A DNA stretch of 53,309 bases from Promineifilum sp. (GTDB lineage Bacteria > Chloroflexota > Anaerolineae > Promineifilales > Promineifilaceae), in contig JAGOZU010000011.1 in NCBI GenBank assembly GCA_018058545.1, positions 1 to 53,309 of the forward strand, given 5' to 3'. The notes under the pieces are model-generated. The model was not told where the DNA came from. It saw nothing but the letters and a program-made list of their open reading frames with translations, and searched no databases. Every line of letters begins with the position of its first letter. Within the stretch, counting starts at the first letter, position 1. Below are positions 1-53,309 of the stretch, one piece after another. The translations under genes were made by a program, and so were the position numbers.

Positions 1-1
1 C

Positions 2-430
2 ACCAATGCCGCCGGATTCGCCCAGTTGGGAGAAGCGCTGGTCGGGTCGGGCGTCGAACTGGTCCCGGTTCAACTGCCTTATTTCGAGGGGCCGGAAGCC
101 TGCCTGCACTTGATGTCGATCATCAGTATGGTGGATGACGATCTGGCGGTGATCTATCGGCCGTTGCTGCCCGTGCCGTTCTATCGGTTGCTGGTGGAGC
201 GCGATATTCGGCTGGTCGATGTGGACGACGAGGAGTTCGTGACGATGGGCACGAACGTGCTGGCCATCGGGCCGCGCAATTGCCTGATGCTGGAGCGCAA
301 CCACATGACGCGGGCCGCGCTGGAGGAGGCGGGTTGCCGGGTGGCAACCTATCGTGGCGACGAGATGTCGCTGAAGACCGAAGGCGGGGCCACCTGCCTG
401 ACGCGGCCGATTTTGCGGAGCCGGGGGTAG
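2..430 (+). CDS. Dimethylargininase/amidinotransferase-like protein (3' part; start lies outside the window)
   Basis: The reading frame is open from the first bases of the window, so the N-terminal half is missing. The visible 142 residues resemble the C-terminal half of the DDAH/arginine deiminase (guanidino-group modifying) superfamily. A His-containing strand (HLMSIISMVDDDLAVIYR) matches the catalytic-His region, and the segment GGATCLTRPILR near the C-terminus matches the Gly-Gly...Cys-x-Thr motif that carries the nucleophilic Cys. The family hydrolyses or transfers guanidino groups of arginine derivatives; the exact substrate cannot be told here. The next gene starts 8 bp downstream, so the two are probably co-transcribed. 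Confidence 0.75.
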   Translation, partial: TNAAGFAQLGEALVGSGVELVPVQLPYFEGPEACLHLMSIISMVDDDLAVIYRPLLPVPFYRLLVERDIRLVDVDDEEFVTMGTNVLAIGPRNCLMLERNHMTRAALEEAGCRVATYRGDEMSLKTEGGATCLTRPILRSRG

Positions 431-438
431 AGGACGAT

Positions 439-1563
439 ATGCCACGAATCGAGGAACTGGGAATTTATGAAGGAACGCTTCCCAAAGGGGCGCGTAACGC
501 CATCAGCGACGTTCCGGGCGTGCTGGTGGGTCATTTCACCCTGAACACGGGCGAAGGCGTGGCCGATCCCCATTGGCGGCCGGGTAACGGCCCTTTCCGC
601 ACCGGCGTGACGATCATCCTGCCCCACGACGGCAATCTGTACGAGGAGAAGGTCTGCGCGACGGTGCATACCATCAACGGCTTCGGCAAGCCGACCGGGT
701 TCGAGCAGGTGCGCGAGCTGGGCACGCTGGAGACGCCCATCGCCCTGACGGGGACGATGAACGTGCCGCGCGTGGCCGACGCTCTGATGACCATCGCCGC
801 TGAAGGCTCTCCCCATATCGGGGTGGGCTTTCCCGAACGGGGTTGGCCGGGCTACGCCAGCGTCAACCCGCTGGTGGCGGAGACGAGCGACGGCTATCTT
901 AGCGATCTGCAGGCACGGCCGATCGGGTTGGAGCAGGTTCGGGCCGCGCTGGCCGCGGCCTCGGCCGACGTGACCGAAGGGGCGGTGGGAGCCGGTGCGG
1001 GCACGAGTTGTTACGGCTGGAAAGGGGGCATCGGCACCGCCTCGCGCGTCTTGCCGGAGCGAGCCGGCAGCTACACGATTGGGGCGCTGGTGCAGACGAA
1101 CTTTGGCCGGCCGGAAGAACTGATGATCTGTGGCGTGCCCGTGGGGAAGCACCTGCGGCCGCCGGAAGCCCAACAAGCCGACCTGGGTGGTTCGATCATG
1201 ATCATCCTGGCGACCGACGCGCCACTGGACGCGCGCGGGCTGGGGCGGTTGTGCCGGCGGGCGACGTTTGGGCTGGCGCGAACGGGCAGCAATTGCCACG
1301 GCGGAAGCGGTGATTTCGTCATCGCCTTCAGCACCGCGAACCGTATTCTCGATCGGCCGGACCCGTTGGTCGCCTCGCGGTCGGTCATCGACGAGCAGCC
1401 GCTCATGAGTTACTTCTCGACGGCGGTTATCGAGAGCGTGGAAGAGGCGATCTACAACAGCCTGCTGATGGCGCGGACGGTGGTGGGGCGTAATGGGCAT
1501 GTCCGCCATGGCCTGCCGGCGGAGGAAGTGGCGCGCATCGTCCGGCAACATCGGCCGCGCTAA
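439..1563 (+). CDS. P1 family peptidase (DmpA-type L-aminopeptidase/D-esterase)
   Basis: A 374-aa protein of the DmpA/BapA family (MEROPS P1, Ntn-hydrolase-like). These proteins are made as a proenzyme that cleaves itself before the catalytic Ser. The segment LGGSIMIILATDAPL places the cleavage at about Gly251/Ser252, close to Gly249/Ser250 of DmpA. Other conserved blocks are GAGAGTSCYGWKGGIGTASR (about 184-203) and RTGSNCHGGSGDFVIAFST (about 281-299). The ATG at 439 is chosen because GAGG lies just upstream and the product begins as the family does; the open frame continues upstream inside the previous gene but without family similarity. Family members release N-terminal residues from peptides, often D- or beta-amino acids; the substrate here is unknown. 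Confidence 0.9.
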   Translation: MPRIEELGIYEGTLPKGARNAISDVPGVLVGHFTLNTGEGVADPHWRPGNGPFRTGVTIILPHDGNLYEEKVCATVHTINGFGKPTGFEQVRELGTLETPIALTGTMNVPRVADALMTIAAEGSPHIGVGFPERGWPGYASVNPLVAETSDGYLSDLQARPIGLEQVRAALAAASADVTEGAVGAGAGTSCYGWKGGIGTASRVLPERAGSYTIGALVQTNFGRPEELMICGVPVGKHLRPPEAQQADLGGSIMIILATDAPLDARGLGRLCRRATFGLARTGSNCHGGSGDFVIAFSTANRILDRPDPLVASRSVIDEQPLMSYFSTAVIESVEEAIYNSLLMARTVVGRNGHVRHGLPAEEVARIVRQHRPR

Positions 1564-1582
1564 TTGAAGCCCGCCATTCTAA

Positions 1583-1611
1583 CTGATTTCATATATTGTT
1601 TGTCGTAAAAT
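1583..1611 (+). promoter_or_regulatory. panD promoter, leaderless type
   Basis: CTGATT (1583-1588), a 17-bp spacer and TAAAAT (1606-1611). The predicted +1 is about 1618, one base before the panD ATG at 1619, so the transcript would be leaderless. No Shine-Dalgarno is present before the ATG. The -35 is weak, the -10 good. Confidence 0.5.
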
Positions 1612-1618
1612 AATCATC

Positions 1619-1960
1619 ATGAGATTAGTCATGCGTTCCAAGATTCACAAGGCGACGGTCAGACAGGCCGACGTCAACTATATCGGCAGCATCACGATCG
1701 ATGAAGATCTGATGGATCGCGTCGGTCTGTGGCATTATGAAAAGGTGCTTGTTGTCAGCAACACTAGCGGCGCGAGACTGGAAACCTACGCCATCCCCGG
1801 CGAACGCGGGACGGGTGTCATCAACATGAACGGCTCGGCCGCGCATCTGATCAAGGCGGGCGAGGAAATCATCATCATCGGCTTCGAACTGACGGGAGTG
1901 CCGGTTAAGCCCCAGCAGATTTTGGTGGACAAAGACAACCGGTACGTACGCGATCTATAG
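1619..1960 (+). CDS. panD: Aspartate 1-decarboxylase
   Basis: Converts L-aspartate to beta-alanine for pantothenate and CoA synthesis. The 113-aa length fits the family. The proenzyme cleaves between Gly23 and Ser24 (YIGSITID) to form the catalytic pyruvoyl group. The N-terminus MRLVMRSKIHKATV matches the usual start, and the segment ETYAIPGERGTGVINMNGSAA carries the conserved Tyr and the GERGTG loop. ATG 1619 is preferred over the Met at 1631 because of the family N-terminus and because a -10 sits 7 nt upstream. The gene appears to be a single transcription unit ending at the terminator near 2029. Confidence 0.95.
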   Translation: MRLVMRSKIHKATVRQADVNYIGSITIDEDLMDRVGLWHYEKVLVVSNTSGARLETYAIPGERGTGVINMNGSAAHLIKAGEEIIIIGFELTGVPVKPQQILVDKDNRYVRDL

Positions 1961-2028
1961 GAACAATGACGGGGCGGGTTTCATCGACGAAGGCCAGCCT
2001 CTGTTAAAACGATTCGGACGATTTTGAG

Positions 2029-2062
2029 AAGCCGGGCCATGCGAAAGAGGCCCGGCTTTTTT
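2029..2062 (+). terminator. Rho-independent terminator after panD
   Basis: Perfect 10-bp GC-rich stem, AAGCCGGGCC (2029-2038) with GGCCCGGCTT (2049-2058), and a 10-nt loop, running into a T tract (2057-2062). It separates panD from the flavodoxin promoter. Confidence 0.85.
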
Positions 2063-2083
2063 CATTGGTTCATTTTCAAGTTG

Positions 2084-2125
2084 TTGACCTGGATCAATTT
2101 CAACGGCGGCTATTACCGCTATGAT
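2084..2125 (+). promoter_or_regulatory. FNR/DNR-type box and -10 of the flavodoxin promoter
   Basis: TTGACCTGGATCAA (2084-2097) matches the CRP/FNR-family consensus TTGAT-N4-ATCAA in 9 of 10 half-site bases. A TATGAT -10 lies at 2120-2125. The predicted +1 is about 2132, so the box is centred at -41.5, the class II activator position. The box-to--10 distance (36 nt) is the same as at the RIC promoter at 49720. The regulator gene itself is not in the window. Confidence 0.6.
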
Positions 2126-2175
2126 GAAAGCATGTTTGAAGCGCCGTTCCGAAGGGACGTGCAAGCGAGGTTACC

Positions 2176-2709
2176 ATGAAAATCGGACTATTTTACGGAT
2201 CCAGCACGGGCAACACCCAGATGGATGCGAACATCATCAAGGAAAGATTTGACGAACACACGCCGGGTTTGGTGGAGATATTCGATATCGCCAAGGTAGA
2301 GGTGGAGGCCATGTTGCCCTACGACGATCTGATCCTCGGCGCTCCAACCTGGAACATCGGCCAGTTGCAGGACGATTGGGATATCAAGTTTGAGCAACTC
2401 GACAGGCTGGACCTGACCGGCAAGCGAGTGGCGATCTATGCCCCGGGCGATCCGGTGGGGTATCCCGATAACTATTGTGACGCGATGGGCATGCTCGGCC
2501 GCAAGGTCGAAGAGCGCGGGGCCGAGCTGGTGGGCTTCACCGATGCCAGCGACTATAACTTCAGCCATTCTCTGGCGGTGGAGGACGGTGTGTTCCTGGG
2601 CCTGCCGCTGGATGACGATAACGAACCGGGCCTGACCGAGGACCGTATCCGCGATTGGGTGGCGCAGTTGGTGGTCGACTTCGGCGTCGATGAACTGGTC
2701 GCGGCCTGA
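2176..2709 (+). CDS. Flavodoxin (long-chain type)
   Basis: FMN electron carrier of 177 aa. The phosphate-binding loop GSSTGNTQ lies at residues 8-15 and the isoalloxazine-flanking Trp segment APTWNIGQLQDDW at about 55-67; the C-terminal half has the DPVGYPDNYCDAMG loop. The length and the extra loop fit long-chain flavodoxins. In anaerobic and iron-limited cells flavodoxin replaces ferredoxin in low-potential electron transfer. The gene stands alone between terminators at 2029 and 2752, with an FNR-type box upstream. That suggests redox or nitric-oxide control, which is an inference. Confidence 0.93.
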   Translation: MKIGLFYGSSTGNTQMDANIIKERFDEHTPGLVEIFDIAKVEVEAMLPYDDLILGAPTWNIGQLQDDWDIKFEQLDRLDLTGKRVAIYAPGDPVGYPDNYCDAMGMLGRKVEERGAELVGFTDASDYNFSHSLAVEDGVFLGLPLDDDNEPGLTEDRIRDWVAQLVVDFGVDELVAA

Positions 2710-2751
2710 CAATTGACATAACGACTCCAAAAACAGAGGATTTTACCGATT

Positions 2752-2797
2752 GGAGCGGATGAGGCGCTTTTTGACTGGCGCCCATCCGCTCCTTTTT
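2752..2797 (+). terminator. Rho-independent terminator after flavodoxin
   Basis: GGAGCGGATG (2752-2761) pairs with CATCCGCTCC (2783-2792). After one bulged A the helix extends by GGCGC/GCGCC. A TTTTT run follows (2793-2797). Confidence 0.88.
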
Positions 2798-2845
2798 GTT
2801 GGCAACTGGCGGCCCGCCCCTGCCGCCCATCCGGCGGCAATGGGC

Positions 2846-2851
2846 TACAAT
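2846..2851 (+). promoter_or_regulatory. -10 of the nitroreductase gene, leaderless type
   Basis: TACAAT at 2846-2851, 8 nt before the ATG at 2860. No Shine-Dalgarno is seen and no good -35 is recognisable at 16-18 bp. The predicted +1 is about 2858. Confidence 0.4.
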
Positions 2852-2859
2852 AGGCCGCC

Positions 2860-3459
2860 ATGCATGAATTTCTGGAACTGATTCACTCGCGTCGCTCCAT
2901 CCGGCGCTATGAGGCGCGGCCCGTCCCGGCGGATCTCGTCGAGCAAATTCTCACCGCCGCCGTCCGGGCGCCGTCGGCCCACAACCGGCAGCCGTGGCGT
3001 TTCGTCGTCGTCGAGGATGGCGTGGTAAAACGGCGACTGGCAATGGCGATGGGCGAGCGGTTGCGAGAGGACCTGGCGGCCGATGGTCTGTCGCCGGAGC
3101 TGATCGAGCGCGATGCTGGTCGCTCCTTCAATCGGATCAGCGGCGCGCCGCTGATCATCTTATTGTGCCTGACGACGGCCGACATGGATGTCTACCCCGA
3201 CGAACGGCGCGCGCGCAACGAAGCCATCATGGCTGCGCAGAGCGTGGCCATGGCCGGACAGAATATGTTGCTCGCTGCTCATGCCCTGGGGTTGGGCGCG
3301 TGCTGGCTGTGCGGCCCGCTGTTTTGCCCGGCCACTGTGCGTCGGGAGCTTGCCCTGCCTGACGATTGGCAACCACAAGGGCTGGTGACGATAGGGTACC
3401 CGGCTGAAACAAAAGAAAAGACGCGCCATCCGTTGGAATCGCGCGTCCTGTATCGCTAG
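2860..3459 (+). CDS. Nitroreductase family protein
   Basis: A 199-aa FMN-dependent nitroreductase-fold protein. The N-terminal IHSRRSIRRYEARPVP block and VRAPSAHNRQPWRFVVVE (about residues 36-53) are the conserved FMN-binding segments; LGLGACWLCGPLFCP (about 142-156) is the central motif, and the C-terminal LVTIGYPAE is typical. The family reduces nitro compounds, quinones or flavins with NAD(P)H. Similar proteins sit near F420 or BluB-like enzymes, so the substrate is not assigned. The gene converges with RNase J 21 bp away; no strong terminator is seen between them. Confidence 0.88.
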   Translation: MHEFLELIHSRRSIRRYEARPVPADLVEQILTAAVRAPSAHNRQPWRFVVVEDGVVKRRLAMAMGERLREDLAADGLSPELIERDAGRSFNRISGAPLIILLCLTTADMDVYPDERRARNEAIMAAQSVAMAGQNMLLAAHALGLGACWLCGPLFCPATVRRELALPDDWQPQGLVTIGYPAETKEKTRHPLESRVLYR

Positions 3460-3480
3460 TCTCGAAGACTTGCGGACGAT

Positions 3481-5127
3481 CTAGAAGACGATTGCCTCGA
3501 TGACCGGTCGCTTGCGCGTCTCGTCATAGAGGTATTTGTTGAGCGCCGACTCGATCTGGCCGTCGGTGATCTCGCGCCCGGCGTTGTGGGCTTCGCGAAC
3601 GGCGCGAGCGATGACCTCTTCCGCGCCCTGCAGCAGTTCCTCGGCTTCCTTCTCGTTGACGAAGCCGCGCGTAGTCAGCCGCGGCCGTCCCTGCAACTCG
3701 CCCTGGCCGTTGGTGCGGGCGACGGCGAAGAAGTAGCCCGCCTGGGCCAGCCGGTCGCGGTCGCGCACCTCCGCCCAGCCGATGTCGCCCACGCCCGCGC
3801 CGTCGACGAAGACGTAGCCGCCCGGCAGCCGGTCGCGCACAGTCATGGAGTAGGGCGTCAGGTCGATGGGCGTGCCGTTTTCCACGATAGCGATGCGCTC
3901 CTGGGGGATGCCCAGCTTCTCGGCCATCTCGGCATGAAGCTTCAGATGTCGCAGTTCGCCGTGGACGGGGATGAGGAACAGCGGTCGTATCAGATTAATC
4001 AGCAGTTTCATCTCCTCCCGACTGGCATGGCCGGAGACGTGGACCTTGGCGACGCGGTCGTATAGAACCGTTGCCCCGCGGCGATAGAGCTGGTTGATGG
4101 TGCGATAGACCAATTCTTCGTTGCCGGGGATGGGGTGGGCGGAGAAGACGACCGTATCGCCCGGCTCGATGCTGAGCTGGTTGTGCCGCCCGCGCGCCAG
4201 ACGGCCGAGCACGGCCGAAGGCTCGCCCTGGGAGCCGGTGACCATGATGACCACCTGGCTGGGCGGCATCTTCACCGCCTGCCCCAGATCGACGATGAGA
4301 TCGTCGGGCAGCTCCAGATAGCCCAGGTTGCGGGCGATCTTGATGGCGTCGCGCATCGAGCGGCCGGCGATGGCCATCTTGCGATTGGATTTGAGCGCTG
4401 CCGCGGCCGCGATCTGCACGCGCGAGATAAGCGAGGCGAAGGTGGCTATGATGATTCGTCCTTGCGCGTTGCGAAACACCTCTTCGAATCCTTCCAGCAA
4501 CTCCATTTCCGACTCGGTCCAGCCCGGCCGGTCGGCGTTGGTGCTGTCGGCCAGCAGGGCCAGCACGCCGCGTTGCGAGAACTCGGCCAGCTTGGCGAAG
4601 TCGGGCGGCCAGCTGTCGATGGGCGTATGGTCAAATTTATAGTCGCCGGTGTGGACGATGAGGCCGACCGGCGTGGTGATGCCGAAGCCGACGCAATCGG
4701 GGATGCTGTGGGCCACGTGGAACGGCTCGATCTTGAACGGGCCGATCTCGATGACCTCGCCCGCCCGGAAGGAGACGAGATCTACCTCGTGCAGGTTTTT
4801 GGATTCACGCAGCTTGTTTTCGATCAGGCCCAGCGTGAGCGGCGTGCCGTAGATGGGCGCATGGATATCATCGACCAGATGCGGCAACGCGCCGATATGG
4901 TCTTCGTGTCCGTGGGTGATCAGGATGGCCCGGACTTTGGAACGCCGGTCGCCCTCCATGAGATAGTTATAGTCGGGGATAATGAGATCGACGCCGAGCA
5001 TGTCGTTCTCGGGGAACATGACGCCCGCGTCGACGATGAGGATATCATCCTCATACTCGATCACGGTCATGTTCTTGCCGATCTCGCCCAGGCCCCCGAG
5101 GGGCAGAATACGTAATGCATTTGTCAT
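3481..5127 (-). CDS. rnj: Ribonuclease J
   Basis: A 548-aa metallo-beta-lactamase/beta-CASP ribonuclease acting in mRNA decay and rRNA maturation by endo- and 5'-3' exonucleolytic cleavage. The protein begins MTNALRILPLGGLGEIGKN, the zinc motif THGHEDHIG lies at about residue 70-78, and the beta-CASP part has SGHASREEM and PVHGELRHL. The C-terminal RNase J domain ends KRPVIEAIVF. A Met 13 codons upstream (5166) is also in frame. The start at 5127 is chosen because a consensus promoter (TTGACG-N17-TACAAT, 5138-5166) overlaps those extra codons. The mRNA would then have a 5' leader of only a few nucleotides. Confidence 0.95.
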   Translation of the reverse strand: MTNALRILPLGGLGEIGKNMTVIEYEDDILIVDAGVMFPENDMLGVDLIIPDYNYLMEGDRRSKVRAILITHGHEDHIGALPHLVDDIHAPIYGTPLTLGLIENKLRESKNLHEVDLVSFRAGEVIEIGPFKIEPFHVAHSIPDCVGFGITTPVGLIVHTGDYKFDHTPIDSWPPDFAKLAEFSQRGVLALLADSTNADRPGWTESEMELLEGFEEVFRNAQGRIIIATFASLISRVQIAAAAALKSNRKMAIAGRSMRDAIKIARNLGYLELPDDLIVDLGQAVKMPPSQVVIMVTGSQGEPSAVLGRLARGRHNQLSIEPGDTVVFSAHPIPGNEELVYRTINQLYRRGATVLYDRVAKVHVSGHASREEMKLLINLIRPLFLIPVHGELRHLKLHAEMAEKLGIPQERIAIVENGTPIDLTPYSMTVRDRLPGGYVFVDGAGVGDIGWAEVRDRDRLAQAGYFFAVARTNGQGELQGRPRLTTRGFVNEKEAEELLQGAEEVIARAVREAHNAGREITDGQIESALNKYLYDETRKRPVIEAIVF

Positions 5128-5137
5128 ATGGTTAAAA

Positions 5138-5166
5138 ATTGTAGGAACTTTTGTTATCGCCGTCAA
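5138..5166 (-). promoter_or_regulatory. rnj promoter, near-leaderless type
   Basis: On the minus strand: TTGACG (5161-5166), 17-bp spacer, TACAAT (5138-5143). The predicted +1 is about 5131-5132 and the start codon is at 5127. No Shine-Dalgarno is present. Confidence 0.75.
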
Positions 5167-5194
5167 AGCGGCCGACCTAACCCGGTCCGCGCGC

Positions 5195-6205
5195 CTAGAG
5201 GGCGGTTGATTGCTGGATGAAGACCCATAGCAAGAAGATGAGGAGGACCATCACAACCGTCAGAACCAGCATGAGAGGCCACATCCGGGGAGGACGTATG
5301 GCCGCCGCCACGGCGGGTATGGGGCGGGCAGACACGGGCTGGGCGACGGCGATCGGCGGCGAGACAACCGGTCGCGGCCGGTAGATCGTGTCCATCATCG
5401 TCTCTTCGCCGGCCGGCGGTATTTTCTCGTCCGGCTGGAACTCCGGGCGAGGGCCGTTCTGCACGATGGCGACGGTGATATTGTCCTCGCCACCGCGCTC
5501 GCAGGCCAGCTGAACCAGAGCGTCGGCCGCATCATCGGGCGGCGCGGCAAGCAGGATCGCGGCGATCTCGTTGTCATCGACGTGGCGGGTCAGGCCGTCG
5601 GAGCACAGCAGCAACAGGTCACCCTGCGCCAGATCGATCTCGAACAGGTCGATAGGCGGTCTGCTCTCCGAACCGATGCTGTAGAGGATGACGTTCTTGT
5701 AGGGATAGATGGCGGCCTCGGCCGGAGTCAGGGCGCCCTCTTCCACCAGACGGGCGACAAGGCTCTGGTCGCGTGTCACCTGTACCAGGGAGCCGCCGCG
5801 CAGCAGATAGGCGCGACTGTCGCCTACGTTGCCGATGTAGGCGCGGCCCTCATGGACGACGACGGCCACCATCGTCGTGGCCATTCGGCGGCTGTCGTCG
5901 CGCTCGGCCGCCAGCTTGCGCAAGTCGGTGTTGGCCGCCTGCATCGCTTCGATCAGTCGATGGCCCCTGCCGTCATTGTTGCCCGATTGCAGATAATGGA
6001 ATTGCGCGCGCTCCCCGGCATAGCGGCTGGCGATCTCGCCCGCGTCGGCGCCGCCGACGCCGTCGGCGACGATATAGAGGCTGCCGTGAAGCAGGCGGTC
6101 GTCAGGCGTTTGGGGTTCGTAGACGGTGACGAAGTCTTCGTTGTGGCCTCGCACCAGGCCGGGATCGGTGCGCCAGGCGGCCGTTAGTGGGGCGGTCGCT
6201 TCCAT
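5195..6205 (-). CDS. Membrane-anchored PP2C-type Ser/Thr protein phosphatase
   Basis: A 336-aa PPM/PP2C phosphatase that removes phosphate from Ser/Thr using Mn2+ or Mg2+. Motifs in order: RTDPGLVRGHNEDF (about 13-26), VADGVGGADAGEIAS (about 50-64), GNVGDSRAYLLR (about 126-137), DQSLVARLVEEG, LLLCSDGLTRHV (about 199-210), and GGEDNITVAIV (about 239-249). A Pro-rich linker leads to a single C-terminal membrane helix (MWPLMLVLTVVMVLLIFLLW), so the enzyme faces the cytoplasm as a tail-anchored protein. ATG 6205 is chosen over the Met at 6241 because TATAGT lies 7 nt upstream of it. The cognate kinase is not in the window. Confidence 0.92.
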   Translation of the reverse strand: MEATAPLTAAWRTDPGLVRGHNEDFVTVYEPQTPDDRLLHGSLYIVADGVGGADAGEIASRYAGERAQFHYLQSGNNDGRGHRLIEAMQAANTDLRKLAAERDDSRRMATTMVAVVVHEGRAYIGNVGDSRAYLLRGGSLVQVTRDQSLVARLVEEGALTPAEAAIYPYKNVILYSIGSESRPPIDLFEIDLAQGDLLLLCSDGLTRHVDDNEIAAILLAAPPDDAADALVQLACERGGEDNITVAIVQNGPRPEFQPDEKIPPAGEETMMDTIYRPRPVVSPPIAVAQPVSARPIPAVAAAIRPPRMWPLMLVLTVVMVLLIFLLWVFIQQSTAL

Positions 6206-6212
6206 TGGGAGC

Positions 6213-6241
6213 ACTATAGCGGGATCGATGACGGCAAGCAA
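6213..6241 (-). promoter_or_regulatory. PP2C promoter, leaderless type
   Basis: Minus strand: TTGCTT (6236-6241), 17-bp spacer, TATAGT (6213-6218). The predicted +1 is about 6206 and the ATG is at 6205. No Shine-Dalgarno. Confidence 0.65.
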
Positions 6242-6319
6242 GGCTTTTAACCTGACGATTGCATGACGAAACGGTGAAAACGGGCGAAATGCGTCGGTGA
6301 ACCGGGTTACCCATCACAA

Positions 6320-6349
6320 AGCGCCGCGGCCTGTCGAGGCCGCGGCGCT
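6320..6349 (-). terminator. Strong hairpin downstream of the subtilase gene
   Basis: Perfect 13-bp GC-rich inverted repeat, AGCGCCGCGGCCT with AGGCCGCGGCGCT, and a 4-nt loop (GTCG read on the plus strand). On the minus strand only TTTGT follows, so the T tract is weak. It lies 76 bp past the subtilase stop and just before the upstream region of the PP2C gene. Probably a terminator or a 3'-end stabilising hairpin. Confidence 0.6.
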
Positions 6350-6424
6350 CATGAAAGGAGGAAGAAAATGAGATTCGGGCTTGCTGCCCTCTCTACTGAT
6401 CAGACAGCATGACCGCCTCTTTTC

Positions 6425-9400
6425 TTACCTGCGAACAGCGGGCAGATAGGTCATGAAGTCACGCAGAACGAAGATACGGGCTTCATTGTCGGCCGGCGAG
6501 CCGGGGCCATACAGCCACAGGACGCCACGCTCGGTTGCGTTGAGCTGATCCTCATAATCGTCAAATGCGTAATCGACCGGGTCGGATTGCGCGTCCAGTT
6601 CGACATAGCCGGCATCGTCTTCACCGAATACGGTGAAGAACCGCTCGCCCAGAGGCACGATGTTCATTCCGGCGATGTAGTCTGTCACCGCACCGGAGTA
6701 GTATCCATCGACCGCGAGGACCTGAGCATCCATCGACGTCGTGAGGAGGTCGTCGGCGTCCATGCCGATCTGCTCGGCGCAGAACGTCAGCACTGTGTTG
6801 GCGCTGTTGGTGTTATGGGTGGTGAAGAAATATGCCGTCGCGTCGGAGGTCGCCACGTCCAGCACGTTCGTGACGTTTCTGGTGTCCGTCGGGAAGTTAA
6901 CGGGATAGTTGTAGACGGCGTAATCCACCGCACCATCCCCATCGACATCCAGATCGACCTCGAAGATCGCGCCCGGATTGGCCAGAGATTGCCGCTCCCA
7001 GGTGTTGACGGCAAAAGCCATCACAAACGAGTCATTGGCGCTACAGAACCCGGCGGGGACCGGGTAGGTCTGGACGCCGAAGTACTTCAGGTCGTTGACG
7101 ATCAGGTTAGAGCCGGGCTGTGTGGACTGGCCTAGTTGGGAGCTGATGCCGAGTAACGAAAAGGTATCGATGTAGGCCTCGGCCTTGCCCGCGTTTTGAA
7201 CGGTCTTGGCCTCCTCATCGACCTGCATATCGGCCGCGCCGCGCGGCAGCACATGCCAGGACATGTGGATATCGTTGTCGGATCGGCCTGCCTCGGTGAA
7301 CCGGATGTAGCCGTCGTACTCGTTGAACGTCAGGGTGGCCGGGTTGTTGCCCTGGCTGCCGCTGTTCATGACCCACGGGTGCAGCGCGTGCTCTTCGTTT
7401 TGCTCCACGGTCATCTCAACGGTGATGGTCGTGCTGCCGCCGGCCGGAACCGTGACCTGATCCGGCAAGGAGATCGCCACTTCGCCGCCTTCGTCATTGG
7501 CAAAGCGGTACTCAACCGAGGTGTCGTAGGTGATCTCTGCGGCCGAGTAGTTGTGGACGACGACGTCGCGCGACCATGAAGCGCCATCGGGGACGTCATG
7601 GAAGCCGAAGGACAACGAACCGGACTTGCTTTCGGCATCCCAGGCGGCGGCCGACGAAGCCACGGCGCGATCGACGCGAACCTCGCCCCCGCCGATGCGG
7701 GTGATCGGAGCCAACGCGCTGCCGGTCGGCGTCACATTATTGGCGATGTTGGTCTCGGCCGTGTTCATCAGAATCGCCTTGACCTCAGCCCAGGTGTAGC
7801 CCGGATTGGCCTGCATCACCAACGCTGCCGCGCCGGAGACCATCGGGGCCGCGCCGGACGTGCCGCCGAAGACGGTTGTGCCGTCGCCGGTGCCGTACTC
7901 GGCCGACAGCGATGCGCCAGGAGCGCCGATGTCGGGCTTCGACAGATTGGTCCCCATGCCCGGGCCGCGGCTGCTGGAGCCGACTATGCTTTGCACGAGA
8001 CTGATATTGTCGGCCGGGTCGAAGGCGACTGTGACGCCGCCGGCGACATTGGCCTTCAGCTTGGCGGCATCGGCCTGGGTGATGGTGAAGCCGGGGATGT
8101 CGTCGGCATAGTCACCGCCGCCGAAGGCGAAGATGTAGGGGTCGCCCGGAGCGACCATACCGATGATACCGGCCATGCCGCCGCCGTAGGCGATGTTATT
8201 GATCTTGACGCTGGCCGAGCAGGCGCCCCGGTCGACGTAGATGATCTTGCCGGTTAATGAGCCGGGCGGATATGGGGCATCAGCCGGGTCGACCGAATTA
8301 ACATCCTCGCCCAGCGAGCAGCCCAGCAGTTGGCCGCCCGCGCCGTCACCGTACTGGAGTGGCGCCTCGAGCTTGGCGGAGAATTCGCCGGACCATGGCT
8401 GATAACCGGCCTGATAGACCCCGGCGATGCTCTCGGGGGTCTTGACGGTCAGGACCGGCATGGAGGCCGAGGGCACGGCCGTCTGAGCCACAGCCAGAGC
8501 CGAGGGCGCGCCGGCGGGCGTGCCGTGGATGTAGGGCAGGTCGCCGCCGTTACCGGCCGAGGCGACCGTCAGAACGCCAACAGCGCTGGCGTTCTCGACC
8601 GCGAATGATGAGTCGTCGGCGATGGCGTCGCCCATGCTGCTGCCCAGGGACATGTTGATGATGTCCACCCGGTCATCCATGTTGCCGTCGCCGTTGGGGT
8701 CGAGGGCGAAATCCATACCCTGGAGCATGGCGATGCCCGAGCAGGAGGTGGAGACGGAGGAGCAGACCTTGACGGCATACAGATCGACGCCGGGGGCCAC
8801 GCCGGAGGCGCCGGGGGTGATGCCGCCGATGATGTCGCCGACATGTGTGCCGTGGCCGCCCTCAGGACCGGCATCCAATGGATCGGGATCAGGCTCTTCG
8901 GCCGTATTCGGCCAGTTCGAGCCTACGAAGTCATACCCGCCGACGACCTTGGCCGTTGGGAAGGTGCCTTCCTCGATGATCGTCGGGTCGTTGTTGAGGA
9001 ATTCATCGACATCACCGGAACCGCCGAAAGCGACGTGGGTGTAATCGATACCGCTATCGTTCACCGCGACCTTGATGCCGGTTCCGTCGAAGCCCAGGGC
9101 CTGGACGGCCGACGCGCCGATATAGGGCACGGTTTCCGACAGGTCCAACTCATAGTCGATGACCGGATTGATGGACTGGACGTTGGGGTTGCGGGCCAGC
9201 GCGCTGAGCGCGGAAGCGTCGATGTGCAGGAAGACCGCGTTCAGAGCCATGCGCGTGCGACCCATATCTTTGAAGTTCGCGTCGAGCGCGCGAGCCGCGG
9301 CGAGGACGCCGGCCTGCTGTGCGTCGATAGCGTCCAGCGCGGCTGTCGCGTCGGCTGAACGCTCGCCACGAGCGAAGCGCTCGGCCATCGACGGTTGGGT

Positions 9401-9652
9401 CAGGCGGACGACCACTCGCTGGGTGCCGGTGGCGTCGACTAGACCGCGATTGAGCTTGAACGGGGAGGCGACGTTTTCGCGGGTGATGGGCGCATCCAGT
9501 TTCGCGTCCGTGAGGTACGCGGGAAGCGCCCGTTGGCTGGAGTTGCCCGGGCCAGGCCGAGAGGTGCTCTGGGCCAGAGCGATGGAAGCTGTCAGGGCCA
9601 TCAGACTCAGGATGGTCAACAGCTTGAGAGTTCGCTTCATAGAGGTTTTCAT
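6425..9652 (-). CDS. Secreted subtilisin-like serine protease (S8) with PA domain
   Basis: A large exported protease of about 1075 aa. A signal peptide covers about residues 1-28 (KRTLKLLTILSLMALTASIA, then AQS). An I9-like propeptide follows (about 75-170). The S8 catalytic triad is visible: Asp199 in VNDSGIDY, His267 in GGHGTHVGD and Ser599 in GGTSGAAP; the oxyanion Asn is in ASAGNGGD. A PA domain is inserted at about 400-550, as in cucumisin-type subtilases, and a Fn3/Ig-like C-terminal region follows. ATG 9652 has GAGG 12 nt upstream; the ATG at 9670 is an alternative. It probably degrades extracellular protein for nutrition. It is a single gene with its own promoter and a hairpin at 6320. 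Confidence 0.93.
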   Translation of the reverse strand: MKTSMKRTLKLLTILSLMALTASIALAQSTSRPGPGNSSQRALPAYLTDAKLDAPITRENVASPFKLNRGLVDATGTQRVVVRLTQPSMAERFARGERSADATAALDAIDAQQAGVLAAARALDANFKDMGRTRMALNAVFLHIDASALSALARNPNVQSINPVIDYELDLSETVPYIGASAVQALGFDGTGIKVAVNDSGIDYTHVAFGGSGDVDEFLNNDPTIIEEGTFPTAKVVGGYDFVGSNWPNTAEEPDPDPLDAGPEGGHGTHVGDIIGGITPGASGVAPGVDLYAVKVCSSVSTSCSGIAMLQGMDFALDPNGDGNMDDRVDIINMSLGSSMGDAIADDSSFAVENASAVGVLTVASAGNGGDLPYIHGTPAGAPSALAVAQTAVPSASMPVLTVKTPESIAGVYQAGYQPWSGEFSAKLEAPLQYGDGAGGQLLGCSLGEDVNSVDPADAPYPPGSLTGKIIYVDRGACSASVKINNIAYGGGMAGIIGMVAPGDPYIFAFGGGDYADDIPGFTITQADAAKLKANVAGGVTVAFDPADNISLVQSIVGSSSRGPGMGTNLSKPDIGAPGASLSAEYGTGDGTTVFGGTSGAAPMVSGAAALVMQANPGYTWAEVKAILMNTAETNIANNVTPTGSALAPITRIGGGEVRVDRAVASSAAAWDAESKSGSLSFGFHDVPDGASWSRDVVVHNYSAAEITYDTSVEYRFANDEGGEVAISLPDQVTVPAGGSTTITVEMTVEQNEEHALHPWVMNSGSQGNNPATLTFNEYDGYIRFTEAGRSDNDIHMSWHVLPRGAADMQVDEEAKTVQNAGKAEAYIDTFSLLGISSQLGQSTQPGSNLIVNDLKYFGVQTYPVPAGFCSANDSFVMAFAVNTWERQSLANPGAIFEVDLDVDGDGAVDYAVYNYPVNFPTDTRNVTNVLDVATSDATAYFFTTHNTNSANTVLTFCAEQIGMDADDLLTTSMDAQVLAVDGYYSGAVTDYIAGMNIVPLGERFFTVFGEDDAGYVELDAQSDPVDYAFDDYEDQLNATERGVLWLYGPGSPADNEARIFVLRDFMTYLPAVRR

Positions 9653-9696
9653 GATCAAGTTTTGCCTCATTCTGTGAAATTGGTTGTGTGAGATCG

Positions 9697-9725
9697 ATCT
9701 AACATTTTCCCCGGCATGCCGTCAG
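9697..9725 (-). promoter_or_regulatory. Candidate promoter of the subtilase gene
   Basis: Minus strand: CTGACG (9720-9725), 17-bp spacer, TTAGAT (9697-9702), four of six consensus matches in each hexamer. The predicted +1 is near 9690, about 20 nt before the Met at 9670. Confidence 0.4.
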
Positions 9726-10070
9726 GCATTGATGACCGGGATGCGGGGACTGATTCGACACTATAGATCCTGTTCGGTTCGGCAGCACCTCCTTGCTCCT
9801 TGAGCTACATAAGCCTTGCATCCGGGAGGGCGAGCGAAGGCGAATGTCTGAGCGGCATAATCCACTTCCGAATCAAATTACCGGCCAAGCATAAAAAGGG
9901 GAGTTGTTATGGTTAGGTTATATGGATATGCATGACAAGCAGATGATGGATCTTCGTGGTTTCTGCGAGTTTCATCTTACCTCACTCGCCGGATGTCAAC
10001 AACTATTAATGGGGACAAAAAAGGGGCATTTTCGGTCAGTGCAGCTGCATGATCGTGATCGGCCGTCTTC

Positions 10071-10098
10071 TGGACACCATCCAAAACAATCGTACAAT
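10071..10098 (+). promoter_or_regulatory. Candidate promoter of the ECF transporter operon
   Basis: TGGACA (10071-10076), 16-bp spacer, TACAAT (10093-10098). The predicted +1 is about 10105, leaving a leader of about 125 nt before the first start codon at 10230. Confidence 0.55.
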
Positions 10099-10107
10099 TC
10101 AGACACA

Positions 10108-10199
10108 GGGCGTTGATGGCGCTTGCGGCGCCTGATTCGCGATCAACTATCGCACGCCCGAAGAAATTATCGCGCCGCCGGCTGCTTTCGGCCCGGCGG
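10108..10199 (+). promoter_or_regulatory. Structured 5' leader of the ECF operon (possible riboswitch, class not recognised)
   Basis: The leader can fold into nested helices: GGGCG (10108-10112) with CGCCC (10155-10159), TTGAT (10113-10117) with ATCAA (10142-10146), and GGCGC (10118-10122) with GCGCC (10128-10132). A separate 7-bp hairpin follows: CCGCCGG (10175-10181) with CCGGCGG (10193-10199). The ribosome site GAGGAGG lies after it. The sequence does not match the TPP, FMN, cobalamin, purine or preQ1 consensus as I know them. Confidence 0.35.
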
Positions 10200-10229
10200 A
10201 ACCACTGTTCTTCGAGGAGGTTGGAGAAA

Positions 10230-10820
10230 ATGGAACGTTTGAAACGCGACTTCAGCACGATATCGTTGGCCATGATCCCGGTGGCGATCGCCATCAATAT
10301 CGTCGTCGGTCAAATCGTGAAAGTCCTCAAGCTGCCGCTTTATCTGGATTCGATCGGCACGGTGTTCGTCGGCGCCGTCGCCGGCCCCTGGGTCGGCGCT
10401 CTGGCCGGCCTTCTTTCCAACATCGTTTGGGCGTTGATATTCGGCGACTTCACCAACACGGTTCCCTACGCGCCGGTTGCCGCGGCGATTGGCTTCCTGG
10501 CGGGCGTGTTCAGCAAGTACGGCTGGTTCAAGAGCTGGTGGAAAGCCGCCCTGGGCGGTGCGATCACCGGCGTTGTGGCCTCGCTGCTGTCCGCGCCGAT
10601 CACGTTCTACCTGTTTGGCGGCGTCGTCGGCACAGGCATGGACATCGTCACCGCCGCCTTCCGCAGTCAGGGATTCGGCATGCTGGCCGCGAACTTCATG
10701 CAAGGGCTGGCGACCGACCCGTTGGACAAGGCCATCTCTTTTCTGGTCGTTTATCTGATTTTGCGCGCACTGCCGTCGAGATATATCGACCGTTTCTCCA
10801 GGGCCGAAGATATTCGCTGA
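10230..10820 (+). CDS. ECF transporter S component (substrate unknown)
   Basis: A 196-aa integral membrane protein with about six hydrophobic helices. It is the substrate-binding subunit of an energy-coupling-factor importer. The segment LDSIGTVFVGAVAGPWVGALAGLLSNI (about 38-64) is typical of S components, in which Gly/Ala-rich helix faces contact the T subunit. The start at 10230 is set by GAGGAGG and GGAGAA just upstream; the in-frame Met at 10113 has no ribosome site. T and two A subunits follow, so this is a dedicated (group I) ECF set. The PfkB kinase at the end of the operon hints at a phosphorylatable substrate such as a nucleoside, sugar or vitamin precursor. That is inference. Confidence 0.85.
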   Translation: MERLKRDFSTISLAMIPVAIAINIVVGQIVKVLKLPLYLDSIGTVFVGAVAGPWVGALAGLLSNIVWALIFGDFTNTVPYAPVAAAIGFLAGVFSKYGWFKSWWKAALGGAITGVVASLLSAPITFYLFGGVVGTGMDIVTAAFRSQGFGMLAANFMQGLATDPLDKAISFLVVYLILRALPSRYIDRFSRAEDIR

Positions 10821-10940
10821 GTACCTGATCGAAAGGGTATCTCACTGGTGGAGCACGATCCGGACTTGACCGGTGAGCGTTTGACGCCCTCTATCACCGG
10901 CCAGGCCTTCGCGAAACAGGTGTGAAATCAGGGGTAGAGT

Positions 10941-11738
10941 ATGAGCGGCAGGTACGGCCTGTACGTTGAACGACAAACGGGAATCCACCGCCTCCATCCC
11001 CTGACCAAGCTCGTCTATGTGCTGGCTTGTCTGCTGGTGGGGTGGCTGATCCCGGGCGCCTGGTCGCCTTATTTCGTGTTGCTGATCGGGATCGTTCCGG
11101 TGTCCCTGGCGGGCGGGGTGTTGCCCCAGATCTTCCGGAATACGGTCAAGACGGTCGCGCCCTTTGCGCTCTCCCTGTTCATCATCCAGGGCTTGTTCTG
11201 GACGGGCGGCACGGTGGTGCAGCAGTTGGGGCCCTTCTCCCTGAAGGCCGAGGGGCTGTGGTTTGCCGTTCGCGGGACGGGCCGGATCCTCGTCGCCGTC
11301 AGCGGTTTCCTGTTTCTGAACTATACGACCCGCTCGGATGAGTTGATGCTGGCCCTCAGCCAGAAAGGGTTGCCCAACAGCATCTCGTATGTCGTCCTCA
11401 GCACGCTCCAGATCGTCCCGCGGTTTCAGCAAAAGGCGAACACCATCCTCGACGCCCAACGCAGCCGCGGGCTGGAGACGGAGGGCAGCTTTCTGGTCAG
11501 GACGCGGGCGCTCCTGCCCATGGTTCTGCCCCTGCTGCTGGGCAGCATCGTTGACATCGATGAGCGGGCCATCGCCCTCGAAGTGCGGGCTTTCGGCCGC
11601 CAGGGACCGCGCACCAGCCTCCTGACGCTGCGCGACACCGCCGGGCAACGGGGCGCTCGCTGGCTTATGGCCCTGGCGGTGGTTGTCGTGATCGGCTGGC
11701 GGCTCTGGCTGTGGCTGGCTCCGAGGTTCGCAGCGTGA
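10941..11738 (+). CDS. ECF transporter T component (EcfT)
   Basis: A 265-aa membrane subunit that couples the two ATPases to the S component. It begins with VERQTGIHRLHPLTKLVYVLACLLVGWL, a typical EcfT N-terminal region. The cytoplasmic coupling region includes the ANTILDAQRSRGLETEGS segment (about 168-185), whose A-x-x-S-R-G core is the family's ATPase-contact motif. Membrane helices lie at about 30-60, 75-110 and 130-155 and at the C-terminus. The stop codon TGA overlaps the GTG start of the next gene (GTGA), indicating translational coupling. Confidence 0.9.
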   Translation: MSGRYGLYVERQTGIHRLHPLTKLVYVLACLLVGWLIPGAWSPYFVLLIGIVPVSLAGGVLPQIFRNTVKTVAPFALSLFIIQGLFWTGGTVVQQLGPFSLKAEGLWFAVRGTGRILVAVSGFLFLNYTTRSDELMLALSQKGLPNSISYVVLSTLQIVPRFQQKANTILDAQRSRGLETEGSFLVRTRALLPMVLPLLLGSIVDIDERAIALEVRAFGRQGPRTSLLTLRDTAGQRGARWLMALAVVVVIGWRLWLWLAPRFAA

Positions 11739-12571
11739 TTCGACTCTCCAATGTCACCTATTCCTATCCACGGGGAACCGCGCCTGCGCTGAGCGATCTC
11801 TCGCTCGAGATTCCCGCGGGACAGTTCTGCGCCGTCATCGGGGCCAATGGCGCGGGCAAGACGACGCTCTGCGCGACGCTGGCCGGCTTTGTGCCCCACT
11901 TCTACCGCGGCGATCTCTCCGGCGATGTGACCGTGGCCGGGATCAACCTCCCCTTATCGTCGCCGGCCGAGATCGCCGGGACGGTCGGGCTGGTGTTCTC
12001 CAACCCGTTCAATCAGATCACCGGCGCGCGTTTCTCCGTCCGCGAGGAAGTAGCGTTCGGACTGGAGAACATGGCCGTGCCCGTGGCCGAGATGGAGTCG
12101 CGCATCGAAGAGATCTTGCGCTTCGTCGGGCTGGAAGGGCTGGGCGACCGCTCTCCCTACGCGCTGTCGGGCGGCCAGCAGCAACGGCTGGCCATCGCCT
12201 CGGTGCTGGTGATGCGGCCGAAAGTCATCGTCCTTGATGAGCCGACCTCGCAGCTGGACCCGGTCGGCTCGCGAGAGGTCTTCACCGTGCTGCGCGATCT
12301 GGCCGCGGCCGACGACGCGACCGTCTTCCTGGCCGAGCAAAAGCTGGAGTGGGTCGCTGCCTTCGCCGACCGGGTGATCGTGCTTCATCAGGGACGACTG
12401 GTGGCCGACGGACTGCCGGCCGAGATCCTGGCTTCGCCGGGCCTGGAGCGCTACGGTTTGGAGCCGACGCGCTATACCCAGGCGGCACGCGCCGCCCAGG
12501 CGGCCGGACTGCGCCACGCGGACGCTCCCTTGCCGGTCACGCTGGAGCAAGCTGTGGAGTTTTTCAGTTGA
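11735..12571 (+). CDS. ECF transporter ATPase A1, degenerate Q- and H-loops
   Basis: A 278-aa ABC ATPase. GTG 11735 overlaps the EcfT stop by 4 bp and has GAGG upstream. Walker A is GANGAGKTT, the ABC signature LSGGQQQR is canonical, and Walker B is VIVLDEPTSQLD. Two ATP-handling positions differ from the norm. The Q-loop reads VFSNPFNQ (Ser where Gln is expected in VFQNP), and the switch reads FLAEQKLEW (Gln where the His of TH or AEH is expected). Since the ATPases act as a pair, its own ATP site is probably weak, while its signature serves the partner's site. The stop TGA overlaps the TTG start of the next gene. Confidence 0.92.
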   Translation: MIRLSNVTYSYPRGTAPALSDLSLEIPAGQFCAVIGANGAGKTTLCATLAGFVPHFYRGDLSGDVTVAGINLPLSSPAEIAGTVGLVFSNPFNQITGARFSVREEVAFGLENMAVPVAEMESRIEEILRFVGLEGLGDRSPYALSGGQQQRLAIASVLVMRPKVIVLDEPTSQLDPVGSREVFTVLRDLAAADDATVFLAEQKLEWVAAFADRVIVLHQGRLVADGLPAEILASPGLERYGLEPTRYTQAARAAQAAGLRHADAPLPVTLEQAVEFFS

Positions 12572-13368
12572 ATCTGATCATCGATGACGTGAGTTTCACC
12601 TATCCCGCCGGGGCCGAGGCCTTGCGCGGGATTTCGCTGCACATCAGCGAGGGCGAGGCTGTTGCCATCGTCGGCGAAAACGGCGCGGGCAAGACGACGC
12701 TGGTGAAGCATTTCAACGGCTTGCTCAAACCCACCCGCGGCAACGTGACCGTGGGCGATTGGGACACCCGGACCCATACGGTGGCCAGGATGGCCGCTCG
12801 TGTCGGCTACGTCTTCCAGAACCCCGACGACCAGATCGTCGAGCGAACCGTGGCCGATGAAGTCGCCTTTGGGCCGCGCCGGCTGGGGCAATCGGAGGCC
12901 GACGTGGTGGCCAACAGCGCGGCGGCCCTGGCCATGGTCGAGTTGAGCGAAGAGGCGCAGACCCATCCCTACGATCTGAGCGCGCCGCAACGCAAGCTCG
13001 TTACGCTGGCCTCCGTGCTGGCCATGCGCACGCCGATCGTCATCTTCGACGAACCGACCATGGGGCAAGACGCGCGGGGCGTGGCCCTCATCGGCGCGAT
13101 CATCGAGGAGCTGAAGCGCGAGAAGCGCACGGTGATCATCATCACCCACGACATCGACTTTTGCGCCGCCCACTTCGAGCGAGTTGTGGCAATGGCCGAC
13201 GGCCGTGTGCTGATCGACGGCCCGGCGGCCGATGTGCTGACTCGCGCCGATCTGTTGGCCACGACCAACGTCGAGCCTCCGCAGCTCATTCGACTGGCCC
13301 AGGCGCTGGGGCTTTCGGCCGCGCCTTTGACCATTGATGGACTGATCGCCAATTTGCAAGGACAATAA
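12568..13368 (+). CDS. ECF transporter ATPase A2, degenerate signature motif
   Basis: A 266-aa ABC ATPase. TTG 12568 overlaps the A1 stop by 4 bp (TTGA), with GGAG upstream, and gives the expected N-terminus LNLIIDDVSFTYPAGAEALRG. Walker A GENGAGKTT, Q-loop VFQNPDDQ, Walker B VIFDEPTMGQD and the switch IITHDIDF are all canonical. The ABC signature is altered to LSAPQRK instead of LSGGQ. In an A1-A2 dimer this signature would close the A1 ATP site, which is itself degenerate, leaving one consensus and one degenerate site. Confidence 0.92.
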   Translation: MNLIIDDVSFTYPAGAEALRGISLHISEGEAVAIVGENGAGKTTLVKHFNGLLKPTRGNVTVGDWDTRTHTVARMAARVGYVFQNPDDQIVERTVADEVAFGPRRLGQSEADVVANSAAALAMVELSEEAQTHPYDLSAPQRKLVTLASVLAMRTPIVIFDEPTMGQDARGVALIGAIIEELKREKRTVIIITHDIDFCAAHFERVVAMADGRVLIDGPAADVLTRADLLATTNVEPPQLIRLAQALGLSAAPLTIDGLIANLQGQ

Positions 13369-13427
13369 CCGGAGCAGTTGCCAAGCATCCGCGGGCAAAA
13401 TTCTATACGTCACTCACAGGAGCTTCC

Positions 13428-14369
13428 ATGGTCATCATCCTTGGAGATATATTGGCGGACTACGCCATTCGAGTCGAACAGCTACGCATCGAGCCAAAGG
13501 ACTTGCAGCGCGTCTCCTATCTGGCCCTGGGACCGGGCGGGGCGTGTAATGTGGCGATCATGGCCTCCCATTTGGGGCTGTCGGTCAGTGCGTTGGGCGA
13601 GGTCGGCCACGATCTGTTCGGTGAGATCGTCCTGGAGGGACTGGTGGCTGAAGGGGTTGATGTCTCGCGCGTGATCGTAACCCCGGGAGCGCGTACGCCG
13701 GTGGCCAACGTGCTCGTCGATGAGCAAGGCGAGCCGGCCTATCTGGGTTTCCCCGGCAGCTTGCGGGTCATGACGATGCCCGATGAATGGCGGCCGTTCA
13801 TCGGCGAGGCTCAGGCGCTCTATACCGACGGCTGGGTTGACCAGGCGGACGAGGTGAACATCATCATGGAGGCGTTGCGGGTGGCCCACGAGGCAGGCGT
13901 GCCCTCGTTCTTTGATCCCGGTCCCGGCAATCCCAAGATCGATAACCGCTGGCATGTGGAGGCGGCCGCCTTGGCGACGGTTCTGCTGGCCACGGAGGAG
14001 GAGGCTCGCCGGTTGTCGGGCGAGGTCGATCCCGTCAACTCCGCGCGCAAGCTGTTGGACGGGGGCTGCCGCCTCGTCGTCATCAAGCGCGGCATGGCTG
14101 GCTGTTTCCTTTTGACGACCGACAAGCTCCATATCGCGCCGGGCCTGCCGGTCAACGCTCTGGATGCCACCGGCGCGGGCGACAGTCTGGGCGCGGCGGT
14201 GATGTACGGCTACCTCAACCGATTTGACCTGGAGAAGATGGGCGACTTGGGCAACGCCACCGGCGCGGCCAAGGTGTTGAAGCTGGGCACGGGCCACAAT
14301 ATGCCGACGGTGGCCGAAGTGAACGCCATGCTGGCCCGCTTCGGCTCGCGGGTCAAACTTGAGGATTAA
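13428..14369 (+). CDS. PfkB family carbohydrate/nucleoside kinase
   Basis: A 313-aa ribokinase-fold kinase. N-terminal VIILGDILADY and the GPGGACNVAIMASHLG segment (about 35-50) form PfkB signature 1. DATGAGDSLGAAVMYG (about 245-260) is signature 2, with the anion hole and catalytic Asp. The AGGAG ribosome site lies 8 nt upstream of the ATG. It follows the second ECF ATPase by 59 bp on the same strand, so it may phosphorylate and trap the imported compound. The substrate cannot be read from the sequence; ribokinase, fructokinase and nucleoside kinase groups all remain possible. Confidence 0.88.
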   Translation: MVIILGDILADYAIRVEQLRIEPKDLQRVSYLALGPGGACNVAIMASHLGLSVSALGEVGHDLFGEIVLEGLVAEGVDVSRVIVTPGARTPVANVLVDEQGEPAYLGFPGSLRVMTMPDEWRPFIGEAQALYTDGWVDQADEVNIIMEALRVAHEAGVPSFFDPGPGNPKIDNRWHVEAAALATVLLATEEEARRLSGEVDPVNSARKLLDGGCRLVVIKRGMAGCFLLTTDKLHIAPGLPVNALDATGAGDSLGAAVMYGYLNRFDLEKMGDLGNATGAAKVLKLGTGHNMPTVAEVNAMLARFGSRVKLED

Positions 14370-14408
14370 CAGCGTAATTCGCCGAACATGAAACCGGCGC
14401 AACGAGAG

Positions 14409-15239
14409 TTAGCGTTCGTAGCAGGTGAATTGCTGCCCCAGGCCGCCAAGCGCGTGGGGGTCGAAGTAGAGCGCGTTGAGGTGCAAGCCGATAGCCGGCT
14501 CCAGCGGGCCGCCCTCGACAAGGCTGCTGAACGGCCGGTCGCCCAACAGGCGATGGGCCGTGGTCACATACAGGCGGTCGATCATATTGTCGGCCAGCAA
14601 CAGGTGATGAACCTGCGGCCCGGTGGCCATATAGATAGTGCGATAGCCAAGTTCGCCCAGGGCGTCGATGGCGTCCTTGCCCGACACGGCTGATTCTCCG
14701 GCGATGGCGATATGGCCGCCCTCATCCTCCAGCCTGCGGCGACGTTCTTTATCGGCTGTGGCGTGGGTGATGATGGTGACTTTCCGGCCGGATTGCGTCA
14801 GAAACGGCGGGATAGTGAAATTGAGACTGTTGCTGACGATCGCCAGATCGGGATAGGCAGGCAGGCCGCGTTCGGCTCGCCAGCGGCCGAGATCTGCAAA
14901 GCGCGACTCGTCGTAGATGCGCAAAATTTCCTGGACCTTCCCTTCACCATATTCACGCAGATAGCGGCCGCTGCTGATGATGATATCCGACTGGGTAGCA
15001 AGCTCCTGGAACATCCGCCAGTCGCGGTCATTGACGGTGTCCTTGGGCACTACCATCCCCTTGTTGTCCCGTTGCGGCACGGCGATGCGGCCGTCGATGC
15101 TGACGATGTAGTTGGTGTAGACGAAGGGGCGGCCGAGGCGAGGGCCGAATTGCCGCAGATCGTGTTGCAGATACAGCCCCTCCAGGCTGACTTCCTGGGC
15201 GGGGATGGGGTAGAGTTGCCAGATGGTGTCGGTGTTCAT
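14409..15239 (-). CDS. RibD C-terminal domain / dihydrofolate reductase-like protein
   Basis: A 276-aa protein of the RibD_C reductase fold, which in riboflavin synthesis reduces the pyrimidine intermediate with NADPH. Recognisable blocks are RPFVYTNYIVSIDGRIAVP (about 45-63), with the S-x-D-G-R motif, ATQSDIIISSGRYLREYG (about 86-103), and the late nucleotide-binding EGG loop (SLVEGGPL). It has no deaminase domain, so it is not a full RibD. ATG 15239 has AGG at 8 nt; an upstream GTG at 15263 is possible. It converges with the PfkB gene. Its role is uncertain and need not be riboflavin synthesis. Confidence 0.78.
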   Translation of the reverse strand: MNTDTIWQLYPIPAQEVSLEGLYLQHDLRQFGPRLGRPFVYTNYIVSIDGRIAVPQRDNKGMVVPKDTVNDRDWRMFQELATQSDIIISSGRYLREYGEGKVQEILRIYDESRFADLGRWRAERGLPAYPDLAIVSNSLNFTIPPFLTQSGRKVTIITHATADKERRRRLEDEGGHIAIAGESAVSGKDAIDALGELGYRTIYMATGPQVHHLLLADNMIDRLYVTTAHRLLGDRPFSSLVEGGPLEPAIGLHLNALYFDPHALGGLGQQFTCYER

Positions 15240-15360
15240 GCCATTACCTGATGAAGACTGCACCCACCTGTTTCACAAATATTCCATGGTGCATCCCTGG
15301 AGATTGTGTCATCCATAATCAACCCCTCTACTGGAGCGGATGGATGATGAACAGGGATGC

Positions 15361-16203
15361 TCATTGCGTGTCTTCAGGGGAGGAGCCGACGGCCGAGATG
15401 TGGACGACGAACTCCGCTTGGCCCATCTGGAGACGAAAGCCGTTTTTGAGCATATGAACGGCCGCGACTTGCGCATCGTTGACCCACGTCCGGCGACTGC
15501 CGAGATCATAGACCAGATAGCGATCGCTTTCGCGCCGGATTTCGGCGTGGTAGGGGGCCAGTCCCGGCAAAACGATATCGTTGTCGGAGGAGCTTCCGAT
15601 GCGGGTGGCGTCATCGCGCAAGGCCCAGCGTTCGTGGTTGTTGCCGGCTGAGGCCAGCCAGGCGACCGAAGGCGGGCGGGCTGGTCGCGGTCGGGCGGCC
15701 GCGACCGGGGCGGCGGCCGGTGCGGAGTTGACGGCAGGACGAGGAGATTTCGTCGCCGGAGCGCGCGATGCTTCCTGAGGGATCGCCTGCCGGTTGGGGC
15801 TATCCAGCGCGTCCAGCGATACCTCGACGCCGCCGAACAACCCGGCAAACAGATTGTAAAACAGCGCTCCCAGGAAGGCGGACAGACCCGTCAGGAGCAT
15901 GCCGGCCGCGGCCGCGCCCAGAGCGACAGCCAGGAAGAGGGCCACGTCCTGCCCCGCCAGCGCCGTCAGACGCTCCTGCGTGTTCGCCAACTGCAGAGCA
16001 GATGTCAGATCGATGTTGATGCCCTCGCCGATGGGTAACGGGATGGTCAGGCTCAGGCCGGAGAGCCAATCGCGCAGACCGAGGACGAGGGATCGGGCGA
16101 GCCAGCCCAGGAATAGGCCGGGCAGAAGCCAGACGGCCATCCCCAGAACAAGACCGTAGAACAGAGCGCCCAGTGGGCTTACGCGGCGGATTGCGTAACG
16201 CAT
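15361..16203 (-). CDS. FHA domain protein with N-terminal membrane helices
   Basis: A 280-aa protein. The N-terminal half has three or four hydrophobic segments (SPLGALFYGLVLGMAVWLLP, the LARSLVLGL region, and DVALFLAVALGAAAAGMLLT through FYNLFAGLFGG). A Pro/Ala-rich linker follows, then a C-terminal FHA domain (about 190-275) with RIGSSSDNDIVL and the conserved His in PYHAEIRR. FHA domains bind phosphothreonine. The ATG at 16203 is chosen with AGG 10 nt upstream; upstream in-frame codons begin only with TTG. It is the last gene of a four-gene minus-strand run with zinc-ribbon and PP2C genes, and probably recruits phosphorylated partners to the membrane. Confidence 0.85.
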   Translation of the reverse strand: MRYAIRRVSPLGALFYGLVLGMAVWLLPGLFLGWLARSLVLGLRDWLSGLSLTIPLPIGEGINIDLTSALQLANTQERLTALAGQDVALFLAVALGAAAAGMLLTGLSAFLGALFYNLFAGLFGGVEVSLDALDSPNRQAIPQEASRAPATKSPRPAVNSAPAAAPVAAARPRPARPPSVAWLASAGNNHERWALRDDATRIGSSSDNDIVLPGLAPYHAEIRRESDRYLVYDLGSRRTWVNDAQVAAVHMLKNGFRLQMGQAEFVVHISAVGSSPEDTQ

Positions 16204-16281
16204 TTCAATAGCACCTGATGAGATGTTTTGGGCAGGCCACAAACCTGTTTCCTGCCCGATAGATTCTATGGAATGATGATC

Positions 16282-17385
16282 CTAAGGTTTTCTCGGAATC
16301 AGCGACAGGTCGGCGGCGTCGAGAGTGGCCGCGCAAGCTCCGGATTTGCAGTTGTCGGAATTGACGACGGCCAGGATGACGGTCAGTTGGGCTACGTCGA
16401 TTGGACTTAGCCCGGTCAGTTCCTCGGCAAACTCCTGGCCGAGGTCGATAGTCAGGTCCTGCCAGCCTTCATCAAGAATGCGCCCGGCGACCGGGATGCC
16501 GGACGGGAGCGATAACAGAGCCTCCAACAGTTCAGTGGATCCGGCCTTGCTGTCCAGCCAGATCGATGCGCCGATCGGCTTGCCGTTGAAATCCTCGTAA
16601 AGCAGGATAAGCGCGCCGCGACCATCGGCGGCAGTTCCGGCGGCACGGACGCGCGCCTGGAACTCAAGCAATTCGACGGGATAGGTCAGCACGACACGTT
16701 GAGCGATCTGCAGGTGGCCCGACCCGGTTTGTTCCATATGCAGCTCGTTCGTTCCAGGTTCGTCCTCCATGGCTCGGAGTTCAATCAGGTTTGCCTCTCC
16801 GCTTGCTTCGCTTGCCCAGCCGTTGGCCCAATTGTCGGCAAAATCACCGTTCTGCAGCATGTTTGAATCGGGGCTGAAGGGGAAGGTGGGCGTGATGACG
16901 ACGCCAACGACGGTGCCTATCGGCGTGATGGTGGACACGGCCGTTGGCGACGGCTCGGCGACACTTCCGGTTGGCGTAGGCAGAGTCGCCAATGTTGGGG
17001 TTGGCAGCGGCGGGTCGGTGGGATTGATCGCAACGGCGGCCGCGGTTGATCGGGTCACCGGGGTCGGTTGTTGAACCTGGGTTCGGTTTGGGAGATAGAA
17101 GGACGCCAGGACGGCCAGCGCCAGTAAACCCAGCAAGCCCAGCAGGAGGAGCAGCCATACCCAGGCGCGACTTTTCTTTTTGATGGGGGAGGTATCAACG
17201 GGCGCTGCTTCCTGGGAGGGCGCAGTCTCCGGTTTTCCTGTGGGTGGTAGCGGGGCGGAGTGCCTGCGCGATGTTGGGACGGCGGCCGATTGGGGAGCGC
17301 GTTGCTCGACCAGCGCCCGGCAAACGGCGCAGATTCGTGTTCCGGGCCTGTTCGCGTGTCCATTTGGACAATAGACGAAATCCAT
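16282..17385 (-). CDS. Zinc-ribbon membrane protein with extracytoplasmic domain
   Basis: A 367-aa protein. An N-terminal zinc ribbon (CPNGHANRPGTRICAVC, residues 6-22) uses a His in place of the second Cys. A Pro-rich linker leads to one membrane helix (WVWLLLLLGLLGLLALAVLASFYL, about 74-97), then a Thr/Pro-rich stalk. A C-terminal domain of about 190 aa begins NMLQNGDFADNWANGW, which looks like a carbohydrate-binding-module-type beta sandwich. The topology is ribbon inside and sandwich outside. The ATG at 17385 has AAGGAG at 6 nt. The function is unknown. Its ribbon resembles those of the two upstream genes, which suggests a shared complex (inference). Confidence 0.75.
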   Translation of the reverse strand: MDFVYCPNGHANRPGTRICAVCRALVEQRAPQSAAVPTSRRHSAPLPPTGKPETAPSQEAAPVDTSPIKKKSRAWVWLLLLLGLLGLLALAVLASFYLPNRTQVQQPTPVTRSTAAAVAINPTDPPLPTPTLATLPTPTGSVAEPSPTAVSTITPIGTVVGVVITPTFPFSPDSNMLQNGDFADNWANGWASEASGEANLIELRAMEDEPGTNELHMEQTGSGHLQIAQRVVLTYPVELLEFQARVRAAGTAADGRGALILLYEDFNGKPIGASIWLDSKAGSTELLEALLSLPSGIPVAGRILDEGWQDLTIDLGQEFAEELTGLSPIDVAQLTVILAVVNSDNCKSGACAATLDAADLSLIPRKP

Positions 17386-17426
17386 CAATAACTCCTTCCA
17401 GCGGTTCCCCGTGCCAAGATGACCGC

Positions 17427-18008
17427 TTACAGGTCAGTTTCGAAGCGCATCATGACCCGGCCGAGGCGTATCTCATCTCCATCTTGAAGGGGATGGCCGA
17501 CCCCTACGGCGATCTTCTTCTTGTTGACGAAAGTATAGTTGACCGAATTCAGGTCCTCAATGAAATAGGTCTCGTCGCGACGGGTGATTTTGGCATGGCG
17601 GCGAGACACGCCGCCTTCCTCGCCGCCGAAGGGGACGAGATCGACATCGGGGTAATTGCCGCTGCCGGGGTCTTCGCGGCCGATGATGTAAACGGCCTGG
17701 TTGGGCGCGAGTTCTACGACGATGCTGTCCGACTGGATGATGAGGCGCGGAGCAGGATCGTTGGCGGGCGTCTGCGGTTCGACCGGCGCGGATGTGGGGT
17801 TACCGGACTCGGGCTGCAAGAGATAACCGCAATTATCGCAGTAAACGTCTCCGGCCCGCGTCGCCGCGTGGCAGTTGGGACAGGCCAATATCTCAGGAAC
17901 GTCCATATCCGGATTCGATGTTGGTATCAAGGGATTGCCACATGTGTCGCAATAAACCGCGCCCGGCGGCACTGTCGCGCTGCATACGGGGCAAGCTATC
18001 GATTCCAT
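17427..18008 (-). CDS. FHA domain protein with two zinc ribbons
   Basis: A soluble 193-aa protein. Two CxxC...CxxC zinc ribbons occupy residues 6-24 (CPVCSATVPPGAVYCDTC) and 43-61 (CPNCHAATRAGDVYCDNC). A Pro-rich linker leads to a C-terminal FHA domain (about 88-190) with YIIGREDPGSGNYPDVDL, the signature SRRHAKI (about 135-141) and LEDLNS-type sequence (IEDLNSVNYTFVN). It should bind phosphothreonine peptides. AAGGAT precedes the ATG. It lies between the PP2C gene and the zinc-ribbon membrane protein in the same orientation, and is a likely substrate or adaptor in a Ser/Thr phosphorylation circuit. Confidence 0.9.
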   Translation of the reverse strand: MESIACPVCSATVPPGAVYCDTCGNPLIPTSNPDMDVPEILACPNCHAATRAGDVYCDNCGYLLQPESGNPTSAPVEPQTPANDPAPRLIIQSDSIVVELAPNQAVYIIGREDPGSGNYPDVDLVPFGGEEGGVSRRHAKITRRDETYFIEDLNSVNYTFVNKKKIAVGVGHPLQDGDEIRLGRVMMRFETDL

Positions 18009-18089
18009 AGTATCCTTCTTTTCTTCTCAGGCCCTGTATGACGAACGCGGCCGATTGTCGCCGCTGTGATTAAGTTCTCGCCTTCTCGC

Positions 18090-18095
18090 ATTATA
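18090..18095 (-). promoter_or_regulatory. -10 element upstream of the FHA/zinc-ribbon genes
   Basis: A perfect TATAAT on the minus strand (18095 to 18090) lies about 80 nt before the ATG at 18008, in the 161-bp gap after the PP2C gene. No good -35 is seen. If active, the FHA genes can be expressed apart from the PP2C gene. Confidence 0.4.
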
Positions 18096-18169
18096 CAGTA
18101 GCCTGAACACGGGCTGTGTATCATTGATTACAAATCCTGAATATTTTCGGTGAACATTATGTGAAAGTT

Positions 18170-19114
18170 TCAGGCCGACAGGACCGGCCGGATCATGATA
18201 GCGGTGCAATTGTCCTCACCTCCGGCCTGATTGGCAGCGTCCACCAGCATATCACAGGCTGTTTGGGGCCTGTCGGCGTCCATGACCAGACGATGAATGA
18301 CCTCGTCGGTCAACTTTCCGGTCAGGCCGTCGGAGCATAGCAGGAGCATATCGCCGGGCAGAAGGCGAATACTTTGCACGTCCACCGTTACCTCAGGCCG
18401 GTCGCCGACCGTGCGGTAAATGACGTTGCCCTGGGGATGGACACGAGCCTCCTCCGGGCTGATCTGTTTGGCCAGGATGAGGCTCTCGACGAGGGAATGG
18501 TCGACCGTCAATCGTTCGATGCCGCCGGCGTTGAGACGATAGGCGCGGCTGTCGCCGACATGAGCGATCCAGGCCAGATCGCCGGTGATGAGCGCGATGA
18601 CGGCCGTAGTGCCCATCTCGTAGCCTCCGTCGTGGGCCTCTTCGTAAATCTCGGTGTTGATGCTCTGCAGGATTTCGGTGAGCCACGCGGGCGCATCGAT
18701 CTGATCGCCGTCGGGGACGACGGCCGAAGCCAGCCATTTGGACGCGGCATGGCGAGCGAGCGACTGGACCAGCATACCACTGGCGATCTCGCCGCTTTCA
18801 TGGCCGCCCATGCCGTCGGCTACGGCAAACAAACCGGCCGGGCGACTGATCGACTTGTTGCTCCATACAAAGCTGAGAGCCAGAAGGCTGTCCTCGTTGA
18901 TATCCCGCAGCAGGCCAACATCGGTGCGATAGCCTACGTCAAGGTCGAGGCTCCTCCGTTGTGGGGCGATGGCTGTGCCGGCCTCATCGTCCTCGGCCGG
19001 CCATTCGCCGGACGGGGCTGTGGCAAGGTCGCCCAGCTTGCGGCCGCACATCGCGCAGAAGTTGGCTCCCGGGCGATTGAGCGACCGGCAATTGGGACAT
19101 ACGATCTCTTTCAT
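18170..19114 (-). CDS. PP2C-type protein phosphatase with N-terminal zinc ribbon
   Basis: A 314-aa protein. An N-terminal zinc ribbon (CPNCRSLNRPGANFCAMC, residues 6-23) is fused to a complete PPM/PP2C domain. Motifs: YRTDVGLLRDINEDSLL (about 62-78), VADGMGGHESGEIAS (about 97-111), AHVGDSRAYRLN (about 187-198), LLLCSDGLTGKL (about 255-266) and GGEDNCTAIMI (about 298-308). No membrane helix, so it is cytoplasmic. It heads a run of four minus-strand genes, three with the same kind of ribbon and two with FHA domains. No kinase is in the window. The promoter and ribosome site are not clear; no good Shine-Dalgarno precedes the ATG. Confidence 0.9.
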   Translation of the reverse strand: MKEIVCPNCRSLNRPGANFCAMCGRKLGDLATAPSGEWPAEDDEAGTAIAPQRRSLDLDVGYRTDVGLLRDINEDSLLALSFVWSNKSISRPAGLFAVADGMGGHESGEIASGMLVQSLARHAASKWLASAVVPDGDQIDAPAWLTEILQSINTEIYEEAHDGGYEMGTTAVIALITGDLAWIAHVGDSRAYRLNAGGIERLTVDHSLVESLILAKQISPEEARVHPQGNVIYRTVGDRPEVTVDVQSIRLLPGDMLLLCSDGLTGKLTDEVIHRLVMDADRPQTACDMLVDAANQAGGEDNCTAIMIRPVLSA

Positions 19115-19482
19115 GGCGTTATTGGCCTGTCCGGCCCGGTAATCCGGTAACGAATGAGAAAGAATTGATTATTCTTGCGACGAGCGAATGACGGACTCGC
19201 ATGAAATCATTTTAACTCTGTTGGGCGATGCTTGCCACAGTCGCAGCCAGGCGGATGGGGGCGGTCGGTTTGACAGGTTGAATGGAGTAACGACAAGTTG
19301 GCGGAACTGTTGAGCACTCGCTTTTCGATTTGCGAGCCGACCTGCCTGCTCATCATGCTCTATCGTGGGTGGCACGAACGTCCCCGGCGCTGACTGGAAG
19401 AGCCGTTGCGCAAAGGCGCTTTTGGAGCGACATGGTTAAGTGGGGACGGCCGGCGGTTGCGGGCGTCCCCACTCGGTTTGGG
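19115..19482. other. Intergenic region without a recognised gene
   Basis: A 368-bp stretch between the PP2C gene and the hypothetical gene ending at 19483. It holds a GC-rich hairpin near 19439-19473. The remainder shows no coding pattern with a ribosome site, and no tRNA or repeat was seen. Confidence 0.55.
19439..19473 (-). terminator. Hairpin downstream of the hypothetical gene
   Basis: AGTGGGGACG (19439-19448) pairs perfectly with CGTCCCCACT (19464-19473), about 10 bp past the stop of the minus-strand gene. No T tract follows, so termination is only likely. Confidence 0.45.
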
Positions 19483-20100
19483 CTAATCCACTTTGGGGCA
19501 CCCGTATAGCCACCAGTATGTTTCCCTCGGATAAGCGGGTATCCAGACCGGCGACCAGATAAACGCGCCGGACGTCCAGCGAAATCGCATGCGGTTGTCG
19601 AGAGCGGCGATGTCGGTGGGGATGTGACCGGAAAGCTGGAAGGGTGGATTGCTCAGCTTGGCGACCAATTCGCCCATCACGATTCGCGTGTCGGCCAGAT
19701 AGCTGTATCGTTCAGTGTCGGCCGCCAATCGTTTGGAGACGGCCAGGTCGCGCAGATAGACAGTCCACTCCCGAATCCGCGAACCGAGTTCGAACAAGGC
19801 CCGCTCCTCGAACCGGACGATCTGAGAATTGACGATCTCGTCATATGTTTTATTGGCCGCAGACAGAGCGGCGCGTTCGGTGTCCTGCAACAGATATTCG
19901 AGCGTGCCCAGGCGACGGCGGCGCATGAGATGACCACCTATGGTTAAGAGCGGCATTTCTGCCCGGCCCATGTCCCACCAGGTGATATCGCCGGCCAGAT
20001 AGTTGGACATGCCGTCGACCATAGCCTCCAGGACGGCCAGGTCGTTTTTCAATACGTCATATTCCGCTGCCTTGGTCTGTACTGTTTTCGATTTGGCCAT
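19483..20100 (-). CDS. Hypothetical protein
   Basis: A 205-aa protein that I do not recognise. It is charged and mainly helical, with no signal peptide or membrane segment. It starts MAKSKTVQTKAAEYDVLKNDLAVLEAMVDGM and has a coiled-coil-like middle. The C-terminus is rich in Trp, Tyr and Pro (WSPVWIPAYP, YWWLYGCPKVD). The ATG at 20100 is chosen because GGGAGG lies 6 nt upstream; an earlier Met at 20121 precedes this site. A TATAAT is at 20161-20166, with a 7-bp hairpin in the leader. It is divergent from the NYN-domain gene. Confidence 0.7.
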   Translation of the reverse strand: MAKSKTVQTKAAEYDVLKNDLAVLEAMVDGMSNYLAGDITWWDMGRAEMPLLTIGGHLMRRRRLGTLEYLLQDTERAALSAANKTYDEIVNSQIVRFEERALFELGSRIREWTVYLRDLAVSKRLAADTERYSYLADTRIVMGELVAKLSNPPFQLSGHIPTDIAALDNRMRFRWTSGAFIWSPVWIPAYPRETYWWLYGCPKVD

Positions 20101-20124
20101 TTGAACCTCCCAATGATTCACGAC

Positions 20125-20166
20125 GGCCTATGATAAATAGGCCCAACACCCCTTACCTGTATTATA
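20125..20166 (-). promoter_or_regulatory. Promoter -10 and leader hairpin of the hypothetical gene
   Basis: Minus-strand TATAAT (20161-20166; weak -35). It is followed in the leader by GGCCTAT-TTATC-ATAGGCC (20125-20143), a perfect 7-bp hairpin 18 bp before the GGGAGG ribosome site region. No T run, so not an obvious terminator. Confidence 0.4.
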
Positions 20167-20242
20167 CGCGATTTTGTGCGGATCGCTCACGTTTTGGAGC
20201 AGGGTGATCGTATACAGTCATAATAGGGCAAATCGAAGGTCG

Positions 20243-20267
20243 ACGACCGTTCGGTCGTGGGTATAAT
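20243..20267 (+). promoter_or_regulatory. Inverted repeat next to a TATAAT element, upstream of the NYN gene
   Basis: ACGACCG-TT-CGGTCGT (20243-20258, 7-bp arms) ends 3 bp before TATAAT (20262-20267). A repressor bound there would block a promoter reading towards the NYN-domain gene at 20359. The -35 is not convincing. Confidence 0.35.
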
Positions 20268-20358
20268 TGCCGCCGACTATCTGAACACGAAAACAGGCAC
20301 GGCGCGGGAGGGGCGCACCGGCCGCCAATCCATATTATATTGACAGTACGATCGATCT

Positions 20359-21210
20359 ATGTCCAATTCACAATCCAATTCACGAATCGGGGTCTATGTA
20401 GATACGGCCAATATGTATCGGAACGGCGGGTTTCGCATGCGCTATGATGTGCTGCGCGAATTCGCCTGCCGTGACGGGGCGGAGCCGATGCGGCTTAATG
20501 CCTACGTCAGTTTTGACGCGGACCGCGCCCGGACGGATCCGGTCTATGAGCGCAATACCCAGCGCTTCTATTCACTGCTGCGCGATTTTGGTTTCAAGGT
20601 GATGATCAAGGAAGTGCGCTGGTATGAAGATGAGAACGGCAAGCGCTATGGCAAGGCCAACGCCGATCTCGATCTGGCCGTCGATATGTTGCTGCAGACG
20701 CAGAACCTGGATCGGGTGATGCTGGTGACGGGCGACGGCGATTTTGCCCGGCTGGTGCGGGCCATTCAGGATCGGGGTTGCCGGGTGGAAGTGGTGTCGC
20801 TCGATAACGCTTCGGCCGATCTGCGGCGCGAGTCGGACCTGTTCATCTCCGGCTATCTGGTGCCCAATCTGGTGCCCGCGTTCACCAACGGTGGTCCGAC
20901 GGGGGATGAGTCGGTGTGGGGCGAACTTGGCTCCATCGTGCGCGGCACTTGCTACTTCCACAAGCAGAGCTATGGGTTCATGCGCTTTTTGCGCGCGGCC
21001 GGCCCCAAGCTATGGCTGACCGATACGCAGGATCCGGATTCGCCCTATGAGACAGCCTATTTTCACGACTCCAACCTGCCGGAAAATGTCGATCCGGCAT
21101 TACTGCCCAGCTATAACCATGTCTTTCAATTTGAGTTGGCCGAGTCACGCCATCCCTCGGGCAAGTTCGAGGCGCGAAACATCGAGTTTCTGAGCTGGAT
21201 GCCGACGTAA
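20359..21210 (+). CDS. NYN/LabA-like domain protein with C-terminal cold-shock-like domain
   Basis: A 283-aa protein. The N-terminal NYN (PIN-like, DUF88) domain has the acidic positions of this nuclease fold: GVYVDTANMY (about 11-20), KANADLDLAVDMLL (about 98-111) and VTGDGDFARLV (about 121-131). The C-terminal part (about 185-280) has a cold-shock-domain pattern. GTCYFHKQSYGFMRF resembles RNP1, TAYFHDSNLP resembles RNP2, and VFQFELAES and GKFEARNI are the last strands. This would make a single-strand RNA-binding nuclease; the fusion reading is inference. No Shine-Dalgarno precedes the ATG. The gene is convergent with plsC. Confidence 0.8.
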   Translation: MSNSQSNSRIGVYVDTANMYRNGGFRMRYDVLREFACRDGAEPMRLNAYVSFDADRARTDPVYERNTQRFYSLLRDFGFKVMIKEVRWYEDENGKRYGKANADLDLAVDMLLQTQNLDRVMLVTGDGDFARLVRAIQDRGCRVEVVSLDNASADLRRESDLFISGYLVPNLVPAFTNGGPTGDESVWGELGSIVRGTCYFHKQSYGFMRFLRAAGPKLWLTDTQDPDSPYETAYFHDSNLPENVDPALLPSYNHVFQFELAESRHPSGKFEARNIEFLSWMPT

Positions 21211-21244
21211 GCGGCCGAAAAACGAGCAGCGACACCCCAGCGAT

Positions 21245-21961
21245 TCAGCGATAAGGCCCGCGATTTTCCGGCGGCATCAGGGTGGCTATGTGGCGCATCA
21301 TCTCGTGGCCCATCTCATCCAGTTGGGCGCGACGCTCCGGCTTGGGCAGCGACGGGTCGATCGTTAGCGGCCCAAAGACGGGACCGACGATCAGCCGCAC
21401 CGGGGTTCGGCGCAGACGCTTCAGGTTAGGCAGGATTTTCTCCGTGCCCAAAAAGGCGGTCGGCAGGATGGGTGCCCCGCTGCGGGTGGCCAGATAAGCC
21501 GCGCCGGGTCGTGGCGTCATGAGTTGCGCGCTCTCCCGCGAGTTTGGCCCTTCTGACATCCCGGTCTGTACCCCGACCAGGGTTAGCTCCCGCAAAGTCT
21601 CATCCACGCTGCCTTCGGGCATGATGCCGATTACATTGCCCTGGGCCAGCCAATTCAGGGCGCGCTGAATGGCCGCCCGATCGGGTAGGCCGCGCCAGAC
21701 GGGGATGATGTTGTAGAGCTTGATGAGGTATCTCAGGACAGGTGACTCTTGCAGCTCGGTCGCCGCCATCCAGCTAAGGTGTTTGTGGTAGGGCAAAAAG
21801 GCCATCAGGATCGGCCCTTCGAACAGGCTGAAATGGTGGCTGATGACGATGAGCGGTCCACCCGGCGGCAGGTGTTCCCACCCTTCGATCTCCAACTTCA
21901 GAAAGATCCGGAACAGCAGACGGGCGAAGCCGCGAATAAGCGAGCGAAGTATGTCCTGCAT
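21245..21961 (-). CDS. Lysophospholipid acyltransferase family protein (PlsC-like)
   Basis: A 238-aa acyltransferase that would acylate a (lyso)phospholipid at the membrane. The block I motif, normally NHxxxxD, reads HHFSLFE at about residues 41-47, so the charge-relay Asp is replaced by Glu. Block III is present as MPEGSVDE, and a block II-like segment VWRGLPDRAAIQRAL carries the Arg/Gly region. The N-terminus is amphipathic (LIRGFARLLFRIFLKLEIEG). The residue change may mean altered activity. The start at 21961 lacks a strong ribosome site. It lies 79 bp after pheT on the same strand and may be read from it. Confidence 0.85.
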   Translation of the reverse strand: MQDILRSLIRGFARLLFRIFLKLEIEGWEHLPPGGPLIVISHHFSLFEGPILMAFLPYHKHLSWMAATELQESPVLRYLIKLYNIIPVWRGLPDRAAIQRALNWLAQGNVIGIMPEGSVDETLRELTLVGVQTGMSEGPNSRESAQLMTPRPGAAYLATRSGAPILPTAFLGTEKILPNLKRLRRTPVRLIVGPVFGPLTIDPSLPKPERRAQLDEMGHEMMRHIATLMPPENRGPYR

Positions 21962-22040
21962 GGATGATAGCCCTACAGATCAGATGGATTTTGCGGATTG
22001 TGCCCGATTTTGCGAAATCGGCGAACTTCGCGAGAAAAGC

Positions 22041-24614
22041 CTATTCGCGCAGTTTGGCGCCCAGTTGCTGATCCAGCATCTTGAGCAAGCGGCCGCGTTG
22101 TTTGGACACGTCCTTGTCGGTCAGCGTGCGGCCGTCGGACTGGAAGGTCAGATGATAGGCCAGACTCTTCTTGCCGGGCGGGAGCTTGCCGCCTTCGTAG
22201 ACATCGAACAAGGCTACTTCGCGCAACAACGGTCCGCCATTCTGCCGTAGCGCTGTCTCGACGGCCGCCGCCGTTATGCCGGCGTCAACCACCAGCGCCA
22301 GGTCCTCGCGCACGGGTGGGTAGGTCGGCAGGCCGGTGTAGCGCCAGGTGGCGGGGATGAGCAGTAGCAGCGCTTCCAGGTCGATATCGGCCGCGAGCAC
22401 GGGCTGGTCCCTTTCCACGCGCAGATCAAATCCCTTGACGACGCCGGGGTGCAGCTCGCCCATGATGCCGATCTGCTTCTCCCCGACCAGAATTCGCGCG
22501 GTGCGACCGGGGTGATAAGTCGGGTGTCCGGTGGCCTCGTAGATGACCGGCACGTGCAGGTCATTGAACATGGCGTCTACCACGCCTTTGAGGTCAAGGA
22601 AGTCGACCGTTGCTGTGCTGTCATTTCCCCAGCCGGCGGGGGCGCGCTGACCGGTCATCACGACGGCTAACCGGGTCAGCTCATCGGGCAGCAACTCGTC
22701 CTCTCCGCCAATGAACACCTCGCCGATTTCGAACAAGGCGATGCGTTCCGCATGACGACTGTTGGCGGCCGTCGCTTCCAGCGCCGACGACAGAAGGCTG
22801 TGGCGCAGGGCATTGCGATCCGGCGCGGGCGGATTGCTCAGCGTGACATAGGGCCGATCGTCGGGCGGGCTGCCGGGCAACAAGCGGGCCTCGCGCGCGG
22901 CCGACGTGATCCGGTAGCTCCATATCTCCTGCAACCCCAGCCGGACGAGGGTGTCGCGCACGCGCTCCTCGCCCTCCAGCTTGGGGTTGCCGTGTTGCGG
23001 CGGCAGTGTGTCGGCCATCATCGTGCTGGGGATGCGGTCATAGCCATAGACTCGGCAGATTTCCTCCACCAGGTCGTGCGGCCCCTCGATATCCATGCGG
23101 TGATCGGGAACGGTGACGCGCAGGCCGCCGTCCCGGTATTCGACGCTGAACGCCAGACGCTCCAGCAACGCGCCCATCTCCGTCGGGGAAAGGTCCAACC
23201 CGCTTAGCTTGTGGGCGTAAGCCGGATCGAGATCGATAACGACGGGCGGTTTGGGATCGGGGTACGTGTCGATCATCCCCCGGGCGACGGTTCCGCCGGC
23301 CAATTGGCGCAGTAATTCGGCAGCCCGTCTGGCGCCCAGCGGAGCCAGGCTGGGCGAGACGCCTCGACTGAAGCGGAAAGTAGCCTCGGTGTGGAGGTCG
23401 AGAGCGTTGGCGCTGCGCCGGATGCTTATGAAATCCCAGGCGGCCGCCTCCAGCAATACGTTGGTCGTCTCGTCGGTGATCTCGCTTTCCAGGCCGCCCT
23501 TGATGCCGCCGATGGACAGATTACCGGCCGGGTCAGTGACGAGGATGGTGAACGGTTCCAGCTTGTGGGTGCTGCCGTCGAGCGTGGTCACCGTCTCCCC
23601 GGGATGGGGCATGCGAGTGTTGATATGGATCGGGCCGTCAGGTGCGTAGCGGTCGGCGCGGCGACGCAGGATATCGTAGTCGAAGGTGTGGGTGGGCTGA
23701 CCCACCTCGAACATGACGTAATTGCTGATGTCGACGACGGCGTTGATCGGCCGCTGGCCGCACAACCGCAGCCGGTATTGCATCCAGTAAGGGCTGGGGA
23801 TCTGCTGCACGCCCTCGATGATCATCCCGGTGAAGCGGGGATTGATGTCGGGTCGATCGGTGGTGATGATCACGCGCCCTTCGATCGGCGGGCCATCCAT
23901 GACCACATCGTAATTCGGTGGCCGGAAGGTCGCGCCGGTCAGCGCGGCCAGCTCGCGGGCTACGCCGATGATGGACGTGGCCCGAGCGGTGTTGGGCAGG
24001 ATGGCGATCTCCAGCACCGCGTCGCCCAGTACGTCTTGCAGAGGTGTGCCGGGAGGAAATGCCGAGTGATGAATGATCAGCGACGAATCGATGGCGCTCT
24101 CTTCATTCGTCATTCGTAATTCGTCATTCGTCATTAGAATGATGCCGTCGTGTTCTTCGCTGATGCCCAATTCCTTCTCGGAGCAGAGCATGGCGTCGTT
24201 GTAGATGCCCCGCAGCGGCCGGCCTTTGAGCTTGGCCTTGACGCGGCCGTCCTTGTGGCCGTCGTAGAGCGTGGCGCCCTCCAGAGCGAGCGGTGAGGTG
24301 AGATTCTCCGTGCTCAGGTCGCCGCGGCCGATGTAGGGAAACAGGTTGGGCGCGCCGGTGACGACGGTCTTGGGTTCGGCCGCGCCGTAATCGACGGTGG
24401 CCAGCACCAGCCGATCGGCGTCGGGGTGTTGCTCGACCCGCAGGACGCGACCCAGCACGATCCGCTCCCGATCCCACTCCAACTCCGCGCCCGGCAGGCC
24501 GAAGCGGGTGATGCTTTCCACTTCCAGCCCGGCGTTGGTCAGCAATTCGGCCGTCTCCTTGATGGAGAGATCGAAGTCAACGTAGTCTCTCAACCACGAC
24601 AATGGTACGCGCAT
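22041..24614 (-). CDS. pheT: Phenylalanine--tRNA ligase beta subunit
   Basis: An 857-aa beta subunit of the heterotetrameric enzyme that charges tRNA-Phe. The N-terminus MRVPLSWLRDYVDFDLS is typical. The EMAP/OB tRNA-binding domain follows (LGRVLRVEQHPDADRLVLATVDYG, about 53-76), then B3/4 editing and B5 domains. The C-terminal anticodon-binding FDX-ACB domain has TYPPVREDLALVVDAGI. A low-complexity insertion of about 25 residues near 162-187 (MTNDELRMTNEES... SSLIIHHSAF) is encoded by ATTCGTC/ATTCGTA heptamers and is not part of the family. GGAG lies 8 nt before the ATG. It is 36 bp behind pheS and shares its attenuated promoter. Confidence 0.97.
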   Translation of the reverse strand: MRVPLSWLRDYVDFDLSIKETAELLTNAGLEVESITRFGLPGAELEWDRERIVLGRVLRVEQHPDADRLVLATVDYGAAEPKTVVTGAPNLFPYIGRGDLSTENLTSPLALEGATLYDGHKDGRVKAKLKGRPLRGIYNDAMLCSEKELGISEEHDGIILMTNDELRMTNEESAIDSSLIIHHSAFPPGTPLQDVLGDAVLEIAILPNTARATSIIGVARELAALTGATFRPPNYDVVMDGPPIEGRVIITTDRPDINPRFTGMIIEGVQQIPSPYWMQYRLRLCGQRPINAVVDISNYVMFEVGQPTHTFDYDILRRRADRYAPDGPIHINTRMPHPGETVTTLDGSTHKLEPFTILVTDPAGNLSIGGIKGGLESEITDETTNVLLEAAAWDFISIRRSANALDLHTEATFRFSRGVSPSLAPLGARRAAELLRQLAGGTVARGMIDTYPDPKPPVVIDLDPAYAHKLSGLDLSPTEMGALLERLAFSVEYRDGGLRVTVPDHRMDIEGPHDLVEEICRVYGYDRIPSTMMADTLPPQHGNPKLEGEERVRDTLVRLGLQEIWSYRITSAAREARLLPGSPPDDRPYVTLSNPPAPDRNALRHSLLSSALEATAANSRHAERIALFEIGEVFIGGEDELLPDELTRLAVVMTGQRAPAGWGNDSTATVDFLDLKGVVDAMFNDLHVPVIYEATGHPTYHPGRTARILVGEKQIGIMGELHPGVVKGFDLRVERDQPVLAADIDLEALLLLIPATWRYTGLPTYPPVREDLALVVDAGITAAAVETALRQNGGPLLREVALFDVYEGGKLPPGKKSLAYHLTFQSDGRTLTDKDVSKQRGRLLKMLDQQLGAKLRE
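24105..24132. repeat. ATTCGTC/ATTCGTA heptamer repeats inside pheT
   Basis: Four 7-bp units on the plus strand (ATTCGTC, ATTCGTA, ATTCGTC, ATTCGTC). The surrounding stretch from about 24067 includes GCGCTCTC and TGATGA segments that also occur next to the repeat at 36904. The insertion keeps the pheT reading frame. Confidence 0.8.
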
Positions 24615-24650
24615 ATCAGAAACTCCAGAGAGAAACCAAAGAATCCTGGT

Positions 24651-25676
24651 TTAGAATTGTTCCAGGAACCTCAAATCGTTGGCCCAGAACTGACGGATGT
24701 CGTCGATGCCGTATTTGAGCATGGCGATCCGCTCGGGGCCTAGCCCGGCGGCGAAACCGAAATATTTCATCGGGTCGTAGCCGCCGTTTCGCAGCACGGT
24801 GGGATGCACCATGCCGCAGCCCAGAATCTCCAGCCAGCCGGTGTACTTGCAGATGTTACAGCCTTCGCCGTCGCACAGGAAGCAGCTGATGTCCATCTCG
24901 GCGCTCGGCTCGGTGAACGGGAAGTAGCTGGCGCGGAAGCGCGTCTGCCGCTCGGCCCCGAACATGCGACGGGCGAACTCGGTCAGCGTGCCTTTCAGAT
25001 CGGCGAAGGTGATGTTCTCGCCTACGGCCAGCAGTTCCAGCTGGGTGAATTGCATCTCGCTGCGGGCCGTCACCTGCTCGTTGCGATAGCACATGCCGGG
25101 CAGCACGACGCGGATCGGCTCGGGGTAGTAGTCGCGCATGGCCCTGATCTGCCCGGCGCTGGTGTGGGTGCGCAGGATGACGCCCTCGGTGGTGGTGTAG
25201 AAGCTGTCCTGCATCTCGCGCGCCGGATGATGGGGCGGAAAGTTGAGCAGCTCGAAGTTCATCTCGTCCGTCTCCACATCGCGGCTGCGATAGACCTGGA
25301 AGCCCATGTCGCCGAAGACGCGGTAGAGGTCGCGCAAGGTCTGGGTGATGATATGGAGCCGGCCTTCGGCCGGCTTGCGTCCGGGCAAGGTCACGTCAAG
25401 CGCTCCCGCAGCCATCTGCGCCTGCAACTCGGCGGCCTCGGCCAGGGCCAGCTTCTCGCCATAGGCGGCCTCCAGCTCGGCCTTGATCTCGTTGAGGCGA
25501 CGACCGAAGGCGGGCCGCTCCTCCGCGCCAAGCGTGCCCATATTGCGGGTCATCAGGTAGACGCTCCCCCTCCTGCCCAGGGTATCGCGATACCACCCTT
25601 CCAGTGCCTCGCGCCCGGTGGCCGAGGCCAGGGTGGCGGCCGCTTCCTTATAGGTATTCTCCAATGCCGTGATCAT
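24651..25676 (-). CDS. pheS: Phenylalanine--tRNA ligase alpha subunit
   Basis: A 341-aa catalytic subunit of class II PheRS. An N-terminal coiled-coil tRNA-binding arm (about 1-90) precedes the catalytic core, with LLRTHTSAGQIRAM-type motif 2 sequence (VILRTHTSAGQIRAMRDY). PSAEMDISCFLCDGEGCNIC contains an extra Cys cluster seen in many PheS, and the C-terminus FAAGLGPERIAMLKYGIDDIRQF is motif 3. Codon 25676 is chosen because GGAG lies 6 nt upstream. The longer frame reaching 25838 runs through the attenuator and is not coding. Expression is probably controlled by the Phe leader peptide upstream. Confidence 0.96.
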   Translation of the reverse strand: MITALENTYKEAAATLASATGREALEGWYRDTLGRRGSVYLMTRNMGTLGAEERPAFGRRLNEIKAELEAAYGEKLALAEAAELQAQMAAGALDVTLPGRKPAEGRLHIITQTLRDLYRVFGDMGFQVYRSRDVETDEMNFELLNFPPHHPAREMQDSFYTTTEGVILRTHTSAGQIRAMRDYYPEPIRVVLPGMCYRNEQVTARSEMQFTQLELLAVGENITFADLKGTLTEFARRMFGAERQTRFRASYFPFTEPSAEMDISCFLCDGEGCNICKYTGWLEILGCGMVHPTVLRNGGYDPMKYFGFAAGLGPERIAMLKYGIDDIRQFWANDLRFLEQF

Positions 25677-25728
25677 AAGCATCTCCAGAGATCTTGTTCG
25701 CGGACCAAACAGATCGTCATTCTCCAAC

Positions 25729-25757
25729 AAAAAAGACGCGGGTCGCGCCGCGTCTTT
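25729..25757 (-). terminator. pheST attenuator terminator
   Basis: Minus strand: AAAGACGCGG (25757-25748) pairs perfectly with CCGCGTCTTT (25741-25732). The loop has 6 nt and a run of six T follows (25734-25729). It lies between the leader peptide stop and pheS. Its 5' arm (25744-25752, CGCGGCGCG) is also perfectly complementary to CGCGCCGCG at 25810-25818 inside the leader peptide gene, which would form an antiterminator. The same leader segment (25809-25815) can instead pair with TCGCGGC at 25769-25775. Confidence 0.85.
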
Positions 25758-25782
25758 GGTGATTCTCTGCCGCGAGCCTTGC

Positions 25783-25872
25783 TCAAGCGGAACAGAGCGT
25801 CTCGGCCGTCGCGGCGCGGAGCTTGTTCGCAAAAGCAAAGCTGAAAAACGAGCCTGAACGGTGTGCGTTCAT
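25783..25872 (-). CDS. pheST leader peptide (Phe-rich attenuation peptide)
   Basis: A 29-codon open frame starting MNAHRSGSFFSFAFANK and ending ETLCSA before TGA. Four Phe codons fall at positions 9, 10, 12 and 14. It lies directly after the promoter, with ATG at about +4, and before the terminator hairpin and pheS. The layout matches the E. coli pheST attenuator with its Phe-rich PheM leader peptide. When charged tRNA-Phe is scarce the ribosome would stall on these codons and favour antitermination. No Shine-Dalgarno is seen, in line with other near-leaderless starts in this window. Confidence 0.8.
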   Translation of the reverse strand: MNAHRSGSFFSFAFANKLRAATAETLCSA

Positions 25873-25881
25873 GATGTCGGG

Positions 25882-25910
25882 AGAGTATCACTCCGCCCGA
25901 TGCTTGTCAA
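25882..25910 (-). promoter_or_regulatory. pheST operon promoter
   Basis: Minus strand: perfect TTGACA (25905-25910), 17-bp spacer, TACTCT (25882-25887). The predicted +1 is A at 25875, three bases before the leader peptide ATG. Confidence 0.8.
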
Positions 25911-26037
25911 GATTTCGCATTGTCACCGAAATTACCACCTTGGCCTAGTAAAGGATGGCCCATCCACTAAGAAGTTGGCACACCCCGAGCAAAAAATCTC
26001 GTCCTGATGGCATAATCATCATGGTAATTAATCTCTC

Positions 26038-26066
26038 TTGAAGTCCCACCCCGGCGGTGTTATAAC
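26038..26066 (+). promoter_or_regulatory. Promoter of the M20 peptidase operon, leaderless type
   Basis: TTGAAG (26038-26043), 17-bp spacer, TATAAC (26061-26066). The predicted +1 is the A of the start codon at 26073. No Shine-Dalgarno. Confidence 0.7.
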
Positions 26067-26072
26067 AGTCCC

Positions 26073-27371
26073 ATGAGCCTCACCCCGATTCACACCGATA
26101 TCCGATCCTACTTGGAGCGCAATCTCCATGTGTATCTCGATCTGTTGCATCAGATGGTGGCGATCAACAGTTTCACACTCAATCCCAAGGGGGTCAACGG
26201 GCTGGGCAAGCTGACGGCCGATCTGTTTCTGCCGCTCAGCTTCATGTCCGAGTTCTACCCGTCGACTGACTTTCGCTATGGCCGCCACCTGGTTCTAACC
26301 CGTGTCGGCCGCCGCGGCCCCGACGGCCCCGCGCGGGCTATCGGTCTCATCTCCCACCTCGACACCGTCTACCCGGCGGCCGAGGAGGAGGCCAACGACT
26401 TCCACTTTCGCATCGAGGGCGACCGCATCTATGGCCCCGGAACGGTCGATATCAAGGGCGGCACGGTGATGATCTACATGGTCCTTGACGCGCTGCGACA
26501 GTTCTATCCCGAGGTGTTCGACGGCATCACCTGGCGCATTTTGCTCAACGCGGCCGAGGAGGTTCTGTCGCCCGATTTTGGCGAGCTGAGCCGCCGCACG
26601 CTGGACGACGGCACGCTGGCGGCGCTGGTCTTCGAGGGCGGGGACGCGGCCCGCAAGGGAGACGGAGAGGAGGGGCATTACCGGTTGGTGACGGCGCGCA
26701 AGGGGATGGCCCGCTATCGCGTCACGGTGAACGGGCGCGGGGCGCACGCCGGGGCCTATCACCGGAAGGGGGCCAACGCCATTGTCCAGTTGGCCGACGT
26801 CATCCGTGAGATCCACGACTTCACCGACTACGACCGCGATCTGACCTTCAACGTCGGCACGATGATGGGCGGCACGGTCATCAACCGCGTTCCTCATGAG
26901 GCGGCGGCCAGTCTGGAGATGCGCGCCTTCGACCCGGTCGTGTTTGAAGGCGGCGTGGATCGGATGTTGGCGCTCAACGACTATTGCACGGTGCGCAGCT
27001 CCGAGGACGGCTACCCGTGCACGGTTCGGGTGGATGTTGAGGGGCGATGGGCGCCCTGGCCGCCCAACGACGGCACGCAGGGGTTGTTTGACATCTGGAA
27101 TGCGGCCGCGGCCGAGCTGGAGATGGGCGCGATCGGCCCGCAGGCGCGCGGCGGCCTGAGCGACGGCAATTGGCTCTGGGACAGCTTGCCGACGATCGAC
27201 GGTCTGGGGCCGGAGGGGGACAACTCCCATTCTTCGGAACGCAGCGCCGACGGCAGCAAGGAGCAGGAGTACGTTCGGGTTTCATCGTTTGTGCCCAAGG
27301 CTCTGTTGAACGTTGCCGCGATCGTCCGGCTGGTGGAAGAGAGCGGCGTCCGGCTGATGAGGGGGATATAA
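26073..27371 (+). CDS. M20 family metallopeptidase (carboxypeptidase G2-like)
   Basis: A 432-aa di-zinc amidohydrolase of the M20/ArgE/CPG2 group. Metal and catalytic residues are visible: His and Asp in ISHLDTVYPAA (about 90-100), bridging Asp in GPGTVDIKGGTVM (about 124-136) and Glu-Glu in NAAEEVLSPDFGEL (about 165-178). The dimerisation lid lies at about 205-320. Members remove C-terminal amino acids or acyl groups. The start is fixed by the promoter, whose +1 is the ATG. The next gene, also M20, starts 1 bp after the stop, so both are translated from one mRNA. Confidence 0.9.
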   Translation: MSLTPIHTDIRSYLERNLHVYLDLLHQMVAINSFTLNPKGVNGLGKLTADLFLPLSFMSEFYPSTDFRYGRHLVLTRVGRRGPDGPARAIGLISHLDTVYPAAEEEANDFHFRIEGDRIYGPGTVDIKGGTVMIYMVLDALRQFYPEVFDGITWRILLNAAEEVLSPDFGELSRRTLDDGTLAALVFEGGDAARKGDGEEGHYRLVTARKGMARYRVTVNGRGAHAGAYHRKGANAIVQLADVIREIHDFTDYDRDLTFNVGTMMGGTVINRVPHEAAASLEMRAFDPVVFEGGVDRMLALNDYCTVRSSEDGYPCTVRVDVEGRWAPWPPNDGTQGLFDIWNAAAAELEMGAIGPQARGGLSDGNWLWDSLPTIDGLGPEGDNSHSSERSADGSKEQEYVRVSSFVPKALLNVAAIVRLVEESGVRLMRGI

Positions 27372-27372
27372 G

Positions 27373-28524
27373 ATGGCCGAGCAATCCCTGCTGGAAGCAT
27401 GTGTCGATTTTGCCCAACGCCTGATTCGTACGCCGAGCATGCCGGGCGAGGAGGAGACCATCGCCGTCCTCGTGGCCGATGAGTTGCGGCGGCTGGGGTA
27501 TGACGAGGTATGGCGCGACGCCGCCGGCAATGTCTTCGGCCGCGTTCACGGCCGTGACCGCTACCTGCCGGCGCTGGTGCTGAACACCCATCTCGATCAC
27601 GTCGATCCCGGCGACCCGGCGCTGTGGCCCACTCCGCCGTTCGCGGCCGAGATTCGCCACGGGCGGCTCATCGGCCGGGGCGCGTGCGACATCAAGGGGC
27701 CGCTGGCGGTTCAGGCCTACAGTCCCGTGGCTCTGCTGCGGGCGGGCGAGCGGCCGCTGCGCGATATGGTCTTCTGTGGCGTCGTGCAGGAGGAGGTCGG
27801 CGGGGCGGGGGCCATCTATTGGGCTGAGCATCTCGACTATCCCGTCGAACTGGTCGTGCTGGGCGAGCCGTCCTCCAACACGCTGGCGCTGGGCCATCGG
27901 GGGATCGTCCAGTTTTGGCTGACATTTCACGGCCGCTCTGCCCATGCCAGCGCGCCCGAGCGGGCCGAAAACCCCAACTACGCGCTGGCGGCCTTCCTGG
28001 CGCGGCTGCAAACGGCGTCGAGCGAGCTGGGCGTCCATCCGGTGCTTGGCCCCACGACGGTGGCGCCGACTATCATCCAGGTGGACACGACCAGCGCCAA
28101 CGTCACCCCGGCCTGGGCGCGCGTCCTGCTTGATTTTCGCACCTCGGCCGAAAGCCCCAACAGCCTGCATGCGTTCATCGACCGCCTGGCGGGGGACAGC
28201 CCCCACTCGCTGACCTATAGCGACGGGTTCGAGCCTCGCGACGGCTCCTCTTTCGACGAGGTCGCCGCCGGGTTCTATCTCTCGCCCGATGATCCGCTGG
28301 TGACGCGCGCGCGGGCCGCCATCGGTCTGGGGATGGGGCGCGAGCCGGAGCTAACCCGCTATCGCTTCGCCACGGACGGCCGCCATTTCGCGCCGCACGG
28401 GATCCCCGTTGTCGGCTTTGCGCCGGGCGAGGAGGAGATGGCCCACACCGCCGGGGAGAGCATCTCCATCGACCAGATGGGCGAGAGCCTGCGGGGCTAC
28501 AGCCGGCTGTTGCGAGATTTTTAG
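27373..28524 (+). CDS. M20 family metallopeptidase (ArgE/DapE/YgeY-like)
   Basis: A 383-aa M20 hydrolase, only distantly similar to its neighbour. The first motif NTHLDHVDPGD (about 71-81) carries metal-binding His and the catalytic Asp. GRGACDIKGPLAVQ (about 100-113) has the bridging Asp, and VVQEEVGGAGA (about 137-147) the catalytic and metal Glu. The lid domain HGRSAHASAPERAENPNY contains the conserved His. FATDGRHFAPHGIPVVGFAPG near the C-terminus is the last metal region. Likely substrates are acylated amino acids or dipeptides. It lies in an operon with the first M20 gene and a DtxR-type regulator. Confidence 0.9.
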   Translation: MAEQSLLEACVDFAQRLIRTPSMPGEEETIAVLVADELRRLGYDEVWRDAAGNVFGRVHGRDRYLPALVLNTHLDHVDPGDPALWPTPPFAAEIRHGRLIGRGACDIKGPLAVQAYSPVALLRAGERPLRDMVFCGVVQEEVGGAGAIYWAEHLDYPVELVVLGEPSSNTLALGHRGIVQFWLTFHGRSAHASAPERAENPNYALAAFLARLQTASSELGVHPVLGPTTVAPTIIQVDTTSANVTPAWARVLLDFRTSAESPNSLHAFIDRLAGDSPHSLTYSDGFEPRDGSSFDEVAAGFYLSPDDPLVTRARAAIGLGMGREPELTRYRFATDGRHFAPHGIPVVGFAPGEEEMAHTAGESISIDQMGESLRGYSRLLRDF

Positions 28525-28532
28525 GCAAGCCC

Positions 28533-29240
28533 ATGCCGAAGATCGACGCCCTCGACGGCGGCCAATCGCCGCAACGCGACAGTCTGAATCATCAGGCCAT
28601 TGAGGACTACATCAAGACGATCTACGCCCTGGCTCAGGAAGAATCGCCGGTGTCGACTTCGCGCGTTGCCGCCGCGCGGGCGGTCAAACCGGCTTCGGCC
28701 ACCAGCATGATCCAGCGATTGGCCCGATTGAATCTGGTCAACTACGAGAAGCATTATGGCGTCACGCTGACCGAATCGGGGGAGAAGCTGGCGCTGGAGG
28801 TCATCCGCCACCATCGACTGCTGGAGTTGTACCTGATGGAGGCCCTCGGCTTCGGCTGGGATGAGGTTCACGAGCAGGCGGACATCCTGGAGCATGTCAT
28901 CAGCGAGAAGCTGGAGGAGCGGATCGCCGCCGCGCTCAACCACCCCGAGTTCGACCCGCATGGCGACCCCATCCCCGCGCCGGACGGCACGATGGCGGTC
29001 ATGGCCACGATGGCGCTGGCTGATGTGGCCGCGGGCGAGGACGTCAGGATGGCGCGCGTCCTCGATGATTCCAACAGCGAGCTGCTGCGCTATCTGGCCG
29101 ATCTGGGGCTGGTGCCCGGCGCGGATTTCCGGGTGGTCGCGGTGGCTCCGTTTCTTGGGCCGCTCACTATCGAGATCGACGGCACGTCCCAGGTCATCGG
29201 CCGCAATCTGGCGGAAATGATTTTGGTGGAGCGGGTGTGA
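28533..29240 (+). CDS. DtxR/MntR family metal-dependent transcriptional regulator
   Basis: A 235-aa regulator. The N-terminal winged helix (about 18-85) contains AIEDYIKTIYALAQEE and the recognition region KPASATSMIQRLARLNLVNYEKHYGVTLTE. The metal-binding dimerisation domain (about 86-150) has VIRHHRLLELYLMEALGFGWDEVHEQADILEHVIS with conserved Glu and His ligands. A C-terminal SH3/FeoA-like domain (about 165-235) ends the protein. Such proteins sense Mn2+ or Fe2+ and repress uptake genes. Here it is the third gene after two M20 peptidases, 8 bp behind the second; no transporter is adjacent. Confidence 0.92.
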   Translation: MPKIDALDGGQSPQRDSLNHQAIEDYIKTIYALAQEESPVSTSRVAAARAVKPASATSMIQRLARLNLVNYEKHYGVTLTESGEKLALEVIRHHRLLELYLMEALGFGWDEVHEQADILEHVISEKLEERIAAALNHPEFDPHGDPIPAPDGTMAVMATMALADVAAGEDVRMARVLDDSNSELLRYLADLGLVPGADFRVVAVAPFLGPLTIEIDGTSQVIGRNLAEMILVERV

Positions 29241-29276
29241 TGGCGCCGGCGCCCGCCCGAGTTTGTGCCCCGTAAT

Positions 29277-30014
29277 CTATTCGGCCGAAGGTTTTTCGAG
29301 CACGAGAAAATGGGACAGGCCAAGGACGGCCAGCGGCGTCCCTTCGGCCGCATAGAGCGCCCGCCGGATGGCCCCACCCAGGCGCGGGCTGCGCCGTACG
29401 ATGTTGTCGTAGCCGCCGAAGATGCGGCCGTAATGGAGTTCGCGCACGGGCAGGCCGTGGAACAGCTGCCGCAACTCCCCGGCCGAGTAGGTGCGCACGT
29501 GGGGAGCCAGGCGATCGCGTAACGAGTCGGGCAGATAATTGACCAGCGGCACGTTGCCGAACTTGTATTCGCCGCGCCAGTAGATGCCGTGCTGCTCCAC
29601 CGGATACCAGCGATTGGGGGCAAAGACGACGATGCGGCCACCCGGGCGGGTCACGCGGGCCATCTCGGCCGCGCAGGCCCGGTCGTCGGCCACGTGCTCC
29701 AGCACCTCGTTGCTGAGGATGAGGTCGAAGCTGTCGTCGGCGAAGGGCAGTTCTTCACCGACGCCCAGAAGGATCCCGTCGGCGCGCGGCAATGCCTCGA
29801 CGGCTCGCTCGAACTCCACCTCCAGACCGATGCGCAAGCCGTCGGGGTTGACGCGGCCGAACGCTTCCAGATAGGTGCCCAGCCCCACGCCGTTGTCGAG
29901 GACGCGGCCGCCCAGGTTCGACCATTGACGGATCATCGCCAGCCGCCGGTCCTGGCCCGAACGCCAGACGTAGCCGGGTTCGCCCCGTTCGGCCGCCTTG
30001 CCGGAGTGGGTCAT
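29277..30014 (-). CDS. Class I SAM-dependent methyltransferase
   Basis: A 245-aa methyltransferase. The SAM-binding motif I is GGRVLDNGVGLGTYLEAFG (about 35-53). The acidic end of beta-2 is GLEVEFERA, ADDSFDLILSNEVLEHV (about 93-109) is motif II/III, and PGGRIVVFAPN is the later strand. It resembles ubiquinone/menaquinone- or glycosyl-type methyltransferases; the substrate is unknown. ATG 30014 overlaps the stop of the PIN toxin gene by 4 bp (ATGA), so translation is coupled to a toxin-antitoxin module. That is an unusual partner. Confidence 0.88.
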   Translation of the reverse strand: MTHSGKAAERGEPGYVWRSGQDRRLAMIRQWSNLGGRVLDNGVGLGTYLEAFGRVNPDGLRIGLEVEFERAVEALPRADGILLGVGEELPFADDSFDLILSNEVLEHVADDRACAAEMARVTRPGGRIVVFAPNRWYPVEQHGIYWRGEYKFGNVPLVNYLPDSLRDRLAPHVRTYSAGELRQLFHGLPVRELHYGRIFGGYDNIVRRSPRLGGAIRRALYAAEGTPLAVLGLSHFLVLEKPSAE

Positions 30015-30433
30015 GGCTTGCCCTCCGCCCGCAGCAGTGCCAGGAGGTCCCCCGGCGCGAGAACCCGGTAGGCATCGGTATGAAGCTCGCGCAGGAAGTG
30101 GCGGTTGTCGGAGATGAGGTAATCGACGCGCATCCATTCGGCGAACGCGCCGATATAGGCGTCGCCTTTCTCGGCCAGGCCCAGCGCGATATATTGATCC
30201 ACAATGCCCTGGGGTATAGGCCCGTCCACGATATGAGCGAACGGGTTCTGGTGAAACAGGCCGAAGAAAAACTTCAGGTCTTCCCGAGGAAGGTTCCGCA
30301 TGACCTCCAGGGCGATCAGGCGGTGGATCATCAGATGCGTTTTCGGCCCGATCCACTCCAATAACTGTTGAGCGTCGGACTGTTTATGGCTAAAGCCGCG
30401 GATGAAAACACAACTATCGATACAGATGAGCAT
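30011..30433 (-). CDS. PIN domain toxin-like protein
   Basis: A 140-aa protein with a PIN fold. The N-terminal MLICIDSCVFIRG carries the first catalytic Asp. A central Glu (LIALEVMRNL, about 41-50) and a late acidic segment (EKGDAYIGAFAEWMRVDYLISDN, about 88-110) complete the Mg2+ site. VapC-type toxins of this fold cleave RNA. The ATG at 30433 is preferred to an upstream TTG at 30445. The gene overlaps the end of the antitoxin gene by 20 bp, and its own stop overlaps the methyltransferase start by 4 bp. Confidence 0.85.
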   Translation of the reverse strand: MLICIDSCVFIRGFSHKQSDAQQLLEWIGPKTHLMIHRLIALEVMRNLPREDLKFFFGLFHQNPFAHIVDGPIPQGIVDQYIALGLAEKGDAYIGAFAEWMRVDYLISDNRHFLRELHTDAYRVLAPGDLLALLRAEGKP

Positions 30434-30818
30434 ATTCGGCTTCAAATATTTCGCGTCGGGTTTGACGGGTCACTTCGACGATCTCATCCGTAGTCATGTG
30501 GGCGAAGCGGCTGTTGGCCATGCTTCGTTGTAGCTCCGCCAACCCCTCGCGCCAGGAGATCGGCTCCGGCGGGCGGGCTTCGAGTTCGGCCAGCACCTCG
30601 GCGATGATCTCCGCCTTTAATTGGGCCAGCGCGGCCGTATCATAGACCGGGGCGGGTTCGCGGACCTGCTGCCCGGCCGGAGCTTCCTCGCGGTAGGGGG
30701 CAATCACCGCCACCGGGCGGCCGTAGCGTTCGATGACGATCTCCTCGCCGGCGGCGACGCTGTCCAGTATTTCGCGCCATCGCGCACGGGCTTTCTCGCT
30801 GGATATGTGCTGGGTCAT
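30414..30818 (-). CDS. Phd/YefM family antitoxin
   Basis: A 134-aa antitoxin. The N-terminal Phd-fold DNA-binding domain (MTQHISSEKARARWREILDSVAAGEEIVIERYGRPVAVIAPY, about 1-42) is characteristic. The long C-terminal tail (about 60-134), rich in Glu and Arg, should neutralise the toxin and is longer than usual. ATG 30818 is set by GAGG at 6 nt; a Met at 30830 is also in frame. Two TGTAC-core palindromes lie just upstream, the type of operator bound by YefM/Phd proteins, so the module is probably self-repressed. Confidence 0.88.
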   Translation of the reverse strand: MTQHISSEKARARWREILDSVAAGEEIVIERYGRPVAVIAPYREEAPAGQQVREPAPVYDTAALAQLKAEIIAEVLAELEARPPEPISWREGLAELQRSMANSRFAHMTTDEIVEVTRQTRREIFEAEYAHLYR

Positions 30819-30842
30819 GACGTGCCTCATTTCGAAACCGGG

Positions 30843-30868
30843 CTGTACGGTATGTCAGTCCTGTACAG
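30843..30868 (-). promoter_or_regulatory. Operator of the Phd/PIN module
   Basis: Two 8-bp boxes: the palindrome CTGTACAG (30861-30868) and the near-palindrome CTGTACGG (30843-30850), centres 18 bp apart, just downstream of the -10. The core TGTACA is the reported YefM/Phd binding core. Confidence 0.65.
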
Positions 30869-30870
30869 TT

Positions 30871-30899
30871 ATTATAGCATCTAACGGCCGATTTGTCAG
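30871..30899 (-). promoter_or_regulatory. Promoter of the Phd/PIN module
   Basis: Minus strand: CTGACA (30894-30899), 17-bp spacer, perfect TATAAT (30871-30876). It overlaps the end of the upstream glycosylase gene (stop at 30896). Confidence 0.8.
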
Positions 30900-31531
30900 C
30901 CGCCCGAATTGCCAACCAGCTCATCGTACTTGCGGCGCGCTTCCTGAATATCCCGCCAGGTGAGCGCCTTGGGGCCGTCCGGCTCGCGCGTGGGGTTGCG
31001 CAGCAGATAGGCGGGGTGGAAGATGGGCATGGCCCAGCGACCGTCTGCCTGGAACCACTGGCCGCGCAGCCGGGTGATGCCCGTCTGGCCCAGCAGCGAC
31101 TCGGTGGCCACGTTGCCGGTCAGCAGCATGATCGCCGGATTGACCAGGCGGATGATTTCCAGCAGCCAGGGCTTGTAGTAGGCGATCTCGTCGGACGTGG
31201 GCTTGCGCAGCGGCTTGCCGTCGTCGCCCGGCGGCAGGCGAAAGACGGCGTTGGTGATGAAAACGTCCTTTTCGGGGTCGAAGCCGGCCGCGGTGAGGAT
31301 TTGGTCGAGCAGTTGGCCGGAGCGGCCGACGAACGGTTTGCCTTGGCGGTCTTCCTCGGTGCCGGGGGCCTCGCCGACGATCATCAGCCTGGCCTTGGGG
31401 TTGCCGCGATAGATGACCATGTTGGTCCCGGCCGGGAAGAGCGGGTCGTCTTCCAGTTTCATCATCGCCGCCACCAGGTCGTTGAGGGTGGCGTAGTAGT
31501 GAGGTCTTTCTTCAAACAGGCCGGATTGCAT
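30896..31531 (-). CDS. Uracil-DNA glycosylase, family 4-like, lacking all cysteines
   Basis: A 211-aa DNA repair glycosylase by similarity. The water-activating/uracil-binding motif LMIVGEAPGTEEDRQGKPFVGRSGQLLDQIL (about 49-79) and the minor-groove loop HPAYLLRNP (about 172-180) are those of family 4 UDGs. Family 4 enzymes normally hold a 4Fe-4S cluster through four Cys. This protein has no Cys anywhere; the usual N-terminal CxxC region reads KLEDDPLFPAGTNMV. It therefore cannot have that cluster. AAGGAGG lies 6 nt before ATG 31531. It follows the DUF5615 toxin-like gene by 51 bp on the same strand. Confidence 0.82.
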   Translation of the reverse strand: MQSGLFEERPHYYATLNDLVAAMMKLEDDPLFPAGTNMVIYRGNPKARLMIVGEAPGTEEDRQGKPFVGRSGQLLDQILTAAGFDPEKDVFITNAVFRLPPGDDGKPLRKPTSDEIAYYKPWLLEIIRLVNPAIMLLTGNVATESLLGQTGITRLRGQWFQADGRWAMPIFHPAYLLRNPTREPDGPKALTWRDIQEARRKYDELVGNSGG

Positions 31532-31582
31532 GGCTGTCCTCCTTGGCGTTCCTGAGTGGGTCATGATCCAAAATGGCGCGGT

Positions 31583-31912
31583 CTACAGAAATTCCACATG
31601 GTCGCGCATCCCCTCCGCTTCAAGAACCTGGTAGAGGAGTGTGAGGCCGCGTATGATTCCGCCGATTGTGGCATCGGCGGAGACAAAGGCGATGCCCATA
31701 TGCGCTACGCCTGTGGCATGAAGTCGCAAGTAGTCATGGTCTTTTGTCACGATCACCCGACCTTCGGCCGTGGCAAACGCGAGCTGTTCGTCATCGGGGT
31801 ATCCTCGCCGGTTTACGTCGCCGGGCATGACGACATCGATGTCGCGACGCCGCAAGCCATTGACGACGGCGCGGGCGATATGCTCGTCTACGTAGAAGCG
31901 GATGCGGCTCAC
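31583..31912 (-). CDS. DUF5615 family PIN-like toxin
   Basis: A 109-aa protein. VSRIRFYVDEHIARAVVNGLRRRDIDVVMPGD at the N-terminus and AFATAEGRVIVTKDHDYLRL (about 51-70) are the DUF5615 (PIN-like) motifs with conserved Asp residues. GTG 31912 overlaps the stop of the DUF433 gene by 4 bp (GTGA). DUF433/DUF5615 pairs are widespread candidate toxin-antitoxin systems in Cyanobacteria and Chloroflexota; the toxic activity is inferred from the fold. Confidence 0.85.
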   Translation of the reverse strand: MSRIRFYVDEHIARAVVNGLRRRDIDVVMPGDVNRRGYPDDEQLAFATAEGRVIVTKDHDYLRLHATGVAHMGIAFVSADATIGGIIRGLTLLYQVLEAEGMRDHVEFL

Positions 31913-32208
31913 CGGGCGTAGGGCGGCAATTTTGTGGGGATTTGTCGCCGCATTTCCTCCACCAATTGCTCGCCGGCGCGGAGACTGTCGTCGATTTCCT
32001 GGCGGTGGTCGTAGTAATAGGCCAGGGCGGCGTAGATATCGGCCAGTGACAGGTCGTATTCTCCGGCGATCTCGTCGGCCGGGCGGCCCATCCATTCATG
32101 CCAGACTACGATGTGTTCGACGGCAATGCGCCGGCCGGCGATGCGCGGCTTGCCGCCCAGCACACCGGGCGTGGTCTCGATGTGGCTGTCCAGGATTGTG
32201 GCGCTCAT
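31909..32208 (-). CDS. DUF433 domain antitoxin-like protein
   Basis: A 99-aa protein. ETTPGVLGGKPRIAGRRIAVEHIVVW (about 11-36) and GEYDLSLADIYAALAYYYDHRQEID (about 48-72) are the DUF433 helix-turn-helix-like signatures. It precedes and overlaps a DUF5615 gene, the usual order of this pair. A promoter with the -10 only 6 nt from the ATG drives it, so the mRNA would be leaderless. Confidence 0.9.
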   Translation of the reverse strand: MSATILDSHIETTPGVLGGKPRIAGRRIAVEHIVVWHEWMGRPADEIAGEYDLSLADIYAALAYYYDHRQEIDDSLRAGEQLVEEMRRQIPTKLPPYAR

Positions 32209-32214
32209 GAGGAT

Positions 32215-32243
32215 AGTATAACGCAGCCACCGGCGAACTTCAA
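32215..32243 (-). promoter_or_regulatory. Promoter of the DUF433/DUF5615 pair, leaderless type
   Basis: Minus strand: TTGAAG (32238-32243), 17-bp spacer, TATACT (32215-32220). The predicted +1 is the A of the ATG at 32208. The hexamers and spacing almost equal those of the promoter at 26038. Confidence 0.75.
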
Positions 32244-32265
32244 ACGGCGATCTCTTGATTACCCC

Positions 32266-34566
32266 CTACTCCACCTCCACCCAACCCGCCAGATAGACCC
32301 CATTTGGCTGTAGTTCTCCCTCCACCTTGACCGGCAAGCGCTCGCCGGTGACCGGATTATAGAGGCCGATCCAGACCGGGTAGCGGCCGGATGGAATGTC
32401 GACGGGGATGGTCAGGATGTAGCTGTCGTCGATGGTCTCGCCGTTGCGCCAGGCGCTGGTGGGGAAGGCGCCGCCGAGGGGCGGGCTGTCGCCGGTGCTG
32501 AGGGGCGGCTCGTCGGGCTGCCCCAGGTGCAGGAGCGTGGTGTAGTCCTGGCCCGGCTGGCCCACGGGCACATACCAGCGCACGAGCACGCGAACGCTTT
32601 GCCCGGGCAGGGCTTGCTCCGGCTCCACGGCCGCGCTGACGAGGGCGATGTTGTCGCCTATCTCGGCCAATCGGTCTCCGGATGGCGGGGGTGGTTCGGC
32701 CGGCACGATGCGGACGGTGGCGACCTCGATGCCCGGTTCGCCGCCCTCGATGCGGGCGAACACGCGGCCGAGCACCGGCGCTTCGGCGTCGGGGTCGATG
32801 CGCACGGCGAAATGGTCGGCGATGATCGCCCCCGGCGGCCACAGATTGGCGGGATAGAGACCTCGGCCGTGGTAGCTGTGGAGGTTGGCGATGCGGTCTA
32901 GGTCGCGGCCGAGCAACTCCAGCACGAACTCCGGCGCCTCGGCCGTGGGGTCATCGGCGCGCCAGTAGAGGGTCAGCCGGACGACGTCGCCGGGGCGGGC
33001 GGTTTCGGTGTCCACCTCGGCCGCCAGCAGCGAGATGCCCAGACCACGGTCGACGAGTTCGGGCAGGATGGGGCGGGCGTCCGGGGGCAAGATGGCCACG
33101 GTCGGGGGTGGTTCGTAGGCGGGCCGGATGATGAATTGGATGCTGGTGACCGTGGTGCTGATGGCCAGCAAAACCACCAGGGGGGCCAGACGACGGTTGA
33201 CGGCCCCCAGGAGGCGCGGGGCGCAGCGCCCCCAACCGGACAGCCCCCAGGCCGCGCCGAGGGCGATGGGGGCGATGGCCGGGAAGAGCAGGCGCCCCTG
33301 GGCCGCCTCGGTTTTCATCATGAACAGAACCAGCCCGGCATAGACAGCCAATGGCCAGGCGGCGAGGAGGAGGGCCAGGAGCCGGTTATCGGGAATGACG
33401 GGTGACGAATGACGAATGGCGGATGACGAATGACGAATGGCGGATGAAGAGTCAGCGGGCGCTGCGGGTTGGCTTGTCGATCGGTTGCGGAGCGTCCGGA
33501 TGGCGCAGACGAGGGCGCCGGTGACGGCCAGCGCCGCGATGGCGATCCAGACCCAGTAGACCCAGCCCGGCGGCCGCAGGTTGAACCAGCCGAAGACGCC
33601 CACGAACGAGGTCGCCAGGCCCCATGATTCGCCCAGCACCTGCCCCAGGCTGTAGCCGCGGTCGCCGCCGGCGATGGCGATAAAGGGGGCGGTGGCGGTC
33701 CAGTCGCCGTAGAGGGCCTGATTGCGCGCCCAGAGCCACCCGGCCACGAGGACGGCCGGCAGCCCGACGAGCAGCAGGGCATGGCCAATCAGCCGGTAAT
33801 GCCGCCGGCGAATGGCCAGGACAGCCAGGAAGCCGAGGCTGTAGACCAGCAGCAGCACGCCGGCGTTCTTGCTCAGCGCCGCCAGCCCGGCCGTCAGCCC
33901 CAGGGCGAGGAGGCGCAGGGCGTCGCGGCGGCCGAGGCGCTCGCGCTCCGGCGGGTCGCGCCACAGCCTGATGAGCTGGAAGATGCCCGCGCTGCATAGG
34001 AAGGTGATGAGGGCGTCGTTGGTGATGGAGGCGTGGATGAAGTTGAATTGCGGCAGGAAGGCCACCAGCGCCGTGGCCATCAGCGGCCGGGTGTTGGCTT
34101 CCGGCCAGAGCAGGCGGCCGCTCTTGAAGATGCACAGCAACGTGCCCAGGCCGAGCAGCGTGGAGAAGACGCGCAGGACGTGGGCGGCCAGCGCCCAGCC
34201 ACCCCACGGCCAGGCTTCGGCCGGGGTGTGGACCATGCGGTTGATGTTGGCCAGGGCCGAGGCGTCGCCGATCCAGGCGTAGGGGTTGAGCCAGATCGCA
34301 TCGCGCGCGCCGTCGGCCTCGAGGGGCGCGATGAGCGCTGCGCCAAGCAGGTAGTAGAGCGGTGGCTGGGCGGCTTCCTGCCCCAGCCACTCGTCGGGCG
34401 GGTCGGTGACGACCGGGAGGCGGCCGGTTTCGGCGATCTCGACGGCGGTGAAGAAGTGCCAATGCTCGTCGGGCGCTTCAAAGAGCGGGTTGGCGGCGCC
34501 GTAGGCCAGGGTGACGAGCAGATAGCCCAGCAGAATCGCTCCCAGTAGAAGGCGTTGCCGGTTCAT
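32266..34566 (-). CDS. GT39-like membrane glycosyltransferase with C-terminal beta domain
   Basis: A 766-aa GT-C fold protein that probably transfers a sugar from a lipid-linked donor outside the membrane. The N-terminal helix is followed by NPLFEAPDEHWHFFTAVEI (about 26-44), whose Asp-Glu pair matches the catalytic loop of the GT39/PMT group. About ten further helices extend to residue 465. The last 300 residues are soluble; WRNGETIDDSYILTIPVDIPSGRYPVWIGLYNP at the end is repeated in the upstream gene. An in-frame Ser/His-rich insert around residue 375-390 (SSSAIRHSSSAIRHSSPVIP) comes from heptamer repeats at 33397-33445. GGGAGG precedes the ATG, which overlaps the stop of the upstream gene by 4 bp. 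Confidence 0.85.
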   Translation of the reverse strand: MNRQRLLLGAILLGYLLVTLAYGAANPLFEAPDEHWHFFTAVEIAETGRLPVVTDPPDEWLGQEAAQPPLYYLLGAALIAPLEADGARDAIWLNPYAWIGDASALANINRMVHTPAEAWPWGGWALAAHVLRVFSTLLGLGTLLCIFKSGRLLWPEANTRPLMATALVAFLPQFNFIHASITNDALITFLCSAGIFQLIRLWRDPPERERLGRRDALRLLALGLTAGLAALSKNAGVLLLVYSLGFLAVLAIRRRHYRLIGHALLLVGLPAVLVAGWLWARNQALYGDWTATAPFIAIAGGDRGYSLGQVLGESWGLATSFVGVFGWFNLRPPGWVYWVWIAIAALAVTGALVCAIRTLRNRSTSQPAAPADSSSAIRHSSSAIRHSSPVIPDNRLLALLLAAWPLAVYAGLVLFMMKTEAAQGRLLFPAIAPIALGAAWGLSGWGRCAPRLLGAVNRRLAPLVVLLAISTTVTSIQFIIRPAYEPPPTVAILPPDARPILPELVDRGLGISLLAAEVDTETARPGDVVRLTLYWRADDPTAEAPEFVLELLGRDLDRIANLHSYHGRGLYPANLWPPGAIIADHFAVRIDPDAEAPVLGRVFARIEGGEPGIEVATVRIVPAEPPPPSGDRLAEIGDNIALVSAAVEPEQALPGQSVRVLVRWYVPVGQPGQDYTTLLHLGQPDEPPLSTGDSPPLGGAFPTSAWRNGETIDDSYILTIPVDIPSGRYPVWIGLYNPVTGERLPVKVEGELQPNGVYLAGWVEVE
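33397..33445. repeat. GACGAAT/GGCGGAT heptamer repeats inside a glycosyltransferase gene
   Basis: Seven 7-bp units in a row on the plus strand: GACGGGT, GACGAAT twice, GGCGGAT, GACGAAT twice, GGCGGAT. On the minus strand the main unit is ATTCGTC, the same unit as in pheT. It encodes an SSSAIRH-type low-complexity stretch in frame. Confidence 0.8.
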
Positions 34567-37424
34567 GGCGTCCTCCCGGGCAGCTCCAGTGTCGTCAGCC
34601 GCAACTGGTTGTCGGGCTGGGGCGAGCCGTCGAGCGTGACGATCGGCCGCGTGCCGTCGTCGGCGTTATAGAGGCCTACATTGACATAATAACGGCCGGG
34701 CGGCAGGTCGTCGGGAATGGGCAGGTTGTATGTATCGGTGATGACTTCGCGCGCGCGCCAGCCGGAGGTCGGCCGCGCCCCGCCCAAGGGGATCGAGTCG
34801 ATCTGACTGACGATAGCTCCCGCCTCGTCGATGAGGTGAACGAACACGGTGTAGTTGGCGGCCGGCGGGGCCATCGTCTGCCAGTAGAAGGTCAGCGACA
34901 ACAGGCCGTCGGTGGGGACGCCCATATAGTAGCTGTGGAGGCGGATGGCGTCGCCGAACTCGGCCCCGCTGGCGTAGGGGGCGGGCGGGACGGCCGTCTC
35001 CAGCGGCCAGGGAGTGACGGCGATGCGGCCGTGTGTTTGAGGCTCGCCGACAGGCACGTCGCCGTCGAGCAGCGTCCAGCGCAGGCGGTAGACGCCCGGC
35101 TCCGTGTCCGGCCGGATGTAGAGGCCGGTGTCCTCGCGCAGCAGCGCGCCGCCGTCCACCTGAGTGAGCCAGGGCGCGCCGGGACGGGCCTCCTGGTCGC
35201 GCAACACGCGGCCGCGGCCGTCAATGAGTTCCAGCCGGTAGCGCAGGTCGGTCAGGTCGATGCCGTCCGGTCCGACGCGCCAATAGAGGGTCACGGGCAG
35301 GTTGTTGCCGGGCAAAACAGCGTCGTCCCAGGTGACGGCGGCGGCCAGGGTCAGGCCATTGGGGAAAGCGACCGATGATGACCGGTTGCCGGGCAGGTCA
35401 TCGAACAGGGCTTCCGGCGGGACCGGCCAGTCGCTGGTGGGGGCGATCTCGACCTCGCCAAGGGCCACGCGTTGGTCACCCTCCGGGGTGACGAACAGGG
35501 TATACGGCCCCGGCGGCAGGCCGGGCGGCAGCGGTATATCGTAGCTGAGGCGGTTGGCGGCCGCGTCGTCCCAACGGGTATCGTGGTCGGGCAGCATCGA
35601 ACGGGCTTCGCGATGGTATTCCCGCCCGTCCGGCCCGATCAGGGTGAAGAGCAGCGCGTTGTTGGCCGTCGGGCGGTCGCCCTGCCAGAGCAGATCGACC
35701 CACAGCGTGGGCAGCGCCAGAGGCGAATCGAAGGCCGCGCCGACTATCGCGTCCCCCGACGATTCCAGCGGAGCCGCGCCGTCGACGGTCGAATAGGCGA
35801 TGACTCGGGCCTCCGTCGTTCGCGCCGGGAAGAGCCGGTTGATGACTTCGGTCTGATTGTCGTCCAGCCAGCCGCGGATGAGACCTTCGTCGTCGCGGTC
35901 GTCGGCCGGGGGGTCGGTGATAAACCAGATGCGGTCGTAGTCGCGGGCCAGCGCGGCCAGTTCCGGCTCGTGCCCCGTGGCGACTTGCGGGTAGACAGGC
36001 AGGGCGGTGGCGGGCAGATCGGGTCGCAGCCGGTAATGCTCGTGCAGGGGCAGCAGGACGGCGTTGTTGTAGACGATGACGTCGCGCGCCCCCGCCCGCA
36101 TCTCGATGAAACGCACGATGGCCCGGAAGTCGTCCTTGACATAGGCCGGGTTGGTATAGAGGTTGACCAGGGCGATGGCCGAGCCGATGAGCAACAGCGA
36201 AAGCGGGATGAGCGCCAGCGGGTTCATACGCGGGGCGGTGGCCATCCATCCCGACCAGCCGGTCAATTCGTCCGGGTCGCCCACGGGCTTCTCGCGACGT
36301 CGCGGAGGCAGCCAATCCCAAATGGCCCAAATACCCCAGCCGATGAGCAGCAGGAATGCCGGACTGCCGGCCATGATATGCCGCACGCCCTGGTACATGG
36401 GCTTGAAGAGCAACGAACCCAGCATGAGGCCCAACACGGCCGCCAGCAGCCAGGCCAGCAGAAAGGCGGGGCGGATGAGGCGCGGCCTGTACGTGGCCGA
36501 GGCCCACAGGCCCAGCAGCAGCAGAGCGAAAGCCAGCAGGTTCAGGGCGATGATGAGTGGCCGGCTGAAATCGACGGTCAGGCCGAGGTTGAAAAAGCGG
36601 ACGACGTCGAGCAGCATGGTCAGTGGCGAGACGACGTAATAGTTGGCTTCGGCCCCGGCCAGCAGGCGCGGCACGGTGAAGGGGATGAGGGGGATAGCGA
36701 CCAGAACCAGCAGCGCGGCCGCGGCGAGGATGGCTCGCTTCAACCCGTTGCGCCATAAAATCCAGCCCCAGAAGGGCGCCTGGGCGGCCACCACAAAGAC
36801 GGCAGTGTAATGGGTATAGATGGCCAGAGCGGCCAGAAGACAGTACAGTAACAAGCGACGCGTGATGAGCGACGGACCGTGAATACCGCGCTCTCCATTC
36901 CCAATTCGTAATTCGTAATTCGTAATTCGTAATTCCATCCATAGCACAGTGCTCATCCCGGTGACCAGCAACACCAGCAGCGTGTACATGCGGGCTTCCT
37001 GGCTATAGTAAACCTGGAGGGGGTTGACAGTCGCCAGCAAGGCGACGAGAAGGCCCAGGCCACGGCCGCCCATGCGACGGCCGAGCTGATAGATGAGCGG
37101 GATGAGCAACACGCCGAACAGCACCGACGGATAGCGGAAGGCGAAATCCGACAGTCCGAACAGCGACCGGGTGACGTGGAGGATCAGGTAGTAGAGGGGA
37201 GGGTGGGTGTCTTGGGTAACAAAGCCCTGGATGAGGATCTCGTTGCGCAGGATTTGGGCGACGGGGTAGCCCGAACGCTCCGGCGTCAACCCTTCGTCGG
37301 TCCAAAAGCTGAAAGCATCGAGTTGATGGACGCGCAGCCAATAGCCCAGCAAGATGAGGAGCAACAGGATGAGGAGTGGGGCGAGTCGCCGTCGCCCGGC
37401 AGATACCCCGCTTTGTGCGGCCAT
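34563..37424 (-). CDS. GT39-like membrane glycosyltransferase, large
   Basis: A 953-aa GT-C fold protein. After an N-terminal helix (RRLAPLLILLLLILLGYWL), the loop FSFWTDEGLTPERSGYP has the catalytic-type Asp-Glu pair. About a dozen helices reach residue 460. The remaining 490 residues are extracytoplasmic; the last part (REVITDTYNLPIPDDLPPGRYYVNVGLYNADDG) resembles the end of the downstream gene. An insert near residue 180-200 (MELRITNYELRIGNGERG) is encoded by ATTCGTA repeats at 36904-36931. ATG 37424 is chosen because a TACAAT -10 lies 9 nt upstream; the open frame continues to 37604 but into the divergent promoter region. Confidence 0.85.
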   Translation of the reverse strand: MAAQSGVSAGRRRLAPLLILLLLILLGYWLRVHQLDAFSFWTDEGLTPERSGYPVAQILRNEILIQGFVTQDTHPPLYYLILHVTRSLFGLSDFAFRYPSVLFGVLLIPLIYQLGRRMGGRGLGLLVALLATVNPLQVYYSQEARMYTLLVLLVTGMSTVLWMELRITNYELRIGNGERGIHGPSLITRRLLLYCLLAALAIYTHYTAVFVVAAQAPFWGWILWRNGLKRAILAAAALLVLVAIPLIPFTVPRLLAGAEANYYVVSPLTMLLDVVRFFNLGLTVDFSRPLIIALNLLAFALLLLGLWASATYRPRLIRPAFLLAWLLAAVLGLMLGSLLFKPMYQGVRHIMAGSPAFLLLIGWGIWAIWDWLPPRRREKPVGDPDELTGWSGWMATAPRMNPLALIPLSLLLIGSAIALVNLYTNPAYVKDDFRAIVRFIEMRAGARDVIVYNNAVLLPLHEHYRLRPDLPATALPVYPQVATGHEPELAALARDYDRIWFITDPPADDRDDEGLIRGWLDDNQTEVINRLFPARTTEARVIAYSTVDGAAPLESSGDAIVGAAFDSPLALPTLWVDLLWQGDRPTANNALLFTLIGPDGREYHREARSMLPDHDTRWDDAAANRLSYDIPLPPGLPPGPYTLFVTPEGDQRVALGEVEIAPTSDWPVPPEALFDDLPGNRSSSVAFPNGLTLAAAVTWDDAVLPGNNLPVTLYWRVGPDGIDLTDLRYRLELIDGRGRVLRDQEARPGAPWLTQVDGGALLREDTGLYIRPDTEPGVYRLRWTLLDGDVPVGEPQTHGRIAVTPWPLETAVPPAPYASGAEFGDAIRLHSYYMGVPTDGLLSLTFYWQTMAPPAANYTVFVHLIDEAGAIVSQIDSIPLGGARPTSGWRAREVITDTYNLPIPDDLPPGRYYVNVGLYNADDGTRPIVTLDGSPQPDNQLRLTTLELPGRTP
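36904..36931. repeat. ATTCGTA heptamer repeats inside a glycosyltransferase gene
   Basis: Four perfect ATTCGTA units on the plus strand, preceded by GCGCTCTCCATTC and TGATGAGCGACG-like sequence. Both flanks also occur next to the pheT repeat, so these are copies of one dispersed element. The frame is kept. Confidence 0.85.
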
Positions 37425-37433
37425 ATGGGGCGA

Positions 37434-37439
37434 ATTGTA
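37434..37439 (-). promoter_or_regulatory. -10 of the glycosyltransferase operon, near-leaderless type
   Basis: Minus-strand TACAAT ends 9 nt before the ATG at 37424; the predicted +1 is about 37427. The -35 is not clear. Confidence 0.45.
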
Positions 37440-37502
37440 GCGCGGCCGGGGCGGCGAGGCACGCCGGTCTACGGGAATTTTTATTTTATGAATTTGATTT
37501 CC

Positions 37503-37531
37503 TTGACACCCGGCCGGCCTCATGCTAGACT
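37503..37531 (+). promoter_or_regulatory. Promoter of the T-box trpB2-trpS operon
   Basis: Perfect TTGACA (37503-37508), 17-bp spacer, TAGACT (37526-37531). The predicted +1 is A at 37538. Confidence 0.8.
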
Positions 37532-37537
37532 GTCGCC

Positions 37538-37906
37538 AATCGAATAGCAAACGACGTCGAATCGGACGAGTATCCCGCAGAGCGGGTCGCAGAGAGCCGG
37601 TCATCAGCTGAAAGACCGGCGTCCAAGCGGTGGGGGAATGGACCGAGGAGTCGCCAGGGCGAAATCATAGCGCCGGTACCCGATACCGGACGCGACAGAG
37701 TAGCCCCGGCCGGAATGGCCTCCGTTACAGGGCATAGGTCTGTGGCTCGATCTTCGGATCGGAAGCGGACCGACAAGAGTGAAGCTGGCTTCTCCATCGC
37801 GCTATCACCGGCGCGATTTTTGTTTCCGAAGCAGCTTAAGCAGGGTGGCACCACGGGAGATTTTCACGCTCTCGTCCCTAGTGGGGACGGGAGCGTTTTT
37901 TATTTT
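37538..37906 (+). ncRNA. T-box leader, tryptophan type
   Basis: A 5' leader that senses uncharged tRNA. The T-box core AGGGTGGCACCACGG (37842-37856) is near consensus. The specifier region reads GGAATGGACC, that is GAA, codon TGG (37639-37641) and a following A, which predicts tRNA-Trp. The stem I apical part has AGAGAG and CTGAAAG-type loop sequences. A GC-rich terminator ends the leader. The genes below are trpB2 and trpS, which fit the Trp specifier. Confidence 0.9.
37866..37906 (+). terminator. T-box terminator hairpin
   Basis: CGCTCTCGTCCC pairs with GGGACGGGAGCG (one G-U pair) and a T run follows (37896-37901, then more T). It alternates with the antiterminator formed by the T-box core. 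Confidence 0.88.
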
Positions 37907-37937
37907 GGCGGAAACATTCAGGACAAGGAGAATGAAA

Positions 37938-39302
37938 ATGACCGAGCAAACGAAATACCTGTTGGACGAGAGCCGGATTCCCAAGGCGTGGTACAACATC
38001 AACGCCGATTTGCCCGTGCCCCCGGCTCCCGTGCTCCATCCGGGCACGCTGGAGCCGGTGACGCCCGATTTCCTGTCGGTGCTGTTCCCCATGGGCCTCA
38101 TCATGCAGGAGGTCAGCACGGAGCGCTACATCGAGATCCCGGAGCCGGTGCGCGAGGTGTACAAGCTGTGGCGGCCGACCCCCTTCATCCGCGCCCGCCG
38201 TCTGGAATTGGCTCTCGATACCCCGGCCCACATCTACTTCAAGTATGAGGGCGCCAGCCCGGTCGGCAGCCACAAGCCCAACACGGCCGTGCCCCAGGCG
38301 TTCTATAACAAGCAGGAAGGCACGAAGGCGCTGACCACCGAGACCGGCGCGGGCCAATGGGGTTCCGCCCTGTCGATGGCCTGCAATCTGTTCGACATCG
38401 ACCTGGAAGTGTACATGGTCAAGGAGTCGTATCATCAGAAGCCCTATCGGCGCATCATGATCGAGAGCTACGGGGCGCAGGTCTTCGCCAGCCCCAGCAA
38501 CCGCACGCAATACGGCCGCGCCCTGCTGGCCAACGATCCCGACGCGCCCGGCTCGCTGGGCATCGCCATCTCCGAGGCGGTGGAGGCGGCGGCCACGTCG
38601 GGCGGCGCGAAGAAATACAGCCTCGGTTCGGTGCTCAACCATGTCCTCCTGCACCAGACGGTCATCGGGCAGGAGACGCTGGAGCAGTTCGAGATGGCCG
38701 ACGAATACCCCGATACCATCATCGGCTGCGCGGGCGGCGGCTCAAACTTTGCCGGGTTTGCCTTCCCCTTCTTCCACAAGAACATCACCGAGGGCAAGGG
38801 CACCCGGATCATCGCCGTGGAGCCGGCGGCCTCGCCCACCCTGACCAAGGGCGTCTATGCCTATGATTACGGTGACGCGGCCCAGATGGCCCCCATCGTC
38901 AAGATGCACACCCTGGGCCATACGTTCATTCCGCCGGGCATCCATGCCGGAGGCCTGCGCTATCACGGCATGTCGCCGCAGGTCAGCGCGCTGGTTGACG
39001 CGGGTTGCGTTGAGGCGCGGGCGGTGCAACAATTGGACACGTTCAAGGCCGCGCTGACCTTCCTGCGGGCCGAGGGCATCATTCCCGCGCCGGAATCGAC
39101 CCACGCCATCAAGGTGGCCATCGACGAGGCGCTGCGGGCCAGGGAAAACGGCCGGAAGCAGGTCATCGCCTTCAACCTGTCGGGCCATGGCCACTTTGAC
39201 ATGAGCGCCTACGAGGCCTACCTCCACGGCGCGCTGGAAAACTATGACTACCCGGCCGAGGCGGTGGCGGAAGCGCTGCACCATCTGCCGGCCGTGGCCT
39301 GA
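37938..39302 (+). CDS. trpB2: TrpB2-type tryptophan synthase beta-like protein
   Basis: A 454-aa PLP enzyme that joins indole and serine to make tryptophan. The PLP-lysine region is [21 protein letters not shown] (about 97-117), the substrate segment is [14 protein letters not shown] (about 126-139), and the phosphate-binding loop is [11 protein letters not shown] (about 259-269). The long N-terminal extension ([19 protein letters not shown]) marks the TrpB2 group, which works without TrpA and can salvage indole. AAGGAG lies 7 nt before ATG 37938; the Met at 37932 is too close to it. A Trp T-box controls it, and no trpA is nearby. Confidence 0.93.
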
Positions 39303-39347
39303 AGGAGAAACGGGACAGGAGATACGGGGCCGTGAACCTCGTATCTC

Positions 39348-40376
39348 ATGTCCTTCATGAATCATATGGACAAGAAGAAGATCGTTTTCAGCGGCATCCA
39401 GCCGACGGGCAATATCCATCTGGGCAACTACCTGGGCGCGGTGCGCAACTGGGTGCGGGAACAGGCCGAGAAGGTTAACTACTTCTGCATCGTTGACCTC
39501 CACAGCCTGACGGTTCCGCAGGATCCCGACAACCTGCGCTTCCAGACGCGGTCGCTGGCGGCTCTTTATCTGGCCTGCGGCATCGACCCCGCGGTCAGCA
39601 CCATCTTCATCCAGAGCCATGTCACCGCCCATGCCGAGGGCTGCTGGCTGCTGAACTGCGTCACGCCGTTGGGCTGGCTGCAGCGCATGACGCAATACAA
39701 GGACAAGTCGGCCCGGCAGGAAAGCGTGCTGACCGGTCTGCTCGACTATCCGGTGCTCATGGCCGGGGATATCATCTTCTATGACGCCGACGAGGTGCCG
39801 GTGGGCGAGGATCAGAAGCAGCACGTGGAGCTGGCCCGTGACATCGCCCAGCGTTTTAACGCGCTCTATGGGGTCGATTTCTTCGTCGTGCCGCAGCCGA
39901 TCATCCCCAAGGTCGGGGCGCGCGTCATGGGGCTGGACGATCCGCTGGCCAAGATGTCCAAGAGCCTGAGCGACAAACGCGGCCACGCCATCCGCCTGCT
40001 TGACGAGCCGGACGAGATTTTGTACGCCTTCAAGCGGGCCGTTACCGACAGCGGCCGCGAGATATACTTCTCCAACGAGCCGGAGCGGGCGGGCGTCAAC
40101 AACCTGCTGGGCATCTATCAGGCTATCACGGGCAAGGACAACGCCGCCGTGGAGGCCGACTTCGCCGCCGCGCGTGGCTATGGCGATCTGAAGGTGCGCG
40201 TGGCCGAGGTGGTCATCGAGACGCTGCGGCCGATTCAGGCGCGCTATCGGGAGCTGATGGACGACACGGCCGAGCTGGATCGTCTGTTGGCCGACGGCGC
40301 ATCCAAGGCGCGCGCCGTCTCGCAGCCGAAGGTGGACGAGATGAAGCGCATCATGGGCCTGGTGGTTCCGGGGTAA
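39348..40376 (+). CDS. trpS: Tryptophan--tRNA ligase
   Basis: A 342-aa class I aminoacyl-tRNA synthetase. The HIGH-type motif is PTGNIHLGNYLGA (about 19-31) and the KMSKS motif is KMSKSLSDKRG (about 202-212). GEDQKQHVELARDIAQRFN lies between, as expected. The exact start is uncertain: ATG codons at 39348, 39357 and 39366 are in frame, and no good ribosome site is near; AGGAG is about 26 nt upstream. It is 45 bp behind trpB2 and is presumably governed by the same T-box. Confidence 0.95.
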   Translation: MSFMNHMDKKKIVFSGIQPTGNIHLGNYLGAVRNWVREQAEKVNYFCIVDLHSLTVPQDPDNLRFQTRSLAALYLACGIDPAVSTIFIQSHVTAHAEGCWLLNCVTPLGWLQRMTQYKDKSARQESVLTGLLDYPVLMAGDIIFYDADEVPVGEDQKQHVELARDIAQRFNALYGVDFFVVPQPIIPKVGARVMGLDDPLAKMSKSLSDKRGHAIRLLDEPDEILYAFKRAVTDSGREIYFSNEPERAGVNNLLGIYQAITGKDNAAVEADFAAARGYGDLKVRVAEVVIETLRPIQARYRELMDDTAELDRLLADGASKARAVSQPKVDEMKRIMGLVVPG

Positions 40377-40425
40377 GGCACTCCCTCGCGCCTGCGTCGA
40401 ATGTGACTGATCCCCTGTAAATGCC

Positions 40426-40455
40426 CTGACCTCGAGCCGGTTCGTGAGCTATAAT
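40426..40455 (+). promoter_or_regulatory. Promoter of the PEP mutase-like gene
   Basis: CTGACC (40426-40431), 18-bp spacer, perfect TATAAT (40450-40455). The predicted +1 is about 40462, with a leader of about 44 nt. Confidence 0.55.
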
Positions 40456-40505
40456 CAACCCCATAGCCGCAGAGTTGACGAACCCCTGTTTGGCGAAAAG
40501 TGAAT

Positions 40506-41330
40506 ATGCAAACACAGATCCAACAAGCGCAGCGTTTTCGCGCGCTGCATGACCGCGGTCGTGTGCTGCTTCTGCCCAATGCCTGGGACGCGGGCAGCGC
40601 GCGCATTTTTGCCAATCTCGGCTTCGATGCCGTCGCCACCACCAGCGCGGGCGTGGCCTGGGCGCTGGGCTATCCCGACGGCGAAGTCGCGCCGCTGGAC
40701 GAAGTTCTGGCGGTGATCCGGCGCATCGTGCGCGTCACCCCGCTGCCGGTCAGTGTGGACTTCGAGGCGGGCTTTGGCGATACGCCCGAGGCCGTGGCCG
40801 CCAACGTCCGGCGGGTGATCGACACCGGCGCCGTCGGCCTCAATCTGGAGGACGGCATCCGCCATGAGCATCTGCGCCCGATCGATGACGCCGCGCGGCG
40901 GGTGGCCGCGGCGCGACAAGCCGCGGTCGAGGCGGGCGTGCCGATCGTGATCAACGCCCGCGTCGACACCTGGATGGTCGGCAGCGACGCCGGCGAGGAC
41001 GCGCTTGTTGAGGAGGCGTTGCGCCGGGCGCGGGCCTACCTCGAAGCCGGGGCGGATTGCATCTACCCCATCGGCCTGAGCAAGCCCGACGTCATCGCCC
41101 GGCTGTGCGCGGCGATCGACGCGCCGGTCAACATCGGCGTCCGCCCCGGCCTGCCGCCGCTGGCCGAACTCGGCCGTCTGGGCGTGGCGCGTGTCAGCGC
41201 GGCCACCCGGTTGGCCACCGTGGCGTTCGCGGCCGCCCGCGATGCCGCGAAAAGGCTGCAAGACAGCGGCCGTTTCGACGGCCTCGATTCTTCCATGAAC
41301 TACGGCGATATCAATCGCCTGTTTACATAA
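40506..41330 (+). CDS. Isocitrate lyase/PEP mutase family protein
   Basis: A 274-aa (beta/alpha)8 protein of the ICL/PEPM superfamily, which forms or breaks C-C or C-P bonds in alpha-keto acids. VLLLPNAWDAGSARIFANLGFDAVATTSAGVAWALGYPDG (about 19-58) is the diagnostic N-terminal part. SVDFEAGFGDTPEAV (about 83-97) holds the Mg2+-binding acids, and GLNLEDGI (about 113-120) and VINARVDTW follow. Its closest kin include 2-methylisocitrate lyase-like and phosphonomutase-like enzymes; the reaction is not assigned. ATG 40506 is used; a GTG at 40500 is in frame. The CMD-family gene starts 17 bp downstream. Confidence 0.88.
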   Translation: MQTQIQQAQRFRALHDRGRVLLLPNAWDAGSARIFANLGFDAVATTSAGVAWALGYPDGEVAPLDEVLAVIRRIVRVTPLPVSVDFEAGFGDTPEAVAANVRRVIDTGAVGLNLEDGIRHEHLRPIDDAARRVAAARQAAVEAGVPIVINARVDTWMVGSDAGEDALVEEALRRARAYLEAGADCIYPIGLSKPDVIARLCAAIDAPVNIGVRPGLPPLAELGRLGVARVSAATRLATVAFAAARDAAKRLQDSGRFDGLDSSMNYGDINRLFT

Positions 41331-41347
41331 CTATTCGGAGGTATCCC

Positions 41348-41812
41348 ATGAGTCAACGATTGGACTACAAAGAAGCATCGCCCGCGGCCTTCAAGGCCAT
41401 GATCCATTTTGGACACCAGATTCACAGCAGTGACCTGGAAGAGTCGCTGCTGGAACTGGTCAAGTCCCGCGCCTCGCAGCTCAACGGCTGCGCCTGGTGT
41501 CTGGACATGCACACCAAGGACGCCCGCGCTCAGGGCGAGACCGAGCAGCGGTTGTACCTGCTGCCGGTTTGGCGCGAGGCCCCCTGCTACAGCGAGCGCG
41601 AGCGCGCCGCGCTGGCCTGGACCGAGGTGCTCACCGCGCTCTCCTCGACGCAGGACGTGCCCGACGACGTCTACGAGGAGGCGCGCCGGTATTTTGACGA
41701 GAAATCCCTGGTTGAACTGACCATGGCGATCATCGCCATCAACGGCTGGAATCGGCTGAACGTCGCCTTCCGCACGTCGGTGGGCGATTACGTTAGCCCA
41801 TACGCGAAATAA
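41348..41812 (+). CDS. Carboxymuconolactone decarboxylase/AhpD-like protein
   Basis: A 154-aa helical protein with the AhpD redox motif GCAWCLDMHT at about residues 47-56 (CxxC plus a downstream His). AhpD-like members act as alkylhydroperoxidases or disulfide reductants. The product starts MSQRLDYKEASPAAFKAM, common for this group. GGAGGT lies 5 nt before the ATG. It is in the same orientation as and close behind the PEP mutase-like gene, probably one operon. Confidence 0.92.
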   Translation: MSQRLDYKEASPAAFKAMIHFGHQIHSSDLEESLLELVKSRASQLNGCAWCLDMHTKDARAQGETEQRLYLLPVWREAPCYSERERAALAWTEVLTALSSTQDVPDDVYEEARRYFDEKSLVELTMAIIAINGWNRLNVAFRTSVGDYVSPYAK

Positions 41813-41860
41813 CACAACGCTCCGGCTTGCCACTTGCCGCGCGGCGAACGTAACCGCAAC

Positions 41861-42694
41861 ATGACGCCACCGATCTCGGACATCTATGTGGAACTCGGCG
41901 AACGCATGGCCGTGCGGCTCGGTTCGCCGCGCGTGCGCGCCTTGCATCTGCCGCCACTGGGCCTCAAGGCCACCGGCTTTTGCGCGCTTGAGCTGGAGGA
42001 CGGCTCCATCGGCTTTAGCTATATCCAGCTGGAGGGCGTCGAAGCCCCGCTGCGCGAGCGGGGCAACGCACTGGACGTGGCGGGCGTGCCGGCCGTGGAT
42101 CTGGCGCGCGGCTTCGCAAGCAACGCTCCGGTTGACCGCGCGCTCGGTTTCGCGGCGCTCAACGCTCTGTCGCAGCAGCTATTCACTCGCGCCAATTGGG
42201 AGCCGCCCGCCAACGATGATTCGCTGGGCGCGATCGTGCCCCAACGTGGCGAACATATCGGGATGATCGGGCTGTTCATGCGGCTGATCCCGGCCATCGA
42301 GAGCGCCGGAGCGCGCCTGACAGTGCTTGAGCTCAACCCCTCGCTGGTGCGGGATGAACCAAATTACCGCGTCACACTCGACCCGGCCGAATTGGTCCAC
42401 TGCGACCCAATTATCAGCACCTGCACGATCCTGCTTAACGATACGCTGGACGACGTGCTGGCCGCCGGCCGCAACGCGCGACGCTTCGCCGTCGTCGGCC
42501 CCACCGCGAGCTGCATGCCCGACCCGCTGTTCGCGCGCGGGATCGACTCGCTGGGCGGGCGGCGCGTCGCCGACCGGGAGGGGTTTGTGGCGGCCTTCAC
42601 CAGCGGGAAGAAATGGGGCGCGCACACGAACAAGTATGTCCTCACGCGCGAGAACTATCCGGGCATCGAGTGGCTGCTGGCGCGGGTGCGCTAG
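41861..42694 (+). CDS. DUF4213/DUF364 putative heavy-metal chelation protein
   Basis: A 277-aa protein. The N-terminal part (about 1-85) looks like the enolase-N-like DUF4213 domain, and the C-terminal part (about 105-270) like the DUF364 Rossmann-like domain. Visible blocks are IGMIGLFMRLIPAIESAGARLTVLELNP (about 134-161), PIISTCTILLNDTLDDVL (about 182-199) and VVGPTASCMPDPLFARGIDSLGG (about 210-232). The family is annotated as putative metal chelation, without proven activity. ATG 41861 is chosen on family length; no clear ribosome site is visible. Confidence 0.75.
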   Translation: MTPPISDIYVELGERMAVRLGSPRVRALHLPPLGLKATGFCALELEDGSIGFSYIQLEGVEAPLRERGNALDVAGVPAVDLARGFASNAPVDRALGFAALNALSQQLFTRANWEPPANDDSLGAIVPQRGEHIGMIGLFMRLIPAIESAGARLTVLELNPSLVRDEPNYRVTLDPAELVHCDPIISTCTILLNDTLDDVLAAGRNARRFAVVGPTASCMPDPLFARGIDSLGGRRVADREGFVAAFTSGKKWGAHTNKYVLTRENYPGIEWLLARVR

Positions 42695-42733
42695 AGGCGT
42701 CGCCCCTTACTTGACGCCCGGCAGGAGGTGGGA

Positions 42734-43003
42734 ATGTCGCTGTCCAAACGGGAATTCACGGCGGGTGAGCTCGTGCCGGGGACGATCTATCGCGTCACCC
42801 GGCCTTTTAGGGACTACGATGGGGATGTCCATCCAGTCGATGAATCCTGGCGTTTCATCAGCAAAAGCTTTCTGCCTTATGAAGACGGCCTGACACTGAT
42901 CGTTGAAAAGGACGGGCAAGAGGTATGGCTGCGCCTTCAGTGGCGGGATGACACCCAAGGCCCAATCATTAGCAAGTTTTCAGATTTTGTGACAGAAGGT
43001 TAG
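42734..43003 (+). CDS. DUF3601 domain protein
   Basis: An 89-aa single-domain protein. The pattern YRVTRPFRDYDGDVHPVDESWRFISKSFLPYEDGLTLIVEKDGQEVWLRLQW fits DUF3601: an aromatic-rich beta domain with DGxxHPxxExWRF and PYEDGLTL. No function is known for the family. AGGAGG lies 5 nt before ATG 42734, which excludes the GTG at 42728 as the start. Confidence 0.75.
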   Translation: MSLSKREFTAGELVPGTIYRVTRPFRDYDGDVHPVDESWRFISKSFLPYEDGLTLIVEKDGQEVWLRLQWRDDTQGPIISKFSDFVTEG

Positions 43004-43069
43004 AATTGGGATCACCTGAAAAGGACGGTGGAGCGCTCCGGCTTTATCGACATATGATACAGGTGATTC

Positions 43070-43858
43070 ATGGCCTCAGAGGGAGAGACAAACGGCGTCC
43101 GGCGAGAACGGGACAAAGGCTGGCGATTTGACCTGGTCTTGCCCGTCCTCTTGCGGCCGCGCAAGACCCTGGCTCACATCATCGAACTGAAACGCCCCAA
43201 CTGGCGGACGCCGTTGCTGCTGCTGGTTGTGGCCGCGGTCATCGCCGCCGTGGTGGCGGGATCGATCAAGGCCGCGGCCGCGGCATCGGGCGAGATGAGC
43301 CTGCCGCCCGACTTCGAATTCTACACGCCGGAAATGCAGGCCCAATTCATGCAGGCCGCCACGGCCACCAACACCCCGACGTTCAACTATATATTGCCGG
43401 CCCTCGGCGCGGCGCTGGGCGTGCTTGTCCAATGGTTTCTCATCGGCTGGGCGCTGCACCTGCTGTTGACGATGCTGGGCGGGCGAGGAACCAATCAGGA
43501 CGCGCTGAATATCGCCGCCTGGTCGACCGTGCCTGCATTGCTGCGCTCGGCGGTGCAGATCGTCGCCATGCTGGCCAACGACCGGCTCATCGCCTCACCC
43601 GGCCTGTCCGGCTTCGCGCCCGCCAGGGAGGGGGTCGGCTTCGCCCTGCTTGCGGGGTTGCTGGCCGCGGTGGACATCTATCTCATCTGGCAGATCGTCC
43701 TGCTGGTCATCGGGGCGCGGCTAAGCAGCCAACTGACGAGGGGCAAAAGCATCATCGCCGTGTTGGTCACGATGCTGATCGTGCTTTTGTTGTGGGGCTT
43801 GCCGGCGGCGCTCATGTCCCAATTCGAGGGCCTGAATGTTATCCAGCCCTTCTTCTAG
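43070..43858 (+). CDS. Yip1 domain membrane protein
   Basis: A 262-aa membrane protein. The N-terminal LVLPVLLRPRKTLAHIIE motif (about 23-40) and five hydrophobic segments (about 48-68, 108-135, 148-170, 190-220 and 228-250) fit the Yip1/YIPF-like family. Its bacterial function is not known. An AGGTG lies 6 nt upstream of the ATG. It is followed after 9 bp by an ABC ATPase, so it is probably part of the export operon running to 47870. Confidence 0.8.
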   Translation: MASEGETNGVRRERDKGWRFDLVLPVLLRPRKTLAHIIELKRPNWRTPLLLLVVAAVIAAVVAGSIKAAAAASGEMSLPPDFEFYTPEMQAQFMQAATATNTPTFNYILPALGAALGVLVQWFLIGWALHLLLTMLGGRGTNQDALNIAAWSTVPALLRSAVQIVAMLANDRLIASPGLSGFAPAREGVGFALLAGLLAAVDIYLIWQIVLLVIGARLSSQLTRGKSIIAVLVTMLIVLLLWGLPAALMSQFEGLNVIQPFF

Positions 43859-43867
43859 GCGATCCGT

Positions 43868-44647
43868 ATGAGCGCAGCCGTTCCCCTCACCTCCGCCCCG
43901 GCGGAACACTCCGCCGCCCCAACGGAACAAGTGGCGAACCACCAGCCGCAGGCGTTCATCGAGGTCAAAGGGCTGCGCAAGTCGTTCGACATGGGCGGGA
44001 CGGTCGTCCACGCGCTGGACGGGGTCGATTTTCGCGTGGACGGCGGCACGTTTTACACCATCATGGGGCCGTCCGGCTCCGGCAAGAGCACCCTCCTCTA
44101 CCTGATCGGCGGTCTGGATCGGCCGACGGCGGGGCATATCGAGGTCGCCGGGCGGGGCATCGAACAGCTTGACGAGAACGCGCTGGCCGCCTATCGTCGT
44201 GAGGTGGTGGGCTTCATCTTTCAGTCGTTCAATCTTATTCCCAGCCTGAGCGCCTGGGAGAACGTCGCCTTTCCGATGCGTTTCGCGGGCGTGGCCCGAC
44301 GGGAGCGGCAGCAACGGGCCTTCGACCTGCTGGAGCGGGTGGGGCTGGCCGACCGGCGACAACACCGGCCGACGGAGTTGTCCGGTGGTCAACAGCAACG
44401 CGTGGCCATCGCTCGCGCGCTGGTCAACGAACCGCGCCTGGTGCTGGCCGACGAGCCGACGGGTAATCTGGACACGGCCAGCGGGCAGAGTATCATGGAC
44501 TTGCTGGCCGAATTGCATCGCGACGGCATCACCGTGCTCGTCGTCACCCATGACCCGCGCATGGCTCCCTATGCCACGCATCAGGTCTTTTTGCTCGACG
44601 GTCGCATCGTCAGCGCGGAAGAATATCACACGGTGGTGGGGGTTTAG
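43868..44647 (+). CDS. ABC transporter ATP-binding protein (MacB/LolD type)
   Basis: A 259-aa ATPase. Walker A GPSGSGKSTLLYLIGGLDRPT (about 70-90), the Q-loop FIFQSFNLIPSLSAWENV, the signature LSGGQQQRVAIARALVNEP, Walker B VLADEPTGNLDT and the switch VVTHDPRM are all intact. The family (COG1136) energises MacB/FtsX-type permeases that move substrates from the outer leaflet or drive periplasmic work. An unusual 30-residue Pro/Ala-rich N-terminus precedes the domain. The permease partner is the gene at 46557. Confidence 0.94.
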   Translation: MSAAVPLTSAPAEHSAAPTEQVANHQPQAFIEVKGLRKSFDMGGTVVHALDGVDFRVDGGTFYTIMGPSGSGKSTLLYLIGGLDRPTAGHIEVAGRGIEQLDENALAAYRREVVGFIFQSFNLIPSLSAWENVAFPMRFAGVARRERQQRAFDLLERVGLADRRQHRPTELSGGQQQRVAIARALVNEPRLVLADEPTGNLDTASGQSIMDLLAELHRDGITVLVVTHDPRMAPYATHQVFLLDGRIVSAEEYHTVVGV

Positions 44648-44687
44648 GGCCTCGGCCGCCTTGCCGCCGGTTATTTAGAGAGAACTT

Positions 44688-46553
44688 ATGGACAAACTTG
44701 CTGCCCACAGGAAAGGAATCGTGATGGTGCTGGTCTGGCTGGTCGCGCTTGTCGGCCTGATGGCCGGACTGCCGCCGGCCGCTCCGGCACGCCCGGCATT
44801 GGCGCGGCAGGCGGCGGAAACGGCGACGGCCCCACCCACCGGCGCGGCCCCGGCCCAGTCGCCGGTGATCAACGCCGTGCAGCCGGGCACGCTGGTCAAT
44901 GACGTGCCGGTGGAGATCATCATCACCGGCAGCGGCTTTGTGGACGGCACGGTCGTGCTGGTCAACAATTTCGGCGGGCTGGAGACGAGATTCGTCAGCG
45001 CCAACGTCTTGCGAGCCATCGTGCCGGCGGGGTTGCCGCCGGGCTTTTACGGCGTGCGCGTCGTGAACCCCAACGGGGCAACGGCCGACATGCCCAACGC
45101 CCTCAACATCGTGCCGCCGGCCGGGCCGACGGCCACGCCCGCGCCCAGCCTGACGCCCGCGCCGACGGCCTTCATTCGGCCGCTGTTGGTCGTCAGCTCC
45201 TACGGGGCCAGTTCGGCCCAGATCGTGCCCGGCCAGAATCTCGACTTCGAGATGACCATTGCCAACGCGGGCCAGGCGACGGCCACCAACGTGGTGGCGA
45301 CGTTCGTCAGCGGCGATTTTGTCCCCCGCGACACCGGCGGGGTGCGCGCACTGGGGGCGATGGGGCCGGGGCAGGAAGTTCGCTTCTGGCAGCCGCTATT
45401 CGCCACGGCCGATCTGCGCGGCAAGACGACGGCCGTCCTGCAGGTGAAAGCCACCTATACCGACGTCAACGGGCAGAGCTATGAATCGGCCTTTGAGTTG
45501 ACCTTCCCGGTGGTGCCCTCCGGCGGCGGGGGCGGCGTGGCGGCCACGGCCACCCCAACGCCGACCACCACGCCCACGCCCGGCCCACGGCAGCGGCCGC
45601 AACTGCTCATCACCAGCTACGAAACCGATCCCCCCCAATTGCAGCCGGGCAACCAGTTCACGCTGTCATTGGCGGCGCAAAACCTGGGCCAGACGGGCGC
45701 GCGCAATATCACCGTCATTCTGGGCGGCGGCAGCGGCGGTGGCTCGTCGGTCAACGGCACGCCGGACCCGGGCGGCGGGACGTCGGGGGCGGGCGGCTCC
45801 TTCGCCGAGTTCGCGCCCATCGGCTCGTCGAACGTCAGCACCATCGGCGATCTGGCGGTCGGCGAGACGCGGCAGATCGAGCAGCGGCTCATCGTCAACA
45901 CGACCACCAAGCCGGGCGCCTATCCGGTGAAGGTGTCGTTCGTCTATACCGACGCCACCGGGGCAAACTTCGTCGATGATCAGGTGATCACCCTGCTGGT
46001 CTACCAGCGGCCACAGGTCGAGATGGGGTTCTACACCCAGCCGCCGATGCTGTTCGCCGGGCAGCCGGTCGGGCTACCGCTGCAGCTGATGAACACCGGC
46101 CGGGATACGGTCGTCTTCGGCAACTTCAGCGTCGCCGCCGAGGGGGCGGAACTGATGAACAATGCCATCTTCGTCGGCGCGCTGGAGTCGGGCGGATTTT
46201 TCCCGCTGGACGCCATGATCGTGCCCTCCGAGCCGGGCATGCTGGAGCTGATCCTGAGCGTCAATTACACTGACGATTTCCGGCAGCCGGCGGTCATCAC
46301 CGACACGCTGGAGATCGAGGTGCTGGAATCGCCCCCCATGGAGCCGGTTGATCCGGGTATGGTGCCGGGCGAGAGCGGCGAGGGCGGCGGCGAATTTCCG
46401 GCCGATGGCGGCGATGGCGGCACGGAGACGATCTGGCAACGGCTGTGGCGCTTCCTGCTGGGTCTGTTCGGGCTGGGCAGCGAGCCGGGTGGCGGGCAAC
46501 CGCAAGAGGAGATGGTCCCCGTCGATTCGGAGTTCGCGCCCATGGAGCCGTAG
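44688..46553 (+). CDS. Exported IPT/TIG and CARDB-repeat protein
   Basis: A 621-aa exported protein. A signal or anchor helix covers about residues 9-30 (KGIVMVLVWLVALVGLMAGL). An IPT/TIG domain follows (about 60-142: VINAVQPGTLVNDVPVEIIITGSGFVDGTVV). Two or three CARDB-like Ig modules (about 165-275, 305-440 and 445-550) are separated by Thr/Pro- and Gly-rich linkers. Near the C-terminus, IWQRLWRFLLGLFGLG may be a membrane-associated helix. It lies between the ABC ATPase and the permease, where a HlyD-type adaptor is often found. It could act as the extracytoplasmic partner (inference). Confidence 0.8.
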   Translation: MDKLAAHRKGIVMVLVWLVALVGLMAGLPPAAPARPALARQAAETATAPPTGAAPAQSPVINAVQPGTLVNDVPVEIIITGSGFVDGTVVLVNNFGGLETRFVSANVLRAIVPAGLPPGFYGVRVVNPNGATADMPNALNIVPPAGPTATPAPSLTPAPTAFIRPLLVVSSYGASSAQIVPGQNLDFEMTIANAGQATATNVVATFVSGDFVPRDTGGVRALGAMGPGQEVRFWQPLFATADLRGKTTAVLQVKATYTDVNGQSYESAFELTFPVVPSGGGGGVAATATPTPTTTPTPGPRQRPQLLITSYETDPPQLQPGNQFTLSLAAQNLGQTGARNITVILGGGSGGGSSVNGTPDPGGGTSGAGGSFAEFAPIGSSNVSTIGDLAVGETRQIEQRLIVNTTTKPGAYPVKVSFVYTDATGANFVDDQVITLLVYQRPQVEMGFYTQPPMLFAGQPVGLPLQLMNTGRDTVVFGNFSVAAEGAELMNNAIFVGALESGGFFPLDAMIVPSEPGMLELILSVNYTDDFRQPAVITDTLEIEVLESPPMEPVDPGMVPGESGEGGGEFPADGGDGGTETIWQRLWRFLLGLFGLGSEPGGGQPQEEMVPVDSEFAPMEP

Positions 46554-46556
46554 GTC

Positions 46557-47870
46557 ATGAGATTCATCGATCTGCTGGCGCTCATCTGGTCCAACCTGGC
46601 GCGACGCAAGGGTCGGGTCGCGCTGACGGCCATCGGGGTGATCATCGGCACGGCGGCCGTCGTGCTGCTGGTGTCGCTGGGCGTCGGCTTGCAGCAGAAC
46701 GCCGAGGCGCAGCTGGGCGGCATCGGCGACCTGACGCGCATCACGGTCTATCCCGGCTTCGCGGCCGAGGGCGGTGGCATGGTCGTCGGGCCGGGCGGCG
46801 CGATGGATCAGGCCGTGCCGTTAAACCAGGCGGCCATGGACAGCATCGCCGCCATCCCCGGCGTCACGGCCGTGATCCCCCAGGACTACCTGCAGGGCTG
46901 GGCCGTGTTGCGGGCCGGGAAGCTGGAGGGCAGCGGCAACATGATCGGCATCGGGGGGGATGACCTGAGCAAGCTGGGGATCGTGGCCACGCAAGGGGAG
47001 TTGTCGCTGGCGCGCGGCTCGGTCATCATCGGCTCGCAAATCGCCAGTAATTTCTACGACCCGCGGCCGCGCCCCAATCAGGGACCGCCGGAGCCGCCCG
47101 ATCTGTACGGCCAGACGCTGAACATGGAACTGGTGAAGTGGGACGAGAACGGCCAGGAGATTCGCAAGAAGACCCGCGCCCACGTCGTCGGCGTGTTGGA
47201 GGAGACCCAGGGTGAGCCGGATTGGTCGATCTTCATGCCCATGAGCGATCTGGACGCCTATAACGCCTGGATCACGGGGCAGCGCGTCAACCGCGACAAG
47301 CAAGGCTACAACACGTTCACGGTCAAGGTGGACGACGTCGATCGGGTGGTCGATATCGCCGAGCAGATCACCGCGATGGGATTCCAGGCCTGGTCGCCGC
47401 AGTCGTTTGTGGAGGGCATCAGCAGCTTCTATCTGGTCCTGCAGATGGCGTTCGGCAGCATGGGGGCCATCGCCCTGCTTGTGGCCGCCATCGGCATCGC
47501 CAACACCATGACCATGGCCATCCTGGAGCGGACGCGGGAGATCGGCCTGATGAAGGCCGTGGGGGCCAACAATCGGCACGTGCTGGCCATCTTTTTGGGC
47601 GAGGCGGCGGGGATCGGCTTTATCGGCGGGCTGGGCGGCGTGCTGTTCAGCTGGGCGCTGGGGCAGGTGCTCAACGTGCTGGTCATCGCCTACATGGCCG
47701 GGCAGGCGGCCCAGACGGGCCAGATGCCGATGACGGCGGCCGTGGTGACGCCCCTGTGGCTGCCTCTCTCAGCGCTGCTCTTCGCCACGCTCATGGGACT
47801 GGTGTCGGGCCTCTATCCGGCGCTCAACGCGGCCACGCTGGCCCCGATGGCGGCCTTGAAATACGAATAG
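46557..47870 (+). CDS. ABC transporter permease (FtsX/MacB type)
   Basis: A 437-aa permease. One N-terminal helix (VALTAIGVIIGTAAVVLLVSLGVGL) is followed by a large extracytoplasmic MacB-PCD-like domain (about 45-285) and three C-terminal helices of the FtsX domain. The conserved cytoplasmic loop is MAILERTREIGLMKAVGANNRHVLAIFLGEA. It starts 3 bp after the CARDB protein and completes the operon with the ATPase at 43868. The substrate is unknown; it may be a lipoprotein, peptide or antibiotic. Confidence 0.93.
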   Translation: MRFIDLLALIWSNLARRKGRVALTAIGVIIGTAAVVLLVSLGVGLQQNAEAQLGGIGDLTRITVYPGFAAEGGGMVVGPGGAMDQAVPLNQAAMDSIAAIPGVTAVIPQDYLQGWAVLRAGKLEGSGNMIGIGGDDLSKLGIVATQGELSLARGSVIIGSQIASNFYDPRPRPNQGPPEPPDLYGQTLNMELVKWDENGQEIRKKTRAHVVGVLEETQGEPDWSIFMPMSDLDAYNAWITGQRVNRDKQGYNTFTVKVDDVDRVVDIAEQITAMGFQAWSPQSFVEGISSFYLVLQMAFGSMGAIALLVAAIGIANTMTMAILERTREIGLMKAVGANNRHVLAIFLGEAAGIGFIGGLGGVLFSWALGQVLNVLVIAYMAGQAAQTGQMPMTAAVVTPLWLPLSALLFATLMGLVSGLYPALNAATLAPMAALKYE

Positions 47871-47889
47871 CCGAACGGCGGCCAGCCGT

Positions 47890-48456
47890 TCATAGATACC
47901 GCCTGACCAGTCGGGAATAGGCGTCGTACTCCTGTCCGTAATGCTCGCGCAGAAAACTCTCCTCGCGTAGTGCCTGTCGGTTGATGAGCCACGCGCCCGC
48001 AAGCAGGTAGATCAGCGGAACCCAGTTCGGGAACACCAGAAATTGCCCGATCAGTACACTGATAAAGCCGACATAGATCGGATTACGGCTGACGGCAAAG
48101 ATGCCTGTGGTGATCAGCTTATCGGGCTGATCGGCGTCGATGCCCACGCGGAAGCTTCGGCCGAAGGAAACCAGGCTCCACGCCAACAGCACCAAGCCCG
48201 CGAAGCAAAACAGGACGCCGATCCAGGCTATGATCTCGGATTGGAAGAGGCGCTGCGTACTGAGGAGCGGCCAGCCGAAAGCCGCGGCGAAGATGGTATA
48301 GAAATAGAATAGCGCGAACGGGACGATGAGCAGATCGCTCTTGTCGTCGCGCGCAAAATTCATGGCCTTGATCCCCAGGCGGCTCAGCCAGACGACGCGA
48401 AACAGGACCAAGCCGAACAAGAGGATGAGGCTCAGGGCGGCCAGATAAGCTTGCAT
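47890..48456 (-). CDS. Isoprenylcysteine carboxyl methyltransferase/PEMT-like membrane methyltransferase
   Basis: A 188-aa membrane protein with about five helices. The C-terminal SAM-binding region reads LITTGIFAVSRNPIYVGFISVLIGQFLVFPNW (about 114-145) and EESFLREHYGQEYDAYSRLVRRYL, the RNPxY and E-E-x-x-L signatures of the ICMT/PEMT family. Such enzymes methylate lipids or isoprenylated groups. GGAGAAGG lies before the ATG. It converges with the ABC permease 20 bp away. Confidence 0.88.
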   Translation of the reverse strand: MQAYLAALSLILLFGLVLFRVVWLSRLGIKAMNFARDDKSDLLIVPFALFYFYTIFAAAFGWPLLSTQRLFQSEIIAWIGVLFCFAGLVLLAWSLVSFGRSFRVGIDADQPDKLITTGIFAVSRNPIYVGFISVLIGQFLVFPNWVPLIYLLAGAWLINRQALREESFLREHYGQEYDAYSRLVRRYL

Positions 48457-48520
48457 GGATTACCTTCTCCTTAGTTCTTCAAGATGGAACAAAACTTATT
48501 CTATGGTGTCAGTTAGAGAC

Positions 48521-48566
48521 TTGCAGTGTCTGCAAAACCATCCCCTGAAAAGCGGCACGATGGTTT
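48521..48566. promoter_or_regulatory. Inverted repeats upstream of the VOC gene
   Basis: TTGCAG-TGT-CTGCAA (48521-48535) is a perfect 6-bp inverted repeat. Overlapping it, AAACCATC (48535-48542) and GATGGTTT (48559-48566) form 8-bp arms. Possible operator or RNA hairpin; the rest of the 228-bp gap shows nothing clear. Confidence 0.35.
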
Positions 48567-48684
48567 AGCCGATTTTCAAGCACCGTCGCAGACGTAAAGA
48601 TATACAACTCGTAACAAAGTGTCCAAAAAGCGTCAATGCAGTCAGAATGAGTTTGTCGAATCTCAACCGGAAAGGAGTATGCAA

Positions 48685-49044
48685 ATGCTTAATCTGAATT
48701 CCGTCATGATTGGAACGATGCAACCCAAAGTTCTGGCGGCTTTTTATGAAAAGGTTCTCGGGCAGCCGGCCGGAATGTCAGATGACGAATATGGTTTCTA
48801 TGGCTGGCAAGCGGGGACAACCTATTTCTCCATTTTGAATCACTCCGAAATGGGCGGCCAAACCAAGGATCCCGGCCGCGTCATGCTTAATTTTGAAACT
48901 CGGCAGGTCAAAGAGGAGTTTGAGCGCATTAAGTCCGCGGGAAGTACAGTCATCAAGGAACCCTATGAAATGGAGGGGGGATGGATTGCAACCCTGGCTG
49001 ACCCGGATGGAAATTACTTTCAACTGGTGACGCCGATGGAGTAA
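48685..49044 (+). CDS. VOC family protein (glyoxalase/bleomycin-resistance fold)
   Basis: A 119-aa single VOC domain. Visible are VMIGTMQPKVLAAFYEKVLGQPAGM (first beta-alpha-beta unit) and GGWIATLADPDGNYFQLVTP (last unit), with a metal-ligand-type Gln/Glu region. Members are lyases, dioxygenases or binding proteins; the role is unknown. AAAGGAG lies 7 nt before ATG 48685; the Met at 48679 is too close. The gene is visibly less GC-rich than its neighbours, with many AT-ending codons, which may mark transfer. Confidence 0.85.
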   Translation: MLNLNSVMIGTMQPKVLAAFYEKVLGQPAGMSDDEYGFYGWQAGTTYFSILNHSEMGGQTKDPGRVMLNFETRQVKEEFERIKSAGSTVIKEPYEMEGGWIATLADPDGNYFQLVTPME

Positions 49045-49143
49045 GATCGCATACGCCGGATCGAGACGATTGGGACGTTCAACCATTGGGTTATGTCTGG
49101 CAACTGTGCAACTCGTCACCTATGACGAATTGCACAGTACATC

Positions 49144-49454
49144 CCTGAACGCGTCACAAGCTGCTAGATATCCGGCCTCTGCAGCCCATTCATACCGGGG
49201 ATCAACGAGACCTCACCGCCGTGATGCAGGTCGTGTTCCAGCAGATGATAGATCACCCAACTACGCGATACTACATACGTCCGGCCGTCATTCCCCTCGT
49301 CGGGGAAGGTCATGGCGCGGTCTTCGGGGGTCCAGCGCTGTCAGCGGGATTCGATGAACGCCCACGTCTCATCAAGGCCGCGCGCAAGCTCGGCCGCGTT
49401 GCGTGGCGGTGAGTTGCGCCGGCCCCACTCCATGTATATTTTGTGCCTTTGCAT
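49144..49454 (-). pseudogene. DinB family protein remnant with internal stop
   Basis: On the minus strand one frame reads MEWGRRNSPPRNAAELA... LDETWAFIESR, then TGA (49341-49343). It continues in the same frame with QRWTPEDRAMTFPDEG and VSRSWVIYHLLEHDLHHGGEVSLIPGMNGL, ending at TAG (49144-49146). The second half is a clear DinB/DfsB C-terminal part with the metal-binding LLEHDLHHGGE motif. The N-terminal helices that should carry the first His ligand are missing, and the upstream gene ends 9 bp before. Truncated and interrupted, so called a pseudogene. Confidence 0.8.
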
Positions 49455-49463
49455 GGGACTTTC

Positions 49464-49661
49464 TTATCTCTTCGGAAACAAGATCGTATCGATCAACACC
49501 TTGCCCATGTAGACGATGAAGACGAAGATCGTCGCCGGCACCTGCCAGTAGAGGAACCAGCCCGGCGTCCAGGCGGGCAGCGGCAGCACGGCGATGAAGA
49601 AGGCGATGGCCGCGGCGATGATCAGATGACGCAAAAAACGGGACCAGTGTCGTTTTTTCAT
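49464..49661 (-). CDS. Small two-helix membrane protein
   Basis: A 65-aa protein. A basic N-terminus (MKKRHWSRFLRH) is followed by two membrane segments (LIIAAAIAFFIAVLPLP and YWQVPATIFVFIVYMGKVLI). No family is recognised. ATG 49661 follows a candidate -10 TATGCT (49673-49678) with predicted +1 near 49666. The FNR box at 49720-49733 is centred about 60.5 bp upstream of that, close to the class I activator position. It is divergent from the RIC gene. Confidence 0.65.
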   Translation of the reverse strand: MKKRHWSRFLRHLIIAAAIAFFIAVLPLPAWTPGWFLYWQVPATIFVFIVYMGKVLIDTILFPKR

Positions 49662-49672
49662 GGCGTGCCCGT

Positions 49673-49678
49673 AGCATA
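49673..49678 (-). promoter_or_regulatory. -10 of the small membrane protein gene
   Basis: Minus-strand TATGCT. No consensus -35 at 17 bp, which would fit an activator-dependent promoter using the FNR box about 60 bp upstream. Confidence 0.35.
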
Positions 49679-49719
49679 CCACGAATTCGGGCTTTGCTAC
49701 CCCTTGCCACCCCCATAAC

Positions 49720-49761
49720 TTGATCGAGATCAAGGCCACGCGGAATCCCCTGTGCTACGCT
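49720..49761 (+). promoter_or_regulatory. FNR/DNR box and -10 of the RIC promoter
   Basis: TTGATCGAGATCAA (49720-49733) is a perfect TTGAT-N4-ATCAA site. TACGCT (49756-49761) is the -10; the predicted +1 is about 49768, placing the box at -41.5. A class II CRP/FNR-family activator such as FNR or DNR/NNR is expected. Confidence 0.8.
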
Positions 49762-49810
49762 CTCACTAGGCCCGATCGACCGGGCAAAAATTCTGGAGAG
49801 GATAACGATT

Positions 49811-50554
49811 GTGACTATTGATACGATCCCGAACGGCATTGCCGGGAAGATGGTGGGCGATTTCGTCGCTGCCGATTACCGCGCAGCCGCGGTTTTTGAC
49901 AAGTACGGCATCGATTTTTGTTGCGAGGGGCAGACGTCCATCGACCAGGCGTGCCTGGCCAAGGGGGTCGCCCTGGAGACCGTGCTGCATGACCTGGAGC
50001 AGGTTGAGCAAGCGCCGGGACTGGTCGAACGACATGACCAGTGGGCGCTGGATTTTCTGTCCGACTACATCGTGAACCAGTTTCACGCCTACACCAAGGA
50101 CATGTTGCCGCGCATCACGGAGTATGTGGAGACGGTCGCCAACGTCCACGGCGACACCCATCCCGAGACGCGCACCATCGCCGCGCTGTGGCCGGAGCTG
50201 AAGGGTGAGCTGGCCATGCACATGCAGAAGGAAGAGTTGTTACTGTTTCCTTATGTCAAGCGACTGGTGCGCAGCGAGGCCGAGGGTACCTCACCGGCCA
50301 AGCCGCCGTTCGGCTCGGCCAAGGACCTCATCGAGAAGATGGAGGCGGAGCATGACGATACCGGCGGCGTGCTGCTCGAGATGGAGCGCGTCAGCGATGG
50401 CTACGCCCCGCCCGAGGATGCTTGCCCCACCTACCGCACGCTCTACGCCTATCTGAAGGAGTTCGACGCGGCGACCAAGAAGCACGTCCACATGGAGAAC
50501 AATATTCTCTTCCCGCGGACGATACAGCTGGAGCAAACGCTCCTGGCGGGGTAG
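49811..50554 (+). CDS. Iron-sulfur cluster repair di-iron protein (RIC/ScdA/YtfE)
   Basis: A 247-aa protein that repairs Fe-S clusters after nitric oxide or oxidative damage. The N-terminal ScdA-type domain holds the Cys pair in YGIDFCCEGQ (Cys37, Cys38). The hemerythrin-like bundle supplies His/Glu di-iron ligands in NQFHAYTKDMLPRI, AMHMQKEELLLFPYV, EAEHDDTGGVL and KKHVHMENNILFPRT. GTG 49811 is the start, with GGAGAGG upstream. A perfect FNR/DNR box at 49720 fits known control of this family by NO- or oxygen-sensing regulators. Terminated by the hairpin at 50578. Confidence 0.95.
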   Translation: MTIDTIPNGIAGKMVGDFVAADYRAAAVFDKYGIDFCCEGQTSIDQACLAKGVALETVLHDLEQVEQAPGLVERHDQWALDFLSDYIVNQFHAYTKDMLPRITEYVETVANVHGDTHPETRTIAALWPELKGELAMHMQKEELLLFPYVKRLVRSEAEGTSPAKPPFGSAKDLIEKMEAEHDDTGGVLLEMERVSDGYAPPEDACPTYRTLYAYLKEFDAATKKHVHMENNILFPRTIQLEQTLLAG

Positions 50555-50577
50555 GCCCTCTCGGGGTGGTTGACAAT

Positions 50578-50617
50578 AAAACGACCGGACTCATCGCAGT
50601 CCGGCCGTTTTGTTTTT
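50578..50617 (+). terminator. Terminator after the RIC gene
   Basis: ACGACCGGACT (50581-50591) with AGTCCGGCCGT (50598-50608), one mismatch, flanked by AAAA on the left and TTTTGTTTTT on the right. It may serve both the RIC gene and the convergent permease. Confidence 0.85.
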
Positions 50618-50633
50618 GATGGGGTTACGGGTC

Positions 50634-51884
50634 TTACTCGAAGCGGAGGGCTTCGATGGGGTGCAGGGCGGCCGCCCGCGTGGCGGGATAGATGCCGAAG
50701 AACAGGCCCACCGCCACAGAGAAGCCCACCGCCAGGGCCACGGAGTTGATCGTCACCGTGGTGTCCAGTTCGGGCACGAACAGGTGGACGACGGCCGCTC
50801 CCAGCGCGCCGATGAGGATGCCCATGATGCCGCCCAGCAGGGCCAGCACGACGGCCTCGGTCAGGAATTGGCCCAGGATGTCGCGCCGCCGCGCCCCCAC
50901 CGCCTTGCGCAAGCCGATCTCCTTGGTGCGCTCGGTGACAGACACCAGCATGATGTTCATGATGCCGATGCCGCCCACCAGCAGGGAGATCCCGGCGATG
51001 GCCCCCAGGAACAGGGTCAGCACGCCGGTGACCACGCCGAAGGCCTGGACAAAATCGCTCTGGGTCAGGATTTGAAAATCGTCGTCGTCGCGGAAGGTGA
51101 TGTTGTGGCTCTGGCGCAACGCCTGGGAGGCGTCGATGACCAGGCCGTCGATGGCTTCGTCGTTGGCCGCCTCGATGAGCACCGCGTCGACCAGGTACTC
51201 GCCGGTCGTGGAGCTGCGGGCGTTGAACAGGCGCTCCTGGGCGGTCGTCAGCGGAATGAGGGCGACATCGTCCTGGCTGCCGCCCATGCCCATGGCCCCC
51301 TTTTCTTCCAGCACGCCGATGACGCGGAAGTTGATGCCGTTGACGCGCACGTCCTGATCCAGCGGGTCGACATCGTCGGGGAAGAGGGCGCGCACCGCGT
51401 CGAGGCCGAGGACGACGACGCGCGAGCGAGCATTATAGTCGGCTTCATCGATGTCGCGGCCGCGGGCGATGGTCATCTTGTTCATCCCCGCGTAGGCGGG
51501 GGTGGAGAATCGCGCCAGCAGGCTGTGAGAATTGCCGCCGTGTTGCAGCTCCACCTGCTGGAATATGACCGGGGCGACGGCCGCCGCGCCGGGCACGACG
51601 CCGGCATCCGACAGGAGCGCGGCGTCGCGCATGGTCATCGTCGATTCGGATGATGAATTGTTGCCTCGCTGCCCGGGATGGCCTTGCTCGGAGATGATGA
51701 AAACGAGGTTGGTGCCCAGGCCGGAGAACTGGTCGGCCACGAAGCGCGTCACGCCGTCGCCGATGGACAGCAGGGTGATGACGGCGGCCACGCCGATCAT
51801 GATGCCCAGCATCGTGAGAGCGGCGCGGAGCTTGTTGGCCGACAGGCCGCGCAGGGCGATGCGGATGTTCTCGATGAATTTCAT
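50634..51884 (-). CDS. ABC transporter permease (MacB/FtsX type)
   Basis: A 416-aa permease. One N-terminal helix (KLRAALTMLGIMIGVAAVITLL), a MacB-PCD extracytoplasmic domain (about 40-260) and three C-terminal helices. The loop VSVTERTKEIGLRKAVGARRRDILGQF is the coupling segment. GGAGAG precedes ATG 51884; the upstream TTG-type extension is not used. It is a close paralogue of the next gene upstream, sharing long near-identical stretches (GISLLVGGIGIMNIMLVSVTER), so the pair arose by tandem duplication and may form a heterodimer. The ATPase and adaptor are probably outside the window. Confidence 0.93.
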   Translation of the reverse strand: MKFIENIRIALRGLSANKLRAALTMLGIMIGVAAVITLLSIGDGVTRFVADQFSGLGTNLVFIISEQGHPGQRGNNSSSESTMTMRDAALLSDAGVVPGAAAVAPVIFQQVELQHGGNSHSLLARFSTPAYAGMNKMTIARGRDIDEADYNARSRVVVLGLDAVRALFPDDVDPLDQDVRVNGINFRVIGVLEEKGAMGMGGSQDDVALIPLTTAQERLFNARSSTTGEYLVDAVLIEAANDEAIDGLVIDASQALRQSHNITFRDDDDFQILTQSDFVQAFGVVTGVLTLFLGAIAGISLLVGGIGIMNIMLVSVTERTKEIGLRKAVGARRRDILGQFLTEAVVLALLGGIMGILIGALGAAVVHLFVPELDTTVTINSVALAVGFSVAVGLFFGIYPATRAAALHPIEALRFE

Positions 51885-51974
51885 GCGACTCTCCGGCAGG
51901 TGCGCGAGCATAACGGGCAGACAGGACGCTCCCCTGCGCCTCCGTCCCTCCGCTCCTCTGCCCCCACGCCCTTC
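51885..51974. other. Gap between the two permeases with degenerate C-rich repeats
   Basis: The plus strand between about 51930 and 51970 is a run of CTCCCCTG-like and CTCCG-like units, a decayed relative of the AGCAGGGG repeat at 53248 in inverted orientation. No gene. Confidence 0.4.
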
Positions 51975-53213
51975 TTATTCATAGCGCAACGCATCGATCG
52001 GGTTCAACCCGGCAGCGCGCGAGGCCGGATAGATGCCGAAGAACAGGCCGACGGCGGCCGAAAACAATAGCGCCAGGACGGCATAATTCCAGGCGACCGT
52101 GGGCTTCAGTGTGTCGGAGAAGCTGCTGATGATGAACGCGCCGGTCACGCCCAAACCCAGGCCGATAATACCGCCGATGCTGGACAGGATCATCGCTTCG
52201 GTCAGGAATTGCCACAGAATGTCACGCCGTTTGGCCCCCACCGCCTTGCGCAGGCCGATCTCCCGCGTGCGCTCGGTGACGGACACCAGCATGATGTTCA
52301 TGATGCCGATGCCGCCCACCAGCAGCGAGATGCCGGCAATGACGCCCAGAAAGGTGGTCAGCACACCGGTGATCTGCCCCAGGGCGCCGACGACCTCGGA
52401 CTGGCTGAGGATGGTGAAGTCGTCCTCGTCGCGGAAGGCGATATTGCGTGATTGTCGCAGGGTCAGGGTCATCTCGGCGATGGCCGCGTCCTGGCGCTCC
52501 TCGCTGATGGCCTGGGCAAAGATCTGGTCGATGCGGTATTCGCCGTCCGACCGGCGTGCGGGAAAGAGGCGGCGCTGGGCGGTGTTGAGCGGCACCAGCA
52601 CGACGTTGTCCTGGTCATTGAAGCCTGAGCCGCCTTTCTCCTCCATCAGGCCGATGACGCGGAAGTTGACGTTGTTGATGCGGATCGTCTGGCCCACGGG
52701 CGGATCGCCGTCGGGAAAGAGCTTCTCGTAGACGGTCTGTCCCAGCACAGCCACGCGGGCGGCCGTGGTCACGTCCTGGTCGGTGAAAAAGTCGCCCTCG
52801 ATGGGGAAGAAATCGCGGACGTAAGTGTAATCGGGGGTCGTGCCGGTGACGGTCACCTGGGCCTCTTGACTGCCGCTGGTGATGTTGGCCGGGCGGCCGT
52901 AGATGGGCGCGACCCGCACCACATCGGGCACGTTAAACGGATCGGCCAGGGCCAGATAGTCGTCGTTGGTCAGTTCGGCGCGACCGGCGCTCATGACCCG
53001 ACCCGCCTGTGGGCGGCCGGGGGTGACGAAGAGCAGATTGTTGCCCAGCCCCTCGAACTCGGACACGACCACGTCCTGCACGCCCTCGCCCACGGATACC
53101 AGCGTGATGACGGCGGCGACGCCGATGATGATGCCCAACATCGTCAAAAAGGCCCGCAGCTTGTTGGCGATCAGGTTGCCGAACGCCAGACGGAGGTTCT
53201 CAAGCGGGTTCAT
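51975..53213 (-). CDS. ABC transporter permease (MacB/FtsX type)
   Basis: A 412-aa permease with the same build as its downstream paralogue: an N-terminal helix (KLRAFLTMLGIIIGVAAVITLV), an extracytoplasmic domain with INNVNFRVIGLMEEKGGSGF, and three C-terminal helices with VSVTERTREIGLRKAVGAKRRDILWQF as the ATPase-contact loop. GGAGAA lies before the ATG. The two genes have the same orientation, 90 bp apart, so are probably co-transcribed from upstream of the window edge, where the ATPase gene is expected. Confidence 0.93.
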   Translation of the reverse strand: MNPLENLRLAFGNLIANKLRAFLTMLGIIIGVAAVITLVSVGEGVQDVVVSEFEGLGNNLLFVTPGRPQAGRVMSAGRAELTNDDYLALADPFNVPDVVRVAPIYGRPANITSGSQEAQVTVTGTTPDYTYVRDFFPIEGDFFTDQDVTTAARVAVLGQTVYEKLFPDGDPPVGQTIRINNVNFRVIGLMEEKGGSGFNDQDNVVLVPLNTAQRRLFPARRSDGEYRIDQIFAQAISEERQDAAIAEMTLTLRQSRNIAFRDEDDFTILSQSEVVGALGQITGVLTTFLGVIAGISLLVGGIGIMNIMLVSVTERTREIGLRKAVGAKRRDILWQFLTEAMILSSIGGIIGLGLGVTGAFIISSFSDTLKPTVAWNYAVLALLFSAAVGLFFGIYPASRAAGLNPIDALRYE

Positions 53214-53247
53214 GCAGTTCTCCGGCAGAGGAGCGGGGGAGATGAGG

Positions 53248-53290
53248 AGCAGGGGAGCAGGGGAGCAGGGGAGAAGGGGAGCAGGGGAGC
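53248..53290 (+). repeat. AGCAGGGG tandem repeat
   Basis: Five 8-bp units (AGCAGGGG, with one AGAAGGGG variant) plus a partial unit, G-rich on the plus strand, immediately upstream of the permease operon and cut by the window end. Confidence 0.85.
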
Positions 53291-53309
53291 ACCCTTTTCC
53301 CCCTTCCCC

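Follow-up and report, generated by a model that had tools for sequence, protein, structure and literature searches.

A candidate operator for a DNR-like CRP/FNR regulator at the RIC promoter of a Promineifilum genome (Chloroflexota)

Results

The RIC Promoter

The window (the whole stretch of 53,309 nucleotides of Promineifilum sp. DNA that was analyzed) contains a gene for a di-iron protein of iron-sulfur repair. Its product scored 212.3 bits against TIGR03652 (cut-off 204.7) and has the ScdA_N (PF04405) and Hemerythrin (PF01814) domains, which place it in the RIC/YtfE family. The gene and the elements upstream of it are as follows:

49719-49734, + strand: DNR/FNR-type box CTTGATCGAGATCAAG, with the core palindrome TTGATCGAGATCAA at 49720-49733
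49734-49737, + strand: GGCC flank immediately 3' of the box (about -34 to -31)
49756-49761, + strand: -10 element TACGCT
49768, + strand: transcription start, inferred from spacing
49795-49801, + strand: ribosome-binding site GGAGAGG of the RIC gene
49811-50554, + strand: RIC (YtfE/ScdA/DnrN-type di-iron iron-sulfur repair protein), 247 aa, GTG start

An earlier note on this DNA had described a box that fits the FNR-family consensus in all ten half-site bases, and the core at 49720-49733 does match at all ten. A C stands before it and a G after it, and these flanks also agree with the DNR consensus, CTTGATnnnnATCAAG (PMC1274295). The -10 element lies exactly 22 bp past the box, which is the class II activator spacing reported in the note, and the TGC ahead of it makes this an extended -10 (TGC-TACGCT). 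The position of -41.5 given for the box centre was reproduced when the -10 element was numbered -12 to -7, which puts the inferred start site at 49768. On the minus strand, which carries a divergent small ORF, there is no -10 element at 22 bp from the box, and class II activation of that ORF was ruled out.

Class-II-Spaced Sites in the Same Genome

The genome from which the window comes (G000) is represented by 3.6 Mb of sequence and is 98% complete. The frequency of TTGAT in 78 kb of this organism's DNA (63% GC) predicts 2.7 perfect boxes for a sequence of 3.6 Mb. Five were seen, three of them inside genes (on contigs C27, C140, and C181). The box alone is weak evidence because the number seen is so close to the number expected, and the box count was discarded as evidence in its own right. 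The same figures are what favors the view that the box before RIC is a chance palindrome. Against this view stands the exact spacing: a perfect box followed after 22 bp by TANNNT is expected 0.02 times in the genome and was found twice, before RIC and before a ferredoxin-DUF2249 operon on contig C29. The probability of a perfect box within one given 150-bp upstream region is near 1e-4. As the box is also kept upstream of RIC in relatives and enriched in genomes that carry the candidate regulator (see below), there is next to no likelihood that it arose by chance.

When one mismatch was allowed in the box and TANNNT was kept perfect, three more class-II-spaced sites were found, before a DUF59-CopD operon (C11), a flavodoxin-nitroreductase pair (at 2084 in the window), and nirK (C31). 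All five sites lie no more than about 95 bp upstream of a correctly oriented gene. A genome scan of the kind the note had proposed returned nirK, ferredoxin-DUF2249, DUF59-CopD, and flavodoxin as genes that share the box at the spacing seen before RIC.

The site within the window is arranged as follows:

2084-2097, + strand: second class-II-spaced box, TTGACCTGGATCAA (9/10 half-site bases)
2120-2125, + strand: -10 element TATGAT, 22 bp past the 2084 box
2176-2709, + strand: flavodoxin, putative regulon member (PF00258, 71 bits)
2860-3459, + strand: nitroreductase-family protein (PF00881, 134 bits), 3' of the flavodoxin gene

The nitroreductase-family gene is possibly in one operon with the flavodoxin gene. 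The TTGAC variant found in the 2084 box also precedes the flavodoxin orthologue of the relative G004 (L110), and flavodoxin genes are preceded by boxes in G004, G032, and G046.

A Candidate Regulator

A search with the HTH_Crp_2 profile identified three full CRP/FNR proteins in the genome, with the recognition helices RISVNK (L006), LYNVSR (L007), and SESISR (L008). In FNR and DNR, an E-x-x-S-R helix pairs with TTGAT. L008 is the only one of the three proteins with such a helix, and it provides the CRP/FNR-family regulator with a matching recognition helix that the note had called for. L006 was ruled out as the regulator that binds the box by its helix.

G000:C172:26768-27433: CRP/FNR regulator L008, FNR/DNR-type helix, cysteine-free

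L008 scored 47 bits against PF13545, above the cut-off, and has the CRP/FNR architecture of a sensor domain and an HTH_Crp domain; its best matches in both phmmer and Foldseek are CRP/FNR proteins. None of the NCBIfam names reached its cut-off for L008 (the best was FtrB, with 104 bits versus 211). By phmmer, the closest solved sequences are cAMP-type CRPs and DNR (3dkw) ranks 11th with 67 bits, and by Foldseek, DNR 3dkw is the top match of the modeled protein (E 3.7e-12, TM 0.50; the model has a moderate pLDDT of 77). L008 and P. aeruginosa DNR share about 25% identity. All ten aligned regulators have either ESISR or ETVSR in the helix. We suggest that the regulator works like DNR, an assignment that is based on the helix, the motif, and the regulon. 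Contig C172 ends 23 bp past the stop codon of L008, so that the next gene, which in relatives would be driven from a box, lies beyond the contig end.

The boxes of FNR and DNR are nearly identical and the E-x-x-S-R helix is common to both, as would be expected if the regulator were an oxygen-sensing [4Fe-4S] FNR and its targets an anaerobiosis regulon. However, L008 contains no cysteines, its orthologues contain 0-2, and the N-terminal cysteine cluster is absent; moreover, the set of sites tracks nirK. An oxygen-sensing FNR is therefore highly unlikely. The note had predicted a CRP/FNR-type regulon responding to NO or to anaerobiosis. The predicted regulon was found, in the form of sites, and because the regulator is cysteine-free, the DNR-like reading, with NO as the signal, is favored over [4Fe-4S] FNR.

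Sites in Genomes with and without the Regulator

A full-length orthologue of L008 (at least 55% identity) is present in eight of the relatives searched, and one further relative (G045) has a fragment. We compared these eight genomes and G000 (49.9 Mb in all) with ten relatives that lack the regulator (60.3 Mb). A reversed-pattern control (AACTA...TAGTT) was set aside, as its word frequency is not matched (CTAG-type words are often rare), and the genomes without the regulator and the counts of one-mismatch sites were used as controls instead. Perfect box-N22-TANNNT sites numbered 24 in the nine regulator-carrying genomes and 2 in the ten others. As a share of all sites with at most one mismatch, these are 24/77 versus 2/109 (Fisher 8e-9), and by sequence length the same comparison gives a binomial probability of 6e-7; both values are indicative and overstate independence, because the genomes are related and G010 and G030 share near-identical sites. 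NirK proteins that score over the TIGR02376 cut-off are found in 6/9 regulator-carrying genomes (7/9 if a split copy is counted) versus 0/10 of the others.

The perfect class II sites align as TTGATCTAGATCAAGGCC-N18-TATNCT. The box is followed by GG in 20 of the 24 and by GGC in 18. This GGC is strongly conserved, downstream of the box only, and overlaps the -35 region.

We also considered whether the box is bound by another CRP/FNR protein, of the nosZ-linked L007 type (helix L-Y-x-V-S-R). This helix shares its S-R with FNR and DNR, and G014 has an L007-type gene a short way upstream of a DUF2249 gene that is itself preceded by a box. However, L007-type genes occur in 19/19 genomes, among them the ten in which perfect sites are nearly absent, the glutamate of the helix is replaced by tyrosine, and the organism's own nosZ has no box nearby. 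We regard binding by an L007-type protein as very unlikely, and L007 was ruled out as the regulator of the box on the ground that all 19 genomes have it, whatever their number of sites. On the nosZ contig of G000 (C69; L218, 131-10014), a NosL-like gene lies at 131-829, a NosZ-like gene (717 aa) at 4773-6926, and the L007-type regulator gene near nosZ at 9304-10014, with no TTGAT box nearby. This contig contains no 9/10 box, nor an 8/10 box with TANNNT at 22 bp.

RIC Promoters in Relatives

Four relatives (G004, G030, G033, and G046) encode a full-length RIC protein, and all four carry the regulator. As expected under the note's interpretation, the RIC orthologue is preceded by the box in 4/4 of them, with one perfect box and three 9/10 boxes; a 9/10 box is expected by chance in 350-400 bp with a probability of roughly 0.015 (estimated from 142 sites). 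The RIC genes of G004 and G033 also have a -10 element 22 bp past the box, and at those of G030 and G046 (both with 9/10 boxes) TANNNT is absent at that distance.

In a survey of RIC loci in Chloroflexota, the box was present at L125 (G033, regulator 55% identical) and L128 (G004, 76%). L128 belongs to an Anaerolineae bacterium of the same genus as the source of the window, which puts the window in the Chloroflexota. No 8/10 box was found within 600 bp at L123, L126, L127, or L129, and no 9/10 box was found upstream at L124. In the genomes of these five loci, the best homologues of the regulator do not exceed 49% identity over any stretch, and their readable helices are R-E-x-x-G-R or P-D-x-x-N-R. 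Among the Chloroflexota RIC genes checked, the box is thus limited to genomes with an L008-type regulator. The palindrome before RIC is very probably a genuine binding site for a regulator.

Content of the Predicted Regulon

Nitrite-reductase genes with TTGATnnnnATCAA sites are nirK of G000 (9/10), G010, G030, G032, G033, and G046, and nrfHA of G014. In G010, G030, G032, and G046, the box lies about 6-9 bp past the stop codon of the regulator gene and is followed by a cytochrome c-cupredoxin-NirK gene. NirK with fused N-terminal cytochrome c and cupredoxin domains directly follows the regulator at L099, L106, L107, L108, and L120. At G014:C228 (L103), a box and nrfHA come after a second regulator with an E-T-V-S-R helix (43% identical), an arrangement that suggests a nitrite-ammonifying variant of the regulon. 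The nirK gene of G004, a regulator-carrying genome of the same genus, has no 9/10 box (L219, G004:C47).

Other box-preceded genes in relatives are ferredoxin-DUF59-Mrp or ferredoxin-DUF59-CopD operons, DUF2249 genes, flavodoxin genes, and a gene for a multi-pass membrane protein without a Pfam match. The predicted content of the regulon (RIC, nirK, nrfHA, iron-sulfur ferredoxins, DUF59/Mrp, DUF2249, and flavodoxin) is coherent.

Discussion

Our results point to the box before RIC as probably the operator of the DNR-like CRP/FNR activator L008, at a class II promoter at which NO from NirK would switch on RIC. L008 would bind the palindrome centered at -41.5 and act as a class II activator together with the extended -10 element TACGCT to turn on RIC. 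The signal would be NO made by the organism's own NirK and sensed through haem. From promoters of like build, the same regulator would drive nirK, ferredoxin-DUF2249, DUF59-CopD, and flavodoxin, so that NirK may be induced along with the repair of iron-sulfur clusters and with substitute electron carriers.

The part of this model that concerns the signal has a competitor in which the regulator and the sites are the same and the effector is nitrite, redox state, CO, or low oxygen sensed through haem. Sequence does not reveal the effector, and the three histidines H122, H181, and H207, each kept in 9/10 aligned regulators, are compatible with haem and not specific for it. The regulon (nirK, RIC, and iron-sulfur handling) and the co-occurrence with NirK point instead to NO, and we consider a signal other than NO to be unlikely.

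The proposed NO-responsive regulon resembles the DNR regulon of Pseudomonas and beta-proteobacteria, in which CTTGATnnnnATCAAG sites precede nitrite-reductase genes (PMC1274295) and the targets are nir, nor, and nos (Rodionov et al. 2005, PMC1274295). In both cases an FNR-like regulator without a cysteine cluster is associated with NO-related targets. It differs from the DNR regulon in that the host is a member of the Chloroflexota, the organism's own nosZ has no site, RIC, ferredoxin-DUF2249, DUF59/Mrp, and flavodoxin are prominent among the targets, and the box has a one-sided GGC flank after it. FNR and ANR share the core box and the E-x-x-S-R helix with the system described here, but the cysteine cluster is absent here and the targets center on nitrite and NO. 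In alpha-proteobacteria, nir genes are likewise under the control of a CRP/FNR protein, NnrR, but its consensus is ctTTGcgnnnncgCAAag (PMC1274295), in contrast to TTGAT here. Control of ytfE/dnrN by NsrR, HcpR, and NorR (PMC1274295) also places RIC under an NO- or nitrite-responsive regulator, although the regulators and the operators are different.

Rodionov et al. 2005 (PMC1274295) make no mention of Chloroflexi. In a study of CRP/FNR proteins in an anammox microbiome, DNR is named only in Rhodocyclaceae, although Anaerolineales bins are present (PMC8510549). RegPrecise 3.0 has 30 Chloroflexi regulogs. Our searches of the literature returned no DNR-type regulon in Chloroflexota. What is new is thus the lineage, the Chloroflexota; the kind of regulon is already known. 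Somewhat tentatively, we propose that the Chloroflexota have a CRP/FNR subgroup of their own that recognizes the DNR box of proteobacteria extended by a GGC flank. Having converged on the denitrification regulon, or having been exchanged with it between phyla, this subgroup would link NirK to a set of repair functions made up of RIC, ferredoxin, DUF59/Mrp, DUF2249, and flavodoxin.

NO control of denitrification has so far been worked out mainly in proteobacteria. The regulator, the operator, and the list of targets provide testable predictions for a phylum that is common in activated sludge, and the ferredoxin, DUF59/Mrp, DUF2249, and flavodoxin genes are candidates for a role in coping with the damage that NO does to iron-sulfur clusters.
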